DNA from: Chryseobacterium gleum
Lineage (GTDB): Bacteria; Bacteroidota; Bacteroidia; Flavobacteriales_D; Crocinitomicaceae
Direction: 5' to 3'
Length of the DNA: 64,000 nt
Assembly (NCBI GenBank): GCA_945862165.1
Contig: CAMAXI010000001.1
Span: 62,001-126,000 of the forward strand
A program made the position numbers and the translations under genes. Under the pieces are notes generated by a model that was given only the letters and a program-made list of their open reading frames with translations, ran no database searches and was not told the DNA's origin. Below are positions 1 to 64,000 of this stretch, one piece after another; within the stretch, counting starts at the first letter, position 1, and each line of letters opens with the position of its first letter.

Positions 1-15
1 TGGATATTTAAACTT

Positions 16-759
16 ATGATAAATAAATTATTGAAAATTTCGAAAGTATTATGTGAACTAAATTTTAAATTTTTAATATTTAATTCCATAGTACGCAATC
101 AAAAGCATTCTAAAATATTAATAGCTAAAAACGTTAAAATTTCAAATTCAAATATCTTTGTGACTAAGGGGTCTACTTTATTTATTGATAAGGGTTGTAA
201 TATAAAAAATTTAAATTTATTTGTTAATGGAAATGTAAGTATTGGAAAAAATAATATTATAGATAATGGTTATTGCATATCAAAGTCGAGCATTTCAGTT
301 AACGGAACACTTATTATAGGTGATTATAATCGTATAAGATCTACAATATGGATTAGGTTTAATGGGAAATTAGTAATTGGTAGTCATAATAATATAAATG
401 AAGAATCAGAAATAAGATGTGATGAAAGTGTAACTATGGGTAGTTATAATCAAATTTCATATAAGTGTATGATTTGGGACACAAATACTCATAACATTTA
501 TTCAGATGAAAAAAGGAGAGAACTCACAGATAAGTTTTATCCTATATTTGGTTATGAATATGAAAAACCAAAAACCAAAGCTATCAAAATTGGTGATGAT
601 TGTTGGATAGGTAGAGAAGCTGCTTTATTAAAAGGAGTTGAATTAAAAAATTCTTCAATAGTAGGGTTTCGTACTACTTTGTCAAATTGTTTAATTGAAA
701 AAAATAAAATTGTAGTATCAAAAAAAGAGAACCTCGTTATGGAGAGAGAAAAAAAATAA
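16..759 (+). CDS. hexapeptide-repeat acyltransferase, polysaccharide locus
   Basis: Likely transfers an acetyl or other acyl group to a sugar of the surface polysaccharide in the cytoplasm. The 247-residue protein has left-handed beta-helix type repeats at about residues 35-140 (SIGKNNIIDNG, VIGSHNNI, TMGSYNQISYKCMIWD). A C-terminal block at about 190-235 (KIGDDCWIGREAALLKGVEL) resembles the maltose/galactoside O-acetyltransferase fold, with a possible catalytic His in the stretch WDTNTH. It is followed after 11 bases by a glycosyltransferase on the same strand. The frame is open to the window edge, so an upstream start cannot be excluded, but Met at 16 fits. Donor and acceptor cannot be read from sequence. 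Confidence 0.8.
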   Translation: MINKLLKISKVLCELNFKFLIFNSIVRNQKHSKILIAKNVKISNSNIFVTKGSTLFIDKGCNIKNLNLFVNGNVSIGKNNIIDNGYCISKSSISVNGTLIIGDYNRIRSTIWIRFNGKLVIGSHNNINEESEIRCDESVTMGSYNQISYKCMIWDTNTHNIYSDEKRRELTDKFYPIFGYEYEKPKTKAIKIGDDCWIGREAALLKGVELKNSSIVGFRTTLSNCLIEKNKIVVSKKENLVMEREKK

Positions 760-770
760 AATATTAAGAA

Positions 771-1943
771 ATGGATGTCAATAAGGAATTTGGAATTGTT
801 GCGATTGCATACAATAGAACTGAAAGTCTCAGCAGGTTGTTAGACTCTTTAATTAAAGCTGAGTATTTTGGCGAAATTATTGACTTAGTTATTAGTATTG
901 ACTATTCTGGGAATAATTCTGTTTATAATATGGCTACCGAATTTGAATGGCCATTTGGGAATAAAAGAATCATTCACCACTCTGAAAACTTAGGATTAAA
1001 GAATCATGTGTTGTTTTGTGGTAGCTTAACTAAAGAATATAAAAATATTTGTGTTTTTGAAGATGATATTTTTGTATCCCCTGCATTTTATAATTTTGCA
1101 AAACAGGCTGTTAAATTTTATGAAAAAGATGAAAGTGTTGCAGGTATTTCTTTATATACACATAGGTGGAATTATATTGCAAATAGACCGTTTACTTGTG
1201 TTTCAAATGAGTACGATGTGTTTTTAATGCAGCAAGCACAATCTTGGGGGCAAATTTGGACGCAATCAAAGTGGTGCGAATTTATTAAATGGTATGAGTT
1301 AAATAAAGACAATAATTTAGAAGAAGTTAATTTCCCTCAAGTCATTTCCAATTGGCCTAAATCATCTTGGCTGAAATATCACATGAAATATTTGGTTGAA
1401 AAAAAAAAATATTTTGTCTATCCTAAACAATCGTTAACTTCCAATTTTTCTGAAATCGGCACTCATGCAGTTGTTGTATCGAATTGTTATCAAGTTCCCC
1501 TAGAAATGGGAAATTCTAGAATATATAACCTTCAAAAAACGATAGATAATAAATACATTTATGATGTGTTTTTTGAAAATAAAATCATACATGACATATT
1601 AGGTTTTGATGAAAGTGAATTGACAATTGATTTATATGGTCAGAAGAAGTGTTTTAAGAAATTTCTTTTAACATCCAAGCAGTTAAATTTTGAAATAATT
1701 AAATCTTATGCTTTACGATTGCGGCCTCATGAACTAAATGTTATTTTAAATCTTAATGGAGAAGCTATTTTTTTATATAATACTAGTAATCGGCATTCAA
1801 ATTCCAAAAAGAAATTCTATTTACTAAACCAATTTATATATGATATAAAAAGTAGTGCAAAAAAAGATTTAATGAAGGCATCTTTTTATTTTTATTACGA
1901 AGCATTGAAAATTAAAATTAAACAGATTTTTAACAAAAAATAG
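771..1943 (+). CDS. glycosyltransferase, GT2/GT-A-like
   Basis: Probable cytoplasmic glycosyltransferase adding one sugar of the repeat unit. The N-terminus (IVAIAYNRTESLSRLLDSL) is the nucleotide-binding start of a GT-A fold. FEDD at residues 96-99 is a plausible DxD-type metal/nucleotide motif, and the segment about residues 60-165 resembles GNT-I/GT2-like enzymes that read HHSENLGLKNHV then FEDD. The C-terminal 150 residues are Lys/Tyr-rich with no recognised domain. It lies 11 bases after the preceding acyltransferase and 4 bases before the next one, so the three are probably co-transcribed. Sugar specificity is unknown. Confidence 0.82.
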   Translation: MDVNKEFGIVAIAYNRTESLSRLLDSLIKAEYFGEIIDLVISIDYSGNNSVYNMATEFEWPFGNKRIIHHSENLGLKNHVLFCGSLTKEYKNICVFEDDIFVSPAFYNFAKQAVKFYEKDESVAGISLYTHRWNYIANRPFTCVSNEYDVFLMQQAQSWGQIWTQSKWCEFIKWYELNKDNNLEEVNFPQVISNWPKSSWLKYHMKYLVEKKKYFVYPKQSLTSNFSEIGTHAVVVSNCYQVPLEMGNSRIYNLQKTIDNKYIYDVFFENKIIHDILGFDESELTIDLYGQKKCFKKFLLTSKQLNFEIIKSYALRLRPHELNVILNLNGEAIFLYNTSNRHSNSKKKFYLLNQFIYDIKSSAKKDLMKASFYFYYEALKIKIKQIFNKK

Positions 1944-1947
1944 TTGT

Positions 1948-2652
1948 ATGTCTTTTATGATTCATTTAAAACGAATTATTAGGTACCTTTCAATGGTCTT
2001 TTATTCTAAAATTATATATTTTAAATTGAGAGTAAAGATTCATCCAACGGTCTATATTTCAAAAAAGACTATTTTTGCAGGGAATAATGTAATTCATAAT
2101 AATGCGAATATTGTTAATAGTAGTTTAGGTTATGCAACTTATGTCGGCAAAAATTGTATAATGCCAAATGTTGTTCTTGGGTCATATTGTTCCATAGCTG
2201 GAAATGTTGAGGTTTTACCTTACACTCATCCTACTTCTATTCATGTTTCAACTCACCCTGCTTTTTTCTCTCTATTAAAACAAGCTGGATTTACTTTTAC
2301 AAAAAAACAATTATTTCAAGAACAATTATTTTTTGATAAAGAAAAAGGAATAAATGTAAAGATAGGAAATGATGTATGGATTGGAACAAACGTTTTAATT
2401 ATGGGGGGAATCGAAATTGGCGACGGGGCTATAGTGGCGGCAGGAACTATTTTATTAAAAAACGTACCCCCTTATGCTATAGTAGGCGGTATTCCAGCAA
2501 AAGTGATACGGTATCGTTTTAATGAAGAACAAATCAGATTTTTGACAAAAATAAAATGGTGGGAGAAAACTCCAAATTGGTTGAGTGAACATGTCGAATT
2601 ATTTTCAGACATAGAAAAATTTTGTTTTACAGTAAATATTGATAATGAATAA
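1948..2652 (+). CDS. CatB-related O-acetyltransferase
   Basis: Probable acetyl-CoA-dependent O-acetyltransferase of the xenobiotic/CatB-like hexapeptide family, acting on a polysaccharide sugar. The 234-residue protein has beta-helix repeats at about residues 35-85. The loop containing YTHPTSIHVSTHPAFFS (about 92-108) is the typical histidine-bearing active-site loop of this group. A C-terminal run (KIGNDVWIGTNVLIMGGIEIGDGAIVAAG is interrupted here only by length limits; see GNDVWIG and IGDGAIVAAG) ends in VGGIPAKVIRYRF, a strong family signature. It is the last gene before a gene-poor gap of about 420 bases. Confidence 0.85.
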   Translation: MSFMIHLKRIIRYLSMVFYSKIIYFKLRVKIHPTVYISKKTIFAGNNVIHNNANIVNSSLGYATYVGKNCIMPNVVLGSYCSIAGNVEVLPYTHPTSIHVSTHPAFFSLLKQAGFTFTKKQLFQEQLFFDKEKGINVKIGNDVWIGTNVLIMGGIEIGDGAIVAAGTILLKNVPPYAIVGGIPAKVIRYRFNEEQIRFLTKIKWWEKTPNWLSEHVELFSDIEKFCFTVNIDNE

Positions 2653-3075
2653 TAGCAGCATTATTAAAATAAAAGAATTTTTAAGTTAAAAAAAATAAAA
2701 AATGTTTGATTTTTACTTTGTTTGTAGACAGAGTTTAGTGAAGTAAAAGCATTCAATTAGATTTAATTAAAACAGTTAATATCAAAGTAGAAGCACTTAA
2801 AAAAAAAACCAAAAAGACCATAAATATCAAACTTATATTTTTAGAAAATCAAGAAAAAGAATCTAAATATTATATTTGCAATTATTAGAATAGTTCAGAA
2901 TTTTAAGTAGATATGCTAAAACTTTTGAAGGTTTTAAAACAAGAAATTTAGAAAAAATAATACCATAAACATTGGTTCTGTAAATCCAATAAATTAATTT
3001 TGATTGAACAATAAATAACCACAAAAGTACGAATATTAAAGAGTCGAATAAAAACAAATTTAGCGGTTTAAATAG
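2653..3075. other. AT-rich intergenic gap inside the polysaccharide locus
   Basis: No convincing gene is seen in this 423-base stretch. It is very AT-rich with long A runs (for example around 2797-2809). A Bacteroidota-type -7 element TATATTTG occurs at 2871-2878 on the + strand without a clear TTTG partner, and would leave a leader of about 190 bases before the polymerase gene. A hydrophobic 64-codon reading frame on the - strand is judged spurious. The gap may be a recombination scar or the relic of a lost gene, which is common in O-antigen loci; that is inference. Confidence 0.5.
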
Positions 3076-4428
3076 ATGATCATAATAATAATTTTAATTT
3101 TTACTTTGCTCTTGCTTTTTAGTAAAATTTTACTAAAAAATGAACTGTCAAAGAAAATGCTTAACATATATTTAATTTGGTGGGGATTACTTTTAGTAAT
3201 TTCAACTACAAATCCTTTTGGGATTTATCCAGTTTCTGAAAAAATTTATTTCATGTTAATTATCAGTATTTTCATGTTTACTTTCGGTTTCTTTTTTAAT
3301 AATTTAAGCAATAAAACTAAAACTTATAATCTTAATAAACATGATGTAATAAGTGAAATTTTAGGAGGATTTGAAAAAGTATCGAAAAGTAAATTGGTTT
3401 TTATATTTATGATTTTATTGATTATATTATTATTTAGGTATAATTGGATATACCAACAAAAAGTTTTAATTTTTGGAACTGAAGATACCAGAAACATGAG
3501 ATTTTATGTAGGAGATGTTTTTAAGAGTACAATAGAAATTTATTTTTACACTTTTTTTATTGAAGCTATTTCGATTTTTGTTTCACTCTATCTTTCATTT
3601 TCTTTAGCTTGGAACAGGTTTAACAGGATTTCTTGGTTATCAGTGGTTTATGTTTATTTGTATTCTTCATTTGGTGCTGGTCGTCTTTATCTTATTGAAT
3701 TAGGTTTTTATATCATATTTTTTTATATCATTAAAAAGTTATTACTAAATATTAAAGAAAATTTTGATAGTAAAGAAGTTAAAGAATTGAATAAATCGAA
3801 TCGAAAAGTTTTGGCAGTTCTAATTCCTGTTTTTTTCTTGTTATATTCATTTTCAATTTATTTATCAAATTTCAGAAGAGGTCGTTTCGACTTAACTTAT
3901 GAAAACTTTAAAGAAGGGAATACGATTTTTTTAGAACAAATTGTAATTTATTGTGTTGGCTCCTTTAGAGCTTTGGAATATGGAATTAAAATTTATAGTG
4001 ATACTATAGGGAATACTTTTGGGAGAATATCTTTTGGAGGTTTAGATGAAATTTTCGGAGTTTTAATAACCGGTTTGGGGGGGAATTACGAATATGCAAA
4101 TTTAATTTATGGTAAAAAAACAGCAACTGAAATAAATATCGGATTGGATCAAACGTACAATGCTCTATTTACTAATATATTTGGATTATATTTGGATTTT
4201 GGAATGTTAGGTGTTGTATGTATATCTTTCTTGTGGGGATTCTTGTTTAGTAAGATTATATTTTATTTTCAAAATAAAACAAATTTTTATTCTATATGTG
4301 TTGTTGTTTTTACATCAGTAGTTATCATGTTAACGGTGTTAAAATGGAAAATGCAATCACCTAGTGCGTGGATTTTTATAATAGGAGCAATAATTTTATC
4401 ACAAAACAGAAAATTGGTTAAATATTAA
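3076..4428 (+). CDS. Wzy-like O-antigen/oligosaccharide polymerase
   Basis: Multi-spanning inner-membrane protein of 450 residues that probably polymerises lipid-linked repeat units at the periplasmic face. About ten hydrophobic segments are visible (first at residues 1-16, last near 425-445). A large loop at about 255-350 carries charged residues (FRRGRFDLTYENFKEGN). That layout of many helices plus one big periplasmic loop is typical of Wzy polymerases. The call rests on topology and locus position because Wzy proteins share little sequence. The alternative is a Wzx flippase or O-antigen ligase, but the loop size favours polymerase. Confidence 0.72.
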   Translation: MIIIIILIFTLLLLFSKILLKNELSKKMLNIYLIWWGLLLVISTTNPFGIYPVSEKIYFMLIISIFMFTFGFFFNNLSNKTKTYNLNKHDVISEILGGFEKVSKSKLVFIFMILLIILLFRYNWIYQQKVLIFGTEDTRNMRFYVGDVFKSTIEIYFYTFFIEAISIFVSLYLSFSLAWNRFNRISWLSVVYVYLYSSFGAGRLYLIELGFYIIFFYIIKKLLLNIKENFDSKEVKELNKSNRKVLAVLIPVFFLLYSFSIYLSNFRRGRFDLTYENFKEGNTIFLEQIVIYCVGSFRALEYGIKIYSDTIGNTFGRISFGGLDEIFGVLITGLGGNYEYANLIYGKKTATEINIGLDQTYNALFTNIFGLYLDFGMLGVVCISFLWGFLFSKIIFYFQNKTNFYSICVVVFTSVVIMLTVLKWKMQSPSAWIFIIGAIILSQNRKLVKY

Positions 4429-4437
4429 ATAAACTTT

Positions 4438-5634
4438 ATGTTAAAAGTTATTTTTCTTACCGGACTTTTCCCTTCTCAATCTAGAAAAGAAATAGAAGCT
4501 AAAAGTATTGGGGTTATTCAATATGCTGCTGATGCTCTTCAATGGTCAATTGTTGACGGTCTAGATTATCATACAGATAAGCTAAAAATCATTAATTTAC
4601 CATATATAGGTTCTTACCCTTTGCGTTATAAAGATTTTAAAATAAAATCGTTCTTTTTTTCTCATAAATTGGGCGCTAGTGATATTAATGTTGGTTTTTT
4701 TAATCTCCCACTTTTTAAGATATATTCAAGATATTTTAATTCTAAAAGAATATTAAAGAAATTATTGCATAATAATAATGAGATTGCTTTAATTTATGCT
4801 GTTCATACTCCTTTTATTAAGGCTGCTGTAGAGCTAAAAGATAGAAACCCTTCTTTGAAAATTTGCTTAGTTGTGCCTGACCTTCCAGAATTTATGAGTG
4901 AAGATGAAGGTTTTTTATATAGATTCTTAAAAGCAAAAGAAAAAAACATTTTGAACAAATTAATTAAAAAAGTTGATTCTTTTGTATTATTAACAGATTA
5001 TATGCATAAATCTTTAAATATTGGCGATAGACCTTGGGTTAGAGTAGAAGGTATTTTCAGTGGTAAGGAGGATACTGTTGTTCTAGAAAAGGAACAATTT
5101 AAAACTATTTTATATTCGGGTACCTTAGCTAGAAGATATGGTATAATAAACTTGTTAGATGCATTTGCATTGATAAAGGATCAAGATTATCGTCTCTGGA
5201 TATGTGGAGATGGGGATGCGAAAGACGAACTGAATGAAAAAGCTAAGATTGATAATAGAATTATTAATTTTGGGCAAATTCCTCGTGAACAAGTGTTGGA
5301 ATTGCAAAAAAGAGCTACTGTATTAGTAAACCCTAGAACATCAGAAGGCGAGTTTACAAAATATTCTTTTCCTTCTAAAACTATGGAATACTTAGCATCT
5401 GGAACACCTTGTATTATGAATAAATTAAAAGGTATTCCGCAAGAATATTTTAAATTTATATTTTTTCCAGAAAATGAATCAGTATTTGAATTATCTCAAA
5501 TAATTATTGAAATTTGTAAAAAAGAACAGTCAGAATTAAATAAAATAGGAGAATTAGCTAAGCGCTTTATATTTGAAAATAAAACACCTGACAAGCAGTG
5601 TGAAAAAATATATAATATGTTAAAAAAACTTTAA
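4438..5634 (+). CDS. glycosyltransferase, GT4/GT1 family (GT-B fold)
   Basis: Probable retaining glycosyltransferase that adds a sugar to the lipid-linked repeat unit. It is 398 residues long with an N-terminal Rossmann-like half (LKVIFLTGLFPSQSRKE). The C-terminal nucleotide-sugar-binding half contains ILYSGTLARRYG (about residues 222-233), the LWICGDGDAKDEL strand, and the acidic donor-site motif around VNPRTSEGEFTKYSFPSKT then MEYLASGTP (about residues 298-325). It sits 9 bases after the polymerase gene and 2 bases before the CapE-like dehydratase. Donor and acceptor are unknown. Confidence 0.85.
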   Translation: MLKVIFLTGLFPSQSRKEIEAKSIGVIQYAADALQWSIVDGLDYHTDKLKIINLPYIGSYPLRYKDFKIKSFFFSHKLGASDINVGFFNLPLFKIYSRYFNSKRILKKLLHNNNEIALIYAVHTPFIKAAVELKDRNPSLKICLVVPDLPEFMSEDEGFLYRFLKAKEKNILNKLIKKVDSFVLLTDYMHKSLNIGDRPWVRVEGIFSGKEDTVVLEKEQFKTILYSGTLARRYGIINLLDAFALIKDQDYRLWICGDGDAKDELNEKAKIDNRIINFGQIPREQVLELQKRATVLVNPRTSEGEFTKYSFPSKTMEYLASGTPCIMNKLKGIPQEYFKFIFFPENESVFELSQIIIEICKKEQSELNKIGELAKRFIFENKTPDKQCEKIYNMLKKL

Positions 5635-5636
5635 TT

Positions 5637-6668
5637 ATGATAAAAAACAAAACCCTCCTGATAACTGGTGGTACAGGTTCTTTCGGTTCTGCGGTTCTTA
5701 ACCGCTTTTTACATACCGATCACTTTTCTGAAATACGCATTTTTTCACGAGACGAAAAAAAGCAAGACGATATGCGTAATTTGTATAAAAATGAAAAAAT
5801 TAAATACTACATAGGTGACGTAAGGGATTTTAATAGCGTAGAACCTGCAACTCGAGGAGTAGACTATATTTTTCATGCTGCCGCATTAAAACAAGTTCCA
5901 TCGTGTGAATTTTTCCCTATGCAAGCCGTAAAGACAAATGTAGAAGGTACGCAAAACGTTATTCGTGCTGCAGCTTCTAATGGTGTTAAAAAAGTTATTT
6001 GCTTGTCAACAGATAAAGCCGCCTACCCTATTAATGCTATGGGTATATCCAAAGCAATGATGGAAAAAGTAGCAATAGCTGAAGCGCGAAATTTAACAGA
6101 GACTGTAGTGTGTTTAACTCGTTATGGGAATGTGATGGCTTCACGAGGTTCTGTTATTCCGTTGTTTTTAAATCAAATTCAAAAGGGAGAGCCTATTACA
6201 ATTACAGATCCTAATATGTCTCGTTTTTTCATGTCTTTAGAAGATGCGGTTGATTTGGTTTTATTTGCTTTTGAACACGGAAATCCAGGTGACTTATTTG
6301 TTAATAAAGCTCCTGCAGGAACCATTGGGGATTTAGCACAGGCATTAATTGATTTAACAGGTAAAAATGTACCTGTAAAAATTATTGGTACTCGCCATGG
6401 TGAGAAATTATATGAAACGTTGTGTACCCGAGAAGAAATGATTAAATCAGAAGATATGGGTGATTTCTATCGAGTACCTGCTGATAATCGCGACCTAAAT
6501 TACGCAAAATATTTTTCTGAAGGTGAACAAGATATCTCTTTAATAGAAGATTACCATTCACACAATACAAATCAGAAATCTATTGAAGGACTAAAGGAAT
6601 TAATATCAAAACTTCCGCTCATACGAAAAGAAATATTTGGTGAAGATATAAATTTATCGATTTTATAA
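5637..6668 (+). CDS. capE: UDP-GlcNAc 4,6-dehydratase/5-epimerase (CapE/FnlA/WbjB-like)
   Basis: First enzyme of UDP-L-FucNAc synthesis: converts UDP-GlcNAc to a 4-keto-6-deoxy-L-arabino-hexulose intermediate. It is a 343-residue extended short-chain dehydrogenase. The NAD(P) motif is GGTGSFG at residues 11-17. STDKA is at 124-128, and the usual Tyr of YxxxK is Met135 followed by Lys139 (MGISK), as known for CapE/PglF-type dehydratases. YGNVMASRGSVIPLF is the typical substrate loop and RHGEKLYE lies near the C-terminus. It heads the cassette continued by cupin, CapF-like and CapG-like genes with gaps of 4-15 bases. The symbol is by family resemblance. Confidence 0.93.
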   Translation: MIKNKTLLITGGTGSFGSAVLNRFLHTDHFSEIRIFSRDEKKQDDMRNLYKNEKIKYYIGDVRDFNSVEPATRGVDYIFHAAALKQVPSCEFFPMQAVKTNVEGTQNVIRAAASNGVKKVICLSTDKAAYPINAMGISKAMMEKVAIAEARNLTETVVCLTRYGNVMASRGSVIPLFLNQIQKGEPITITDPNMSRFFMSLEDAVDLVLFAFEHGNPGDLFVNKAPAGTIGDLAQALIDLTGKNVPVKIIGTRHGEKLYETLCTREEMIKSEDMGDFYRVPADNRDLNYAKYFSEGEQDISLIEDYHSHNTNQKSIEGLKELISKLPLIRKEIFGEDINLSIL

Positions 6669-6672
6669 TTAA

Positions 6673-7077
6673 ATGATACCAGCAATAATCAAAGGAGATG
6701 CTTATGAAGATAGTAGAGGAAAACTAACATACAATAATGTGTTTAATGCTTCTACTGTTAAAAGAATTTACTCAATTGAAAATTATGGCTTAGATTCGGA
6801 AAGAGGTTGGCAAGGACATAAAATTGAACAACGTTGGATAATAGCAACAAATGGTTCTTTTATAATTCGTGTTATCAATATCGACTTCTTTGAAAAATCA
6901 AGTTTAGATATTCAACCTTTTGAATTTATTATTGAATCAAATAGAATGGATGTGCTACATATACCGTCAGGTTATTTAACTTCAATTAAAGCTTTAGAGT
7001 TAAATTCTAAATTACTGTTGATGTCGGACTATATGTTAAATGAAATTAACGATGAGATTAGATATCCCATTATTTAA
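6673..7077 (+). CDS. cupin, sugar 3,4-ketoisomerase-like (FdtA/WxcM-like)
   Basis: Small single-domain beta-barrel (cupin) protein of 134 residues, resembling the FdtA/QdtA/WxcM group that isomerises keto-sugar nucleotides. Visible family features are an opening like GDAYEDSRGKLTYNN, ERGWQGHKIEQRWI (about residues 44-57), where a His sits as in the active site of these cupins, and VLHIPSGYLTSIKAL (about 95-109). It lies between the CapE-like and CapF-like genes with gaps of 4 and 12 bases. It may act on the same 4-keto-6-deoxy intermediate or be an auxiliary epimerase. The reaction is inferred and unproven. Confidence 0.7.
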   Translation: MIPAIIKGDAYEDSRGKLTYNNVFNASTVKRIYSIENYGLDSERGWQGHKIEQRWIIATNGSFIIRVINIDFFEKSSLDIQPFEFIIESNRMDVLHIPSGYLTSIKALELNSKLLLMSDYMLNEINDEIRYPII

Positions 7078-7089
7078 AAATAGTATCAA

Positions 7090-8208
7090 ATGAAAAAAAT
7101 TGGAATAACTGGTCAAAATGGTTTTGTAGGTAAACATTTGTATAACACGTTAAACCTAACTCCTGATCTATATACTATTATAGAGTTTAAAAAAGATTAT
7201 TTTAATGATGAATTAAAATTAGATGCATTCGTTGTTCAATGTGATACTATAGTACATTTAGCAGCAATGAATCGTCATGAAAGCCAAGAATTTATTTATG
7301 AAACTAATATAAAATTAGTAAACCAACTAATAGATTCGTTGGAGCGTACTAATTCAAAAGCCCACATTTTATTTTCTTCAAGTTCCCAAGAAGAAAAAGA
7401 TAACTTATATGGTAAGTCTAAAAAAGAAGGTCGCGAAAAATTAGTGCAATGGGCAGAAAAATCAGGTGGAAAAGTAAATGGAATAGTAATTCCAAATGTT
7501 TTTGGACCGTTTGGAAAACCATTTTACAATTCATTTATAGCCACTTTTTGTTATCAACTAACTCATAAAGAAACTCCTTCAATTGCAGTTGATGGTGAAG
7601 TACAATTAATTTTTGTTTCAGAATTAGTAAAAGAAATAATTGAAATAATTAACAAAGAAGAACATAATGAATTCCTTATAATTAATTCTACATCAAAAGT
7701 CAAAGTGTCTGATGTGTTAAATTTGTTACAGAATTTTAAATCAAATTATTTTGAACGGGGAGAAATTCCTGCATTGAATAATACTTTTGATTTGAATTTA
7801 TTTAATACTTTTCGATCGTATATCGATCACACGAACTTTTTCCCAGTTAAATTTACACAACACATAGACCCAAGAGGCGCATTTGTAGAAGTGATACGAC
7901 TTGGGATTGGTGGACAAGTTTCTTTTTCAACTACCGTACCAGGAATAACTAGAGGGAATCATTTTCATACGCGTAAAATAGAACGATTCTCAGTGATTAA
8001 AGGAAAGGCATTAATTCAATTACGGAAAATAGACAGTGATGAAGTAATAGATTTATTTTTAGATGGATCTGAGCCAGCATATGTTGATATGCCTATTTGG
8101 TACACGCATAACATTAAAAACATTGGTGAGGAAGAATTATATACTATATTTTGGATTAATGAGTTTTATAATCCAGAAGATGCAGATACTTATTTTGTAG
8201 AAGTTTAA
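7090..8208 (+). CDS. capF: UDP-2-acetamido-2,6-dideoxy-hexulose reductase (CapF/FnlB/WbjC-like)
   Basis: Second enzyme of UDP-L-FucNAc synthesis, a bifunctional protein of 372 residues. The N-terminal short-chain-dehydrogenase domain (GQNGFVG at residues 8-14, YGKSKKEGRE around 111-120) performs C4 reduction. The C-terminal cupin domain (about 245-372; RGNHFHTRKIERFSVIKG holds the metal-binding histidines, then YTHNIKNIG) performs C3 epimerisation in the S. aureus homologue. This two-domain layout is diagnostic for CapF. It is flanked by the CapE-like/cupin genes and the CapG-like epimerase. Confidence 0.93.
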   Translation: MKKIGITGQNGFVGKHLYNTLNLTPDLYTIIEFKKDYFNDELKLDAFVVQCDTIVHLAAMNRHESQEFIYETNIKLVNQLIDSLERTNSKAHILFSSSSQEEKDNLYGKSKKEGREKLVQWAEKSGGKVNGIVIPNVFGPFGKPFYNSFIATFCYQLTHKETPSIAVDGEVQLIFVSELVKEIIEIINKEEHNEFLIINSTSKVKVSDVLNLLQNFKSNYFERGEIPALNNTFDLNLFNTFRSYIDHTNFFPVKFTQHIDPRGAFVEVIRLGIGGQVSFSTTVPGITRGNHFHTRKIERFSVIKGKALIQLRKIDSDEVIDLFLDGSEPAYVDMPIWYTHNIKNIGEEELYTIFWINEFYNPEDADTYFVEV

Positions 8209-8223
8209 ATCAAATGTAATAAA

Positions 8224-9357
8224 ATGAAAAAATTAAAAGTAATGACGGTTGTTGGAACCCGTCCAGAAATAATAAGGTTATCCTGTGTTCTAAAAGCATT
8301 AGATGCATCAGAAGCAATAGAACATATAATTGTTCATACAGGTCAGAATTATGATTATGAATTAAATCAAATATTTTTTGAAGATTTAGAATTACGTAAA
8401 CCAGACTTTTTTCTTGATGCTGCAGGTAAAACTGCTACGGAAACAATTGGGAATATATTGATAAAAATCGATCCTTTATTGGAAGATTTAAAGCCAGATG
8501 CTTTTTTGGTCTTGGGAGATACCAATTCGTGTTTGTGTGCGATACCTGCAAAAAAACGTCAAATTCCTATTTTTCACATGGAAGCTGGTAATAGATGTTT
8601 TGATCAACGAGTTCCGGAAGAAACTAATCGCAAAATTGTTGACCATATTTCTGATATCAATTTAACTTATAGTGATATTGCAAGAGAATATTTATTGCGT
8701 GAAGGCTTATCTGCAGATAGAGTGATTAAAACAGGTTCACCCATGTTTGAGGTGTTAAACCATTATTTACCAAAAATTGAAGCTTCTAATGTCCTAGAAA
8801 AATTACAACTAGTGGAAGGTGAGTTTTTTGTTGTTTCTTCGCATAGAGAGGAAAATATAAATTCTGAAAAGAATTTTAGGGGATTAATAGAAAGTTTGAA
8901 TGCAATTGCAGAAGAATATAAAATGCCTATCATTGTTTCTACACATCCCCGAACACGTAACATGATTGAAAAAATGAAACTTGAGGTGAATGAAAAAGTT
9001 CAATTTTTAAAACCTTTAGGCTTTCATGATTATAATGCGCTACAGATGCGTTCATTTGCTGTATTATCAGACAGTGGTACTATCTCTGAAGAATCATCTA
9101 TTTTGAATTTTAGGGCTTTAAATATCAGACAAGCTCACGAAAGACCTGAAGCTATGGAAGAAGCTTCTGTTATGATGGTTGGTTTAAGTCCAGAAAGAAT
9201 TATGCAAGGTTTAACTGAACTTCAAACTCAAAAAATTGGTATAGAACGAAATTTCAGACCGGTATCAGATTATTCGATGCCAAATGTATCTGAAAAAATT
9301 ACAAGAATAATAATTAGTTATACAGATTATATCAATCGCGTTATTTGGAGCAAGTAA
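8224..9357 (+). CDS. capG: non-hydrolysing UDP-N-acetylglucosamine-type 2-epimerase (CapG/FnlC/WbjD-like)
   Basis: Third enzyme of UDP-L-FucNAc synthesis, inverting C2 to give UDP-N-acetyl-L-fucosamine. The 377-residue protein has family landmarks TVVGTRPEIIRL (about residues 9-20), HTGQNYDYEL (about 39-48), HMEAGNRCFDQRVPEETNRK (about 119-138), SSHREENI (about 205-212) and LSDSGTISEES (about 281-291). It is a WecB-like two-domain GT-B fold. WecB itself would be the alternative, but its place directly after the CapE- and CapF-like genes argues for the FucNAc pathway. The stop codon abuts the start of the next glycosyltransferase. Confidence 0.92.
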   Translation: MKKLKVMTVVGTRPEIIRLSCVLKALDASEAIEHIIVHTGQNYDYELNQIFFEDLELRKPDFFLDAAGKTATETIGNILIKIDPLLEDLKPDAFLVLGDTNSCLCAIPAKKRQIPIFHMEAGNRCFDQRVPEETNRKIVDHISDINLTYSDIAREYLLREGLSADRVIKTGSPMFEVLNHYLPKIEASNVLEKLQLVEGEFFVVSSHREENINSEKNFRGLIESLNAIAEEYKMPIIVSTHPRTRNMIEKMKLEVNEKVQFLKPLGFHDYNALQMRSFAVLSDSGTISEESSILNFRALNIRQAHERPEAMEEASVMMVGLSPERIMQGLTELQTQKIGIERNFRPVSDYSMPNVSEKITRIIISYTDYINRVIWSK

Positions 9358-10590
9358 ATGAAAATACTTTTTTTGACTTTAGTAAAAATTAATTCCCTAG
9401 ATGAAAGAGGTTTATACTCCGATTTGTTACGAGAGTTTAAAAATAATGGACATCAAATTTTTGTAGTCAATCCTACTGAACGAAAACACAAAAAATCTAC
9501 ATACTTAGTAGAGCAAGATGAAGTTAAAATATTACATGTTAAAACTTTCAATATTCAAAAAACAAATGTTTTAGAAAAAGGTCTTGCTACTTTAGCAATA
9601 GAAAATCAATTCTTAAAAGGGATTAAAAAATATTTTAACAATCATAAATTTGACATAATTATATATTCTACACCACCAATCACTTTCACTAAAATAATTC
9701 AATTTATAAAAAAAAGAGATAATGCTTTTGCATACCTATTATTAAAAGACATTTTCCCTCAAAATGCTGTTGATATGAAGATGATTAATTCAGGTAGTTT
9801 AATACATTCATTTTTTTTGAGAAAAGAAAAAAAATTATATCAAATCTCTGACAAAATCGGCTGTATGTCACCAGCTAATGTTGATTATATTTTGAGACAT
9901 AATGTTTATTTAAAAAAAGAAATGATTGAGGTTAATCCTAATTCTATAGATCCCCAATTTAAAGAAATTTCGAAAGAAGAAATAATTAGCTTAAGAAATC
10001 TATATAATTTACCTAAAGAAAAGAAAATTTTTGTTTACGGAGGTAACCTAGGAAAACCACAAGGTATTGATTTTATGATAGAAACAATTGAAAAAAGTAA
10101 TAATAAAAACGCTTTTTTTCTAATTGTAGGTGCTGGAACAAAATTTAAGGAAATTAAAAATTGGTTTAATAAAAATAATCCTTCAAATGCAAAATTAATA
10201 AATCTACTACCAAAAAAAGATTTTGATAATTTATTATTAGCATGCGATGTCGGTATGATTTTTTTGCACAAAGACTTTACTATACCAAATTTTCCGTCAA
10301 GATTATTATCTTACTTGGATTCGGGTCTGCCGATTATAGCAGCAACTGATATAAATTCAGATGTTGGAAAATCTATTATAGAAGCTGAATGTGGATTTTG
10401 GATTCAAAGTGGCGAAACAGAAAAAATGTTAGATATTATTGATAATATATCTTCAGATAAGTTAAATTTATCTATTTTGAAAACAAATTCAAGATTACAT
10501 ATTAATACTAACTTCAATGTTAAGAAATCTTATCAATTAATTATGAATGCTCTCTCCGATAACCGATCAAAATATCAACATGAAAAATAA
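9358..10590 (+). CDS. GT4 glycosyltransferase, WbuB-like (probable L-FucNAc transferase)
   Basis: Predicted to transfer L-FucNAc from UDP-L-FucNAc to the lipid-linked primer sugar. It is a 410-residue GT-B protein. The N-terminal domain carries IIYSTPPITFTKIIQF and LLKDIFPQNAVDM (about residues 100-142), typical of WbuB-type enzymes. The C-terminal domain has FVYGGNLGKPQGIDF (about 225-239) and the donor-site region FPSRLLSYLDSGLPIIAATD (about 312-331). Specificity is inferred from position: it follows the three FucNAc synthesis genes without a gap. Its 3' end overlaps the PIG-L gene by 11 bases. Confidence 0.85.
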   Translation: MKILFLTLVKINSLDERGLYSDLLREFKNNGHQIFVVNPTERKHKKSTYLVEQDEVKILHVKTFNIQKTNVLEKGLATLAIENQFLKGIKKYFNNHKFDIIIYSTPPITFTKIIQFIKKRDNAFAYLLLKDIFPQNAVDMKMINSGSLIHSFFLRKEKKLYQISDKIGCMSPANVDYILRHNVYLKKEMIEVNPNSIDPQFKEISKEEIISLRNLYNLPKEKKIFVYGGNLGKPQGIDFMIETIEKSNNKNAFFLIVGAGTKFKEIKNWFNKNNPSNAKLINLLPKKDFDNLLLACDVGMIFLHKDFTIPNFPSRLLSYLDSGLPIIAATDINSDVGKSIIEAECGFWIQSGETEKMLDIIDNISSDKLNLSILKTNSRLHINTNFNVKKSYQLIMNALSDNRSKYQHEK

Positions 10591-11224
10591 TGTCTTAATT
10601 ATCGCTGTTCACCCTGACGACGAAACTATTGGTTGTGGTGGTACAATTTTTCACCACAAAGAAAAGGGGGATGTAGTAAATTGCTTATTCATTACGGAAG
10701 GAAATGAAATTCAAAAAAAAACTATATCTAAATTAAAAGACTTTTATCAATTTGATAATACTTATTCTTTAGGTCTGCCGGAAATTATTTTAGATGACAT
10801 ATCACTAAGTGAAATAATACCACTCATTAGTAAAGTATTTAAAGAATCAAATGCTAATATTATTTATTTACCAAATAGGTCTGACCCTCACTCCGATCAT
10901 AGAAAAACTTTTGATGCTTGCCAAGCATGTATAAAATCCTTTAGATATCCCTCAGTAAAAAAAGTAATGATGATTGATGTAATTTCAGAAACAGATTTTG
11001 CTCCAGCATTACCCGAAAATATTTTTATACCGCATGTTTTTGTGGACATAAGTAATTATATGGATAAAAAGATTCATGCATTAAATTTTTTTAAATCTGA
11101 ATTATTTGAAGCTCCTTTTACAAGAAGCATTGATACAATGAAAGCTTATAATCGTTATAGAGGAAGCCAAATAAATGTTATGTATGCTGAATCTTTTATG
11201 TTACTCAAAGAAATTATTAATTAA
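10580..11224 (+). CDS. PIG-L family zinc deacetylase
   Basis: Probable zinc-dependent N-deacetylase removing an acetyl group from an amino sugar. Zinc-binding signatures are HPDDE at residues 11-15 and PHSDHRK near residue 106. VFVDISNYMDKKIHAL is the family region before the C-terminal helix. I choose Met at 10580 (214 residues): it puts HPDDE at the usual distance from the N-terminus and leaves an 11-base overlap with the preceding gene. An in-frame ATG at 10547 would add 11 unconserved residues. It overlaps the formyltransferase start by one base, so the two are likely translationally coupled and act on the same sugar. Confidence 0.88.
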   Translation: MKNNVLIIAVHPDDETIGCGGTIFHHKEKGDVVNCLFITEGNEIQKKTISKLKDFYQFDNTYSLGLPEIILDDISLSEIIPLISKVFKESNANIIYLPNRSDPHSDHRKTFDACQACIKSFRYPSVKKVMMIDVISETDFAPALPENIFIPHVFVDISNYMDKKIHALNFFKSELFEAPFTRSIDTMKAYNRYRGSQINVMYAESFMLLKEIIN

Positions 11225-12081
11225 TGGAAAATATTAATGTAATTTTTATAGGTGGACTTACAAATGGTAAAATTGTGTTTGATTATCTAAACACAAATAA
11301 ATTTGTTAATCTTTCGCTTGTAATCACTTATCCGAATGATTCAGATAAACCAAGACATATAAATTTTCCTGATGAAAATTATATAATTAAAGATGAAAAT
11401 GCTAACAACTATATTGAAACAATTCTAAAATTAAAACCTAATCTTATTATTGTGGCTGGATGGTCCGAATTATTAGATAATAAAATTTTATCATCACCTA
11501 ATATGGGAGTAATTGGTTTTCATCCTTCAAAATTACCATCAGACAGAGGGAGGTCAGTCATTGCTTGGCAAATCGAAGATGGATACACTGAAACAGCCTT
11601 AACTATGTTTTATTATAACGACATTCCTGATGGCGGAGAAATAATTGGACAAAGTTTAATAACAATTGAAGATAATGATTATGTAAATGACATACTTGAT
11701 AAAGTAGATAAAGCAACCACTAACTTAATTAAAGCTTATTTTCCATTGATTAGGTTGGGAAAAGCTCCAAAAATGCCACAATCTATTAATGAAGGAAACT
11801 TTAGAAGGTTAAGAACAGAAGAAGATTCATTTATTTTTTGGAATTCAAATATGGATATTATATACAATAAAATTAGAGCAATTTCATATCCATATCCAGG
11901 AGCAATTACTTATGTAAATGACAGAAAAATAAAAATATTCGAAGCAAAAAAAATAAAAGATTTTCCATTTGGAAATGAATTAAAAACTGGTCAAACAGTA
12001 TGCAAACTATATGATGGAAGCTTCATTCTAAGATGTAAAGATGGTTTCATCAATATAACTAAATATTCAAATTATGAATAA
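11224..12081 (+). CDS. formyltransferase-family protein (sugar N-formyltransferase candidate)
   Basis: Probable N10-formyl-tetrahydrofolate-dependent enzyme that formylates an amino group of a nucleotide sugar. The 285-residue protein starts with a Rossmann-type strand. The Formyl_trans_N core is around residues 75-145: GVIGFHPSKLPSDRGRS carries the catalytic-type His, and DIPDGGEIIGQ the Asp of the NxH...D triad. Where methionyl-tRNA formyltransferases read NxH, this reads GFH, so the usual Asn appears replaced by Gly in my hand alignment. A C-terminal Fmt-like domain follows (PYPGAITYVNDRKIKIFEA). It overlaps the PIG-L gene by one base and the acetyltransferase by eight. Confidence 0.85.
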   Translation: MENINVIFIGGLTNGKIVFDYLNTNKFVNLSLVITYPNDSDKPRHINFPDENYIIKDENANNYIETILKLKPNLIIVAGWSELLDNKILSSPNMGVIGFHPSKLPSDRGRSVIAWQIEDGYTETALTMFYYNDIPDGGEIIGQSLITIEDNDYVNDILDKVDKATTNLIKAYFPLIRLGKAPKMPQSINEGNFRRLRTEEDSFIFWNSNMDIIYNKIRAISYPYPGAITYVNDRKIKIFEAKKIKDFPFGNELKTGQTVCKLYDGSFILRCKDGFINITKYSNYE

Positions 12082-12706
12082 AAATTCTTTAGTAGTAATT
12101 GGTGGTGGTGGACATGCATTAAGTATAATTTCTATGGTTAATGAAGATGAGGAAAATAAAATAATTGGATACACAGATTTGGAAAACAAAGGTATTATAC
12201 TAGGTGCAAACTACTTAGGTAATGAACATATTCTTAATCCAAATAATTACCCCCATTTACTGATGGGAATTTCATATACTAAATCACCAGTAGACAGAGA
12301 ACTAAGAAATAACTTAACAAATTCACTTCTAAATAAAGGATTTAAATTTCCTTCGATTATTTCTAAAGACTCAATTCTATCGCATGATATTAGAATAAAA
12401 CAAGGAACAATTGTATTTAAAGGTGTCATTATCAATACCTCAACAGAAATCGGTGAACATGCAATAATTAATACGGGGTCAGTAATTGAACATGGATGTA
12501 AAATAGGTAACCAATTTTTTCTTGGACCAAAAGCAGTAATATGTGGTGATGTAAGTATAGGAGACAATGTATTCATAGGAGCCGGAGCTATAATAAAAGA
12601 TTCTGTTAAAATTTGTGACAACGTTGTTATTGGTATGGGAGCTATTGTTTTAAAAAATATTAATGCTCCAGGAGTATATTTTGGAAATCCAATAAAAAAA
12701 ATTTAA
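12074..12706 (+). CDS. NeuD/PglD-like sugar N- or O-acetyltransferase
   Basis: Probable acetyl-CoA-dependent acetyltransferase acting on a UDP-4-amino-4,6-dideoxy sugar. The 210-residue protein has the PglD layout: an N-terminal sugar-nucleotide domain (LVVIGGGGHALSIISMV, residues 6-22) and a C-terminal left-handed beta-helix. The helix includes TSTEIGEHAIINTGSVIEHG (about 118-137; His at the catalytic-type position), KICDNVVIGMGAIVLKN, and the ending GVYFGNPIKKI. It precedes the aminotransferase that would supply the 4-amino group. The acyl group may not be acetyl, because related enzymes can carry other acyl donors. Confidence 0.88.
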   Translation: MNKNSLVVIGGGGHALSIISMVNEDEENKIIGYTDLENKGIILGANYLGNEHILNPNNYPHLLMGISYTKSPVDRELRNNLTNSLLNKGFKFPSIISKDSILSHDIRIKQGTIVFKGVIINTSTEIGEHAIINTGSVIEHGCKIGNQFFLGPKAVICGDVSIGDNVFIGAGAIIKDSVKICDNVVIGMGAIVLKNINAPGVYFGNPIKKI

Positions 12707-12718
12707 TAAAATTAAAAT

Positions 12719-13870
12719 ATGATTCCTTTATCAGTTCCATACCTTAATGGTAATGAATGGAAATATGTCAAAGATTGTTTAGATACCGGATGGATATCCT
12801 CTGCCGGTTCTTATGTCAATCAATTTGAAGAACAAATAGCCGATTTTGTAGGTGCTAAGTATGGTATTGCATGTATGAATGGAACTGTAGGACTTCACAT
12901 AGCTCAAATTCTTGCAGGAGTGACAAGCGAAGATTATGTTATTGCTCCTAACGTAACTTTCATAGCAACCTTAAATGCAATAAAATATACTTGTGCAACT
13001 CCTATATTAATAGATATTGATCCTAAAAGTTGGCAAATGGATTTAGATTTATTGGAATCTTTTTTAAAGCATAATACTATCATCAAAGAATCAGAAGGTA
13101 TTCTTCACTCCTACCATAAAACAACAAACAAACGTATCAAAGCAATTATGCCAGTACATGTACTAGGAAATATAGGAGATATGAAGAAGTTGATGCAAAT
13201 TGCTGCCAAATTTCATTTAGATGTTATTGAAGATAGTACAGAAGCTTTAGGATCCTATTTTCAGAAAAAACATGCTGGTAGTTTTGGGAAATTTGGGGTT
13301 TTTAGTTTTAATGGAAATAAAATTATTTCTACCGGCGGTGGAGGTGTAATTGTTACGGATGATGAAGAATTAGCAAAAAAAGCCAAGCATTTAACAACGC
13401 AAGCAAAAATTAGTGTGATGGAATATATCCATGACGAAGTTGGTTACAATTATCGTTTAGTTAATGTATTAGCAGCTATCGGTGTAGCTCAAATGGAGGA
13501 ATTCCCTACCCTTTTAGCGAATAAACGTAGAATGGATAACTTTTACAGAAAGCAACTTACTGGTGTTGGTGATATTGAATTTCAAGCTGTTTCTGAAGAT
13601 GTAACTGCGAATTGTTGGTTATTTACTTTTAAAACAAAGTTAATGCGACAATTAATAAGTTTTTTAAACGAAAACGGTGTACAGTCACGACCATTTTGGA
13701 TGCCTATGAATCAGTTAGAGATGTTTAAAAACGAAATTTTTGTTTCAAATGGAAATCAATCAGATAAAGTATATGCAACTTCAATAAGTATTCCTAGTTC
13801 TGCTGGAATAACGTTGGAAGAAATGGAAACTGTAGTAAACAAAATTAAATTATTTTATTCATCAAATTAA
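12719..13870 (+). CDS. DegT/DnrJ/EryC1-type PLP sugar aminotransferase (LegC/PglE-like)
   Basis: Probable PLP-dependent aminotransferase converting a UDP-4-keto-6-deoxy-N-acetylhexosamine to its 4-amino sugar. It is 383 residues long. The PLP lysine is predicted at Lys201 (FSFNGNKIISTGGGG), with VIEDSTEALGSY (about residues 169-180) supplying the Asp that contacts the pyridine nitrogen. MNGTVGLHIA (about 53-62) binds the phosphate region, and VGYNYRLVNVLAAIGVAQME is a typical family block. Its neighbours are the acetyltransferase 12 bases upstream and the 4,6-dehydratase 5 bases downstream, giving the three-enzyme order expected for a bacillosamine- or Qui2NAc4NAc-type sugar. Confidence 0.92.
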   Translation: MIPLSVPYLNGNEWKYVKDCLDTGWISSAGSYVNQFEEQIADFVGAKYGIACMNGTVGLHIAQILAGVTSEDYVIAPNVTFIATLNAIKYTCATPILIDIDPKSWQMDLDLLESFLKHNTIIKESEGILHSYHKTTNKRIKAIMPVHVLGNIGDMKKLMQIAAKFHLDVIEDSTEALGSYFQKKHAGSFGKFGVFSFNGNKIISTGGGGVIVTDDEELAKKAKHLTTQAKISVMEYIHDEVGYNYRLVNVLAAIGVAQMEEFPTLLANKRRMDNFYRKQLTGVGDIEFQAVSEDVTANCWLFTFKTKLMRQLISFLNENGVQSRPFWMPMNQLEMFKNEIFVSNGNQSDKVYATSISIPSSAGITLEEMETVVNKIKLFYSSN

Positions 13871-13875
13871 TTCTT

Positions 13876-15087
13876 ATGAACATTATTGATATACCTAAAT
13901 TCATTAACGAATACATCACTAAAAGATCGATTAGTTTATTTGCATCAGATATTGAAAAGTATTCATCGCAATTAACTGAAAAAATAGAAGGTAAAAACGT
14001 GCTAGTAATTGGAGGTGCTGGAACAATAGGCAGTTCATATATAAAAGCTGTTCTAAAGTTTAAACCTGCAAAATTAGTGGTTGTTGATATCAACGAAAAT
14101 GGTTTAACAGAACTTACACGCGATTTAAGAAGTACTCCAAATCAATACGTACCGGAAGAATATATTACCTATCCAATGAGTTTTGGAGATCCCGTTTTCG
14201 AGAAAATGTTTCTAGCTAACGGGCCTTTTGAAATTGTCGCAAATTTTGCTGCTCACAAGCATGTAAGAAGTGAAAAAGATCAGTTTTCAATTGAAGCAAT
14301 GATAGAAAACAATGTATTTAAAGCAAAAACATTTCTAGATTTATTACTTAAAAACAAACCTGAACATTTTTTCTGTGTTTCTACAGATAAAGCTGCAAAT
14401 CCAGTTAATGTGATGGGAGCTTCTAAGAAGTTAATGGAAGAAGTAATTATGGCCTACAGTTCAGAAATACAAATAACAACTGCTCGATTTGCAAATGTTG
14501 CTTTTTCGAATGGATCTTTATTAGCAGGTTATGTGGAACGTTTGTTTAAAAATCAACCAATATCATGTCCTTCAGATGTAAAACGTTTTTTTGTTTCTCC
14601 TGAAGAAAGTGGACAAATTTGCATGTTAGCATGTATGCTAGGTAAAAGTGGAGAAATATTTTTCCCGAAGCTTGAGGAGGAAGAACAAGTTTATTTTAAA
14701 GCAATTACAGAAGATTTTTTTAAAGTTTCTAATAGAAAAATTACACTTTGTAACTCAGAAGAGGAAGCAAGAAATTTGGCGTATAAATTAATGGAAAATG
14801 ATTCGTATCCGGTCTATTTTTTCGATTCAGATACCTCTGGTGAAAAATTGTACGAAGAATTTTACACAGATATTGACGAAGTTGATTTAAACCAGTTTGA
14901 AAGTTTAGGAGTTATTAAAAATGCACGTAAACTTCCATTGAATCAAATTGAAAATTGTATTTTTGATTTAAAAAATTTGATGCACTCAGGCGATTATGAT
15001 AAACAATTAATCGTCGATAGTTTACAAAAATACATTCCAGATTTTCAGCATATTGAAACAGGAAAGAGTTTAGACCAAAAAATGTAA
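13876..15087 (+). CDS. UDP-GlcNAc 4,6-dehydratase (FlaA1/PglF-like, soluble)
   Basis: Predicted to make UDP-4-keto-6-deoxy-GlcNAc, the substrate of the neighbouring aminotransferase. The 403-residue polysaccharide-biosynthesis (CapD/FlaA1) type dehydratase has NAD(P) motif GGAGTIG at residues 46-52, STDKA at 169-173, and Met180 in place of the classical Tyr with Lys184 (MGASK), as in PglF. RFANVAFSNGSLLAGYVERL is the substrate loop and FDSDTSGEKLYEEF the C-terminal signature. It lacks the N-terminal membrane domain of PglF. It differs from the CapE-like protein at 5637, so two separate 4,6-dehydratase routes exist in this locus. Confidence 0.92.
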   Translation: MNIIDIPKFINEYITKRSISLFASDIEKYSSQLTEKIEGKNVLVIGGAGTIGSSYIKAVLKFKPAKLVVVDINENGLTELTRDLRSTPNQYVPEEYITYPMSFGDPVFEKMFLANGPFEIVANFAAHKHVRSEKDQFSIEAMIENNVFKAKTFLDLLLKNKPEHFFCVSTDKAANPVNVMGASKKLMEEVIMAYSSEIQITTARFANVAFSNGSLLAGYVERLFKNQPISCPSDVKRFFVSPEESGQICMLACMLGKSGEIFFPKLEEEEQVYFKAITEDFFKVSNRKITLCNSEEEARNLAYKLMENDSYPVYFFDSDTSGEKLYEEFYTDIDEVDLNQFESLGVIKNARKLPLNQIENCIFDLKNLMHSGDYDKQLIVDSLQKYIPDFQHIETGKSLDQKM

Positions 15088-15092
15088 TTTTT

Positions 15093-15764
15093 ATGTATTT
15101 AATATTTAAAAGATTTTGTGATATTTTACTTTCATCCATCCTATTAATTATTTTATCTCCTTTATTGATTCCTATCATAATTGGTTTAAAGTTAACTGGA
15201 GAAGGTTATATTTTCTACAAGCAAGAACGAATAGGATATCAAAATAAAAAATTTAATATTCTTAAGTTTGCTACTATGCTCAAAGACAGTCCGAACATGG
15301 CTGGAGGTGTTATTACAACAAAAAAAGACCCTCGTATAACACCAATGGGTGGATTTTTAAGAAAAAGTAAAATAAATGAGTTACCACAACTATTCAATAT
15401 TTTTTTGGGAGATATGAGTTTTGTTGGACCAAGACCAGTAATGGCTATCAGTTTTAATGCGTATCCTTCTGAAGTCCAATCTGTAATTTACAAGATAAAA
15501 CCTGGTTTAACAGGAATTGGTTCTATTATTTTTCGTGATGAAGAGGAATTGATAACGAGTATAAAAAATAAAGGAGAAGATACTTGGGGATTTTACACTA
15601 ATAAAATTTACCCTTTTAAAGGTGAGGTTGAACAATGGTACCAAGCTAATTTTAGTTTTATAGTAGATTTTAAAATAATCTTTATAACTGCTTTTGTAAT
15701 AGTTTTTCCAACTAGCACTATTGTTTATGAGAGTTTTAAAACATTACCTAAAAGAAAATTCTAA
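15093..15764 (+). CDS. PglC-like phosphoglycosyl transferase with altered catalytic dyad
   Basis: Small monotopic phosphoglycosyl transferase (223 residues) expected to load a sugar phosphate on undecaprenyl phosphate. One N-terminal re-entrant/membrane segment is at about residues 8-34. The core includes KQERIGYQNKKFNILKFATM and GDMSFVGPRPV. The motif that normally reads xDELPQ is KINELPQ: the residue expected to be the nucleophilic Asp is Asn95 (codon at 15375-15377), followed by Glu96. A further acidic run, RDEEE, is at 148-152. It closes the second sugar module, 5 bases after the dehydratase, so its donor is probably that UDP-diamino sugar. Activity is uncertain because of Asn95. Confidence 0.88.
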   Translation: MYLIFKRFCDILLSSILLIILSPLLIPIIIGLKLTGEGYIFYKQERIGYQNKKFNILKFATMLKDSPNMAGGVITTKKDPRITPMGGFLRKSKINELPQLFNIFLGDMSFVGPRPVMAISFNAYPSEVQSVIYKIKPGLTGIGSIIFRDEEELITSIKNKGEDTWGFYTNKIYPFKGEVEQWYQANFSFIVDFKIIFITAFVIVFPTSTIVYESFKTLPKRKF

Positions 15765-15808
15765 TTTAAATTTATAATTAATCAAAATATTAATTCAAAT
15801 TAAAGATA

Positions 15809-15816
15809 TATATTTG
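15809..15816 (+). promoter_or_regulatory. Bacteroidota -7 promoter element before the second phosphoglycosyl transferase
   Basis: TATATTTG matches TAnnTTTG exactly. Transcription would start near 15823, about 10 bases before the GTG start at 15834. No clear TTTG is seen at -33. It suggests that priming/export genes from 15834 onward have their own promoter. Confidence 0.55.
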
Positions 15817-15833
15817 CACTCAAAATAACTAGA

Positions 15834-17264
15834 GTGAAATATTCAACAGGAATTATAGTTAAGTTAACTAAGTATAATAAGAATGTTATATTTATTTCTG
15901 ATTTTCTTATTTTAAATTTTTGTTTTTTTTTAGCTAAAATCATTACAGTAGATTTTTTCGGGACTTCCTATCAAATACCAGACAATTTATTTCCTTTTAT
16001 ATTATATTCAAATCTAATTTGGCTATTGTTATCAAGAGTATTTGGCACATATTCAATCATGAGATTTGATAATGCTGCAAAAACACTTTCTAGAACATTC
16101 AAAATAATTATTGTATACCTCCTTATTTTATATCTAGATATATTTTTTCTACGATATGTTAAAATTTCTCCTTTTTATATTATAAATTACTCCATATGTT
16201 TTACACTTATCTACATATTAATTAGAGTATTACAGATTTATTCTCTTAAGTCCCTACGAAAAAAAGGAGTCAATAATAAGAAAGTAATTATTATTGGTCT
16301 TAATAAAAACACATTAGATCTTTATACTACTTTAAATAGCGAATTATCATTTGGATATAAAATACTAGGTTTTTTTGCTGATTCAGATGAAAAATATCCA
16401 CAGGATAAACAAATAATTAATATTTTGGGTACATATGATGATATTTTTACCTATTGTGAATTAAATCATGTAGATGAAATGTATTTTTCAACTGAAAAGC
16501 ATGAACAATCAGCAATTAAAAAAATAATTAAATTTTGTGACTCAAACTTTATTCGTTTCAAAATTGTACCAAATTTTGAAAAAGAAAATATTTTCAATAG
16601 TAAATTATCAATCGACTTTTACGGAGATAATCCAATTTTAGTCTTAAGAAAAGAACCATTAGAAAAACAAACAAATATTATACTTAAAAGAGTGTTTGAC
16701 TTATTCTTTTCTCTTTTTGTTATTTTAATTTTATATCCTATAATTTTTCCAGCCGTTATAATAATACAAAAATTAACGTCTAAAGGACCAGTTTTTTTTA
16801 TTCAAAAGAGATCCGGTCAAGACAATAGGGTTTTTAACTGTATTAAGTTTAGAACTATGTTCATTGATGAATCAAATAATATAATTGGCACTCAAAAAAA
16901 TGATCCAAGAATAACGCCGTTTGGTAAATTTTTAAGAAAATCTAGAATAGATGAATTACCTCAATTTATAAACGTTTTCAAAGGAGATATGTCTGTTGTA
17001 GGTCCAAGACCTCACATGTTAAAACATACAGAAGAATATTCAAAGATTGTAGACGAATTTTTGGTGCGTCATTTTGTAAAACCTGGAATCACTGGTTGGG
17101 CTCAAGCTACTGGCTATATAGATGAAAGTAAAAAGTTACAGGAAATGAAAGACAAAGTAAAAAAAGATATTTGGTATATTGAAAATTGGTCGTTTGTTTT
17201 AGATATAAAAATAATAATGCTTACTGTATTTAAAATCTGCTCAAAAGATAAAAATGCCTATTAA
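15834..17264 (+). CDS. undecaprenyl-phosphate sugar phosphotransferase (WcaJ/WbaP-like)
   Basis: Large phosphoglycosyl transferase of 476 residues that starts glycan assembly by transferring a hexose-1-phosphate to undecaprenyl phosphate. Four hydrophobic N-terminal segments (about residues 18-125) are followed by a Rossmann-like middle domain (KKVIIIGLNKNTLDLYTTL). A further membrane segment (about 285-305) precedes the catalytic domain with an intact Asp373-Glu374 dyad (SRIDELPQ), GDMSVVGPRPH and KPGITGWAQATGY. The start is GTG at 15834, just downstream of a TATATTTG element. The intact dyad contrasts with the PglC-like protein immediately upstream. Confidence 0.9.
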   Translation: MKYSTGIIVKLTKYNKNVIFISDFLILNFCFFLAKIITVDFFGTSYQIPDNLFPFILYSNLIWLLLSRVFGTYSIMRFDNAAKTLSRTFKIIIVYLLILYLDIFFLRYVKISPFYIINYSICFTLIYILIRVLQIYSLKSLRKKGVNNKKVIIIGLNKNTLDLYTTLNSELSFGYKILGFFADSDEKYPQDKQIINILGTYDDIFTYCELNHVDEMYFSTEKHEQSAIKKIIKFCDSNFIRFKIVPNFEKENIFNSKLSIDFYGDNPILVLRKEPLEKQTNIILKRVFDLFFSLFVILILYPIIFPAVIIIQKLTSKGPVFFIQKRSGQDNRVFNCIKFRTMFIDESNNIIGTQKNDPRITPFGKFLRKSRIDELPQFINVFKGDMSVVGPRPHMLKHTEEYSKIVDEFLVRHFVKPGITGWAQATGYIDESKKLQEMKDKVKKDIWYIENWSFVLDIKIIMLTVFKICSKDKNAY

Positions 17265-17323
17265 ATAATTAATTTTAGAATACTAAATCTATTTTTGTGT
17301 AATACAATCTAATATTTAATTAC

Positions 17324-17331
17324 TAATTTTG
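17324..17331 (+). promoter_or_regulatory. Bacteroidota -7 promoter element before the export lipoprotein
   Basis: TAATTTTG matches TAnnTTTG. A TTTG at 17294-17297 lies 26 bases upstream, somewhat further than the usual 17-23. The predicted transcript would start near 17338 with a leader of about 29 bases. Confidence 0.5.
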
Positions 17332-17366
17332 CAAATCAATAAATCAAATTATAAAAAACAATAAAT

Positions 17367-18134
17367 ATGAAAATTTTATACAATTTATTTTTTGTTTTCA
17401 CTTCATTACTTTTATTTACTAATTGCGCATCCAGAAAACAATTTGTATACTTTCAAGATAATATTGATAAAAAAATAAATGCGGAATATCCATTAAAACT
17501 TAAAGAAGGAGATATATTAAACATTAAAGTTTTTGGATGCGATGAAGAAAGCATTAAAATTTTCAATATTCCAACGACAAACAATCAAAATGTAGTTAGA
17601 AATTATTTTTCTGGAGGTTCTCCATCCAATGGTTATTTAATAAATAAAATTGGAGAGATAGATTTCCCTTTAATTGGAAAAATTAAATTAACTGGATTAT
17701 CTATTGAAGAAGCTACAGATTTAATAAAATTAAAACTGAGTACCTATTTAAAAGATCCTAAAGTAAGCATACAAATTCAAAACTTTAAAATTACGATTCT
17801 AGGAGATGTTAAAAATCCTGGAACTATTGAAGTACCTAACGAAAAAATAACATTAATTGAAGCGATAGGTATCGTGGGTGATTTAAATATTACTGCAAAA
17901 AGAAAGAACATACTTTTATTGAGAGATGAAAACGGCATTAAAAAACAGTATCGCATAGATTTAACCAATAATAATTTCATCAATTCTTCTGCATATTATT
18001 TAACTCAAAACGATGTAATTTATATAGAAGCGAATCAAGCAAAAATTAATTCCTCCAATGTTACTGGATCATCTTCTATTTTAGTAGCAATAGCATCTTT
18101 AGTAATTACAACTGTCAATATTTTAACTAAATAA
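17367..18134 (+). CDS. Wza-like polysaccharide export lipoprotein
   Basis: Outer-membrane polysaccharide export component. The 255-residue precursor has a lipoprotein signal ending LLLFTNC, with lipidated Cys20. The Poly_export domain is at about 40-140 (LKEGDILNIKVFGCDEES, IGEIDFPLIGKIKLTGLS, LKDPKVSIQI). A SLBB-like domain follows at about 145-215 (ITILGDVKNPGTIEVPNEKI), then a C-terminal hydrophobic helix (about 232-253), as in Wza-family proteins that insert in the outer membrane. It is 5 bases upstream of the Wzc-like gene, the normal partner. Confidence 0.92.
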   Translation: MKILYNLFFVFTSLLLFTNCASRKQFVYFQDNIDKKINAEYPLKLKEGDILNIKVFGCDEESIKIFNIPTTNNQNVVRNYFSGGSPSNGYLINKIGEIDFPLIGKIKLTGLSIEEATDLIKLKLSTYLKDPKVSIQIQNFKITILGDVKNPGTIEVPNEKITLIEAIGIVGDLNITAKRKNILLLRDENGIKKQYRIDLTNNNFINSSAYYLTQNDVIYIEANQAKINSSNVTGSSSILVAIASLVITTVNILTK

Positions 18135-18139
18135 TTTAT

Positions 18140-20482
18140 ATGTCTGAAAATTCATCTAGAGAAAATGAGAATATTAAAATAATTTTCTATAAATATTTAC
18201 CCCATTGGAAATACATTCTAATCTCTCTCGTTTTATCTTTCTCATTTGCAGTAATTTATTTGAAATTCACACAACAATCTTTCAAAACAACCGCTAGTTT
18301 AATTGTAAAAGATGGATCGAAAAATGAAATTTCAGATCAGCTTTCTGCTTTTGAAGGGTTGGGTCTGAATTTAGGAAACTCATCTAGTTCCGTTGAAAAT
18401 GAAATACAATTACTTAAATCGAGATCATTAATTTCTAAAGTAGTACAAGTACTAAAATTAAATGTAAATTATTTCGATTTAAACACCGTAAATAACAAGG
18501 AATTATTTTCTGAAAAACCGATAAACATCACTTTTTTAAATGGAGACTCTACCGCCTATCAAAAGTCAGGAGTAATTGAAATTAAAAGTATTGACAAATC
18601 ATCTTTCGAAATATTAGATAATAACAGAAAACGTAACTGTAGATTTGGTTCAACGATACAATCATCCTTTGGAGATATAATTATAACACCAAACGAAAAC
18701 TTTTTAAAAACTTTTTATTTAAAAATCACATTAACTAAATTCAATCAAACTGTAGATCTATTGAATCAAAAATTAGTTATTGAAAAACAAAATAAAGAGA
18801 ATAGTATTATTTTATTATCAATTGTTACAAGTAACACAAGTGAAGGCAAGGCATTCTTGCAGGAATTAATTAATCAACATACCAAAGATGCCATTATAGA
18901 CAAGAATGAAATATCAAAAAATACCTTAGATTTTATTAATGAACGTATAACATATATTACAAGAGAACTTACAGATGTAGAACAAGATGTCTCTTCTTTT
19001 AAATCTTCGAATAAAATTTTTGATTTAGCATTAAATACTTCTTCATTTTTAGAAAGTGAAAAACAAAATCAAAAGTTACTTTCTGAAAATAACATTCAAT
19101 TAAAATTAACTGAATTTATATCCGATCATTTAAAAGATGCTAAGTCAAATGAATTATTACCGTATAATATCGGTATATCAAATACAGCTATTGATAATCT
19201 TATAAGTAACATTAACAATATTATATTAGAGAGAAATAAACTTTTAATTCGCTCAAGTATTAATAACCCTATCGTATCTAATCTTGAAGAACAAATATCA
19301 AACTTGAAGTCTAATCTAAAAGAAAGTCTTATTAGTCAAAAGAATTCACTAAAAATAAAAAACAAAGAGCTTACTAGAGAACAAAATATTCTACAAACAA
19401 AATTAACATCTGCACCAAGTCAGGAAAAAGATTTTAGGGAATTTGCGCGTCAACAACAAATTAAAGAAACACTCTATTTATTTTTACTGCAAAAAAGAGA
19501 AGAAACTGCAATATCTGAAGCAGTTACTATTTCCAATATCAAAATAATCGATCCTCCCTACTCCGATGAAAAAGCAACATCTCCTAAAAAGCAATTGATT
19601 TATATAATTGCATTTATGTTAGGTTTAATTATACCAATAGGTATAATTTATATTATTAATTTGTTTGATACTAAAATTCATAATAACTCTGAAATTTCAA
19701 ATCTTGGTATACCTTATATAGGCGACATACCAATCACAGATAGTAAAAACAAATTAGTTGTAGGATTAGCAGAAAGATCAAGTGTTGCAGAGGCCTTCCG
19801 TTTATTGAGGACTAATGTTAACTTTTTGATTCCATCGATTAAAAATAGTGCTAAATCAATCTTTATAACTTCTACAATCAGTAACGAAGGAAAATCATTT
19901 ATTGCACTAAATCTAGCTGCCACACTTGGATTATCTGGTAAAAAAGTAGCATTATTGGGTCTAGATCTAAGAGCGCCGAAAATTCTTCAATATATAAACG
20001 AGAAAAAAACGATTGGTATTACAAGTTTTATTGTAGACTCAAGTATTTCTGTGAATGACATTTCCATAAAAATTCCTGAGATTGAAAATTTAACGATAAT
20101 CCCATCTGGACCAATACCTCCTAATCCAGCAGAATTATTGATGTCTGATCGATTAAGTGATTTATTTACTGAAGTAAAGGAACAATTTGACTATATAGTA
20201 GTAGATACAGCTCCAGTTGGTTTGGTAGCAGACTCATTATTATTAAATAAATATGCCGATATGTTTATTTATGTAGCACGCGCTAACTTTTTAGACAAAA
20301 GATTATTAAATATTGCGGAAAGTTTATATGATGAAAGTAAGCTTAAAAATATGTCAATACTCTTAAACTGTTCTGATTATAGACGAAATTATGGATATGG
20401 ATATAGTTATGGATATGGCGATGATTCTAGCTATGTAGCAAAAAAAGAAAAAACATGGTTCCAAAAATTGTTGAAAAAATAA
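18140..20482 (+). CDS. Wzc-like tyrosine kinase / polysaccharide co-polymerase
   Basis: Inner-membrane protein (780 residues) controlling chain length and export. It has an N-terminal Wzz domain with transmembrane segment at about 28-48, a long periplasmic coiled-coil region (about 240-440), and a second transmembrane segment at about 493-515. The cytoplasmic BY-kinase domain has a Walker A around 578-586 (SNEGKSF), Walker A' LLGLDLRAPK and Walker B YIVVDTAPVG. A C-terminal Tyr-rich tail (YRRNYGYGYSYGYGDDSSY) is the expected autophosphorylation cluster. It is the last gene of the polysaccharide locus and converges on a short opposite-strand gene. Confidence 0.94.
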   Translation: MSENSSRENENIKIIFYKYLPHWKYILISLVLSFSFAVIYLKFTQQSFKTTASLIVKDGSKNEISDQLSAFEGLGLNLGNSSSSVENEIQLLKSRSLISKVVQVLKLNVNYFDLNTVNNKELFSEKPINITFLNGDSTAYQKSGVIEIKSIDKSSFEILDNNRKRNCRFGSTIQSSFGDIIITPNENFLKTFYLKITLTKFNQTVDLLNQKLVIEKQNKENSIILLSIVTSNTSEGKAFLQELINQHTKDAIIDKNEISKNTLDFINERITYITRELTDVEQDVSSFKSSNKIFDLALNTSSFLESEKQNQKLLSENNIQLKLTEFISDHLKDAKSNELLPYNIGISNTAIDNLISNINNIILERNKLLIRSSINNPIVSNLEEQISNLKSNLKESLISQKNSLKIKNKELTREQNILQTKLTSAPSQEKDFREFARQQQIKETLYLFLLQKREETAISEAVTISNIKIIDPPYSDEKATSPKKQLIYIIAFMLGLIIPIGIIYIINLFDTKIHNNSEISNLGIPYIGDIPITDSKNKLVVGLAERSSVAEAFRLLRTNVNFLIPSIKNSAKSIFITSTISNEGKSFIALNLAATLGLSGKKVALLGLDLRAPKILQYINEKKTIGITSFIVDSSISVNDISIKIPEIENLTIIPSGPIPPNPAELLMSDRLSDLFTEVKEQFDYIVVDTAPVGLVADSLLLNKYADMFIYVARANFLDKRLLNIAESLYDESKLKNMSILLNCSDYRRNYGYGYSYGYGDDSSYVAKKEKTWFQKLLKK

Positions 20483-20489
20483 ATTATTA

Positions 20490-20723
20490 CTAAATATATA
20501 ATAACCATTCTTTTTCAGAACTTTCTAATATCCCTAAATGATTAAACGCTATTAAATCTTGAATAAATAATAATTCAGGATATTGATTCGCTTCAATTAA
20601 TTGATGTCTTCTTTTTTTACCGATAATTTGAATTTCTTCAAAGTTTTTTGAGTCAACAACTTTATAAAAACTTCGATTGTTACTTAATTTTCGATAGATC
20701 GGATAGTCGATTTTAATTTCCAT
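20490..20723 (-). CDS. conserved small hypothetical protein
   Basis: Soluble 77-residue protein with no signal peptide or membrane segment and no domain I can name. The opening IDYPIYRKLSNNRSFYKVVD and the later EEIQIIGKK give a compact alpha/beta look. I have an impression of similar short proteins elsewhere in Bacteroidota, but this is memory rather than a search. It is convergent with the Wzc-like gene (8 bases apart) and divergent from nth, with only 23 bases between the two start codons. That argues for a real gene rather than chance. Confidence 0.7.
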   Translation of the reverse strand: MEIKIDYPIYRKLSNNRSFYKVVDSKNFEEIQIIGKKRRHQLIEANQYPELLFIQDLIAFNHLGILESSEKEWLLYI

Positions 20724-20746
20724 ACCATAAAATTAAATCTTTATTT

Positions 20747-21391
20747 ATGACTAAAAAAGATAAAGCATATTATATACTTGAAGAGTTAGAAAAATTATAT
20801 CCAACGACTCCAGTTCCACTAGACCATACAAGTAAATATACCTTACTTATTGCAGTTTTATTATCTGCACAATGTACAGATGAACGTGTAAATAAGATTA
20901 CACCCTTATTATTTTCAAAAGCAGATAATCCTTTTGAGATGGTCAAAATAAAAATAGAAGAAATTCAACAAATAATAAGACCGTGTGGACTCTCTCCTAA
21001 AAAAGCGTATGCAATCTTTACCTTATCCCAAATACTAATTGATAAATATAATGGTGAAGTACCTGAAAACATTGAATTATTAGAAGAACTTCCTGGTGTA
21101 GGACACAAAACTGCTTCTGTAGTAATGTCTCAAGGTTTTGGGCATCCAATGTTCCCTGTAGATACCCACATACATCGATTATTGACGCGCTGGGGTATAA
21201 CTAGTGGTAAAAACGTAATCGAAACTGAAAAAGATGCAAAAAAAATATTCCCAAAACAAAGTTGGAATAAATTGCATTTACAAATCATTTTTTATGGAAG
21301 AGAATACTCTCCCGCAAGAAGTCCTAAATTAGCAAAAGATTTTATCACAAAAACAATCGGTACAAAAAAAGCAATCTCTGAATTAATATAA
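20747..21391 (+). CDS. nth: endonuclease III-type DNA glycosylase/AP lyase, lacking Fe-S cysteines
   Basis: Base-excision repair enzyme that removes oxidised pyrimidines and cleaves abasic sites. The 214-residue protein has the helix-hairpin-helix LLEELPGVGHKTASVV with catalytic Lys121, and VDTHIHRL with catalytic Asp139. LLSAQCTDERVNKITP is the family N-terminal block. The C-terminus, where family members usually have a C-x6-C-x2-C-x5-C cluster, reads FYGREYSPARSPKLAKDF and contains no Cys, so no [4Fe-4S] cluster can form there. Length is close to E. coli Nth, so this looks like cysteine loss rather than truncation. Confidence 0.92.
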   Translation: MTKKDKAYYILEELEKLYPTTPVPLDHTSKYTLLIAVLLSAQCTDERVNKITPLLFSKADNPFEMVKIKIEEIQQIIRPCGLSPKKAYAIFTLSQILIDKYNGEVPENIELLEELPGVGHKTASVVMSQGFGHPMFPVDTHIHRLLTRWGITSGKNVIETEKDAKKIFPKQSWNKLHLQIIFYGREYSPARSPKLAKDFITKTIGTKKAISELI

Positions 21392-21400
21392 CGATTAATC

Positions 21401-21443
21401 TTAAAACTATCCTTGAGTCAATTACATTAAACAATAGTTTTAA
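21401..21443. terminator. possible weak bidirectional hairpin between nth and terC
   Basis: Ten-base inverted repeat TTAAAACTAT (21401-21410) and ATAGTTTTAA (21434-21443) with a 23-base loop in the gap between two convergent genes. The stem is AT-rich and the loop is long, so terminator function is weakly supported. Confidence 0.25.
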
Positions 21444-21473
21444 TCAGTATACAACTCTAAATCAAACTACTAA

Positions 21474-22226
21474 TCACTCTTTAATACCTTTGTTTTTTCG
21501 CATTTTAATATTGATAAACTCTACAACTAATGCGTAAACCATCGCAAAATAGATATATCCTTTTGGTACATGTTGACCAAATGCCTCAGCGATAAGTACC
21601 ATACCGATTGTAACTAAAAACGCCAAAGCAATCATTTTTACTGTAGGGCGTTTATTAATAAAATCGGAGATCGACTTTGCAAACACCAACATAATTAACA
21701 TAGAAATAATAACCGCCCCAAAAATTATAACCATTGGATTACCAGATCCCTCCCTACTTATTTCATTCGTCATTCCAATAGCTGTAATAACAGAATCAAA
21801 ACTAAAAACAATATCAATCATCACGATTTGAAAAATTACAGCAGATAATGAGGTTTTAACCTTAAGCTCTCCATCATGATTGCCTTTGATACTACTATGC
21901 ATTTCGCTAGTACTTTTGTAGATTAGAAATAATCCACCTATCAATAAAACCAAACTTTGACCTGTAAAATTTGTGCCAAAAACAGTAAATAATGGTTCAG
22001 TCATTCCCATAATCCAACTTACTATTGACAATAAAAAAAGCCTAACAATTAAGGCTAAGAATAATCCAATATTTCGTGCTTTACGTTTTTTTTGTGCTGG
22101 TAATTTATCGGTTACAATCGAGATAAATATGATATTATCAATACCAAGTACTATCTCCAATAACGAAAGTACAACCAAATAAAAAACTCCTGTTCCAGTA
22201 AAAAGTATAGAAAAATAATCACTCAT
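21474..22226 (-). CDS. TerC family integral membrane protein
   Basis: Polytopic inner-membrane protein (250 residues) of the TerC family, linked in other bacteria to tellurite resistance and metal (Mn) export. About seven hydrophobic segments are visible. Family signatures include SLLEIVLGIDNIIFISIV (residues about 20-37; conserved acidic Glu/Asp in membrane segments) and VMIDIVFSFDSVITAIGM (about 135-152), each with the DN/DS motif typical of TerC. It follows menD by 22 bases on the same strand and is probably co-transcribed. The substrate here is not known. Confidence 0.92.
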   Translation of the reverse strand: MSDYFSILFTGTGVFYLVVLSLLEIVLGIDNIIFISIVTDKLPAQKKRKARNIGLFLALIVRLFLLSIVSWIMGMTEPLFTVFGTNFTGQSLVLLIGGLFLIYKSTSEMHSSIKGNHDGELKVKTSLSAVIFQIVMIDIVFSFDSVITAIGMTNEISREGSGNPMVIIFGAVIISMLIMLVFAKSISDFINKRPTVKMIALAFLVTIGMVLIAEAFGQHVPKGYIYFAMVYALVVEFINIKMRKNKGIKE

Positions 22227-22248
22227 AAATTAAATATTAAGGTCAAAA

Positions 22249-23946
22249 TTAAGATATTGCTGTAAAATAGTGTTTTAAAACGCTATCATTTAAAGAAGAA
22301 TCTGTGAAAATCTCCATTAATTTCGGTTTTGAATTTGAAGAAAAAGCGAAAAATTCTTCTATCTGATTTTCAATATCGCTTATATTATTTGCTTGAAAGT
22401 AATTAACTCCGAAAGCTTTACAAATAAATTCTGCAGAATACCCATGATTATAAACAAAGAAATTATTCAATTCGTCTGTAGTATCTGGACCTGGAATAAT
22501 TTTAAAAATTCCACCACCATCATTATTAATTAAAAAAATACGGAGATTGCCTAAATCTAAACGATTAAATAAAGCATTACTATCATAGAAAAATGAAATA
22601 TCCCCAGTAATCAAGGTGTTACATTTGTCTTTTTGAATATAAGCAGCTCCACCTGCAGTACTTGTACTTCCGTCAATTCCACTAGTGCCTCGATTACAAA
22701 ATGTAGTAATTGTTCGAACAGGATCAAATAATTGGGCATAGCGAACAACGGAACTATTACCTAGGTGTAAAACAGAATTTTCAGGTAAATAATCTAAAAT
22801 AATATGATTAGCTATCAAATCTGTAAATGCATCTTGCTTTTCAATGAAATCTAAGGCTTTATCTTTATTAATATAATCTATTTGTTTCCATTTATTTCGA
22901 TAGTTTGCATTACTACTATACTCCACTTTAATCAATTCTTTCACAAAAAAAGTAGCTTCAACATTTAATGAATATGTCAAATTTTGATACGTATCCATAA
23001 ACGGGAAATCAGCGCCAATTTTCCAAATTTCTTTAGGAGAGTATTTTCGTAAGTAAGCTTTTATTTTTTTAGATACAACTGCCCCACCTAGAATAATTAA
23101 TAAATCTGGTGAAAAATCATCCAGTTCATCTTCTTTTATTCCTTCCAATGTTCGATCGATACAATGGACAAAATGAGGATGTATTAGGTTGGATGTGTTT
23201 TCAACCAAAATAAGAACGGATGGATCATCGGATAAAAATTTTAAGACATTCTCCAATCCTTCATTTGGTAACATTTGACCACAAAGAATCATTTTTTTTG
23301 AATACTTACTCCATGATTTCTTTAGAATTGAAAATTGATTATCAGATAATTTCTCATTAGACTCTAAAACTGTAATCGGTAAATTTTCATTTGTTTCTTC
23401 TATTTCTACTTGTTGATATAATGGTTCAGAAAATGGTAAATTTATATGTATCGGTCCTTTAACAATTCCATTTGCATGATAAAAAGCTTCTGAAATTTGA
23501 CGTTTCACAAACCAAACATGCTCTTTATCCCAATTATTTTCTGAAATGGTAGTAGAAAAACGTATGTGATTTTTAAACACTTCATGTTGCACAATTGTTT
23601 GCCCATCTCCTTGATCTACCCATGCTTTTGGACGATCTGCAGTAAAAACAATTAATGGTATTTGTTGATAGTACGCTTCCGCAATTGCCGGGTAATAGTT
23701 TAATGCTGCAGAACCAGAAGTACAGCAAACTCCAACTAATTTATTGGTTTGTTGTGCCATTCCCAAGGCATAAAAAGCAGCTGAACGCTCGTCCGGAACA
23801 ACAACACATTCAATTTCAGGATGTTGATTAAAAGCAATGATTAATGGAGCGTTACGAGAACCTGGTGAACAAACAATATATTTCAAACCTAAAGCAATTG
23901 CTTGTTGCACTAAAAATTGAACCTGTGTTTTTGCACTTGACTTCAC
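22249..23946 (-). CDS. menD: 2-succinyl-5-enolpyruvyl-6-hydroxy-3-cyclohexene-1-carboxylate synthase
   Basis: ThDP-dependent enzyme of menaquinone biosynthesis that joins isochorismate and 2-oxoglutarate. It is 565 residues, the normal MenD length. The N-terminal PYR domain has YIVCSPGSRNAPLIIAF and VVPDERSAAFYALGMA (the Glu-containing ThDP activation segment is at about residues 51-60). The C-terminal PP domain has RGTSGIDGSTSTAGGAA and TGDISFFYDSNALFN followed by NNDGGGIF, the ThDP/Mg motif. An in-frame ATG at 23946 follows a good -7 element. terC follows downstream. Confidence 0.95.
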   Translation of the reverse strand: MKSSAKTQVQFLVQQAIALGLKYIVCSPGSRNAPLIIAFNQHPEIECVVVPDERSAAFYALGMAQQTNKLVGVCCTSGSAALNYYPAIAEAYYQQIPLIVFTADRPKAWVDQGDGQTIVQHEVFKNHIRFSTTISENNWDKEHVWFVKRQISEAFYHANGIVKGPIHINLPFSEPLYQQVEIEETNENLPITVLESNEKLSDNQFSILKKSWSKYSKKMILCGQMLPNEGLENVLKFLSDDPSVLILVENTSNLIHPHFVHCIDRTLEGIKEDELDDFSPDLLIILGGAVVSKKIKAYLRKYSPKEIWKIGADFPFMDTYQNLTYSLNVEATFFVKELIKVEYSSNANYRNKWKQIDYINKDKALDFIEKQDAFTDLIANHIILDYLPENSVLHLGNSSVVRYAQLFDPVRTITTFCNRGTSGIDGSTSTAGGAAYIQKDKCNTLITGDISFFYDSNALFNRLDLGNLRIFLINNDGGGIFKIIPGPDTTDELNNFFVYNHGYSAEFICKAFGVNYFQANNISDIENQIEEFFAFSSNSKPKLMEIFTDSSLNDSVLKHYFTAIS

Positions 23947-23974
23947 CTGTAATAATAACTTTATTCTAAGGTTA

Positions 23975-23982
23975 CAAATTTA
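23975..23982 (-). promoter_or_regulatory. Bacteroidota -7 promoter element of menD
   Basis: On the - strand the bases read TAAATTTG, matching TAnnTTTG. The predicted transcript starts near 23968, giving a leader of about 22 bases to menD. No convincing -33 TTTG is seen. Confidence 0.5.
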
Positions 23983-24015
23983 CCAATTTTATTGATTTTC
24001 CCTTGGTTTTTCTTC

Positions 24016-24043
24016 TTGTTTTCAGATATAAGACGTATATTCG
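24016..24043 (+). promoter_or_regulatory. candidate rpsA promoter
   Basis: TTG at 24016-24018, 17 bases, then TATATTCG at 24036-24043, one base from the TAnnTTTG consensus. Transcription would begin near 24050 and leave a leader of about 60-90 bases before rpsA, long enough for autoregulation by S1 (inference). Confidence 0.4.
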
Positions 24044-24136
24044 CGCATATAAAGTGCTGTTAACCTTAATATCAGACAGCTACTATTCATACTTTCGTTT
24101 GTATTAGGGTTCATGCGAAATACAATTTTAAGCCAA

Positions 24137-25942
24137 ATGGCAGAAACAAAAATTACAGGGCAGGGAACTGCTGATTTTGACTGGGATGCTTTAGCATTAG
24201 ACGGTTACACACAAATTCAACGTTCAGAATTAGCTGACACGTACGAAAAAACATTAAGTTCAATCAATGAAAAAGAAGTTATTGAAGGAACTGTTGTTGT
24301 TTTAACAAAACGTGAAGCAGTTATCAATGTTGGTTACAAATCTGAAGGGGTTATTCCAGTAAGTGAATTCCGTTACAACCCAGATTTAAAAGTTGGTGAC
24401 AAAGTAGATGTTTATGTTGAATGTCAAGAAGACAAATCAGGTCAACTAGTGATCTCTCACCGTACTGCACGTATGCACAAAGCATGGATTCGTGTGAATG
24501 ATGTATTACGTACAGGTGAAATCATTACTGGTTTTGTTAAGTGTCGTACAAAAGGTGGTCTTATCGTTGATGTATTTGGTATTGAAGCATTCTTACCAGG
24601 TTCTCAAATCGATGTTAAACCAATCCGTGATTACGATATCTACGTTGGTAAAAACATGGAATTCAAAGTGGTTAAAATTAACCAAGAATTCCGTAACGTT
24701 GTTGTTTCTCATAAAGCGCTTATTGAGGCTGAATTAGAAGAACAGAAAAAACAAATCATCTCTGGTCTTGAAAAAGGTCAAGTTCTTGAAGGTACTGTTA
24801 AGAATATTACTTCTTATGGTGTATTCATTGACTTAGGAGGTGTTGATGGATTAATTCACATTACTGACCTTTCTTGGGGTCGTGTAAATCACCCAGAAGA
24901 AATCGTTGAGTTAGATCAAAAATTGAATGTAGTAATTCTTGACTTTGATGATGACAAAAAACGTATTGCTTTAGGATTGAAACAATTGAGTGCTCACCCA
25001 TGGGATGCTTTAGATGCTAATATCCAAGTTGGAGATAAAGTATCTGGTAAAGTAGTTGTTATGGCTGATTACGGTGCTTTCGTTGAAATTACTACTGGTG
25101 TTGAAGGTTTAATTCACGTTTCTGAAATGAGTTGGTCACAACATTTACGTTCTGCACAAGACTTTATGTCTGTTGGAGATACAGTAGAAGCAGTTGTATT
25201 AACTTTAGACAGAGAAGAAAGAAAAATGTCTTTAGGTATCAAACAATTGATGCCAGATCCATGGACAGCAATCGAAGCTAAATATGCAGTTGCAACTAAG
25301 CACGATGCTAAAGTTCGTAATTTTACAAACTTTGGAGTATTCGTTGAATTAGAAGAAGGTGTTGACGGATTGATTCATATTTCTGACCTTTCTTGGCAGA
25401 AAAAAATCAAACATCCATCTGAATTCTGCAAAGTAGGTGACGAAATGAAAGTTGTTGTGTTAGAAATCGATCGTGAAAACCGTCGTATTTCTTTAGGTCA
25501 CAAACAATTGGAAGAGAATCCATGGGATGTATTTGAAACAATCTTCGGAGAAGGAACAATTCACCAAGGTACTATCGTTGAAACGAAAGACAAATCTGGT
25601 ATCGTTGCTCTTCCTTATGGTGTTGAAGGAATTTGTCCTGCAAAACACTTGAAAAAAGAAGACGGATCAAATGCTAAAATTGACGAAACTTTAGATTTCA
25701 AAGTGATTGAATTCAATAAAGAATCTAAAAAAATCGTTGTATCTCACACACGTTTATTCGAAGAAGGAGAAGATCGTCCAACTGCAGCTTCTAAATCTAC
25801 AGAAGTTAAAGGAGGTAAAAAAGCTGGTGCTGGTAGTTCAACTGCTCAAGCAGTAAAAGCAATCAACTCTAACTCTGAAAAATCTACGTTAGGTGATTTA
25901 GATGCATTATCTGCATTGAAAGACAAAATGGAAGGTAAATAA
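24137..25942 (+). CDS. rpsA: 30S ribosomal protein S1
   Basis: mRNA-binding ribosomal protein needed for translation initiation, particularly relevant where Shine-Dalgarno sites are missing. About 600 residues with tandem S1 (OB-fold) domains; about six are countable from repeats such as GTVKNITSYGVFIDLGGVDG, VVMADYGAFVEITTGVEG and VRNFTNFGVFVELEEGVDG. Each is followed by LIHI(T/S)(D/E)(L/M)SW-type strands and R(K/R)(I/M)(A/S)LG(L/I/H)KQL. The C-terminal tail is Lys/Ser/Ala-rich. I prefer Met at 24137 because MAETKITGQG fits other S1 N-termini. An upstream in-frame ATG at 24113 would add eight residues. Confidence 0.95.
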   Translation: MAETKITGQGTADFDWDALALDGYTQIQRSELADTYEKTLSSINEKEVIEGTVVVLTKREAVINVGYKSEGVIPVSEFRYNPDLKVGDKVDVYVECQEDKSGQLVISHRTARMHKAWIRVNDVLRTGEIITGFVKCRTKGGLIVDVFGIEAFLPGSQIDVKPIRDYDIYVGKNMEFKVVKINQEFRNVVVSHKALIEAELEEQKKQIISGLEKGQVLEGTVKNITSYGVFIDLGGVDGLIHITDLSWGRVNHPEEIVELDQKLNVVILDFDDDKKRIALGLKQLSAHPWDALDANIQVGDKVSGKVVVMADYGAFVEITTGVEGLIHVSEMSWSQHLRSAQDFMSVGDTVEAVVLTLDREERKMSLGIKQLMPDPWTAIEAKYAVATKHDAKVRNFTNFGVFVELEEGVDGLIHISDLSWQKKIKHPSEFCKVGDEMKVVVLEIDRENRRISLGHKQLEENPWDVFETIFGEGTIHQGTIVETKDKSGIVALPYGVEGICPAKHLKKEDGSNAKIDETLDFKVIEFNKESKKIVVSHTRLFEEGEDRPTAASKSTEVKGGKKAGAGSSTAQAVKAINSNSEKSTLGDLDALSALKDKMEGK

Positions 25943-25963
25943 TATTACCTAACAACAATATGG

Positions 25964-25996
25964 AAGCCCTGCTGATTTATCAGTGGGGCTTTTTAT
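25964..25996 (+). terminator. rho-independent terminator after rpsA
   Basis: Stem AGCCCTGCTGAT (25965-25976), two-base loop, then ATCAGTGGGGCT (25979-25990) pairing over 12 positions with two G-T wobbles, followed by TTTTATTTAT. It lies 22 bases after the rpsA stop. Confidence 0.85.
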
Positions 25997-26033
25997 TTAT
26001 CACAAATAATCATATATTTATTGAAAATAAAAT

Positions 26034-26429
26034 ATGAAAACAATATTACTTATTACAATATTTATAATTTCAAATTATGCCTATTCTCAAAAAAAAGATG
26101 ATGGTGGAATTTTAATGAAATTAATTAATTCAAAAAATGAACATATTGTAATTGATACAATTAAAGTCACTTCATTCAATCAGAAAAATAAAAATATTAG
26201 ATTCGATACTACTTATTTCTATTCAGATAATATATATAAATTTCTATCACCCGGTATTTATACAATAGAGATTCACATAAAGAATTTCCCTATAATATTG
26301 ATAAAAAACATTAAAGTAAGAAGTGATATATTAACAGTTATCGATGAGTTAAACATCGAAAGTATAAATAAAAAACGAAGAAGGTATTTACTTAAATACA
26401 AAGAACCTAAGTCTATTTGTAAAGGATAA
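26034..26429 (+). CDS. small exported protein, carboxypeptidase-regulatory-like fold
   Basis: Function unknown. The 131-residue precursor starts with a signal peptide (KTILLITIFIISNYAYSQ, cleavage probably after the Ser-Gln near residue 19). The mature part is a beta-rich segment in which FLSPGIYTIEIHIKNFPIIL followed by IKVRSD resembles the carboxypeptidase-D regulatory-like fold common in Bacteroidota envelope proteins. A basic C-terminus (KKRRRYLLKYKEPK) is present. It stands alone between the rpsA terminator and a strong hairpin shared with pgk. The fold assignment is tentative. Confidence 0.72.
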   Translation: MKTILLITIFIISNYAYSQKKDDGGILMKLINSKNEHIVIDTIKVTSFNQKNKNIRFDTTYFYSDNIYKFLSPGIYTIEIHIKNFPIILIKNIKVRSDILTVIDELNIESINKKRRRYLLKYKEPKSICKG

Positions 26430-26435
26430 TCTCAT

Positions 26436-26467
26436 AAAAAAAGCCACAATCACTTGTGGCTTTTTTT
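26436..26467. terminator. bidirectional terminator between the small exported protein and pgk
   Basis: Perfect 14-base inverted repeat: seven A then GCCACAA (26436-26449), loop TCAC, then TTGTGGC and seven T (26454-26467). The A/T tracts on both sides serve both convergent genes. Confidence 0.9.
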
Positions 26468-26483
26468 GTATAATATGAATTTC

Positions 26484-27677
26484 TTACGAATTAATTGCTT
26501 TGATTCCTGGTAATTCGATCCCTTCTAAGTACTCCAACATAGCACCTCCGCCTGTAGAAACATAACTCACCTTATCCGATAAGTTAAATTTATTAATCGC
26601 TGCAACTGAATCTCCACCACCTATTAATGAAAACGCTCCATTTGCAGTCGCTTCCACAATTGCATTCGCAACATCTTTTGTTCCTTGTTGAAAGTTTTCC
26701 ATTTCAAAAACACCCATAGGACCATTCCATAAAATCAATTTAGAATTTTTAATTATCTCTGCACAATCCAACGAAGTTTGTGGTCCGGAATCCAATCCCA
26801 TCCATCCTGTTTCTATTTCTCCGGAAAGAACTGTTTTTCTATTTGCATCATTTGAAAAAGTATCTGCAACAACAGCGTCCACTGGAACATAAATGTTTAC
26901 ACCTTTTTCTTTTGCTTCAATAATAATTTTACGCGCAACATCTAAATAGTCGTCTTCTACTAACGAGCCACCAACATTACCTCCTTTAGCTTTCACAAAG
27001 GTGAATGCCATTCCTCCACCAACGATAAGGTTATCTACTTTATCTAATAAACGTTCGATGATAGTAATTTTCGAAGAAACTTTTGCACCACCAACAATCG
27101 CAGTTAATGGTTTATCATTACTGTTTAATACGCGATCAACACTTTTAATTTCAGCCTCTAACAAATACCCAAACATTTTAGCGTTTGGAAAGAACTTTGC
27201 GATAATAGCGGTGCTCGCATGTGCTCTATGTGCAGTTCCGAATGCATCATTTACATATACATCTCCGTGTTTTGCTAATTCTTGCGCAAAACTTTCCGTT
27301 CCTGTTGTTTCTTGTTTGTAAAAACGTAAATTTTCTAACAATAACACCTCCCCTGCTTTTAGGTTTGAACTCAAGGCCAAAGCATTTTCACCAATACAAT
27401 CTGATGCGAACTTCACGTCAACACCTAATAACTTACTCGTATGTGCTACGATATGTTTTAAAGAGTATTTATCTTCAAACCCTTCTTTCGGTCTTCCTAA
27501 ATGCGACATTAAAACGACACTACCTCCTGTTTTAAGAATGTGTTGAATCGTAGGTAAAGCAGCACGAATTCGAGTGTCATCTGTAATTTCTAGTGTTTCT
27601 TTATCTAAAGGAACATTAAAATCAACTCGGATTAACGCACGTTTTCCGTCGAAATTATAAGTATGAATATCAGCCAT
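26484..27677 (-). CDS. pgk: phosphoglycerate kinase
   Basis: Glycolytic enzyme making ATP from 1,3-bisphosphoglycerate and ADP. It is 397 residues, the normal bacterial length. Signatures are RVDFNVPLD (about residues 17-25), SHLGRPK (about 59-65), [11 protein letters not shown] (about 113-123), GGAKVSSKI (about 196-204), [10 protein letters not shown] and [12 protein letters not shown] (about 350-361; nucleotide-binding region) with [13 protein letters not shown] at the end. It is monocistronic: its own promoter lies in the 170-base divergent gap with valS, and it ends at the hairpin shared with the small exported protein gene. Confidence 0.97.
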
Positions 27678-27700
27678 TTTAAATTATTTTTATGAAAATG

Positions 27701-27708
27701 CAAAAGTA
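27701..27708 (-). promoter_or_regulatory. Bacteroidota -7 promoter element of pgk
   Basis: On the - strand this reads TACTTTTG, matching TAnnTTTG, 24 bases before the pgk start codon. The -33 element is not clear. Confidence 0.5.
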
Positions 27709-27800
27709 TAAAAGTTGTTTAATTAAATAGATTAAACCCATTTAAAATTTCATATTCTATTTAAAAACATCGTATTTTTTATTTCTTCAAATTTTGAAAT

Positions 27801-27829
27801 TTTGAAATTAATTAATTGTTTTATCTTTG
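27801..27829 (+). promoter_or_regulatory. valS promoter, Bacteroidota sigma factor type
   Basis: TTTG at 27801-27804, 17-base spacer, TATCTTTG at 27822-27829. The predicted transcript starts near 27836, leaving a leader of about 11 bases before valS. Confidence 0.7.
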
Positions 27830-27846
27830 TGTAAAATCGAACAAAA

Positions 27847-30480
27847 ATGATTGAAATTCCAAAAACATACGAACCTACAAAAGCTGAAAATAAATGGTAT
27901 CCATATTGGTTAAACAAAGGATATTTTCATTCTACACCTGATGAAAGAGAAGCATATACAGTTGTAATTCCACCGCCAAATGTTACCGGTGTTTTACACA
28001 TGGGACATATGTTAAACAATACCATACAAGATGTATTGGTACGTAAAGCTCGTATGGAAGGTAAAAACGTTTGTTGGGTTCCTGGAACGGATCATGCATC
28101 CATCGCCACAGAAGCGAAAGTGGTTCAAAAATTACGTAAAGAAGGAATTAAAAAATCAGACTTAACACGGAATGAATTTATGGTTCATGCCTACGAATGG
28201 AAAGATAAACACGGTGGAATTATTCTTGAACAATTAAAAAAATTAGGCGCATCCTGTGATTGGGAACGTACCTCTTTTACGATGGATAAAGAATATTCGG
28301 AATCGGTTTTTGATACATTTATCGATTTATATAAAAAAGGGAAAATTTACCGTGGTGTTCGAATGGTCAATTGGGATCCAGAAGCTCAAACAGCACTTTC
28401 AGATGAAGAAGTAATTTATAAGGAAGTAAATTCAAAATTATTTCATATCCGATATAAAGTTGCAGATTCAGAAGATAAATGGGTTACGATTGCAACAACA
28501 AGACCAGAAACGATTTTAGGAGATACCGCAATTTGTGTAAATCCGAATGATGCACGCTATTATTTGTTGCATGGGAAGGAAGTGATAGTTCCTTTGACAA
28601 ACCGTCGTATTCCAATTATTGCAGATGAATATGTAGAAATGGATTTTGGTACTGGATGTTTAAAAGTAACACCTGCCCATGATATTAATGACTACGAATT
28701 AGGTAAAAAGTACAAACTAGAAACGATTGATATTTTCACGGATAATGGGAAACTAAATGTAAATGGTTTACATTATGCAGGAAAAGATCGTTTTGAGGTT
28801 CGTAAAGAAATTGCAAAAGAATTAGACGAAAAGGGATACATGGTCAAAGTAGAAGACCATATCAATAAAATTGGTTACTCAGAACGAACGGATGCAGTTA
28901 TTGAACCAAAATTATCTTTACAGTGGTTTGTTTCGATGAAAGAATTGTCACAACCTGCCTTAGACAATGTAATGAATGGAAACATTGCGTTTCATCCTGA
29001 AAAATTTAAAAACACCTACCGACATTGGTTAGAAAATGTAAAAGATTGGTGTATTTCTCGACAATTATGGTGGGGACATCGTATACCAGCTTGGTATTTT
29101 GGATCTAATCCGGAAGATTATGTGGTTGCAAAAACAGAAGCGGAGGCAATAACTTTAGCAACTGAAAAAACTGGAAGAGCAATTTTAGCTTCCGATTTAA
29201 AACAAGATGAAGATGTATTAGACACTTGGTTTTCTAGTTGGTTATGGCCAATTTCTGTATTTAATGGAATTACCCAACCAAACAATGAAGAAATTAAGTA
29301 CTACTACCCTACCAATGATTTAGTTACTGCTCCAGAAATTATGTTTTTCTGGGTTGCACGTATGATTATTGCTGGATACGAATACATGGGTGATTTGCCA
29401 TTTAAAAATGTTTATTACACTGGTATTGTACGCGATAAATTAGGTCGTAAAATGTCAAAATCTTTAGGTAATTCCCCTGACCCTTTAGACTTAATCGAAA
29501 AATTTGGAGCAGATGGAGTTCGTGTTGGTATTTTAATATCCTCTCCAGCAGGAAATGATTTGCCTTTTGACACGAGTCAATGCGAACAAGGGAGAAATTT
29601 TGCAAATAAAATCTGGAATGCTTTCCGCTTGATAACATCGTGGGAAGTGATGGATTTAGAGCAACCAAAAGCATCTATTAAAGGAATAGAATGGTTTGAC
29701 GCGAAATTAAATCAAGAATTGGCTGAAATTGACATCTTATTTAAGAAGTTTAAAATTTCAGAAGCCTTAATGGCAACATACAAATTAGTTTGGGACGATT
29801 TCTGTTCTTGGTATTTAGAAATCATTAAACCAGGCTACCAACAACCAATTGATCGTATCACTTTAGAAGCTACACTTGGTTTCTTTGAGAAAATATTAAA
29901 AATTATTCAACCATTTACGCCTTTTATTGCAGAAGAAATTTGGCATATAATTCGTGAAAGAAAAGAAGGGGATGATATAGTAATTGCTAATTGGCCAGAA
30001 GTAACAGAATATAATCCAGAAGTATTAGCGCAATTTAAAGTTGCAGAAGAAGTAATTACAAATATTCGGAACATTCGCAAAGAAAATAATATTGCAACTA
30101 AGGTAAAAATGGATTTGTTTATGAAGCAAAATCAAGAAATATGGTCTGATTTTGATTCAGTTATTGTTAAAATGGGAAATTTAAGTCAATTGGAATATAC
30201 TAAAGAAAAGATAGCAAACGCTTATTCCTTTTTAGTTAATTCCAATGAATTTTTCATACCATTCGGAGATTCAGTGGATGTTGAAAGTGAACGTAAAAAA
30301 ATTGAAGAAGAATTACAATACACAAAAGGTTTTTTACAAATCGTTCAAAACAAACTTACGAATGAAAAATTTGTTTCAGGTGCACCAGATGCAGTTGTAG
30401 CGAATGAAAAAAAGAAAGAAGCTGATGCTTTGCATAAGATTACTATTTTAGAAGATAAATTAGCTAGTTTTGTTGAATAA
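27847..30480 (+). CDS. valS: valyl-tRNA synthetase
   Basis: Charges tRNA-Val with valine; cytoplasmic class I aminoacyl-tRNA synthetase, 877 residues as usual. The HIGH motif appears as HMGH at residues 51-54 ([14 protein letters not shown]). The editing (CP1) domain includes [15 protein letters not shown] and [17 protein letters not shown]. The KMSKS motif is at 535-539 ([14 protein letters not shown]). The anticodon-binding domain follows, and the last 70 residues ([14 protein letters not shown] onward) form the C-terminal coiled coil typical of ValRS. It is transcribed divergently from pgk and is followed with little gap by the M61 peptidase gene. Confidence 0.97.
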
Positions 30481-30499
30481 TACTGTTAGTCATATCATT

Positions 30500-32290
30500 A
30501 TGTTTAAAAATATCCTAATTATCGTTTGTGTTCTTTTTTCATTTTCGTCGAAAGCTATCACTATTGATTATTCGCTAAAAATGCCTAAACCTCAAAATCA
30601 TTATTTTGAAGTTGAAATGAAAATAAACAAAGTTTCAGGGAAGTTTATAGAAGTTAAAATGCCAGTTTGGGCTCCAGGTTCCTACATGGTTCGTGAATTT
30701 TCTAAAAACGTAAACCTAGTTGTTGCGAAAGATGAACAAGGTAAAAATTTAAATATTACCAAAGTTTCTAAAAACACTTGGAAAATTTATGTTAAAGGAG
30801 TAAACGAAGTCAAGATTAATTATGAAGTGTACGCTTTTGAATTATCTGCGAGATCCAGTTTTTTAGACCAAAGTCATGGCTTTGTTAGTGGCTCTTCTAT
30901 TTTTATGTATGTTGAAGGTGAAAAAGAAACCGGTGGGAAGTTAGACATTTACCCACATGAAGATTTTAATGTTATTTCAACAGCTTTGCCAAAAGCAAAA
31001 GATTCTATTCGATTTGAAAATGCAAAAACATATGCTTTTTCAAATTTTGATCATCTGGTAGATTGTCCTATTGAAATTGGGAATCAAGATGTGTTTGAAT
31101 TTATGGCTGCTGGAGTAAAACATAGTGTAGCAATTTATGGCGTTGGAAATTATGAAGTTGAGAAACTAAAAAAAGACATGAAACAGGTCATCGAAACAAC
31201 TTCTGCTGTTATTGGTGAAAATCCTAATAAAAATTATACGTTTATCATTCATAATGTAACGGATGGTCAAGGAGGCTTGGAGCATATGAATTCTGCGACA
31301 TTAAGTGTTGATCGATGGAGTTATCAAGGCAAACAATATTTTGATTTTTTATCCCTAGTTGCACATGAATATTTTCATCTTTGGAACGTAAAAAGACTTC
31401 GACCAATCGAACTAGGTCCTTTTAACTACGACCAAGAAAATTACACGACTTTATTATGGGTAATGGAGGGATTTACGAGTTACTATGATGAATTATTAAT
31501 GCGTAGAGCTGGTTATTTGACTGAACAAGAATATATTCAAAAAATAAATTCCATCTTAAATTATGTAGAGGGTTCTGAAGGCGCACGTGTTCAACCTGTT
31601 GCGCACGCAAGCTTTGATGCTTGGATAAAAGGATATCGACCAAATGAAAACTCTGGTAATACAACGATGACGTATTATTCTAGAGGACAATTAATTGGTT
31701 CAGTTTTAGATGCGAAAATCATTGCAAAATTTGATGGTGCAAAATGTCTAGATGATTTCATGCGAACATTATATTTTAAATTTTACAAAAATAAAGGTCG
31801 TGGTTTTACAGAAGAAGAATTTGAAGAAACCCTTACCGACTTTATGGGAGAAGATATGCATGCTTTTTTAATGAATTATATTTACGACACTAAGGTTCCT
31901 AATTACAAAGAAATATTCAATGGAATTGGTGTGAATGTTGATTATATAGGTGCTAAAAAAGCATATTTTGGAATGAGTTTTTCCAAAGAAGGTATTCCAT
32001 TTGTAAAAACAATTCGAACGAATTCAGAGGCAGAAAATGCTGGTTTGAGTGTAAATGACGAAATACTTGGATTTAATGGATTTAGAATTGATGGACCTTC
32101 TTTAGAAGCAAGTTTAGCCGCATTAAAAACAGGTGATTTATTCAATTTGCTCGTTTCTAGGGATCAAATTATTATGGAAATATCCTGTAAAATGGGAGAA
32201 ATAGAAATTCCTACCTTCAAAATGTCGATCAATAGTACTAGTACAAATTCGCAACTAGGTAGTTATTGGTTACGTACGATTTTAAAATAA
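30500..32290 (+). CDS. M61 family glycyl aminopeptidase-like metallopeptidase with PDZ domain
   Basis: Exported zinc peptidase of about 596 residues. The signal peptide is FKNILIIVCVLFSFSSKA, so I start at ATG 30500; an in-frame ATG at 30470 would overlap valS and push the signal peptide inward. An N-terminal beta domain (APGSYMVREFSKNV is typical of M61) precedes the zinc motif HEYFH at residues 289-293 with third ligand Glu323 (WVMEGFTSYYDE). A C-terminal PDZ domain at about 485-575 contains GLSVNDEILGFNGFRIDG. Substrate unknown; probably periplasmic peptide degradation. Confidence 0.9.
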   Translation: MFKNILIIVCVLFSFSSKAITIDYSLKMPKPQNHYFEVEMKINKVSGKFIEVKMPVWAPGSYMVREFSKNVNLVVAKDEQGKNLNITKVSKNTWKIYVKGVNEVKINYEVYAFELSARSSFLDQSHGFVSGSSIFMYVEGEKETGGKLDIYPHEDFNVISTALPKAKDSIRFENAKTYAFSNFDHLVDCPIEIGNQDVFEFMAAGVKHSVAIYGVGNYEVEKLKKDMKQVIETTSAVIGENPNKNYTFIIHNVTDGQGGLEHMNSATLSVDRWSYQGKQYFDFLSLVAHEYFHLWNVKRLRPIELGPFNYDQENYTTLLWVMEGFTSYYDELLMRRAGYLTEQEYIQKINSILNYVEGSEGARVQPVAHASFDAWIKGYRPNENSGNTTMTYYSRGQLIGSVLDAKIIAKFDGAKCLDDFMRTLYFKFYKNKGRGFTEEEFEETLTDFMGEDMHAFLMNYIYDTKVPNYKEIFNGIGVNVDYIGAKKAYFGMSFSKEGIPFVKTIRTNSEAENAGLSVNDEILGFNGFRIDGPSLEASLAALKTGDLFNLLVSRDQIIMEISCKMGEIEIPTFKMSINSTSTNSQLGSYWLRTILK

Positions 32291-32292
32291 GT

Positions 32293-33081
32293 ATGAAGAA
32301 GTTTTATAAATTTTTATTGAATTCCTTACCACGACCTATCTTAATAAGATTGAGTTATGTGTTTCGTTTATTTGCACCATTGCTATACAAAGGGAATAAA
32401 GTGGAGTGTCCGGTTTGTCAGAAAGAATTTAGTAAATTTTTGTCTTATGGATCTGATATTGCTCATCGAGACAATGTTTTATGTCCATACGATTTGACAC
32501 TAGAGCGTCATCGTTTAATGTGGTTGTATTTAAAAAATGAAACAAACTTCTTTACAACGCAAAAATTAAAAGTATTGCACATTGCTCCAGAACAATGTTT
32601 TCATTCTATCTTCAAAAAACAATCCAATTTAAATTATTTAACAGGTGATTTACTTTCTCCAATAGCAGATATCCATTTTGATTTACATGATATTCCTCTA
32701 GAAGAAAATCGATTTGATGTGGTTATTTGTAACCATGTACTAGAACATGTGGAGGATGCTAAACAATGTATATCTGAATTATACCGTGTTTTAAAACCTG
32801 GAGGTTTTGGAATTATGCAAGTACCTCAAGACAGAACTCGAACTGTAACATATGAAGACCCAACAATTACTAGTCCTGAAGAGCGTGAAAAACATTTTTG
32901 GCAATATGATCACGTTCGATTGTTTGGACTAGATTATCCAGATTGGTTACGAAGTGTTGGATTTGAAGTTACCGAGTATGATCCAAAACAATATTTTTCG
33001 AATGAAACTATTGCGCGATATCGATTAATTCCGGAAGAAGTTTTATATGTAGCAAAAAAGACTTCGACAGGCTCAGTCTGA
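32293..33081 (+). CDS. class I SAM-dependent methyltransferase (type 11-like)
   Basis: Probable methyltransferase of about 262 residues with unknown acceptor. The SAM fold spans about residues 95-200: LKVLHIAPEQCFHS replaces the usual glycine-rich motif I, FDVVICNHVLEHVEDAKQ is motif II, and ELYRVLKPGGFGIMQVP is a strong Methyltransf_11 signature. The N-terminal part carries CPVC (about residue 39) and a later Cys-Pro (VLCPYD), a possible metal-binding pair. I start at ATG 32293, after the M61 stop, instead of the overlapping ATG at 32266. The last codons (TSTGSV and stop) come from a short palindromic repeat at 33062-33083. Confidence 0.87.
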   Translation: MKKFYKFLLNSLPRPILIRLSYVFRLFAPLLYKGNKVECPVCQKEFSKFLSYGSDIAHRDNVLCPYDLTLERHRLMWLYLKNETNFFTTQKLKVLHIAPEQCFHSIFKKQSNLNYLTGDLLSPIADIHFDLHDIPLEENRFDVVICNHVLEHVEDAKQCISELYRVLKPGGFGIMQVPQDRTRTVTYEDPTITSPEEREKHFWQYDHVRLFGLDYPDWLRSVGFEVTEYDPKQYFSNETIARYRLIPEEVLYVAKKTSTGSV

Positions 33082-33083
33082 AG
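33062..33083. repeat. short REP-like palindromic element at a gene 3' end
   Basis: CTTC...GAAG ends flank the core TTCGACAGGCTCAGTCTGA, which can form a small hairpin. From memory, close variants (TTCGACAAGCTCAGTCTGA) are dispersed in many Bacteroidota genomes. Only this copy is in the window. Its TGA (33079-33081) is the stop codon of the methyltransferase gene. Confidence 0.6.
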
Positions 33084-33140
33084 AATAGGGTTTCGAATCA
33101 CTCTGTTTAAACTGATAGATTAAACTTAATAATTAATAGT

Positions 33141-34502
33141 ATGAAATATTACAAGAACATTTTAGAGACAATTGGAAACACACCACTTGTTAAACTAAAC
33201 GTGCTAACAAAAGATGTAAAAGCATTAGTTTTAGCTAAAGTAGAAACTACGAATCCTGGAAACTCGGTTAAAGACCGTATGGCGGTTAAAATGATAGAAG
33301 ATGCCGAAAAATCAGGACTTCTTAAACCAGGAGGAACTATTATTGAAGGTACATCGGGAAACACTGGGATGGGTTTAGCATTAGGCGCAATTATTAAAGG
33401 ATATAAATTAATTTGTGTATTGAATGATAAACAATCTAAAGAAAAAATGGATATCCTTCGTGCGGTTGGCGCGGAAGTAGTTGTTTGTCCAACAGCTGTA
33501 GAACCAGAAGATCCACGTTCTTATTACCAAGTTTCTAGAAGATTGGCAAAAGAAATACCAAACTCATGGTATGTAAATCAATACGATAATTTATCCAATA
33601 GAACAGCGCATTACGAGCAAACAGCACCTGAAATATGGGAACAAACAGCTGGTAAAATCACACATTTTGTAGTAGGTGTTGGAACTGGTGGAACAATTTC
33701 TGGAATTGGGAAGTATTTAAAAGAAAAAAATCCAAATATTAAAATTTGGGGAATAGATACCTATGGTTCTGTATTTAAAAAATACCATGAAACAGGAATT
33801 TTTGATAAAAATGAGATTTATCCTTACATCACGGAAGGAATTGGAGAAGATATATTACCTGCAAACGTAGATTTCTCCGTAATTGATCATTTTGAGAAAG
33901 TAACGGATAAAGACGCAGCGGTTTATACGCGTCGCTTGGCACGTGAAGAAGGAATTTTTGTAGGTAACTCAGCTGGTTCTGCTATTAAAGGAGTACTTCA
34001 GATGTCAGGTGAATTGAAGGAAGATGATGTTGTGGTTGTATTATTCCACGACCATGGATCCCGTTACGTAGGAAAAATATTTAACGATGATTGGATGCGT
34101 GAACGTGGATTCTTAGATGAAAAACTTACGACTGCAGGTGATTTAATTCAAGAACATGCAGATAAATCATTAGTTTCAGTTTATGCGGAAGAATTAGTAT
34201 CGCATGCGGTTGCTAAAATGCGTAAATTCTCAATTTCTCAAATTCCAGTTATGAAAGATGATATGTTTGTTGGTTCATTAAATGATTCCCATACCTACCA
34301 ATTCTTAATTGAAAATCCGGATATGATTAACGCCCCTATTTCTTCTATCATGCAAAAACCATTTCCGATTGTAAATGAAAAAACCACAATCGAAGAAGTT
34401 TCTAAATTGATTAATAAAGATACCCCTGCTGTTTTAGTTGAATTAGCGAATGGCGGACATCATATTGTTACACGCCAAGATGTGATTAATTCATTTGCTT
34501 AA
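33141..34502 (+). CDS. cystathionine beta-synthase (PLP domain plus CBS pair)
   Basis: PLP enzyme that condenses serine and homocysteine to cystathionine, or possibly acts as a cysteine synthase. It is 453 residues. The catalytic domain has ETIGNTPLVKLN (about residues 9-20), PLP Lys44 (NPGNSVKDRMA), EGTSGNTGMGLALGA (about 69-83) and GVGTGGTISGIGKYL (about 178-192). The C-terminus (about 335-453) holds two CBS motifs (KFSISQIPVMKDDMFVGSL and the segment with PAVLVELANGGHHIVTRQDV). No heme-binding N-terminal extension is present. One base separates its stop from the next gene's start, suggesting an operon through the RecD-like gene. Confidence 0.9.
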   Translation: MKYYKNILETIGNTPLVKLNVLTKDVKALVLAKVETTNPGNSVKDRMAVKMIEDAEKSGLLKPGGTIIEGTSGNTGMGLALGAIIKGYKLICVLNDKQSKEKMDILRAVGAEVVVCPTAVEPEDPRSYYQVSRRLAKEIPNSWYVNQYDNLSNRTAHYEQTAPEIWEQTAGKITHFVVGVGTGGTISGIGKYLKEKNPNIKIWGIDTYGSVFKKYHETGIFDKNEIYPYITEGIGEDILPANVDFSVIDHFEKVTDKDAAVYTRRLAREEGIFVGNSAGSAIKGVLQMSGELKEDDVVVVLFHDHGSRYVGKIFNDDWMRERGFLDEKLTTAGDLIQEHADKSLVSVYAEELVSHAVAKMRKFSISQIPVMKDDMFVGSLNDSHTYQFLIENPDMINAPISSIMQKPFPIVNEKTTIEEVSKLINKDTPAVLVELANGGHHIVTRQDVINSFA

Positions 34503-35276
34503 ATGCATTTTGTAGATCAACTTAATTCAACAATCCTTTTAGATTCAAAACCTAAAAGGATTGTTTCGTTAGTACCCTCCCAAACGGAGTTTTTATTTGA
34601 TATTGGATTGGAGAAAGAAGTAATTGGAATTACTAAATTTTGCATATATCCTTCTCATTGGTTAAAAACAAAAACGATAATAGGAGGAACTAAAAATGTG
34701 GCTATTGAAAAAGTCCGAAGTTTAAAACCAGACCTTATCATCGGGAACAAAGAAGAAAACACCAAAGAAGATATCGAAGCTTTACGAGAAATCGCCCCAG
34801 TATGGATGAGTGATATTTTCAACTTGGAAGATGCGCTCGAAATGATGAGTTCAATCGGCGAAATCGTTGGAAAACAAGAAGAAACACAAGAATTAGTTGA
34901 TAATATCAAAGGACAATTTGATTCATTTAAACCTGAAAACTTAAAACTTTCAGTACTATATTTGATTTGGCGTAAACCATATATTGGAGTTGCTAACGAT
35001 ACGTTCATTGATGATATGCTAAAACGATGTGGATTTAAGAACATACTTGCAGATCAAACACGTTATCCCGTTCTAGAAAATTTAAGCGAACTCAATCCAG
35101 ATGTACTATTTTTAAGTTCTGAACCGTACCCATTTAAAGAAAAACATATTCAGGAATTATATGAAATTTTTCAAAATGCAAAAATAATATTAGTAGATGG
35201 TGAAATGTTCTCATGGTATGGGTCTCGCTTAAGTAAAAGTGTGGATTATTTTAAATGGTTATGTACTGAAATATGA
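34503..35276 (+). CDS. BtuF/FhuD-like helical-backbone metal receptor domain protein without signal peptide
   Basis: 257-residue protein similar to ABC-transporter binding proteins for cobalamin or iron chelates. RIVSLVPSQTEFLFDIGL (about residues 19-36) is the classical start of the domain. VIGITKFCIYPSHW, then KTIIGGTKNVAIEKVRSLKPDLIIG, and in the C-terminal lobe ENLSELNPDVLFLSSEPYPF all fit. There is no signal peptide or lipobox at the N-terminus (MHFVDQLNSTILLDSK), so it appears cytoplasmic, unlike true transport receptors. It is joined to the cystathionine synthase gene with no gap, and its stop overlaps the helicase start by 4 bases. Confidence 0.85.
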   Translation: MHFVDQLNSTILLDSKPKRIVSLVPSQTEFLFDIGLEKEVIGITKFCIYPSHWLKTKTIIGGTKNVAIEKVRSLKPDLIIGNKEENTKEDIEALREIAPVWMSDIFNLEDALEMMSSIGEIVGKQEETQELVDNIKGQFDSFKPENLKLSVLYLIWRKPYIGVANDTFIDDMLKRCGFKNILADQTRYPVLENLSELNPDVLFLSSEPYPFKEKHIQELYEIFQNAKIILVDGEMFSWYGSRLSKSVDYFKWLCTEI

Positions 35277-36694
35277 AGCAAACACTCAAATCGACCATTT
35301 ACGATCATTTTTCGTTGACTCCTACTGAGCAACAAGTAAAAACAATTGTCAATTTGGTGAATTTCACTTTAGAGGAGGCACGATTTCCGACTTTTATTTT
35401 GAGTGGTTATGCTGGTACAGGAAAAACAACCTTGGTGGGTGCATATATACAAGCAATGACCGAATTGAAATTGAAAACCTTTTTAATGGCTCCAACGGGT
35501 CGTGCTGCAAAGGTATTATCGTCACGTGCTAAAAAACAAGTGCTTACCATTCACAAAAAAATATACCGAAAACAAACGCAAGCAGGTGGGATTATTCAAT
35601 TAGTAGTGAGTCCAAATTTACATAAACACACTGTTTTTATAGTCGATGAAGCCTCGATGATCGGAGAACATAGTTTAAGTAATGATGGTGGTGGAGTGAC
35701 TCGAAATTTACTTTCAGACTTAATGGAATTCGTCTTTTCGGGAGAAGGTTGTAAACTTATTTTTGTTGGGGATGAAGGTCAGTTGCCCCCTGTTGGTAGT
35801 GACTACTCCCCCGCTTTAGATAAACGTTATATAAAAGCCAATTTCATTTCCATACAACTTACTGAATCTCGGTTAACAGAAGTTGTACGTCAATCACTTG
35901 AATCAGACATCCTATTAAATGCAAGTAAACTAAGGAATTATCAGGGGGAGAAATTTCCTGTAATCGAAATTACGGGACAAAAAGATGTCGTTCGTTTACA
36001 AGGAGAAGAATTACAAGATGAATTAGAACGTGCATACTCAGAGTATAGTTTTGATGATGTAATGATAATTACTAAGTCGAATAAACGTGCGAATTTGTAT
36101 AACCAAAACGTGCGAAATCGCATTTTGTATCGGGAAGAAGAGTTGAGTGGTGGCGACAGATTAATGGTTGTTCGTAACAATTATTTTTGGCTGGAGGAAA
36201 GTTCAGAAGCTGGATTCATTGCGAATGGTGAAATGTTAAAGTTAAATCGAATATTACGTCAAGAAACATTATATGGTTTTACGTTTATTACTGCGCGCGT
36301 AGAATTGATTGATTATCCAAATATTGGTGATTTTGAAGTTGTTTTACTGCTAGAAACATTGAATATCGAAACGCCAAATTTACCGCGTGCTGAAATGAAG
36401 AAGTTATTCTTTGCACTCGAACAAGAATATGCTTATGAACGTAATCAAAAAAAACGTTATGAATTAATCACTAAAAACCCATATTTTAACGCGTTACAAA
36501 TAAAGTATGCGTATGCGGTTACCTGTCATAAATCACAGGGTGGACAATGGCCGGTTGTGTTTTTAGACCATGATTATCTGACGGAAGAAATGTTGGATCA
36601 ACCATTTTTCCGATGGCTATACACCGGATTTACAAGAGCAAGTGAAAAGTTGTTTTTAGTGAATTTTCATAAAGAATTTTTTGGGGAGTCTTAA
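35273..36694 (+). CDS. RecD/Dda-like superfamily 1 DNA helicase (AAA_30 plus UvrD_C_2)
   Basis: Predicted ATP-dependent 5'-3' DNA helicase, 473 residues. Walker A is SGYAGTGKTTLV (about residues 44-55), then MAPTGRAAKVLSSRA (motif Ia), VFIVDEASMI (Walker B, about 124-133), LIFVGDEGQLPPVGSDYSP (motif III), and near the C-terminus the UvrD_C_2 segment AVTCHKSQGGQWPVVFLDH and WLYTGFTRASEKLFLV. No RecB/RecC genes are next to it, so it is probably a stand-alone helicase. Its ATG overlaps the previous stop (ATGA). It converges on the next gene with a 5-base gap. Confidence 0.92.
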   Translation: MKQTLKSTIYDHFSLTPTEQQVKTIVNLVNFTLEEARFPTFILSGYAGTGKTTLVGAYIQAMTELKLKTFLMAPTGRAAKVLSSRAKKQVLTIHKKIYRKQTQAGGIIQLVVSPNLHKHTVFIVDEASMIGEHSLSNDGGGVTRNLLSDLMEFVFSGEGCKLIFVGDEGQLPPVGSDYSPALDKRYIKANFISIQLTESRLTEVVRQSLESDILLNASKLRNYQGEKFPVIEITGQKDVVRLQGEELQDELERAYSEYSFDDVMIITKSNKRANLYNQNVRNRILYREEELSGGDRLMVVRNNYFWLEESSEAGFIANGEMLKLNRILRQETLYGFTFITARVELIDYPNIGDFEVVLLLETLNIETPNLPRAEMKKLFFALEQEYAYERNQKKRYELITKNPYFNALQIKYAYAVTCHKSQGGQWPVVFLDHDYLTEEMLDQPFFRWLYTGFTRASEKLFLVNFHKEFFGES

Positions 36695-36699
36695 TTTAT

Positions 36700-39018
36700 T
36701 TACGGCAATAAATCTTTTAATTTAAAACTTGTTTTTCCAACATAAATCTTTGCCTTATCCACTTCTGAATTCAAACGATCTAATACAATTTTAGCTGTTT
36801 GTTGGTCTAAATATTCACCTGCCAAAACATTTAATTCTTGACGCATTTTCTTTAAGATAAACGCAGTACGATAAGCACTTAGTATATCATTCTTCGTGAA
36901 ATCATTTTTATCCATCGCAGCAAGTATTGCTGGATTCTTTATTTCTAAATTACTTGCTACTGGATCTGTAAAAGAATTCACTTCAAACGTAATATTATTC
37001 TTCGTTTTAATAATTAATTCTGTTTTACGTAAACGAACAAATGAAGTATCCATACGTGAATCACGTCGTGCTTCCGGCGTACTACCTGGATAGGTATTCA
37101 ACTCCCCTACTTTTGGAGATTTTACCGTTTTCAAACCATTCCACATACCAACACCATTTCCTTTTGCTTGAATATATATAGGTAGTTTTTTATTCAACAT
37201 CGATTCAAAAAATTGTTTGACAGCAACACTATCTTCTTTTAAAATCAATTGTTTATCTAGTGTAAATTTATCCGATTCAAATGCATCTTCTAATTTAATT
37301 TGTAATCTAGCATCATAGGAAGGTTCAGCGTCAGTCAAATGTATATGCAACATAACTTCATCCGCTTGTTTTGACAAACAGGAATATGGTATTGACAATA
37401 GACGAACTTCAAACGTATCTGAAACCTCACTTTCTGGAAATTGAAACTCTTGTGTTAACATATCAAATGTGGTGGAATCACTGAACGTATATATCCCATT
37501 TTTATAGGTGAACTTTGCCCAATTTGTCCCCATCAAACTATTGTAATAATTCAATTTCAATTGGTATTCAGCAAGTATTTTCTGCGCATTTACTTTTTCG
37601 TATTTTAAATTTTTAATATTCGCTACGTACGATTTATACTTTTCATTTTCACTAATTAATTCTTCCTGAATAATAGATCTTTTATCTCTTTGTGAATCGG
37701 TTTTCGGTTTAATATTTGCAGACTTTTTTGGATCTATTTGTTCATTTGGTCTTTCCGTTCGAGATTTCTTAAGTTCCTTCATTCCTTTTCGGGACATTTT
37801 ATTTTTTGTAATAATAGATGTATTACCAAAATCGTTATATTCTAATTCTAGTTTACGAATATCTTTAGCGCTTTGTGTTTTTTTCTTTTCATAATTTCCA
37901 ATCCAGTAATCAAAACCTCTTTTACCAGAAATCATTTCATTTAATTTCTTAATCTTTATAAATTCCAATTCATGAATTACACTTTGAAAAGTTGCTCCAT
38001 CCGCAAAAGAAGAGTCCGGGGATAAAAAGCGTGTACTACCTGATCCAAATAAATGGTATGACAGTCCTTTTTTTTCAATTACCACAGTTGTTTGTTTTTT
38101 GGAATTGTATCCCCACACATCAAAATGTAAATTTGTCATTTTATGATTCCCAACCGTTTGAAGATAATTTACGGTAAAACGTTTAGGGTAAATAATATTT
38201 TCACCTTTTTCTCCTGATTTTAATTCTAACTGGTAGGGAAATAATCCGACAGCCTTGGGCATTCCTTTATTCCAACGACCTTGCTCATCCCGTTCTCTTT
38301 CGTCTAGCAAACCTGTAGTGTTACTTCCATCTCCAGCTGCTACTAAAATATTTGTAAAAAACTCTGCTTCTCCGCCAAGAGCCTTATAAATATAATAAGC
38401 ACGGTTTTCAACATATTTATTGACTGCAAAATTAATAGCATCTAACGCATTCAATTGATCACTTTTAGTCAAGAAATAAAACGAACTCATCATCTCTCTT
38501 TTTTCCTCTAAACTTAATACCGGATCCAAAACCGTATAGATTTTTTTATGCGGAGATTCATTTCCTTTTGCATCTTCTTTGATTGCTGATCGCGGAAGTT
38601 TTTTAATCAGCAAATCATCAAAATTTTGAAGTTTACTTTGATACAGAGCAATATCCTCCTCATTTTCAAAACGTTTAGCTAATAATATTTTATTTAACTC
38701 CATTAAAGCCATTTTATTCGCAGCCTCTGCAATTAGCCCCTTTGGCGATTTTGCAATTTCAGAAGAACGAATAAATAATAAACTGGGATTATTGATGATA
38801 ATGGATTCGATGGAATCATAATTTAAATCTCCACTCGCAAAACTTATTTGAGGACCTTTATATTCTATGTAACGACCAATATTCTTTTCTAGAATTGGAC
38901 TTTTACGTACAATGTGGAAAAAATAAGCTTTTTCCTCAGCTGTTAACTTGCTGTTTTCTTGCGAAAAAGAAAAGATATATAGAAATAAGATGGATACAAC
39001 GGATACAATTCTGTTCAT
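36700..39018 (-). CDS. large exported protein of unknown function
   Basis: Not recognised. The 772-residue precursor has a signal peptide (NRIVSVVSILFLYIFSFSQ, residues 2-20) and is otherwise soluble. The N-terminal part is helical and charged. A segment at about 325-365 (SYHLFGSGSTRFLSPDSSF) precedes a highly charged, coiled-coil-like stretch at about 385-510 rich in Lys/Glu. The C-terminal third mixes beta segments (IPYSCLSKQADEVMLHIHLT) with a final helical part (ILKKMRQELNVLAGEYLDQQ). No T9SS sorting domain, lipobox or catalytic motif is seen, so it is likely periplasmic. It is monocistronic and convergent with the helicase gene. Confidence 0.8.
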   Translation of the reverse strand: MNRIVSVVSILFLYIFSFSQENSKLTAEEKAYFFHIVRKSPILEKNIGRYIEYKGPQISFASGDLNYDSIESIIINNPSLLFIRSSEIAKSPKGLIAEAANKMALMELNKILLAKRFENEEDIALYQSKLQNFDDLLIKKLPRSAIKEDAKGNESPHKKIYTVLDPVLSLEEKREMMSSFYFLTKSDQLNALDAINFAVNKYVENRAYYIYKALGGEAEFFTNILVAAGDGSNTTGLLDERERDEQGRWNKGMPKAVGLFPYQLELKSGEKGENIIYPKRFTVNYLQTVGNHKMTNLHFDVWGYNSKKQTTVVIEKKGLSYHLFGSGSTRFLSPDSSFADGATFQSVIHELEFIKIKKLNEMISGKRGFDYWIGNYEKKKTQSAKDIRKLELEYNDFGNTSIITKNKMSRKGMKELKKSRTERPNEQIDPKKSANIKPKTDSQRDKRSIIQEELISENEKYKSYVANIKNLKYEKVNAQKILAEYQLKLNYYNSLMGTNWAKFTYKNGIYTFSDSTTFDMLTQEFQFPESEVSDTFEVRLLSIPYSCLSKQADEVMLHIHLTDAEPSYDARLQIKLEDAFESDKFTLDKQLILKEDSVAVKQFFESMLNKKLPIYIQAKGNGVGMWNGLKTVKSPKVGELNTYPGSTPEARRDSRMDTSFVRLRKTELIIKTKNNITFEVNSFTDPVASNLEIKNPAILAAMDKNDFTKNDILSAYRTAFILKKMRQELNVLAGEYLDQQTAKIVLDRLNSEVDKAKIYVGKTSFKLKDLLP

Positions 39019-39114
39019 ATTTTTGTTTTAAAAGAAATAACAAACAAAAATAGAGATTATTGCACGGTCAAAAATTCAATATTCAATTACATTTAAACAA
39101 TGAAATCTGAATAA

Positions 39115-40416
39115 TTACCTGCACTTGGAAATTAAAACAGGTTGTTTTTTAATCCGTATACGCGGAAATAATGATTCCACATATTTTTTTTGTTTTTTAG
39201 CGATACTAACATAACTATAGGTGTCATAAATATCTATCATCCCTAATTCCTCTTTTTGTATCTCTGTTTCTTGTAAAAAGAAACCAACAACATCCAATTT
39301 TCGGATTTTATGTTTTCTTCCTGCAGACAAATAATACGTAACCCATTGTGCTTCATTAAATTCACCAATAACTTCTGGCGCCTTAATTAATTCAATGGAA
39401 AAAGTATTTACATACGGTGGTAAAGGCTCTTCTTCAGACTGAATTAAATATACACTTCCATCTTTTTTCATTCGCGCAGTCCTACCGTTGCGGTGCGTAA
39501 AATCTTGAATGGTATGTGGATACTGATAATGAAAAACGGCCTCAATTTCTGGGATATCAATCCCTCTTGCTGCTAAATCTGTACAAACCAAACAATTCGC
39601 TGAACCATTTCTGAATTTAACCAAAGCCCTTTCGCGATCTATTTGTTCCATTCCTCCATGAAAAAGAACATTGGATTTACCATATTCGTTTAAATGTTGG
39701 GAAATTCGTTCCGCAGCTTCTCGGAAAGAACAAAAAATTAATACGGGACCAAAATTTTTAGATGCTAAAAAAGAAACCAAAGCAAATAATTTATCATGTC
39801 CAACGGCTTCAACACAGTAGTAACTTAAATTTGGTCGTTCTTCTTGTATAAAGTTATTAATAGAAAAATTAAATTCTTTTAAAAAATCTGGTAAACTTTC
39901 AATTTCTGTCGCACTAATTAATTGAATAGATTTTAACGTGTTCGTATAGGCATAAATCTGACTTATTTCATTTAAAAAACCCATTTCCAAGGTTTTATCG
40001 TATTCGTCTATTACTAAATGTGAAAAACCTGCTAAACCAATTGTTCCTCTTTTTAAATGATCTAATATTCTACCCGGTGTTGCAATCACCACTTGCGGAA
40101 ATTCTTGTAATTGTAGACTTTCGTTTTTAACAGAATGACCTCCATAACATAAGACGGTTTTTCTACCAGTCTTTAAAGAAGCATAATTTTTCGCTACCTG
40201 TCCGGCTAATTCACGGGTTGGACAAAGAATTAAAACCTGTCCATTAAACACATCTTTTTGCAATTGAACTTCTAATTGAACACAAAAGGCTAATGTTTTA
40301 CCACTACCAGTATTTGCTAACAATATCGAAAAAGGAGCATCATTTTCCCAATAAGAAGTCTGCATATTAGTAGGTTTTTCTAACCCTGTCTTTGAGAAAA
40401 TAGTGTTTACAAGCAT
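39115..40416 (-). CDS. DEAD-box-like RNA helicase with DEYD motif
   Basis: Superfamily 2 helicase of 433 residues, probably RNA-remodelling. Motif I is ANTGSGKT (34-41), Ia PTRELAGQ, Ib TPGRILDH, and motif II is DEYD at 137-140 instead of DEAD. Motif III is SAT (LISATEIE), followed by VCTDLAARGIDIPE and motif VI HRNGRTAR. The Q motif region (KPTNMQTSYW) is shortened and the protein begins close to it. The last about 110 residues form a compact extension without the long basic tail seen in RhlE types. It is distinct from the RhlE-like helicase at 44063. Confidence 0.9.
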   Translation of the reverse strand: MLVNTIFSKTGLEKPTNMQTSYWENDAPFSILLANTGSGKTLAFCVQLEVQLQKDVFNGQVLILCPTRELAGQVAKNYASLKTGRKTVLCYGGHSVKNESLQLQEFPQVVIATPGRILDHLKRGTIGLAGFSHLVIDEYDKTLEMGFLNEISQIYAYTNTLKSIQLISATEIESLPDFLKEFNFSINNFIQEERPNLSYYCVEAVGHDKLFALVSFLASKNFGPVLIFCSFREAAERISQHLNEYGKSNVLFHGGMEQIDRERALVKFRNGSANCLVCTDLAARGIDIPEIEAVFHYQYPHTIQDFTHRNGRTARMKKDGSVYLIQSEEEPLPPYVNTFSIELIKAPEVIGEFNEAQWVTYYLSAGRKHKIRKLDVVGFFLQETEIQKEELGMIDIYDTYSYVSIAKKQKKYVESLFPRIRIKKQPVLISKCR

Positions 40417-40440
40417 CTTTGATAATTCTATTGTATAAAT

Positions 40441-41097
40441 TTATTTATTCCCTTTTTCAAAATCAGAAATAAATTGAGCTAAACCACTGTCTGTTAATGG
40501 ATGTTTTGTTAATGCTTTCAATGCAGACAAAGGAACAGTTACTAAATCTGCTCCGATTTCAGCGCACGAAATAATATGCATTGGATTTCGAATCGAAGCC
40601 GCTAATATTTGCGTTTCAAAACCGTAATTATCAAAAATCATTCTTATTTGAGCTACTAACGCAATACCATCGGAAGAGATATCATCTAAACGTCCAACAA
40701 ATGGTGAAACATACGTTGCACCAACTTTAGCTGCAAGTATCGCTTGACCTGCGGAAAAAATTAAGGTGCAATTTGTTTTGATTCCTTTTTCTGATAGGTA
40801 TTTAATCGCTTTAATTCCTTCGGGAATCATCGGGATTTTAACAACAATATTTGGATGTAATTCCGCCAGTATTTCTGCTTCTGCAAGCATAGACTTAAAA
40901 TCTAGCCCCATCACTTCAGCACTTACATCTCCTTCTACAAGGTTGCAAATATCTACGTAATGCTTTAGTATATTGTTTTTTCCAGTGATTCCTTCTTTAG
41001 CCATTAAAGTAGGATTTGTTGTTACTCCATCTAAAATTCCAAGTTCATTTGCTTCTTGAATCTCTTTTAGATTTGCAGTGTCGATAAAAAATTTCAT
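40441..41097 (-). CDS. transaldolase / fructose-6-phosphate aldolase family (TalC-like)
   Basis: Small TIM-barrel aldolase of 218 residues, the length of the FSA/TalC subgroup. It interconverts pentose-phosphate and glycolytic sugars, or cleaves fructose-6-phosphate. Visible signatures are MKFFIDTANLKEIQEA at the start, DGVTTNPTLMAKEG (about residues 24-37), NIVVKIPMIPEGIKAI with the Schiff-base Lys at about 87, TLIFSAGQAILAAKVGATYVSPFVGRLDD (split here as CTLIFSAGQA and VGATYVSPFVGR), and ILAASIRNPMHI. Transaldolase versus FSA activity cannot be decided by eye. It is downstream of the SRP RNA gene on the same strand. Confidence 0.93.
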   Translation of the reverse strand: MKFFIDTANLKEIQEANELGILDGVTTNPTLMAKEGITGKNNILKHYVDICNLVEGDVSAEVMGLDFKSMLAEAEILAELHPNIVVKIPMIPEGIKAIKYLSEKGIKTNCTLIFSAGQAILAAKVGATYVSPFVGRLDDISSDGIALVAQIRMIFDNYGFETQILAASIRNPMHIISCAEIGADLVTVPLSALKALTKHPLTDSGLAQFISDFEKGNK

Positions 41098-41116
41098 AGA
41101 TTAAAATAGAAGGCAC

Positions 41117-41218
41117 AAAAAAAGGGTAAGCTACTTTTATCGCACCGCTCAACCTCTTACCTTTGCTACGTTCCCGTCCTGGAGGAGTCAGAAGGAGCTA
41201 GTCGTAAAAGACTTACCC
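41117..41218 (-). ncRNA. ffs: 4.5S-type signal recognition particle RNA
   Basis: About 95-nucleotide RNA whose ends pair: GGGTAAG at 41218-41212 with CTTACCC at 41130-41124, followed by seven T (41123-41117) as terminator. The apical part contains GGACGGGAACGTAGCAA, the conserved Ffh-binding loop in its Bacteroidota form, inside a long imperfect hairpin (CTCCTTC... / CCAGGACGGG). It partners Ffh and FtsY for co-translational membrane targeting. A perfect TATATTTG lies immediately upstream. The pairing and loop were read by eye, not by covariance model. Confidence 0.9.
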
Positions 41219-41222
41219 ATGG

Positions 41223-41256
41223 CAAATATACATATTTTTTTTGTTCGATACACAAA
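41223..41256 (-). promoter_or_regulatory. ffs promoter
   Basis: On the - strand TTTG (41256-41253), 22-base spacer, TATATTTG (41230-41223). Transcription would begin about 5 bases downstream, at the G-run that opens the SRP RNA. Confidence 0.65.
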
Positions 41257-41351
41257 AAAATTAAGGTAAATAAACAAGATGTTAAATAGGTATGAGATAG
41301 GACTTAACATTCCTTAACAAGATCTAAAAAACAATTTTCACGAAACTTCGT

Positions 41352-41359
41352 TATTTTTG
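41352..41359 (+). promoter_or_regulatory. Bacteroidota -7 element of the HtrA protease gene
   Basis: TATTTTTG fits TAnnTTTG, 25 bases before the start codon at 41385. No clear -33 TTTG. Confidence 0.45.
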
Positions 41360-41384
41360 TTTTGAAATCTAAAAGAATAATATA

Positions 41385-42854
41385 ATGAAGACAAATTTTA
41401 AATTTTTAGGATTAGGTTTACTTGGTGGTATGTTACCATTGGGTTTGTTTTTGTGTTTTAATAATCCCTCAAAATCATTGAGTGATGAAGTATTAGATGG
41501 AAATCGTTATCACCAAGCACGATTCGCTTCCTTAGGTGCAAATCCAATGATGACCGAAAATTTTGTGGATGCTGCTGAAAACACGATAAATTCAGTTGTT
41601 CATGTTACTACCAAAGTGGTTAAAACATCCGTTCAACAAGATCCGTTTTTTGAATTTTTCTATGGACCTGGTTCCGGAAATCGTGAATTTAAACAATATG
41701 GATCAGGTTCAGGTTCGGGGGTAATTGTTTCTTCGGAAGGGTATATTGTCACCAATAACCACGTGATTGATAATGCAAGCGAAATCGAAGTTATATTAAA
41801 TGACAACTCAAAATATAGTGCAACTGTTGTTGGTGCAGACCCATCTACGGATGTAGCTATTTTAAAAATAAATGCTCCAAACTTAAAACCAATCGCACTA
41901 GGAAATAGTGACGATTTAAGAGTTGGTGAATGGGTATTAGCAGTTGGGAATCCGTTCAACCTTACCTCTACAGTAACAGCGGGTATTGTTAGTGCTAAAG
42001 CACGTAATATTAATATATTATCCGACAGAACGAACAATAATGTTGTGCCTATCGAGTCATTTATTCAAACAGATGCTGCTGTAAACCCGGGGAATAGTGG
42101 TGGTGCATTAGTAAATACCAAAGGAGAATTAATTGGAATTAACTCTGCAATATCTTCTCCTACAGGAAGTTATTCTGGTTATTCATTCGCTATTCCAATT
42201 AATCTTGTTCAAAAAGTGATGCGTGACTTAATCGACTTTGGTGTTGTACAACGTGGGTTTTTAGGTGTTCAAATTGCAGATATTAATCAAGAAATAAAAG
42301 AGAAAAATGATTTGCCATCCTTAAAGGGTGTTTATATTTCCAAAGTTACAGAGGATGGATGCGCTGATAAAGCTGGCATAAAAGATGGATCTGTTATATT
42401 AAAAGTTGGTATGAAGGAAGTGAATTCTTCTGCTGAATTACAAGAAGAAATTGGTAAACGTCGTCCTGGGGATAATGTAACCTTAACCATTCGGTCCAAG
42501 AAAGGAATTACTGAAACTGTGGATGTCATTTTAAGAAATAGCGAAGGAAACACATCTTTAATGAATAAAAACGAAGTTTCTAAAACAAGTGCATTAGGAG
42601 CAATTTTTGTAAACTTAACCGAAAAAGAGAAGAAAGAATTAAATATTGCTTATGGTGTAAAAATTAAAACCTTAAACGCTGGTAAATTAAAAGGACTTGG
42701 AGTTGAAGAAGGTATGATTATTACTAAAATTAACAACGATCCTGTAGAATCTGTAGAGCAATTAACGGCTAAATTGAGCTCTGGAAATAGAGGTATATTA
42801 TTGGAAGTTATGACCAAAAGTGGTAAAAAAGATTATATTGGATTTGGATTATAA
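41385..42854 (+). CDS. Do/HtrA family serine protease (DegP/DegQ-like)
   Basis: Periplasmic protease/chaperone for misfolded envelope proteins, 489 residues. The N-terminal hydrophobic segment (FLGLGLLGGMLPLGLFLCF, about 7-25) is a signal peptide or anchor. The trypsin-like domain has catalytic His126 (TNNHVID), Asp156 (DPSTDVAIL) and Ser238 (NPGNSGGAL). Two PDZ domains follow: the first at about 285-375 (GFLGVQIADINQE, GCADKAGIKDGSVILKVG), the second at about 395-485 (LGVEEGMIITKINNDPVESV). It is monocistronic, with its own -7 element and a hairpin terminator. Confidence 0.96.
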   Translation: MKTNFKFLGLGLLGGMLPLGLFLCFNNPSKSLSDEVLDGNRYHQARFASLGANPMMTENFVDAAENTINSVVHVTTKVVKTSVQQDPFFEFFYGPGSGNREFKQYGSGSGSGVIVSSEGYIVTNNHVIDNASEIEVILNDNSKYSATVVGADPSTDVAILKINAPNLKPIALGNSDDLRVGEWVLAVGNPFNLTSTVTAGIVSAKARNINILSDRTNNNVVPIESFIQTDAAVNPGNSGGALVNTKGELIGINSAISSPTGSYSGYSFAIPINLVQKVMRDLIDFGVVQRGFLGVQIADINQEIKEKNDLPSLKGVYISKVTEDGCADKAGIKDGSVILKVGMKEVNSSAELQEEIGKRRPGDNVTLTIRSKKGITETVDVILRNSEGNTSLMNKNEVSKTSALGAIFVNLTEKEKKELNIAYGVKIKTLNAGKLKGLGVEEGMIITKINNDPVESVEQLTAKLSSGNRGILLEVMTKSGKKDYIGFGL

Positions 42855-42876
42855 TATTCAAAATCAATTAAATAAT

Positions 42877-42909
42877 AAAAGAGGTTGCAATTGTAACCTC
42901 TTTTTTTTG
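42877..42909 (+). terminator. rho-independent terminator of the HtrA gene
   Basis: AAAAGAGGTTGCAA (42877-42890) pairs with TTGTAACCTCTTTT (42891-42904) with one wobble pair and almost no loop, continuing into a T-run (42901-42908). Confidence 0.85.
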
Positions 42910-42922
42910 TAGTAGTAAAAAC

Positions 42923-42951
42923 AAAAAAACGCCTAGATAAATCTAGACGTT
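42923..42951 (-). terminator. rho-independent terminator of trxB
   Basis: On the - strand AACGTCTAGA, loop TTTA, TCTAGGCGTT (one T-G pair), then a T-run at 42927-42923. It lies 24 bases beyond the trxB stop. Confidence 0.8.
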
Positions 42952-42974
42952 ACTTATTTATAATTATAAATTAC

Positions 42975-43931
42975 TTAATGACCTTTTGCTGACAAATAAC
43001 GTTCAGCATCTAATGCAGCCATACAACCTGTTCCAGCAGCTGTAATTGCTTGACGGTAATTTTTATCTGCAGCATCACCAGCTACAAATACACCAGCAAC
43101 ATTTGTTTTCGAAGTTCCAGGTTGTGCATATTTGATATACCCTGTTTCATCTAAATCAATATAATCTGCGAAAATATCTGTATTTGGTTTATGACCAATT
43201 GCTACAAAGAATCCTGTACATGGAATAATTTGCTCCTCACCTGTTACTGTATTTTTAACTTTTGCTCCAGTAACTAAATCACCTTCTCCTAGCACTTCGA
43301 CAGTTTCTGTATTATATAGAATATTAATATTTGGCGTTTTCTTTACACGTTCCGCCATGATTTTGGAAGCTCTAAAATCTTCTTTACGCACTAGCATGGT
43401 AACTTTTGTACATAATTTAGATAAGTAATGCGCTTCTTCACAAGCAGAATCTCCAGCACCAACAATTACTGTTTCATGTCCTCTGTAAAAGAAACCATCA
43501 CATACAGCGCAAGCAGAAACACCACCACCTAACTCGAGGTATTTTTGTTCAGAAGGCAGACCTAAATATTTAGCAGATGCACCTGTAGAAATAATAACGG
43601 TTTCCGCATGAATTTCATTTCCAGTTTCTGTCCAACATTTATGTACTTCTCCTGAAAAATCCACTTTCGTAATAAATCCAAATCGAATGTCTGTATCAAA
43701 ACGTTTTGCTTGCGCCTCTAATTCTAACATCATTGCAGGACCTGTAATTCCTTGTGGGTATCCTGGAAAATTTTCAACTTCATTTGTTGTTGTTAATTGT
43801 CCACCTGGTTGCATACCTTGGTACATCACAGGATGCATATCCGCTCTTGCAGCATAAATTGCAGCAGTATACCCTGCAGGACCTGAACCAATTATCAAAC
43901 ACTTTACTTTTTCTATTTCTGTAGTACTCAT
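42975..43931 (-). CDS. trxB: thioredoxin-disulfide reductase
   Basis: FAD/NADPH enzyme that reduces thioredoxin in the cytoplasm. From Met at 43931 it has 318 residues, the usual length. The FAD motif is IIGSGPAGYTAAIYAARA (about residues 13-30), redox Cys141 and Cys144 (SACAVCDGFF), the NADPH motif VIVGAGDSACEEAHYL, and the C-terminal FAD-contact region GVFVAGDAADKNYRQAITAAGTG (about 280-302; read as GVFVAGDAAD and YRQAITAAGTG). Upstream in-frame starts at 43937 and 43985 exist; 43985 is excluded because it precedes the predicted promoter at 43950-43957. Confidence 0.96.
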   Translation of the reverse strand: MSTTEIEKVKCLIIGSGPAGYTAAIYAARADMHPVMYQGMQPGGQLTTTNEVENFPGYPQGITGPAMMLELEAQAKRFDTDIRFGFITKVDFSGEVHKCWTETGNEIHAETVIISTGASAKYLGLPSEQKYLELGGGVSACAVCDGFFYRGHETVIVGAGDSACEEAHYLSKLCTKVTMLVRKEDFRASKIMAERVKKTPNINILYNTETVEVLGEGDLVTGAKVKNTVTGEEQIIPCTGFFVAIGHKPNTDIFADYIDLDETGYIKYAQPGTSKTNVAGVFVAGDAADKNYRQAITAAGTGCMAALDAERYLSAKGH

Positions 43932-43949
43932 ATTCATTTTTTTTAAACC

Positions 43950-43957
43950 CAAAAATA
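43950..43957 (-). promoter_or_regulatory. Bacteroidota -7 promoter element of trxB
   Basis: On the - strand TATTTTTG matches TAnnTTTG; the transcript would start near 43943, 12 bases before the chosen start codon. This position helps decide the trxB start. Confidence 0.5.
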
Positions 43958-44062
43958 AGGATATTTTCTTTTTAATATTCCTCAATATTTTATTTTAACA
44001 CTCCATTAATTATCCTAAAACTTACCTAGACTGAAATTCAAGCGGATAGGTTTTAAACAAAC

Positions 44063-45358
44063 TTAATCTCTTTTTTTAGGTGCAAATCGTCTTTTTTCTT
44101 GTGGTTTGCTTCCTCCAGCACTTTTTGGTTTATTTCCATTCCCTTGTGGACGCTTACCGGAAGCATTTGCATTTCTAGTATTATTAAATGTGCGTTTTTC
44201 CTCTTTTTCAACGACAAATATTTTAGCTGGAAATGGATGATCTTCTACCACTGGAATTTGCATAGAAATCAACTTTTGGATATCTTTCAAATAGGCACGT
44301 TCCTCATATTCACAAAAAGAAACAGCCTTTCCAGAAGCACCTGCCCTACCTGTTCTCCCGATACGATGTACATAAGTTTCAGGGACATTAGGCAATTCAA
44401 AATTTACCACAAATGCCAATGCATCAATATCAATACCGCGAGCTGCAATATCTGTAGCAACCAAAACACGCGTGGTATAATCTTTAAAATTAGTTAATGC
44501 ACGTTGTCTAGCATTTTGCGATTTATTTCCATGAATTGCTTCTGCTTTAATTTTTGCTTTATCTAGGATTTTAACCACTTTATCTGCACCATGTTTCGTA
44601 CGCGTAAACACCAACGCCGATTTTATGGATGGATTATCTAATAGATGCACCAATAATGCATTTTTATTTCCTTTATCCACATAATAAACCTCTTGTTGAA
44701 TTGTCTCTGCCGTAGAAGAAACAGGAGTAACCTCTACCTTTTCAGGATTTGTCAATATGTTGCCTGCTAATACTTTAATCGTATCTGGCATGGTTGCCGA
44801 GAAAAACAAGGATTGACGTTTTTCTGGTATAACCTTTAAAATTTTCTTCACATCATTTACGAATCCCATGTCTAACATACGATCCGCTTCATCCAAAACA
44901 AACAATTGAATATCATTTAAACGGATTACTCCCTGGCCAATTAAATCTAGTAAACGTCCTGGAGTAGCTACTAAAATATCTACACCTGCTTTGATCGCAT
45001 TTACTTGGGAACTTTGTGTAACCCCTCCAAAAATTACAGTATGTCTTAATTTAGTATAACGACCATAACTTGCGAAACTTTCGCCAATTTGTATTGCTAA
45101 CTCCCTAGTTGGGGTAACAATTAACGCATGGATTTTATTATTTCGTTCTCCAGCTTCTTTACGGTTATAAAGTAATTGAATAATTGGAATTGCAAATGCA
45201 GCTGTTTTACCTGTTCCGGTTTGTGCACACCCTAATAAATCAGTTCCTTCTAATAGAATTGGTATCGATTGTTCTTGGATTGGTGTTGGATTGGTGTAAC
45301 CTTCTTCGTTTAAAGCCTTAAGAATAGGCTCAATTAAATTTAAATCTTCAAATTTCAT
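44063..45358 (-). CDS. DEAD-box RNA helicase, RhlE-like
   Basis: ATP-dependent RNA helicase of 431 residues, probably in ribosome assembly or RNA turnover. The Q motif is [19 protein letters not shown] (about 19-37), motif I AQTGTGKT (about 46-53), then [20 protein letters not shown] with RMLDMGF, FSATMP, ARGIDID and [10 protein letters not shown]. The C-terminal 60 residues are basic and low-complexity ([20 protein letters not shown]), typical of RhlE RNA-binding tails. It begins 54 bases downstream of a predicted transcription start and is the gene upstream of trxB on the same strand, with a 131-base gap. Confidence 0.95.
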
Positions 45359-45418
45359 AGGAAAATGTTCATCGATTTTCCTACTCTGTTCTGAATTAAA
45401 CCCTAGGAATACGAGTTA

Positions 45419-45426
45419 CAAATATA
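45419..45426 (-). promoter_or_regulatory. Bacteroidota -7 promoter element of the RhlE-like gene
   Basis: TATATTTG on the - strand, 61 bases before the start codon at 45358. The -33 partner is unclear. The leader of about 54 bases would be long for this window. Confidence 0.45.
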
Positions 45427-45478
45427 CGGAAAATTAGTTGTTGGTCGTTAGAAATAGTATTACAAGGAAAATTAGAAA

Positions 45479-48400
45479 TTATTTAACCGCTATTTTAAAA
45501 TTATTTAAAAACCCATTTTCATTGTTTTTAATTTCTAACACATATACTCCTGCTACTACATTTGGTAAATGAACTTCATAGTAATTGTTTCCAGCTATAA
45601 CATCGTAATTATCTGTGAATATTTGTTGCCCAATTTCGTTAATTATTCGTATGATATACGTAGCATTGTTTTTTGCTTTTAAATCAATATGTATCAATTG
45701 ACTTGTAACTGGGTTAGGATATACATTCACATCTATTTCAGTATCCATTTGCTCTCCAACTACTTTCGCTGATACAATGTCGGAATAGGCAAACTTCCCA
45801 TCAAAATCGGTTTGTTTTAAGCGGTAATACGAAACTCCTGTGTATGGACTTGCATCGTAGCCAAAGTAATACAAATTCGTTTTACTAACACCAGCACCAT
45901 CTTTAGTAAATACTTTCTCAAAGGTTTTACCATCTAATGAACGTTCGATCGTAAAGTAATCGTTATTTTCTTCCGAACCTGTTTCCCAATCCAAACGTAC
46001 TTTCTTCCCTTCTGCTTTCGCAGTGAAGTCAATTAACGTGATTGGTAATGCTTGAGGATCCTCTACGCTGAATGGGGAGAAGGAAGTGATGCCACTTCTT
46101 GAAATCGTATATGGTCCACTTCCGGATGCTGCACTACCGGTTTGTCTATCCCATGCACCATTTGTATAATGTGAGATGAAACAATTCAAACGATTAAATG
46201 CATTGGCTTGCGTTGGTGCTAACTCTTCCCCGGCATTCCATTGGATAGTCATTTCAATATTCGATCCAGAAGGTATTGCTTCTTCTACAAACCAGGTTCT
46301 ATCTACGGCGTGCATAATAGAAGCTCCACCAGAAGTTCCATTAGCTAAACGATTTGCAGCAACACGAACGGAGAAGTCATCTATGGTACCTATATTTTCC
46401 AATGTAATTGGTGTATATGACGAAGCGATTCCTACTGGGAAGATGATTTGCCCAGTAGCTCCACCAACACCTATATCACTTCGTTTAAGTTTACCAGTGG
46501 AGTTTGTAACGATATAATTCGATGCACTATAGCCTGTAATACTTCCTGAAGAACCAATGGTAAGGTTGTTTGCTCCTAGGATGATTTTGTTTCCTAAGGT
46601 TAAACTATTATTCACCACATGCGAGGATGCAAAAGTAAGCGCAGCATTGGCAATTAAATTATGGAAGGTAGTTGCCCCCGTAATAGTTGCTGCACTTGTA
46701 AATGAAGTTGTACCTGTACCAGCATTAAATGTACCGTTGTTCGTGAAATCCCCGTTGATAGTAGTAGTATAAGTAGACTGGTTTAACGTTGCACCTGCTT
46801 CGATAATTAAACTACCAACACATATATCTGCAGCTAATGTCGGGTGAGCACTTGCACAATTATTAATTGCGGAAATGATTATACGATTACTCGAAGTAGG
46901 TGTTGAACCAGCTACAGTATATTTAGTTCCGTCGTAGTACAGCCAATTTCCTAGAGTAGACCATGTGTTGGTGTTTCCTTTCCATACATAATCCCCTGTT
47001 GCTGGTATTGTATTTTTTGGCGCGATAAAACTAATGGTAACTTCATCTGTTGACGAAGCACACGATGCATTACTGATAGTCCAACGCAATACATACGTTT
47101 GTCCTAATTTTCCATTGAAAGTAGTGTTATAGGTAGATGCGGATGTTAAACTACCCAATGAGCCAGATTGTATCGTCCAAGTTCCAGAACCGATGGTTGG
47201 GTTATTACCAGCAAGAGTAACTTCCGAGATACCACAAATTACGGGACTCGTTTGGTTAGCACCTGCATCTGCAGGAGTTGGTGTTGCTTTCAAGGTTTGC
47301 GTACCACCAGCAGATGTTGTACCTGCGGTGTTACTTGTGGTCGTTAAATTGAAAGTAGTGATTGCATCTACTGCGATGGTATGATCGTTTGTTACACCCG
47401 ATGCTATGTCTGCCGTAATCCAGAAATAATACGTTGAACCGCTACTTAAAGTAGGGGAAGAAAATGCAGTAAAAGTTTCAGTCGTCCCATTTCCACCTGT
47501 AGGTGTTAAGGTTGCCAATGGAGAAGCAACTAATGAAAGATCATTCGTAGTACCGCCATACCATATTTTGAAATTCGTAACATCTGATTGAGCATATGTT
47601 CCGCCACTCGTTGTAAAACTTACATTAGTTAAATTACCCGTACCAACTGTGACAGCTAAACTAAAACTTTGAATGGGTACCTTCAAAGAAGATGTACAAT
47701 TATTTGCAGCAGTAACAGTATTTGATGCTAGTGTAATTGTTGAAGCTGAAATTACTTCATAACAGCCCACATCAGGGTTTCCAGACCTAGTAGTGCCGTC
47801 AAAATCATCAGAAGGAGCAGTTAAAGAAATAGGTGAAGAAATGGAAGAAGTACCATAATTCAAACAAGGTGAAGATCCAGTAATACTATAATTACCTCCT
47901 GCTGAGTTTGTAAATCCAAAATCTGTTGTTGTAGTACAATTTGTTTTAGTATTACCCCATACATTACCTGTGTACCCGATACAATTTACTGAGGTTATAG
48001 TTCCTGAAGATTGATCTACAATATCATAACCTCCATGTGAACCATATAAAATGGAATTTAGAATAGTTACACTTGAAGTGTTGTCCATATATAAAGGCAC
48101 ATTACAATTATTACTGTATTTTATTGTTGAATTAACAATCTCACCTGATCCACTATTTTTAAAAGCAATATCTCCATCATATTGATTATCTTGACATCTT
48201 AAATTATCATGAAATAAACAATTCTCTATTAAAACGTTTCCGTTATTACATATTGATGCGCCATCTTGAGAACCATTAGCTCTAGCATTTTCATTATTTG
48301 TAAATTTTGATTTGTAAATATTTACAGTTGATGAAGATCCGATATAAATTGCACCTCCACCTCCAGAACCACCACTTGTACTACACTTACATTTATAAAA

Positions 48401-51400
48401 ATAAACAGACGTTACATTAACAGTACCTGATGCCGTAATATATAATCCACCTCCTGAATAAGTCGTATGCACCGAAAGCTCATCCATTTCCATTATTTTC
48501 ATGTTAGAAATAGAAATGTTACTAGAAGTGCCAGATATAGCCATAAATCGGTTTCCAAAATCTCCATCAAAAATGGTTGATGAAATACCTGCACCAATTA
48601 TGGTAATATTTGATTTATTATTAATTGTTATATCATCTTGTATATATGTTCCAGCGGCAATATGAATTGTTGTTGACGAACAACTAACCATATCGATTGC
48701 TTTTTGGAGTGTTAAAAATGGTGTACCAGAAGTTGTTCCATTATTTGAGTCTGAACCTGTTGTTGCAACGTAGTAGGTATCGGCACCAGAACTTATTGTT
48801 ACAGAAGCTACTGTACTATATGATGTCCCTGAGCAACCTGAAGGCCCTCCTGTTATTGCAGCTCGATAGTATTTAGCACTTGTTATATTTGCCGTAGTGT
48901 AGGTTGCTGATGTTCCATTGCTTCCACCCACCGCTGTAGACCAAGCATCGGAAGCTCCATTATCATCTGACTCTTGCCATTGAATAGTTGCTCCTACAGA
49001 ATATCCAGAAACACTTATTGTTGTATTGCTTCCAGAACAAACACTACTTAATGTTGCAGTTGCTGTTCCTGGTTTTGACTTGGTAGAACCAAATGCAAAA
49101 CGAAGTTTTGAACCAGATTGGGTAGTAGCTGGTAATGATGTACTGTTTTTTAAAGAATACGTTGCAATGGAGGCTCCTCCTCTAGAAACATATGCAGTAT
49201 TATATGCTGAACCTGATGTAACAGCGCTTGTACTTGTTAAAATATTTAAATCACCCAAAGCCTCAGGTCGTTGTACAGTTACAACAATACTATTAGGGTT
49301 AGTAGTGGTTGATGAAGAATAAATCATATCCCAATATTCCGTAGTACTCAAATAACAAAAATCAGTACTTGAAATAGTGCCAGCAACATCAGTACTATAA
49401 GCCTCAATAGTGATTTTAGGATCAGTTGTTGAGGTAATACTATTTATAGTAACGGGTAAATATCTTCCGCCTTTACCTACATGAAAAGTAGGATAAGGTG
49501 TTAATACCAAAGAAGTTCTAGCAATTGAAAATGGTCCGTTTACATAGGATGATGCAGCACCACCAGAAATAGAACCAGTAGAAGATAGTGTTAATGAATT
49601 TGTTGATGTTGTGGTTACAACTCCAGCCGAAAGGGTTAAGGTCCCACTTATTGTTGTAGCTTGTGAAAGCGAAACTCCTGTATTTGAAGCATTGATTGCT
49701 TGTGTGTTATTGATTACTAAAGATCCTGAGATGGTAGAAGGTGAAGAAGGTAAACCATTTCCAGTTACTTGTGCTACAACTCCATTATATTCATAATGGC
49801 CTCCTGTATTATACGTTTTTGTACCTGTGACTTGTACACTACCTGTTGAAGCTGATGTACTAATTCCTTGCGTATGCGCAGTTTTTAATGTTGCACCGGA
49901 TGAATTAGTAAAAGTTGGTGTAGTTGCAGAGGTTACATCTTTAATAATGTTGGTACCCATTATTAAAGTACCATTATTTATAAAGCTGCAAGCATTTGCG
50001 GTTGATCCACCTAATTCTATATCAGATTGTAAAGTAACTGTTCTACCAGACGAAATAGTCCAATTCCAATAAGCACCACCTCGATACGTTAAACCTGTTG
50101 GTAGTTTTATATCATTACTTCCAGTACCTGTTAAATTTATTGTTGCTATAGCTGCAGATGTATTCCCTGCATTTCCGGAAGTAAACATGGGACCTGTTGA
50201 CCAGTCTATACTTCCTTTGATGTTATAAGTAATTCTATGACCAGAAAATATACCTGCTAAATAATAAGCAACACCATTAGATGGGGTACCTGAAGAAGTA
50301 AAATTTCCATCTATATTAATCGTTGATGTGGTATTAGCAGTGCCAGATGAAAGGGTATAATTCCCTCCATCTACTGTAACATTACCAGTTACAGTTATAG
50401 TTGAAGTACCTGTTGATGAAGCAATATCAAATGTTCCACTATTGATATCTAAATTACCTGTAGGTCTAAAATTTGTGGTTCCTGTTGACGAACCTACATA
50501 AAAGGTACCACTGTTAATCGTAACGTCATTAACATTGAAAGTTGCAGTACCTGATGAGTTGTTTAAATATACTGAACCTGTACTCAATGTTAAGTCTGCA
50601 ATAATATTTGTTGTTGAGTTATAGGAAGCTTTATGAAAATAAACTGTTCCACCAGAAATAGTTACATTCCCGCCAATATCACAAGTATATGTATTAGCAT
50701 ATGACGAAGCTTGATTTCCACCATTAAAAGTACCACCAGTAACAATAAAATCACCAGATATATTAATATCAACAGTTGATGTAGCGGTTTGACCAGCGTC
50801 AAAACAATTAATAGTTCCTGAATTTAAAATAAGCGTACCTATATTCATTGTAAAGTTTCCGTTATTCTTTGCTAATATAAGAGAGCCTGTTATATCTACA
50901 TTAAGACTATCGGTTACATTCATAGTTACAGTACTACTTCTTCCAATCTCCATATCGTTTCCAGATGATGTCATTCCACTAATATACAAATCTTGACAAT
51001 TTAGATTTACACCTGAAAAATCAATATCATTTGAGTATGTAACCCCTAGCCTCAACCTTCCAAATGTTTGAGAAAGTCCCCCAGGCACGGTTGTTATGGA
51101 ATACCCCGATAATTTACAGGTTGAGCTTGAATTCCAACTTGCAGTTGGGATAGTCGCATCAACTGTTTGATTATAGTATCCTGTTGCACCAAAAATAAGT
51201 GTTCCTGTTGTAGTAATATCTGAACTAACTGCACGATTATATAACCCATTCACAATAACATTTGCTCCAGACGAAATAGTTAGTGTATATGTACCACCTG
51301 AATTTTGCGTAAATGTACCACCTGAATTAATTGTAAAATCTTCACCCGTGCCATTTACAATAGTAAGCGCTCGAGATATCCCAGAATAATTTAAAACACC

Positions 51401-52210
51401 GCCGCTTTCAATTGTTAACTGATCTACAGATAAAGCACTAATATTCATAGAAATAGTATGTCCATTTCGAATTGTTATTGTATTGTTATCTGATGTAGGT
51501 GTTGCTGTAGCAGCAGACCATGTAGTTCCATCCGTGCTGGATTGCCAGGAACTGGTTGCATTCCAATTTCCTGTTGCCACTGATCTGTATCGAATTGCTG
51601 ATAATGGTGTCGTTGCTCCAGTAATAGAAGCTGCTTCTATTGTACCTGTAGCTGTAATAGTACCTGATGTTACAGTTAGACTCCCTTCAACATCTAAAGT
51701 TCCACTAACTGTAATAGTTGCACCACTTCCTGCTGATAAGCTCCCTCCAACGCTCAAGTCTCCTCCGGCTGCAACGGTAATAGCAGATGAATTACCTGTT
51801 GTCACATTTCCAGTGACTGCTAATGTTCCACTTCCTTGAACTTGCATAGTACTCCCATTGTCCAATTCAACAGACCCTATCGAAACAGACCCATTTGAGA
51901 TAAGTTGAAACGTATTTGCTAAATCTAACTTGCCTGTAATAATTAATGTTCCACCGCTATTTACGGTTATCCCATCCCCATTTTGTCCAGTCCAATCACC
52001 ACAAATTGTTAGAGTTACACCCGACTGAATGGTGACGAGTGTGTGGTTATCCATTGAGGCACCAGTATAACATGCATTTGATGAAATAATAATATCAGAT
52101 CCAAAATGTATAGCACCACCAGGAGTACAAGGCGAACATTGTGCCAAAAGATTAGATGTTACATTAAAATGTAAAAAGATTAAAACAATAAAAAAAATTA
52201 ATCTTTTCAT
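45479..52210 (-). CDS. giant T9SS-exported multidomain repeat protein
   Basis: Surface or secreted protein of 2243 residues; exact role unknown, adhesin-like by composition. The signal peptide is RLIFFIVLIFLHFNVTSNLLAQ (shown in part: IFFIVLIFLHFNV). About residues 30-480 are Gly/Ser/Thr-rich beta-helix-like repeats, then six units of 23-28 residues at about 480-640. About 1048-1140 is an Ig/PKD-like domain (VCSGSNTTISVSGYSVGATI). About 1145-1400 is a parallel beta-helix starting YYVATTGSDSNNGTTSGTPF. About 1492-1640 is a repeat-module domain, about 1647-1740 PKD-like, and about 2051-2150 a fibronectin-like stalk (ITLIDFTAKAEGKKVRLDWE). The last about 85 residues are a type A sorting domain (VNVYPNPV to IKNNENGFLNNFKIAVK). 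No enzymatic motif is seen. Confidence 0.9.
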   Translation of the reverse strand: MKRLIFFIVLIFLHFNVTSNLLAQCSPCTPGGAIHFGSDIIISSNACYTGASMDNHTLVTIQSGVTLTICGDWTGQNGDGITVNSGGTLIITGKLDLANTFQLISNGSVSIGSVELDNGSTMQVQGSGTLAVTGNVTTGNSSAITVAAGGDLSVGGSLSAGSGATITVSGTLDVEGSLTVTSGTITATGTIEAASITGATTPLSAIRYRSVATGNWNATSSWQSSTDGTTWSAATATPTSDNNTITIRNGHTISMNISALSVDQLTIESGGVLNYSGISRALTIVNGTGEDFTINSGGTFTQNSGGTYTLTISSGANVIVNGLYNRAVSSDITTTGTLIFGATGYYNQTVDATIPTASWNSSSTCKLSGYSITTVPGGLSQTFGRLRLGVTYSNDIDFSGVNLNCQDLYISGMTSSGNDMEIGRSSTVTMNVTDSLNVDITGSLILAKNNGNFTMNIGTLILNSGTINCFDAGQTATSTVDINISGDFIVTGGTFNGGNQASSYANTYTCDIGGNVTISGGTVYFHKASYNSTTNIIADLTLSTGSVYLNNSSGTATFNVNDVTINSGTFYVGSSTGTTNFRPTGNLDINSGTFDIASSTGTSTITVTGNVTVDGGNYTLSSGTANTTSTINIDGNFTSSGTPSNGVAYYLAGIFSGHRITYNIKGSIDWSTGPMFTSGNAGNTSAAIATINLTGTGSNDIKLPTGLTYRGGAYWNWTISSGRTVTLQSDIELGGSTANACSFINNGTLIMGTNIIKDVTSATTPTFTNSSGATLKTAHTQGISTSASTGSVQVTGTKTYNTGGHYEYNGVVAQVTGNGLPSSPSTISGSLVINNTQAINASNTGVSLSQATTISGTLTLSAGVVTTTSTNSLTLSSTGSISGGAASSYVNGPFSIARTSLVLTPYPTFHVGKGGRYLPVTINSITSTTDPKITIEAYSTDVAGTISSTDFCYLSTTEYWDMIYSSSTTTNPNSIVVTVQRPEALGDLNILTSTSAVTSGSAYNTAYVSRGGASIATYSLKNSTSLPATTQSGSKLRFAFGSTKSKPGTATATLSSVCSGSNTTISVSGYSVGATIQWQESDDNGASDAWSTAVGGSNGTSATYTTANITSAKYYRAAITGGPSGCSGTSYSTVASVTISSGADTYYVATTGSDSNNGTTSGTPFLTLQKAIDMVSCSSTTIHIAAGTYIQDDITINNKSNITIIGAGISSTIFDGDFGNRFMAISGTSSNISISNMKIMEMDELSVHTTYSGGGLYITASGTVNVTSVYFYKCKCSTSGGSGGGGAIYIGSSSTVNIYKSKFTNNENARANGSQDGASICNNGNVLIENCLFHDNLRCQDNQYDGDIAFKNSGSGEIVNSTIKYSNNCNVPLYMDNTSSVTILNSILYGSHGGYDIVDQSSGTITSVNCIGYTGNVWGNTKTNCTTTTDFGFTNSAGGNYSITGSSPCLNYGTSSISSPISLTAPSDDFDGTTRSGNPDVGCYEVISASTITLASNTVTAANNCTSSLKVPIQSFSLAVTVGTGNLTNVSFTTSGGTYAQSDVTNFKIWYGGTTNDLSLVASPLATLTPTGGNGTTETFTAFSSPTLSSGSTYYFWITADIASGVTNDHTIAVDAITTFNLTTTSNTAGTTSAGGTQTLKATPTPADAGANQTSPVICGISEVTLAGNNPTIGSGTWTIQSGSLGSLTSASTYNTTFNGKLGQTYVLRWTISNASCASSTDEVTISFIAPKNTIPATGDYVWKGNTNTWSTLGNWLYYDGTKYTVAGSTPTSSNRIIISAINNCASAHPTLAADICVGSLIIEAGATLNQSTYTTTINGDFTNNGTFNAGTGTTSFTSAATITGATTFHNLIANAALTFASSHVVNNSLTLGNKIILGANNLTIGSSGSITGYSASNYIVTNSTGKLKRSDIGVGGATGQIIFPVGIASSYTPITLENIGTIDDFSVRVAANRLANGTSGGASIMHAVDRTWFVEEAIPSGSNIEMTIQWNAGEELAPTQANAFNRLNCFISHYTNGAWDRQTGSAASGSGPYTISRSGITSFSPFSVEDPQALPITLIDFTAKAEGKKVRLDWETGSEENNDYFTIERSLDGKTFEKVFTKDGAGVSKTNLYYFGYDASPYTGVSYYRLKQTDFDGKFAYSDIVSAKVVGEQMDTEIDVNVYPNPVTSQLIHIDLKAKNNATYIIRIINEIGQQIFTDNYDVIAGNNYYEVHLPNVVAGVYVLEIKNNENGFLNNFKIAVK
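50290..50765 (-). repeat. six tandem 23-28-residue repeats inside the giant exported protein
   Basis: Consecutive units follow the pattern G(N/D)(V/L)x(I/L)xxGT(F/V)x...SSTGTxxFxV, for example VTINSGTFYVGSSTGTTNF, LDINSGTFDIASSTGTST and VTISGGTVYFHKASYNST, at about protein residues 480-640. The spacing suggests one beta-helix rung group per unit. Divergence between units means they are not recent DNA duplications. Confidence 0.7.
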
Positions 52211-52337
52211 TTTATTTTAATTTTTAATGTATTATAAAGATATAACAAATTTTAGCTTTTTTTACATAAAATTGATGTAATGAACATTTTAATGATTTTT
52301 CACAGAATATTATAATTCGCACAAATTTGATCTATCA

Positions 52338-52370
52338 ACAAAAAAGTCCAGACAAAACTGCCTGGACTTT
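52338..52370 (-). terminator. rho-independent terminator of pnp
   Basis: On the - strand AAAGTCCAG (52370-52362), loop of 10, CTGGACTTT (52351-52343) then more T. It lies just past the pnp stop. Confidence 0.8.
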
Positions 52371-52387
52371 CATTATTCATTTAAGAA

Positions 52388-54544
52388 TTATGCTTCTTTT
52401 GTTTCTGTAGAAACTTCTTCTTCTTTTCTTTCTGGTTTTGGAAGTAAGACCTTACGAGAAAGTTTCCATTTCTTCGTTTTAAGGTCTTTCCCCATCACTT
52501 TGAAACGAACTACATCTCCTTCTTTGCAAACATCTTCCATTTTAGCGATTTTCTCCCAGTTAAATTCAGAAATATGGATCAATCCATCTGTACCTGGTAA
52601 AATCTCTACGAAACATCCGTATGCTTGTAATGATTTGATTTTTCCTTCGTATTCAGCACCTTCTTCCACGATTGGAGGGAAAGCGATTTGACGAATTTTA
52701 GTCACGGCTGCTTTCATATCGTCACCATTGTTAGACATTACTTGCACACGTCCTTGACCACCCTCGATTTCTTCGATTGTGATTACAGTATTTGTTTCTT
52801 TTTGTAACGCTTGGATGATTTTACCTCCAGGCCCGATGATAGCACCAATAACTTCGTTAGGAACGTTGAACGCTTCAATACGAGGAGTTTGTGGTTTCAA
52901 TTCAGGATTTGGAACAGCAATTGTTTCCAAAATTTTATCTAAGATATGTAATCTACCTGCTCGTGCTTGCTCCAATGCTTGGATCAATACTTCGTAAGGT
53001 AAACCATCTACTTTAATATCCATTTGACAAGCAGTAATACCTGCAGCTGTACCCGTTACTTTGAAGTCCATATCCCCTAGGTGATCTTCATCTCCTAAGA
53101 TATCCGAAAGAACCACGAATTTACCACCTTCTGCAACTAGTCCCATTGCGATACCGGATACTGGCGCTTTGATTTGCACACCACCATCCATCAATGCTAA
53201 AGTACCAGCACAAACAGTTGCCATGGAAGAAGAACCATTGGATTCTAAAATTTCAGAAACTAAACGAATTGTATATGGATTATCGTCTGGAAGTACATTT
53301 TTCAATGCTCTTAACGCTAAATTACCATGTCCAACTTCTCTTCTAGAAGTACCACGTAATGGTTTTGCTTCACCAGTAGAGAATGGAGGGAAGTTATAGT
53401 GTAACATGAATTTTTCAGTTCCACGGAAAGTAACCCCGTCTAACAATTGTTCATCCATTTTACCACCTAACGTTAACGTAGTCAATGATTGCGTTTCTCC
53501 ACGCGTAAATACTGCAGAACCATGAACGATAGGCAAGTAATCCACTTCTGCCCAGATTGGACGAATTTCGTCGAATTTACGTCCATCTAAACGTTTACCT
53601 TCTTCCACCATTACTGTTCTCACTGCTTTTTTCTTCACTTCAGAGAAGTAAACAGAAATGAATCCACCGATTTCAGCTAATTCTTCTTCTGTATACTGTG
53701 CTTTGAATTCAGCTTTTACAGCATCAAACAATTCTGTTCTTTTCACTTTAGACGCTAAACCTTGACGGGCAACTTCTTTACATTTTTCAAAACAGAAATC
53801 GAAAACGTTTTTCTTAACTTCTTCGTTATGTGTTTCGTGATTGTATTCTCTTTTTACTGCAGCAACTGGAATTAATTTAGCTAATTCTAATTGGAAGTTA
53901 CATTGTTCTATAATTGCTTGGTGAGCCAATTTGATGATATCTACCATTTCCAATTCGGAAATTTCTTTCATTTCACCTTCCAACATCACGATATCTTTCA
54001 CTGTACCAGCAATCATAATATCGATATCCGAATTTTTCATTTCAGATACTGTAGGATTGATAACATATTCACCATTCACTCTACCTACTCTAACTTCAGA
54101 CATTGGTCCGTTGAAAGGGATGTCAGAAACTGCGATAGCAGCAGAAGCAGCCAAACCACATAAAGCATCTGGTTGGTGTTCTCCATCATACGATAACAAT
54201 TGGATCATTAACTGAACTTCCGCATGGTAGTCATCTGGGAATAATGGACGTAATGCACGATCCACTAAACGCATAATTAATACTTCACCATCCGAAGGTC
54301 TTGCTTCTCTACGGAAGAAACCACCAGGGATTTTACCAGCCGCAGCGAATTTTTCTTTGTAGTCTACCGTTAACGGTAAAAAATCTACTCCATCTTTAGC
54401 TGTAGGTGCTGCAACAACAGTTGCTAACATTACAGTTTCGCCCATTTGTAACACTACGGAGCCATCAGCTTGTTTTGCCAATTTTCCTGTCTCGATGGAG
54501 ATACTTTTCCCTCCAATAGTGATGGACTTTTTAACTATATTCAT
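52388..54544 (-). CDS. pnp: polynucleotide phosphorylase
   Basis: Phosphorolytic 3'-5' exoribonuclease and RNA tailing enzyme, 718 residues. Two RNase PH domains: the first from about residue 10 ([20 protein letters not shown]), the second around 305-540 ([35 protein letters not shown], and [17 protein letters not shown] with the catalytic acidic residues). A KH domain follows ([20 protein letters not shown], about 550-570), then an S1 domain ([20 protein letters not shown], about 625-645), and a short acidic tail. rpsO lies upstream but is separated from pnp by a toxin-antitoxin pair. Confidence 0.97.
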
Positions 54545-54602
54545 ATTTGATTAATTTACAATTTAATTTGCGAAACGAAATTACGACATTTTTTAAGATT
54601 AA

Positions 54603-54863
54603 TTATTTATAATGACCTTTTAATGAAAAAACAATGATTTTATCGCTTTCAACTTTATATACTATTCGATGTTCTAAATTAATTCGTCTTGACCAATATC
54701 CGCTATAATTTGCTTTTAATGCTTCTGGTTGACCAATTCCTTCAAATGGAGATTTACTTGTATTCTCTAATACTTGATAAATTTTCTTGACTAATTTAAT
54801 ATCATTTTTTACCCACCAACCTAAATCTCTCCACGCTGAAGGCATAAAAAGAATTTCAAGCAT
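54603..54863 (-). CDS. YoeB/Txe-type mRNA endonuclease toxin
   Basis: Ribosome-dependent mRNA interferase of the RelE superfamily, 86 residues. It resembles E. coli YoeB across its length: W and Y positions at the start (AWRDLGWWVKND), SPFEGIGQPEALKANYSGYW, SRRINLEHRIVY and the final KGHYK. The three residues known to act in YoeB (Glu46, Arg65, His83) align with Glu47, Arg66 and His84 here, so the toxin looks intact. Its start overlaps the antitoxin end by 8 bases, the usual antitoxin-first order. The pair stands between rpsO and pnp. Confidence 0.92.
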   Translation of the reverse strand: MLEILFMPSAWRDLGWWVKNDIKLVKKIYQVLENTSKSPFEGIGQPEALKANYSGYWSRRINLEHRIVYKVESDKIIVFSLKGHYK

Positions 54864-55071
54864 GAATCATTTTTTTTAACTCTTCTATACTCATTGGTGT
54901 TGGTTGCGTTTTTTTTGTCTCATACTCTTCAATACTTGAAAGAATTTTTGGATTTGTTATTTCATTATGTTCAAAGACCTTCACTTTTTTTACAAATGAA
55001 ATACTTTTAAAAAACTCTAATAAAAATGATAATTTATTGGAAGAAACCTCTAATTGAACAACATGTTTCAT
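54856..55071 (-). CDS. antitoxin partner of the YoeB-type toxin (not YefM-like)
   Basis: 71-residue acidic/basic protein that by position neutralises the toxin. It begins MKHVVQLEVSSNKLSFLLEF and ends with a helical tail (MSIEELKKMIHA) that could wrap the toxin. It does not show the YefM/Phd N-terminal DNA-binding motif. It rather resembles short Bacteroidota proteins (DUF2683-like, by memory) paired with Txe toxins. I start at Met 55071 because the -7 element at 55094-55101 gives a transcript beginning near 55087. An in-frame ATG at 55104 would lie upstream of the transcript. Confidence 0.8.
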   Translation of the reverse strand: MKHVVQLEVSSNKLSFLLEFFKSISFVKKVKVFEHNEITNPKILSSIEEYETKKTQPTPMSIEELKKMIHA

Positions 55072-55093
55072 ACTTTTTGTTTTGATTGAATAA

Positions 55094-55124
55094 CAAATAT
55101 ACAAAGGAATAGAATAATTAACAA
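55094..55124 (-). promoter_or_regulatory. promoter of the toxin-antitoxin pair
   Basis: On the - strand TTG (near 55124), 20-base spacer, TATATTTG (55101-55094). It lies downstream of the rpsO terminator, so the pair is an independent transcription unit. Confidence 0.6.
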
Positions 55125-55128
55125 GGCA

Positions 55129-55165
55129 TAAAAAAAGGCATTTGAATATTCAAATGCCTTTTCTT
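55129..55165 (-). terminator. rho-independent terminator of rpsO
   Basis: Perfect palindrome of 30 bases (55133-55162) with AAAAGGCATTTGAAT as one arm, followed on the - strand by a T-run. It lies about 20 bases past the rpsO stop. Confidence 0.9.
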
Positions 55166-55184
55166 TATAAAGATAACTGTGTTA

Positions 55185-55454
55185 TTAACGACGTAATCCT
55201 AATTCTTTCACGATAGCACGGTAACGAGAAATTTCTTTCTTTTTCAAGTAATCCAAAAGACTTCTTCTTTTACCAACTAATAATTGCAAAGAACGTTGTG
55301 TTCCATAATCTTTTCTATTTTTCTTTAAGTGCTCTGTCAAGTGAGAGATTCTGTAAGAAAATAAAGCGATTTGACCTTCTGCAGATCCTGTGTTTGTTTC
55401 AGATCCCGCGTACTTTGCGAAGATTTCTGTTTTCTTTTCTGGTGCTAAATACAT
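55185..55454 (-). CDS. rpsO: 30S ribosomal protein S15
   Basis: Primary 16S rRNA-binding protein of the small subunit, 89 residues as usual. Family signatures are [20 protein letters not shown] (residues about 15-34), [20 protein letters not shown] (about 35-54) and [20 protein letters not shown] (about 58-77) ending in [12 protein letters not shown]. It is monocistronic, with a textbook promoter at 55502-55532 and a perfect hairpin terminator. In many bacteria pnp follows directly; here a toxin-antitoxin pair intervenes. Confidence 0.97.
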
Positions 55455-55501
55455 TCCAATATTATTTAATGATTCTTATGTATGTCTACTTTAGACGGTT
55501 G

Positions 55502-55532
55502 CAAATATAGACATAATTTTTGTTTAACCAAA
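55502..55532 (-). promoter_or_regulatory. rpsO promoter, best consensus in the window
   Basis: On the - strand TTTG (55532-55529), exactly 19 bases, TATATTTG (55509-55502). Transcription would start near 55495, leaving a leader of about 41 bases. Confidence 0.8.
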
Positions 55533-55554
55533 CCTTTTTTCAATTTAGCACTTC

Positions 55555-58041
55555 TTATCTCCAATTCAATATAAAATCTTCTTTAACAGGAACATCCCCT
55601 TTATAACTAATTTGAATTAGATGTTCACCTGGCAAGATTGAAATAAAATTTCGCTCATATTTCACCCCTAATTTCAAGGAAGAAAACCAAAGGTCTTGAA
55701 GTAATTTGGAAGTATTTATAGAAATAACTGCTGTTTTTTGGATAGAATCTACAACTTTTATCTCCCATTGAAAATCATTTGATTTTGCCTTTTGATATCC
55801 TGCATTATTTTTCACATGTACAAACAATCGCTCTTGAGAAACATGTAATGCATTGTTCCATATAAATTTCAATACATAATTTAAAGGTAAAGAGGCATCA
55901 TAATTTTCTCCTAGATTTAATTTTAATCCATTATAAACTGAAACTTTCTTTGATTTTTTATGCAATAAATTTCCTGCTACAGAATAAATCTCGTAGTTAA
56001 ATTCCGTCTCAAATTTATCCGGTGCATCCGAAGTAAAATAATACTCCTCCTCCCCTAACTTCTCTGTCTTTTCAAGTACTGTAACATCTTCAAAATCTTG
56101 TTTCACGCGGTATTGTAAGGCTTTCCAATTCCCATAATAATCGATACTCGACCAAGTTGGAGCAGGCCAACAATCGTTTAATTGCCAAAAAATAGTTCCC
56201 ATACAGGTTGGTGCACTTAACCGATGTGCTGAAATAGCAATGGAAACTGCTTTGGCTTGAGTTAATTGGGAAAAATAGACAAACTCTTGAAAATCATCTG
56301 TCTTACCAAATAGTATATCCGAGTGTTTTTTAATCATTCCATTTCCTACATAACTTTTCTGGTGATTTTTCATCACGGAGGAATTCAAATCCCAATCCGA
56401 TTTGTTACTAAAGCTTAATAAGGTACTATACTCGGGAAATGATTGAAATCCATATTCCGCATTAAAGCGACCTGATTTTTTGCCGAAATCTTCTATTGGG
56501 TCTTTTCCATGCCATACTCCCCAATAATGTTGGGTTCCATGTGGAAAGTCTTCTTTTTCTGTCCAGTGACCTAAAGGAGAAGTGTGTATGTATGGAATAA
56601 ACGTATTTTCATCTATAATTTTAGGAATTAACTTTTTAAACAATGCATCATATCCTTCTTCCATAATTGCTGCCTGCTTATTTGTTATCAGATATTTTGG
56701 TTTAAATCCCCAATATTTCCAGGCGACTTCTACTTCATTATTTCCATTAAATTGAATTACCGAAGGGTGCGAGGCAATTCTTGGTATTTGATACTTTAAT
56801 TCCGATTCTACATTTTTCAAAAAACTGGAATCCCCCGGATACATGGCACAAGCAAACATGACATCTTGCCAAACCATTATTCCTTGTCGATCGCACTCTT
56901 GGTAAAAAACCTCATCCGGATAATATCCTCCTCCCCAAACACGCACAATATTAAAGTTCGCCTCTTTCATTTGTTGTACCATCGTACGAATTGACTCATC
57001 GGAAACTCGAGCAGGAAATACATCTTGTGGAATATAATTCGCTCCTTTACAAAAAACAGGTCTACCATTGATTTGAAAAAAATAAGAAGTACCGACAGAA
57101 TCTTTTTCTTGTATTAATCGTGATGTACGTACGCCAAAAGTAATTGGTAAAGAATCAATTAAAACATTATCTAAATTATAAATTTTCCAAAAATCGTGGT
57201 ACAAATAAGCTTCACCTTGTCCTCTCGGCCACCATAACTTTGGATGTTTCAACGATACATCTACCTGTGTTTTACCATTTGTAACCAACAAAGCAGGAAA
57301 CGAACCGAAGATTTCACTTTCTAGTCGAATAGAGGTTGTATTTGGAATAACAAACGCAAGAGAAACCTTTAATTTTGCTGAATTTTCACCAATTTCTTTC
57401 GTTTCAATTTTCGCATTTTCAAGCTTGTTCACTGTGTACGATCGAATTTCCACAGGTTTCATAAAACCGATGGTATTCATTCGTAAGGCCCAATCCCAAC
57501 CAAATTGATATTGCGGTTTTCTGGCTAAAGGAGCAATTGGGATTTCCCCTAAATCATTCGGTGCTGGATAGGTAACTTCTCGCTGAGCATAATTGCCCTT
57601 GTGGTACAAAACAGGAGGAGTAAAAACAACTTTAAAACGATTTTTACCAACCTTTAAATACGGTTTGATTTGCAAATGATAAGGTCTAAAAGCATTATCC
57701 GTATAAGCGATTAAACTATCGTTAATATAAATGGCGGCATAGGTATCTAGATAAGGTAAAAATAATTCAACGAATGTTTTTTGCAATTCTTCTTGCGTGC
57801 AAAAATAAGTTGCTTTGAATTGCCAGGTTTGATTTTCAATCCAAGAAAATTTATTTTCGTTTTCTCCCACAAAAGGATTAGGAAGTTCTCCTTGATTTAT
57901 CAATATTTCCTGTACAGACTTATGACTTCCTGCATTGATCCATACTTTTTTTATTGGATGAAATAGTTCCCAAGTCAACACGGATTGTGCAGTTACATTT
58001 GGTAGTATCATAAAAATAAACACAATTAGAATGAATTTCAT
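55555..58041 (-). CDS. secreted beta-mannosidase-like glycoside hydrolase, GH2
   Basis: Exported enzyme of 828 residues predicted to release mannose from the non-reducing ends of beta-mannosides. The signal peptide is KFILIVFIFMILPNVTAQ. The GH2 sandwich domain includes YLDTYAAIYINDSLIAYTDN (about residues 94-113) and QFGWDWALRMNTIGFMKPVE. The TIM barrel has NFNIVRVWGGGYYPDEVFYQ, acid/base Glu436 (QFNGNNEVEVAW) and nucleophile Glu529 (FNAEYGFQSFPEY), both as in the family. Beta-glucuronidase/galactosidase members differ in the NGNNE block. Location is periplasm or beyond. It lies alone, so its polysaccharide target is unknown. Confidence 0.93.
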   Translation of the reverse strand: MKFILIVFIFMILPNVTAQSVLTWELFHPIKKVWINAGSHKSVQEILINQGELPNPFVGENENKFSWIENQTWQFKATYFCTQEELQKTFVELFLPYLDTYAAIYINDSLIAYTDNAFRPYHLQIKPYLKVGKNRFKVVFTPPVLYHKGNYAQREVTYPAPNDLGEIPIAPLARKPQYQFGWDWALRMNTIGFMKPVEIRSYTVNKLENAKIETKEIGENSAKLKVSLAFVIPNTTSIRLESEIFGSFPALLVTNGKTQVDVSLKHPKLWWPRGQGEAYLYHDFWKIYNLDNVLIDSLPITFGVRTSRLIQEKDSVGTSYFFQINGRPVFCKGANYIPQDVFPARVSDESIRTMVQQMKEANFNIVRVWGGGYYPDEVFYQECDRQGIMVWQDVMFACAMYPGDSSFLKNVESELKYQIPRIASHPSVIQFNGNNEVEVAWKYWGFKPKYLITNKQAAIMEEGYDALFKKLIPKIIDENTFIPYIHTSPLGHWTEKEDFPHGTQHYWGVWHGKDPIEDFGKKSGRFNAEYGFQSFPEYSTLLSFSNKSDWDLNSSVMKNHQKSYVGNGMIKKHSDILFGKTDDFQEFVYFSQLTQAKAVSIAISAHRLSAPTCMGTIFWQLNDCWPAPTWSSIDYYGNWKALQYRVKQDFEDVTVLEKTEKLGEEEYYFTSDAPDKFETEFNYEIYSVAGNLLHKKSKKVSVYNGLKLNLGENYDASLPLNYVLKFIWNNALHVSQERLFVHVKNNAGYQKAKSNDFQWEIKVVDSIQKTAVISINTSKLLQDLWFSSLKLGVKYERNFISILPGEHLIQISYKGDVPVKEDFILNWR

Positions 58042-58143
58042 AGTAATTTGAATTTACATAAAAATTATAGAAAATAGTATAAATACTAATAAAAATCAGT
58101 TTTCAAACGCAAAGTATTCTACAATTTTGAATAAAAAAAGATT

Positions 58144-58347
58144 ATGAATTTCTTTACACGAAAAACTACTTGGACAAATTTGGAGTTGATTCCTTTAAAA
58201 CTTGCTATTGGATCTGTATATTTATTATTAGGTGCAATATTTTGGCAAGACGTCAAAACTTATGCTGAAATAATTGGAATAATTTTCGTGATAACCATAT
58301 TTATAACCCACTATTTATGGCGAAAGAAAATGAAAGAAAAAAGCTAA
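58144..58347 (+). CDS. small two-helix membrane protein
   Basis: Unknown function. A 67-residue protein with two hydrophobic segments (about residues 17-36, LKLAIGSVYLLLGAIFWQDV; and 43-60, IIGIIFVITIFITHYL) and a basic C-terminus (WRKKMKEKS). It stops one base before the 3' end of the convergent Rrf2 regulator gene and is divergent from the beta-mannosidase gene. Codon use looks normal for the window. A near-consensus promoter is not clear. I regard it as real because its hydrophobic layout and end position are clean. Confidence 0.65.
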   Translation: MNFFTRKTTWTNLELIPLKLAIGSVYLLLGAIFWQDVKTYAEIIGIIFVITIFITHYLWRKKMKEKS

Positions 58348-58797
58348 TTATTTTACTCCAAATTTAATTCTTAAATTTTCTTCGCGTTCCATCATATCCG
58401 AAAGACTTGTTTTAGAAAGAATACGAATTGTAGCTTCACGCACTTCTAACATCACGTCATGTAATCCACACGTAGCTTCATTTACACATTCTTCGCACGT
58501 TTCATAAAAATTCAAACTTACACAAGGTAACATTGCGATTGGCCCACCAGAAATACGAATAATCTGACTTAACACTATCTCTTGTGGATGTTTGGCCAAA
58601 TAATATCCGCCACTAGCCCCCATTTTACTGTGCACTAGTCCATTATTTCTTAATTCAACCAATATAGCTTCTAAAAATTTTCTAGGAATTTTTTCTTCTT
58701 CCGAAATCGTTGAAATTCTTAATGGTGATGAATTACCGTAATTTTTAGCTAAAGCAATCAATGCTTTAATAGCATATTTGGATTTTTTAGAAAGCAT
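58348..58797 (-). CDS. Rrf2 family regulator with four conserved cysteines
   Basis: Winged-helix DNA-binding regulator of 149 residues. LSKKSKYAIKALIALAKNYG and SEEEKIPRKFLEAILVELRN (recognition region), then GASGGYYLA are hallmark Rrf2 sequences. Cys92, Cys101, Cys104 and Cys110 (CVSLNFYETCEECVNEATC) form a C-x8-C-x2-C-x5-C pattern compatible with an Fe-S cluster or redox sensing as in IscR/NsrR; CymR-type regulators of cysteine metabolism are also Rrf2. It is divergent from the riboswitch-controlled metX unit, so a role in sulfur metabolism is plausible but inferred. Confidence 0.93.
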   Translation of the reverse strand: MLSKKSKYAIKALIALAKNYGNSSPLRISTISEEEKIPRKFLEAILVELRNNGLVHSKMGASGGYYLAKHPQEIVLSQIIRISGGPIAMLPCVSLNFYETCEECVNEATCGLHDVMLEVREATIRILSKTSLSDMMEREENLRIKFGVK

Positions 58798-58811
58798 TGT
58801 TTTTTTTTAAA

Positions 58812-58819
58812 CAAATATA
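58812..58819 (-). promoter_or_regulatory. Bacteroidota -7 promoter element of the Rrf2 gene
   Basis: TATATTTG on the - strand; the transcript would begin near 58805, about 8 bases before the start codon at 58797. Confidence 0.55.
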
Positions 58820-58876
58820 AAAAAGAACTAGCAATAAGGTAGAATTAGAGGAAATTAAATTCATAAAATAGATTGA

Positions 58877-58905
58877 TTGTATATTGATTTATTTAAATAT
58901 ATTTG
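58877..58905 (+). promoter_or_regulatory. metX promoter upstream of the riboswitch
   Basis: TTG (58877-58879), 18-base spacer, TATATTTG (58898-58905). Transcription would start near 58912, just before the riboswitch 5' end. Confidence 0.65.
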
Positions 58906-58934
58906 CATCATCAAATGTCACACAGTGATTCTTG

Positions 58935-59063
58935 ATTTATAAAGAAGAGGTGAGAGACTGGCTCAGTGATCCTCTGGCAACCAACTGTAAGTCTATCTCG
59001 ATAGATTGGAAAATCGGTGCCAAATCCAGATTTCAATGCATAGTGTATTGGAAGAATATAAAT
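58935..59063 (+). promoter_or_regulatory. SAM-I (S-box) riboswitch controlling metX
   Basis: Matches the S-box core: AAGAGGTGAGAGACTGGC, then CTCTGGCAACCAAC, and GGTGCCAAATCC. P1 pairs ATTTATA (58935-58941) with TATAAAT (59057-59063). P3 is TCTAT/ATAGA (about 58993-59006) and P4 is CAATGC/GTATTG (about 59035-59051). It binds S-adenosylmethionine and should switch off homoserine acylation when SAM is plentiful. No terminator hairpin with a T-run lies between it and the metX start ten bases later, so the mechanism is probably at translation start or by P1 occlusion. Confidence 0.92.
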
Positions 59064-59072
59064 GTAAAGAAA

Positions 59073-60098
59073 ATGAAACACTTTAACACTTTTCACTTTC
59101 CTAGTGAATTTCTTTTAGAATCAGGTAAAACATTACCTAGTCTTTCCATTAGTTATCATACATTTGGCACCCTCACTCCTACTTCAAAAGTTATATGGGT
59201 ATGTCATGCTCTAACAGCTAATTCCGATGTTTCCGATTGGTGGAATGGATTATTTGGTGCGGGTGATTTATTTGATAAACCAGAATATTTTATTGTTTGT
59301 GCAAATATAATTGGCTCTTGTTACGGAAGTACAGGTCCATTATCCGAACACCTTCCTAGTTCACATGCATATTTAAAATTTCCTGCAATTACGCCAAGAG
59401 ACATGGCACATGCGCATCAACTTTTAAAACAAAAACTCGGAATTGATCAAATCTATTTGTTAATTGGTTCATCCTTGGGAGGACATCAGGCGCAAGAATT
59501 TTCTTATCTACTGAAAGAAAAACTGGAGAAATTAGTTTTGATTGCAACTAACGCAAGACACTCCCCTTTTGGAATAGCATTTAACGAATCGCAGCGTTTA
59601 ACATTATTAGCAGATGAGACTTTTACGAAAGAAATTCCAGAAGGAGGTCTCAAGGGACTCAAAGCCGCTCGGAGTATTGCGATGTTAAGTTATCGTTCCT
59701 ATGAAGGGTATTTAAAAACACAAGCAGAAACTTCCAACGAACCTACCGACAACTTCAAAGCAATTTCTTACCAAGCGTATCAAGGACAAAAACTAGTGAA
59801 TCGTTTTAATGCTTATTCCTACTGGTATTTAAGTAAAGCGATGGATAGTCACAACATCGGAAGAAATCGTTCTTCGATGGAAGAAGCACTTGCCGCCATT
59901 TCAGCCAAAACGTTGGTCATTGGAATTTCAAGTGATTTACTTTTTCCTGTTAATGAACAAGCATTTTTAGCAGAACATATTCCACATGCCCATTTGGAAA
60001 TTATTGATTCCATATTTGGTCATGATGGATTTTTAGTAGAAACAAAAACATTAGAAAACTTATTAATAAACTTTTTACATAACGAAAATGAGAAATAA
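59073..60098 (+). CDS. metX: homoserine O-acetyltransferase (MetX family)
   Basis: Activates homoserine for methionine synthesis by O-acylation, an alpha/beta-hydrolase-fold enzyme of 341 residues from ATG 59073. The nucleophile is Ser134 in GSSLGG; the acid and His are expected in VIGISSDLLFPVNE and SIFGHDGFLVE near the C-terminus. N-terminal LSISYHTFGTLTPTSKVIWV and VCANIIGSCYGSTGP are family blocks. The frame is open upstream through the riboswitch, but that is not coding. Acetyl versus succinyl specificity cannot be decided; the downstream MetZ-type enzyme hints that succinyl is possible. It overlaps hom by 11 bases. Confidence 0.93.
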   Translation: MKHFNTFHFPSEFLLESGKTLPSLSISYHTFGTLTPTSKVIWVCHALTANSDVSDWWNGLFGAGDLFDKPEYFIVCANIIGSCYGSTGPLSEHLPSSHAYLKFPAITPRDMAHAHQLLKQKLGIDQIYLLIGSSLGGHQAQEFSYLLKEKLEKLVLIATNARHSPFGIAFNESQRLTLLADETFTKEIPEGGLKGLKAARSIAMLSYRSYEGYLKTQAETSNEPTDNFKAISYQAYQGQKLVNRFNAYSYWYLSKAMDSHNIGRNRSSMEEALAAISAKTLVIGISSDLLFPVNEQAFLAEHIPHAHLEIIDSIFGHDGFLVETKTLENLLINFLHNENEK

Positions 60099-61266
60099 AT
60101 TAAACATTGGTCTTTTTGGATTTGGGTGCGTAGGAAACGGATTATACGACGTTTTAAATAAGTCCAACCTATTAGATGCAAGTATAGCTAAGATAGTAGT
60201 TAAAAGTGCAGGAAAAAAACGTAGTATCAGTGAAGATCATTTTTCGTATGATAAAAACGATATTTTGACAGACGATACGATTAATGTTGTAGTAGAATTA
60301 ATCGACGATTCAAAGGCTGCATTTGAAATAGTATCTGAGGCATTATCCCGCAAAAAACATGTGGTAACAGCAAATAAAAAGATGTTAGCTGAAAACCTGG
60401 ATACATTATTAGCATTAGCGAAAGAAAATAAAGTTTCCTTGTTATACGAAGCATCTGTTGGAGGTTCTATTCCAATTATCCGAAATTTAGAGGAATATTA
60501 CAACAACGATTCACTTTCTGGTGTATTGGGAATTGTTAACGGTACAACTAATTATATTTTGACACAGACGAATTACGGTAAAGATTATGAAACTGCATTG
60601 GCAGAAGCTACCGAATTAGGTTTTGCAGAATCAGATCCAACATTGGATGTGGATGCGTACGATTCTAAATTTAAATTGTTGCTCTTAATCAAACACGCTT
60701 TTGGTTTGACTTTGGAACCAACACAAATTTTCAATTATGGTATTCGTAATATCAAACCTCAGGATGTAAAATATGCTTCTGAAAAAGGATATCGTTTAAA
60801 GTTATTCTCCCGTGGAGAAAAAATTGAAAACCGAATTTATGGTTTTGTGTCTCCTCATTTTATAACAGAAGATAATGTTGCATATAACGTAAATAATGAA
60901 TTTAACTCTGTAACTGTAGAAGCATTATTTTCGGATAAACAACTTTTCCAAGGGAAAGGTGCAGGTGCTTATCCAACAGCAAGTGCGGTTTTGTCTGATA
61001 TTTCAGCGCTTCAATTTGATTATTCCTACGAATATAAAAAATCTCATACAGTTGATTCGCTTGAATTCAGCGATGATCTTGCATTGAAAATATATGCCGG
61101 TTCGTCTTCAATTGAAAATTTAGAGATTTTTAATTGGTTAGAAAAAGAAGAAACCTTTCAAGGGAAAGATTATGCTTACATTACTGGTAAAATAAACTTG
61201 AAAAATATTATTGAAATTGACTTCAACAAAAAGCACGATGTGTTTTTTGCTGTGTTACCTGAGTAA
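60088..61266 (+). CDS. hom: homoserine dehydrogenase
   Basis: NAD(P)-dependent enzyme reducing aspartate semialdehyde to homoserine, the precursor of methionine and threonine. It is 392 residues. The N-terminal Rossmann motif is GLFGFGCVGNGLYDVL (about residues 8-23), then VVTANKKMLAENLDTLLALA, YEASVGGSIPIIRNLEEYYN and LGIVNGTTNYILTQ (about 145-158). EATELGFAESDPTLDVDAYD holds the catalytic-type Glu/Asp/Lys region, with KFKLLLLIKHAFG following. Its start overlaps the end of metX by 11 bases, so both fall under the SAM riboswitch. There is no aspartate kinase fusion or ACT domain. Confidence 0.95.
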   Translation: MRNKLNIGLFGFGCVGNGLYDVLNKSNLLDASIAKIVVKSAGKKRSISEDHFSYDKNDILTDDTINVVVELIDDSKAAFEIVSEALSRKKHVVTANKKMLAENLDTLLALAKENKVSLLYEASVGGSIPIIRNLEEYYNNDSLSGVLGIVNGTTNYILTQTNYGKDYETALAEATELGFAESDPTLDVDAYDSKFKLLLLIKHAFGLTLEPTQIFNYGIRNIKPQDVKYASEKGYRLKLFSRGEKIENRIYGFVSPHFITEDNVAYNVNNEFNSVTVEALFSDKQLFQGKGAGAYPTASAVLSDISALQFDYSYEYKKSHTVDSLEFSDDLALKIYAGSSSIENLEIFNWLEKEETFQGKDYAYITGKINLKNIIEIDFNKKHDVFFAVLPE

Positions 61267-61270
61267 GGAT

Positions 61271-61283
61271 GTTGCAATGCAAC
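61271..61283. repeat. short palindrome in the hom-transporter gap
   Basis: GTTGCAATGCAAC is a perfect 6-base inverted repeat around one base, flanked by GGAT and TACC. It resembles the core of larger Bacteroidota palindromes, possibly a decayed copy. Confidence 0.35.
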
Positions 61284-61311
61284 TACCATTTTTGAATAAA
61301 ATGAAAAATCT

Positions 61312-61833
61312 ATGAAAAACGAACCATTAGCTTGGTACATTGCAGGTCCATTAATTGGATTAATTGTACCATTATTATTGCTTTTAAAAGAAAAACAATT
61401 TGGAATTTCTTCCACCTATCGTTTTTTAATTTCTGGTTTTACCAAAAAACTAGGGTATTTTAATTACAACCGCGAACAAGATACTTGGCAATTTTATTTT
61501 GCGATTGGCTTGGTATTGACAGGATTGTTTTATAATTGGAATGGATATGATATGAATGCATTGAATACCACTAAAACCAACGTTGTTGGTTTTAGTGGTG
61601 GAGACGTAATGCATTACGTCTCTACGAGTGGTTTTTATGATGTATCCAATTGGGCTATCTTTCTGTTTGGTGGTGTATTGATTGGATTTGGATCTCGTTA
61701 TTCCAATGGCTGTACAGCAGGACATTGTATCATGGGGATGTCCCAATTTTCGTTAACATCCTTTATTGCAACGATTGGATTTTTTATTGGTGGTTTAATC
61801 GCAACTTACTTTATCATTCCTTATTTATTCTAA
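61312..61833 (+). CDS. YeeE/YedE-type sulfur transporter half, with palindromic insertion
   Basis: Membrane protein of 173 residues probably moving thiosulfate or another sulfur species, as shown for TsuA of this family. There are about four hydrophobic segments. The family signature GFGSRYSNGCTAGHCIMGM (about residues 125-143) carries the conserved cysteines of the transport path. The loop at about residues 85-108 (TTKTNVVGFSGGDVMHYVST) is encoded by two adjacent perfect inverted repeats at 61567-61625, so it looks inserted between helices while keeping frame. It is followed after one base by the second half-transporter. Confidence 0.85.
   Translation: MKNEPLAWYIAGPLIGLIVPLLLLLKEKQFGISSTYRFLISGFTKKLGYFNYNREQDTWQFYFAIGLVLTGLFYNWNGYDMNALNTTKTNVVGFSGGDVMHYVSTSGFYDVSNWAIFLFGGVLIGFGSRYSNGCTAGHCIMGMSQFSLTSFIATIGFFIGGLIATYFIIPYLF
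61567..61625. repeat. double palindrome inside a coding sequence
   Basis: First element: ACCACTAAAACCAAC (61567-61581), loop GTT, perfect complement at 61585-61599. Second: 61598-61625, whose core 61601-61622 is a perfect 22-base palindrome (arm GAGACGTAATG), extended by GTG.../...TAC with one wobble. From memory, GTAGAGACG...CGTCTCTAC palindromes are dispersed in Bacteroidota and cyanobacterial genomes. Confidence 0.85.
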
Positions 61834-61834
61834 A

Positions 61835-62260
61835 ATGAAAAAACTACTTAACATACTATCATTTATTCTTTTAGGAATCTACTTTGCTACGGCATTAACC
61901 GAAGCGCAAGCAATTTCGTGGTACCGTATACAAGAAATGTTTTATTTTAAATCATTCCATATGTATGGATTACTTGGTTCAGCAATTGCAACCGGTGCAT
62001 TAAGTCTTTGGATTATTAAAAAATTTAACATTAAAAGTGTAAATCATAACCCAATCGAAGTCAAGGATAAACCTTTTCAATGGAAAGCAAATTTCGGCGG
62101 GGGGATAATTTTCGGTTTAGGCTGGGGACTTACAGGTGCTTGTTCTGCGCCTTTATTTATATCTTTAGGTATAAATTGGAAAATCGGGATTCTTTTATTA
62201 ATTGGAGCTCTGGTTGGAACTTATTTATACGGAATATTAAAAGACAAATTACCACATTAA
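61835..62260 (+). CDS. DUF6691/YeeE-type sulfur transporter second half
   Basis: Membrane protein of 141 residues with four hydrophobic segments, the usual companion of the gene before it. FATALTEAQAISWYRIQEMF (about residues 18-37), FHMYGLLGSAIATGA, and GLGWGLTGACSAPLFISLG (about 97-115) with its conserved Cys are the recognisable signatures. The two short proteins together correspond to one full-length YeeE/YedE transporter. It begins one base after the previous stop and one base precedes the OsmC gene, so the three are translationally linked. Confidence 0.87.
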   Translation: MKKLLNILSFILLGIYFATALTEAQAISWYRIQEMFYFKSFHMYGLLGSAIATGALSLWIIKKFNIKSVNHNPIEVKDKPFQWKANFGGGIIFGLGWGLTGACSAPLFISLGINWKIGILLLIGALVGTYLYGILKDKLPH

Positions 62261-62261
62261 T

Positions 62262-62672
62262 ATGGCTTTAACACTTACACGACTAAACGATAAAATGGCA
62301 TTCGAAGCTAAGAGCGACGATGGTGTTAAAATTCAATTTGATTGTAATCCTGCAATTGGCGGCGAAGGTTTAGGAATTAGACCAATGGATGGATTAGCTT
62401 CTTGTGTTGCCGCTTGTGCAAGTATTGATATCGTTTTGATTTTAAAGAAAAAACGTATTGAACTTAAAAAATACGAGGTAGAAATCAATACTGTAAAGAA
62501 AGACACCGTTCCTTCTCCATTTACTGAAATCCACTTAATTTTTCACATTTCACCAGAAGATCCAATTGACCAAGTATCCAAAGCAGTTGCATTGGGAGTA
62601 GAAAAATATTGTTCTGTTTCTGCGAGTTTAGATCCTACGATTCAGATTACACATACAGTTGTTCAAGATTAA
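62262..62672 (+). CDS. OsmC family protein
   Basis: Small alpha/beta protein of 136 residues of the OsmC/YhfA group, often thiol peroxidase-like or linked to sulfur-species handling. Features are FEAKSDDGVKIQFDCNPAIG, GIRPMDGLASCVAACASIDI (about residues 38-57; the Cys residues in this helix correspond to the reactive region) and VEKYCSVSASLDPTIQITHT near the C-terminus (second Cys). Clustering with YeeE transporters and MetZ suggests a role in sulfur import or persulfide chemistry, which is inference. Confidence 0.9.
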   Translation: MALTLTRLNDKMAFEAKSDDGVKIQFDCNPAIGGEGLGIRPMDGLASCVAACASIDIVLILKKKRIELKKYEVEINTVKKDTVPSPFTEIHLIFHISPEDPIDQVSKAVALGVEKYCSVSASLDPTIQITHTVVQD

Positions 62673-62698
62673 TCAATTAAAGAATCACCCTCTTTTAT

Positions 62699-62714
62699 CC
62701 TCCCTACGGGACGG
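62699..62714. repeat. possible short palindrome upstream of the sulfhydrylase gene
   Basis: TCCCTACGGGA (62701-62711) is a 4-base-arm inverted repeat in a GC-richer island (CCTCCCTACGGGACGG) within otherwise AT-rich DNA. It resembles short dispersed Bacteroidota palindromes (GTCCCGTAGGGAC type, by memory). Confidence 0.3.
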
Positions 62715-62732
62715 AAGTTTAAAATTTGTCAG

Positions 62733-63914
62733 ATGAAAAAAGATTATTTAAAAACGGCTCAAAAAGAAACAATTGCGATTCGTAAACACATTGACCGTAC
62801 GTATCAAAAAGAACATTCCAATCCACTTTATTTAACAAGTAGTTTCACGTTTGATTCTGCTGAAGAAATGGCAGCAGTTTTTGCAGATGAGCAAGAAGGT
62901 AACATATACTCACGCTATTCAAATCCAAATGTTCAGGAATTAATTGACAAGGTTGCTATTTTAGAAAATGCAGAAAGTGGATGGGCAACTTCTTCTGGTA
63001 TGGCTGCAGTTTTCACTACTTTCGCTGCATTACTTCAAGCTGGCGACCACATTGTTTCGAGTCGCTCTGTCTTTGGTTCTACCCATCGTCTATTTACCGA
63101 GATTTTTCCAAAATGGGGAATTACAACTACCTATGTGGATGCATTAGATTACGAAGGATATAAAAATGCCATTCAAGAAAATACGAAAATTTTATATTTA
63201 GAAACACCTTCCAATCCTGCATTAGAAATTATTGATTTGGAACTAGTTGGTGATATATGTAAAAATGCAAATATACTTTTTGCAGTAGATAATTGTTTTG
63301 CAACACCTGTTTTACAAAGACCAATTGACTTAGGAGCACATATCTCTATTCATTCTACAACAAAATTTATGGATGGACAAGGTCGTACATTGGGAGGTTT
63401 GATTCTAGGTACTAAAGAAATCATCGCAAAAATTGAAGCCTTTGCTAGACATACTGGACCTGCTTTAAGTCCTTTTAATGCATGGGTAATTTCGAAATCG
63501 ATTGAAACGCTATACTTACGTGTGAACCACATGAGTAATACTGCCTATGAAATCGCTAAAAAATTGGAAAATCATGCTGCAATCTCCTTTGTAAAATATC
63601 CTTTTTTAGAAAGTCATCCAAATTATGTAACTGCCAAAAAACAAATGTTTGGTGGTGGTGGAATAGTTACTTTTGAAATTAAGGGAGGTTTAGAAGCAGG
63701 AAGAAATTTCTTAAATAAATTACAATTATTTTCATTGACGCCTAACTTAGGAGATGCGAAAAGTATTGCAACGCACCCAGCTTCCACTACCCATTCTAAA
63801 CTAAAACCAGAAGAGCGAATCGCTGTTGGAATTACAGATGGATTGGTTAGACTTTCTATTGGTTTAGAACATATAGATGATATTTGGGAAGATATCCAAC
63901 AAGCGTTATCTTAG
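62733..63914 (+). CDS. metZ: O-succinylhomoserine sulfhydrylase-type PLP enzyme (MetZ)
   Basis: Cys/Met-metabolism PLP enzyme of 393 residues that converts acylhomoserine and sulfide directly to homocysteine. PLP Lys211 lies in HSTTKFMDGQGRTLGG; the DGQGR that follows is typical of MetZ rather than cystathionine gamma-synthase. Other landmarks are YSRYSNPNVQELIDKVAILE (about residues 59-78), SSGMAAVFTTFAALLQAGDH, YLETPSNPALEI and AVDNCFATPVLQRP (about 184-197, with the PLP-nitrogen Asp). It completes the metX-hom pathway. Acetyl- versus succinylhomoserine preference is undecided. Confidence 0.92.
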   Translation: MKKDYLKTAQKETIAIRKHIDRTYQKEHSNPLYLTSSFTFDSAEEMAAVFADEQEGNIYSRYSNPNVQELIDKVAILENAESGWATSSGMAAVFTTFAALLQAGDHIVSSRSVFGSTHRLFTEIFPKWGITTTYVDALDYEGYKNAIQENTKILYLETPSNPALEIIDLELVGDICKNANILFAVDNCFATPVLQRPIDLGAHISIHSTTKFMDGQGRTLGGLILGTKEIIAKIEAFARHTGPALSPFNAWVISKSIETLYLRVNHMSNTAYEIAKKLENHAAISFVKYPFLESHPNYVTAKKQMFGGGGIVTFEIKGGLEAGRNFLNKLQLFSLTPNLGDAKSIATHPASTTHSKLKPEERIAVGITDGLVRLSIGLEHIDDIWEDIQQALS

Positions 63915-64000
63915 ATGATTAAAGTTAATTTAATTCAAAAATTAAAGAAAGCTATGCTCATTCTAGTAGGAATTGTGCTGATTTTGTTTATCAGTGGTTG
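63915..64000 (+). CDS. start of an exported or lipid-anchored protein, cut by the window edge
   Basis: An open frame begins at ATG 63915, directly after the metZ stop, and runs off the window. The 28 visible codons read as a basic N-terminus (KVNLIQKLKK) and a hydrophobic stretch (LILVGIVLILFISG). If the next codon is Cys, this would be a lipobox. Function cannot be stated. Confidence 0.5.
   Translation, partial: MIKVNLIQKLKKAMLILVGIVLILFISG

Follow-up and report, generated by a model that had tools for sequence, protein, structure and literature searches.

The window analysed here, a stretch of 64,000 nucleotides, comprises positions 62001-126000 of contig C1 of the source genome (2.89 Mb, 38 contigs). 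On its forward strand at 61312..61833 it contains a gene for a YeeE/YedE-like Sulf_transp half-transporter of 173 aa (PF04143, E 3.2e-11). The next open reading frame, 61835-62260, also matches PF04143, to the other part of the profile. The transporter frame runs uninterrupted across two palindromes, and its translation contains NTTKTNVVGFSGGDVMHYVST. The first is a perfect hairpin of 33 nt on the forward strand (61567..61599), with arms of 15 bp and a loop of 3 nt (ACCACTAAAACCAAC-GTT-GTTGGTTTTAGTGGT). The second, placed at 61598..61625 by the family pattern and by the positions in orthologues, is a 28-bp palindrome of the GTAGAGACG double-foot REP family, with a single non-pairing position (GTGG against CTAC); a palindrome scan gives it a perfect 22-bp core, GAGACGTAATGCATTACGTCTC, at 61601..61622. 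Because the whole 28-mer spans 61598-61625, the two structures overlap by 2 nt. The 28-mer is translated as GGDVMHYVST and is followed by a right flank, GAGTGGTTTTTAT (61626..61638, forward strand). The first-pass annotation had described a hairpin with 15-base arms and a 3-base loop next to a 28-base palindrome with a perfect core of 22, lying at 61567-61625 in frame in a sulfur-transporter gene; both structures are real and the frame is intact.

Perfect arms of at least 15 bp with a loop of at most 3 nt were absent from 10 dinucleotide-preserving shuffles of the window and occur twice in the real sequence. Together with the family counts below (48 places, against none for a reversed pattern), this rules out a chance origin. 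The other palindrome of that size, at 55133-55162 (AAAAGGCATTTGAATATTCAAATGCCTTTT), has perfect 15-bp arms and lies outside any open reading frame of at least 150 aa. A near-perfect palindrome at 42877-42904, in which 13 positions of each arm are paired, likewise lies outside any such frame. Just upstream of the transporter gene, at 61263..61287 on the forward strand, is a single-tag REP (GTAA + GGATGTTGCAATGCAACTACC) that belongs to another RAYT (REP-associated tyrosine transposase) family and differs from its family pattern by 2 mismatches. The preceding gene, for homoserine dehydrogenase, takes its stop codon from the TAA of this GTAA.

The transporter gene is under purifying selection, with pairwise dN/dS values of 0.10-0.18 between the source genome and six congeneric orthologues, and on these values it looks functional. 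In G005 there is an in-frame TGA near the end of the gene, which may be an error in the draft sequence or a sign of decay. A PDB search aligned the transporter to TsuA/YeeE over residues 119-164 only (E 0.002), and the position of the palindromes in a loop between membrane helices therefore rests on hydrophobic stretches judged by eye. A structure predicted for the transporter alone had a mean pLDDT of 44.8 and was set aside.

The transporter locus in related species

Seven congeneric sequences, that of the source genome included, cover the transporter loop. Elsewhere in the genus, G006 provided the first 57 residues only, the sole match in G011 was 37% identical, and the search found no transporter match in G003, G004, G007 and G008. 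Residence of the palindrome in frame is shared by several congeneric species: the identical 22-bp core lies at the same position in the source genome, G009 and G005, and a decayed form of it in G010. G001 has a different palindrome, GTAGGGAGCGTAAAATTTTACGCCCCTAC, at the same place and also in frame, between AAAACCACC and GAGTGGTTTT. The length differences among the relatives are whole codons. The proposal that the segment is an insert is borne out by two orthologues, in G012 and G002, whose loops contain no palindrome and are too divergent to give the exact sequence before insertion.

The surrounding sequence provides clues to the origin of the first hairpin. In G010, G009 and G005 the palindrome also has GTGGTTTT on its left, and in G001 the inverted form (AAAACCAC) stands to the left of the different palindrome found there. 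The palindrome is preceded by AAAACCACC-GTT-GGTGGTTTT in G010, by AAACCACC-CAT-GGTGGTTTT in G009 and by AAAACCAAC-GTT-GTTGGTTTT in the source genome, with GAGTGGTTTT after it in all three; G005 has an eroded version of the left hairpin, with CAATGGTTTT after the palindrome. The longest perfect arm is 15 bp in the source genome, 9 in G010, 8 in G009 and less than 6 in G005. The first hairpin is thus locus-specific, and among the seven sequences compared it is perfect in the source genome only. An insert made of two palindromes, as originally described, therefore stands for the second palindrome, which is dispersed, but not for the first, which is no dispersed element. Our best reading, an unproven one, is that the first hairpin would have arisen when the flank (AAAACCAC / GTGGTTTT) was copied inverted at the palindrome, and that hairpin-templated correction probably made it perfect later, in the source lineage. 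This origin is read from the orthologues only, because no inverted flank lies flush with the source transporter copy (it scores 0 on the scale used below, and the copy in the RAYT gene 0.5).

Correction of this kind has been described: template switching can create or restore perfect stems by inverted copying (Monttinen and Loytynoja 2022, PMC8794818). It may serve well as a model for the first hairpin, although the hairpins treated there are in RNA genes, whereas the present one lies next to a palindrome with dispersed relatives. One could go further, and suppose that both palindromes were formed in place by such quasi-palindrome correction during replication, without a mobile element. The perfect form of the first hairpin in the source genome, with imperfect forms in the relatives, would fit this, as would the compensated arm changes in several other copies of the family (e.g. 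AGAGCC/GGCTCT and AGATAC/GTATCT). The second palindrome, however, belongs to a dispersed family and has a RAYT that carries it, and we regard formation of both in place as very improbable.

A dispersed family and its RAYT genes

The 28-bp palindrome is a member of a dispersed family, GTAGAGACGCAATGCATTGCGTCTCTAC. The pattern GTAGRGRCGN10CGYCYCTAC was found, with at most one mismatch, at 48 places in 8 of the 13 genus genomes, with none for the reversed-pattern control. With at most three mismatches it occurs at 16 places in the source genome, the transporter copy included, against 4 for the reversed control. The resemblance of the second palindrome to dispersed ones, suggested from the window alone, is thereby confirmed. 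The family type extends beyond the source lineage: GTAGAGACGN10CGTCTCTAC was found in at least 118 stretches of the genome collection, and the 80 loci listed for it are, by their record titles, mostly from Bacteroidota and Cyanobacteria, with single records of other phyla. A literature search for the string GTAGAGACG gave, among the matches listed, titles that look unrelated. It is worth adding that adjacent repeated half palindromes resembling GCGCAACGCATTGCGG are present at two loci (L082 and L396) on contig C3 of G000, at about 43.8-45.1 kb.

In the source genome, a perfect palindrome of the family also lies in frame inside a 241-aa RAYT open reading frame at C1:203946-204635, providing the REP-associated transposase that the first-pass annotation had suggested looking for. 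Peptides resembling DVMHYVST likewise recur in other proteins, as GRDAMHCVST in RAYT frames. This RAYT contains MPNHFH, WQ and YIINNP, corresponding to the motifs NH[IFV]H, WQ and YIxNNP of subclass 2.4. It matches the REP_Tyr_transpos model NF047646 with E 4.1e-15, but its 55.9 bits fall short of the curated cut-off of 80. The Pfam Y1_Tnp search gave no listing for it, and in a PDB search TnpArep (4er8) appeared at E 0.44, which is not significant. Its orthologues in G005, G010 and G008 also hold the palindrome in frame, that of G008 stopping soon after it; in RAYT frames of other genera, the corresponding place has palindromes that are in other frames or differ in sequence. The palindrome-carrying RAYTs were found by tracing palindromes into open reading frames. 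The Y1_Tnp genes found with the Pfam model were also considered as carriers and were rejected, since the 28 loci examined (26 places) contain no GTAGRGRCG, CGYCYCTAC or paired core.

A long palindrome is taken here as one with arms of at least 12, at most one mismatch and a loop of at most 1. The 30 RAYT loci that scored best in a search of the bacterial family, whose query naturally has a palindrome of its own, have one inside the frame in 14 cases (G008 included), within 400 bp in 10 and none in 6. These 30 are quoted out of 49 distinct loci because the other 19 were chosen partly for a nearby palindrome. As a yardstick, 2 of the 42 window frames of at least 150 aa hold a long palindrome, the transporter being one. 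Among 80 genomes of the bacterial family, 23 have both palindromes and a RAYT, 5 palindromes only, 14 a RAYT only and 38 neither. A RAYT match is thus present in 23 of 28 palindrome-bearing genomes, compared with 14 of 52 palindrome-free ones (Fisher p 4e-6, with no phylogenetic correction); the 5 of 28 with palindromes and no RAYT match speak against the RAYT as mobiliser. Three further RAYTs were found in the source genome. The frame of the second (C5:3892-4542) holds a palindrome of its own dispersed family, found at 9 places, and the third (C1:457516-458247) has its own family at 13 places, two of them within the gene. In the fourth (C6:79026-79610) the palindrome matches only loosely, and the gene was scored as having none at the threshold. 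In four RAYT genes (L333, L352, L369 and L371), tandem repeats occupy the variable linker beside the palindrome.

These features resemble those of a published group. The tnpAREP/RAYT genes of subclass 2.4 are described as abundant in Cyanobacteria and Bacteroidetes (Quentin et al. 2018, PMC6006769). At one end their REPs have a GT[AG]G foot, matched at the opposite end by its reverse complement, and a REP is described in frame within the RAYT gene, as a rule between HuH and Y. The transporter palindrome has such feet, ending in GTGGAGACG...CGTCTCTAC (GT[AG]G / C[TC]AC), and the numbers of places in the source genome and in the genus make it a dispersed, multicopy element as double-foot REPs are. 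The RAYT motifs and the REP in frame in the RAYT gene agree as well. Unlike the REPs described in that work, the present copy is in a transporter gene. REPs lying wholly within open reading frames and encoding amino acids, as the transporter copy does, were described by Di Nocera et al. (2013, PMC3733652), so residence of REPs inside open reading frames, and in frame in RAYT genes, has already been published. In that account, GTAG repeats are assigned to Proteobacteria, Cyanobacteria, Chloroflexi and the PVC superphylum, and Bacteroidetes appear only under CGTC.

The first-pass annotation had drawn a parallel with Rickettsia palindromic elements. The parallel is sound in that these are likewise palindromic DNA in frame in unrelated proteins. 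The intragenic CGTC repeats of R. conorii correspond to RPE-4 and RPE-6, and CGTC repeats are reported to have no association with transposase genes (PMC3733652). The present palindrome differs from both in its GTAG feet and in the RAYT gene that carries the element. Identity with a Rickettsia element or CGTC REP was accordingly rejected: the insertion is in frame, but the ends are GTAG/CTAC in place of a CGTC tag, and fit subclass 2.4 REPs.

We conclude that the 28-bp palindrome most likely belongs to a family of double-foot GTAG REPs, and that the subclass-2.4 RAYT, whose own gene carries the perfect sequence in frame, is its probable mobiliser. Mobilisation by the RAYT goes beyond the linkage observed and is suggested by analogy with published work on other RAYTs. 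The palindrome would have entered a variable loop between membrane helices through single-strand insertion mediated by the RAYT, and only copies that kept the frame would have survived.

Inverted flanks and their possible origins

Many copies of the family are enclosed by a locus-specific inverted repeat of unique sequence beyond the 28-bp core. With a score of at least 6 this is true of 40 of 54 distinct genus copies, these not being 40 independent events because the copies include orthologous groups; in a mispaired control, which joined the left flank of one copy to the right flank of another, the proportion was 3.5%. The inverted flanks are flush with the core in 32 of the 40. The source genome contributes 9 arm-bearing copies out of 15, one of its 16 pattern places having no locus. 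In four other genera (12 genomes), 23 of 41 copies taken from 116 exact places have inverted flanks (mispaired control 1%). In a cross-phylum sample the proportion was 2 of 86 (control 0.2%; locus L155 was dropped for lack of flank). Two further families in the source genome were scored with no mispaired control. The second RAYT family has scores of at least 5 in 9 of 9 copies and at least 6 in 8, and the single-tag GTAA family, its tag judged by eye, scores below 5 in 11 of 13. The inverted flanks are mostly missing both from this single-tag family and from the cross-phylum copies, 84 of which score below 6; they are thus no general property of hairpins, which is a further argument against formation in place by template switching. 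Inverted flanks are frequent in the source bacterial family, and are unmentioned for subclass 2.4 in the passages of PMC6006769 considered, Figure S10 aside. In the literature searched, with that figure outside its coverage, we found no description of REPs with such locus-specific flanks, and for this bacterial family they are apparently unreported.

We tentatively suggest that subclass-2.4 RAYTs join one REP end only, after which the palindrome would fold back and serve as primer for copying of the flank. On this view the transporter hairpin would be a scar left inside a gene, and orthologous sites would be refilled by palindromes of different RAYT families. The 3' end of the palindrome would sit flush on the target strand and prime copying of the flank, so that, ahead of rejoining through microhomology, every insertion would yield an inverted target copy (X-palindrome-X'). 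Self-priming of this sort would be impossible for REPs with an unpaired tag, and those of the same genome are mostly without inverted flanks. The model would account both for the flush inverted arms and for their scarcity in the single-tag family. Alone, it leaves unexplained the armless cross-phylum copies and the 14 of 54 genus copies that score below 6.

Alternatively, the inverted flanks could be pre-existing hairpins, such as terminators, whose loops received RAYT palindromes. Orthologous sites that are empty or differently filled speak both ways on this question; the strict pattern labelled many sites as empty, and those counted here are the ones that were re-read. At L113:3413 the filled site reads AAAAACT-palindrome-AGTTTTT, and the empty orthologue already has AAAACAGTTTT. 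At L096:2842 a perfect TGTTTTTTTTAAAAAAAACA stands empty in the source genome, and the site is filled by the palindrome in G010; against this, the arm of G010 is missing in G009 and G008, and G008 has an unrelated hairpin there, which again favours pre-existing hairpins. Terminator-like hairpins were seen by eye at some unoccupied orthologous sites (those of L075 and L076). The palindrome family filling a site varies between species at no fewer than four places (the transporter, L070, L075 and L379), which also fits hairpins that were there first; at L070, L075, L379 and L380 the species differ in palindrome sequence family, with different arms. Pointing the other way, the gene end GGATGCAAT has an inverted copy across the palindrome in G005 and the source genome and none in G001, G010 and G008, although in these three a further palindrome lies some 15 bp beyond it. 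The arm is missing from the transporter of G012. In the RAYT gene L352, one of the two arms forms part of a tandem array and the second is the inverse of that unit; L333 and L371 show the same less distinctly. At L380 and L383 short orthologues are without core and arms, and could equally be deletions. Taken together, we regard pre-existing hairpins as possible but doubtful.

A third view is that the paired flanks are selected, the palindromes serving as bidirectional intrinsic terminators with an A-run before and a T-run after. The right flank is T-rich (at least 5 T in 8) in 18 of the 40 arm-bearing genus copies, and several copies, as judged by eye, are situated between convergent genes or at positions occupied by terminator-like hairpins in other species. 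However, 22 of the 40 right flanks are not T-rich, 25 of the 40 arms contain at least two G/C, and long locus-specific arms are also found inside coding RAYT genes, where no terminator is expected. Nor does such a function fit the transporter copy. As an explanation of the paired flanks it is therefore unlikely, although selection for termination may shape the T-rich arms, and not those inside RAYT genes.

Implications for REP insertion

The mechanisms by which REPs are disseminated are described as poorly understood (PMC8266576), and the TnpAREP of E. coli is reported to have a specific nuclease activity (PMC6006769). REPs accompanied by inverted copies of neighbouring DNA provide a sequence footprint from which the path of strand transfer could be read and tested. 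In the transporter, a gene under purifying selection, several species have retained such an insert in frame, and more widely the pattern of inverted flanks may reveal the mode by which REPs insert.
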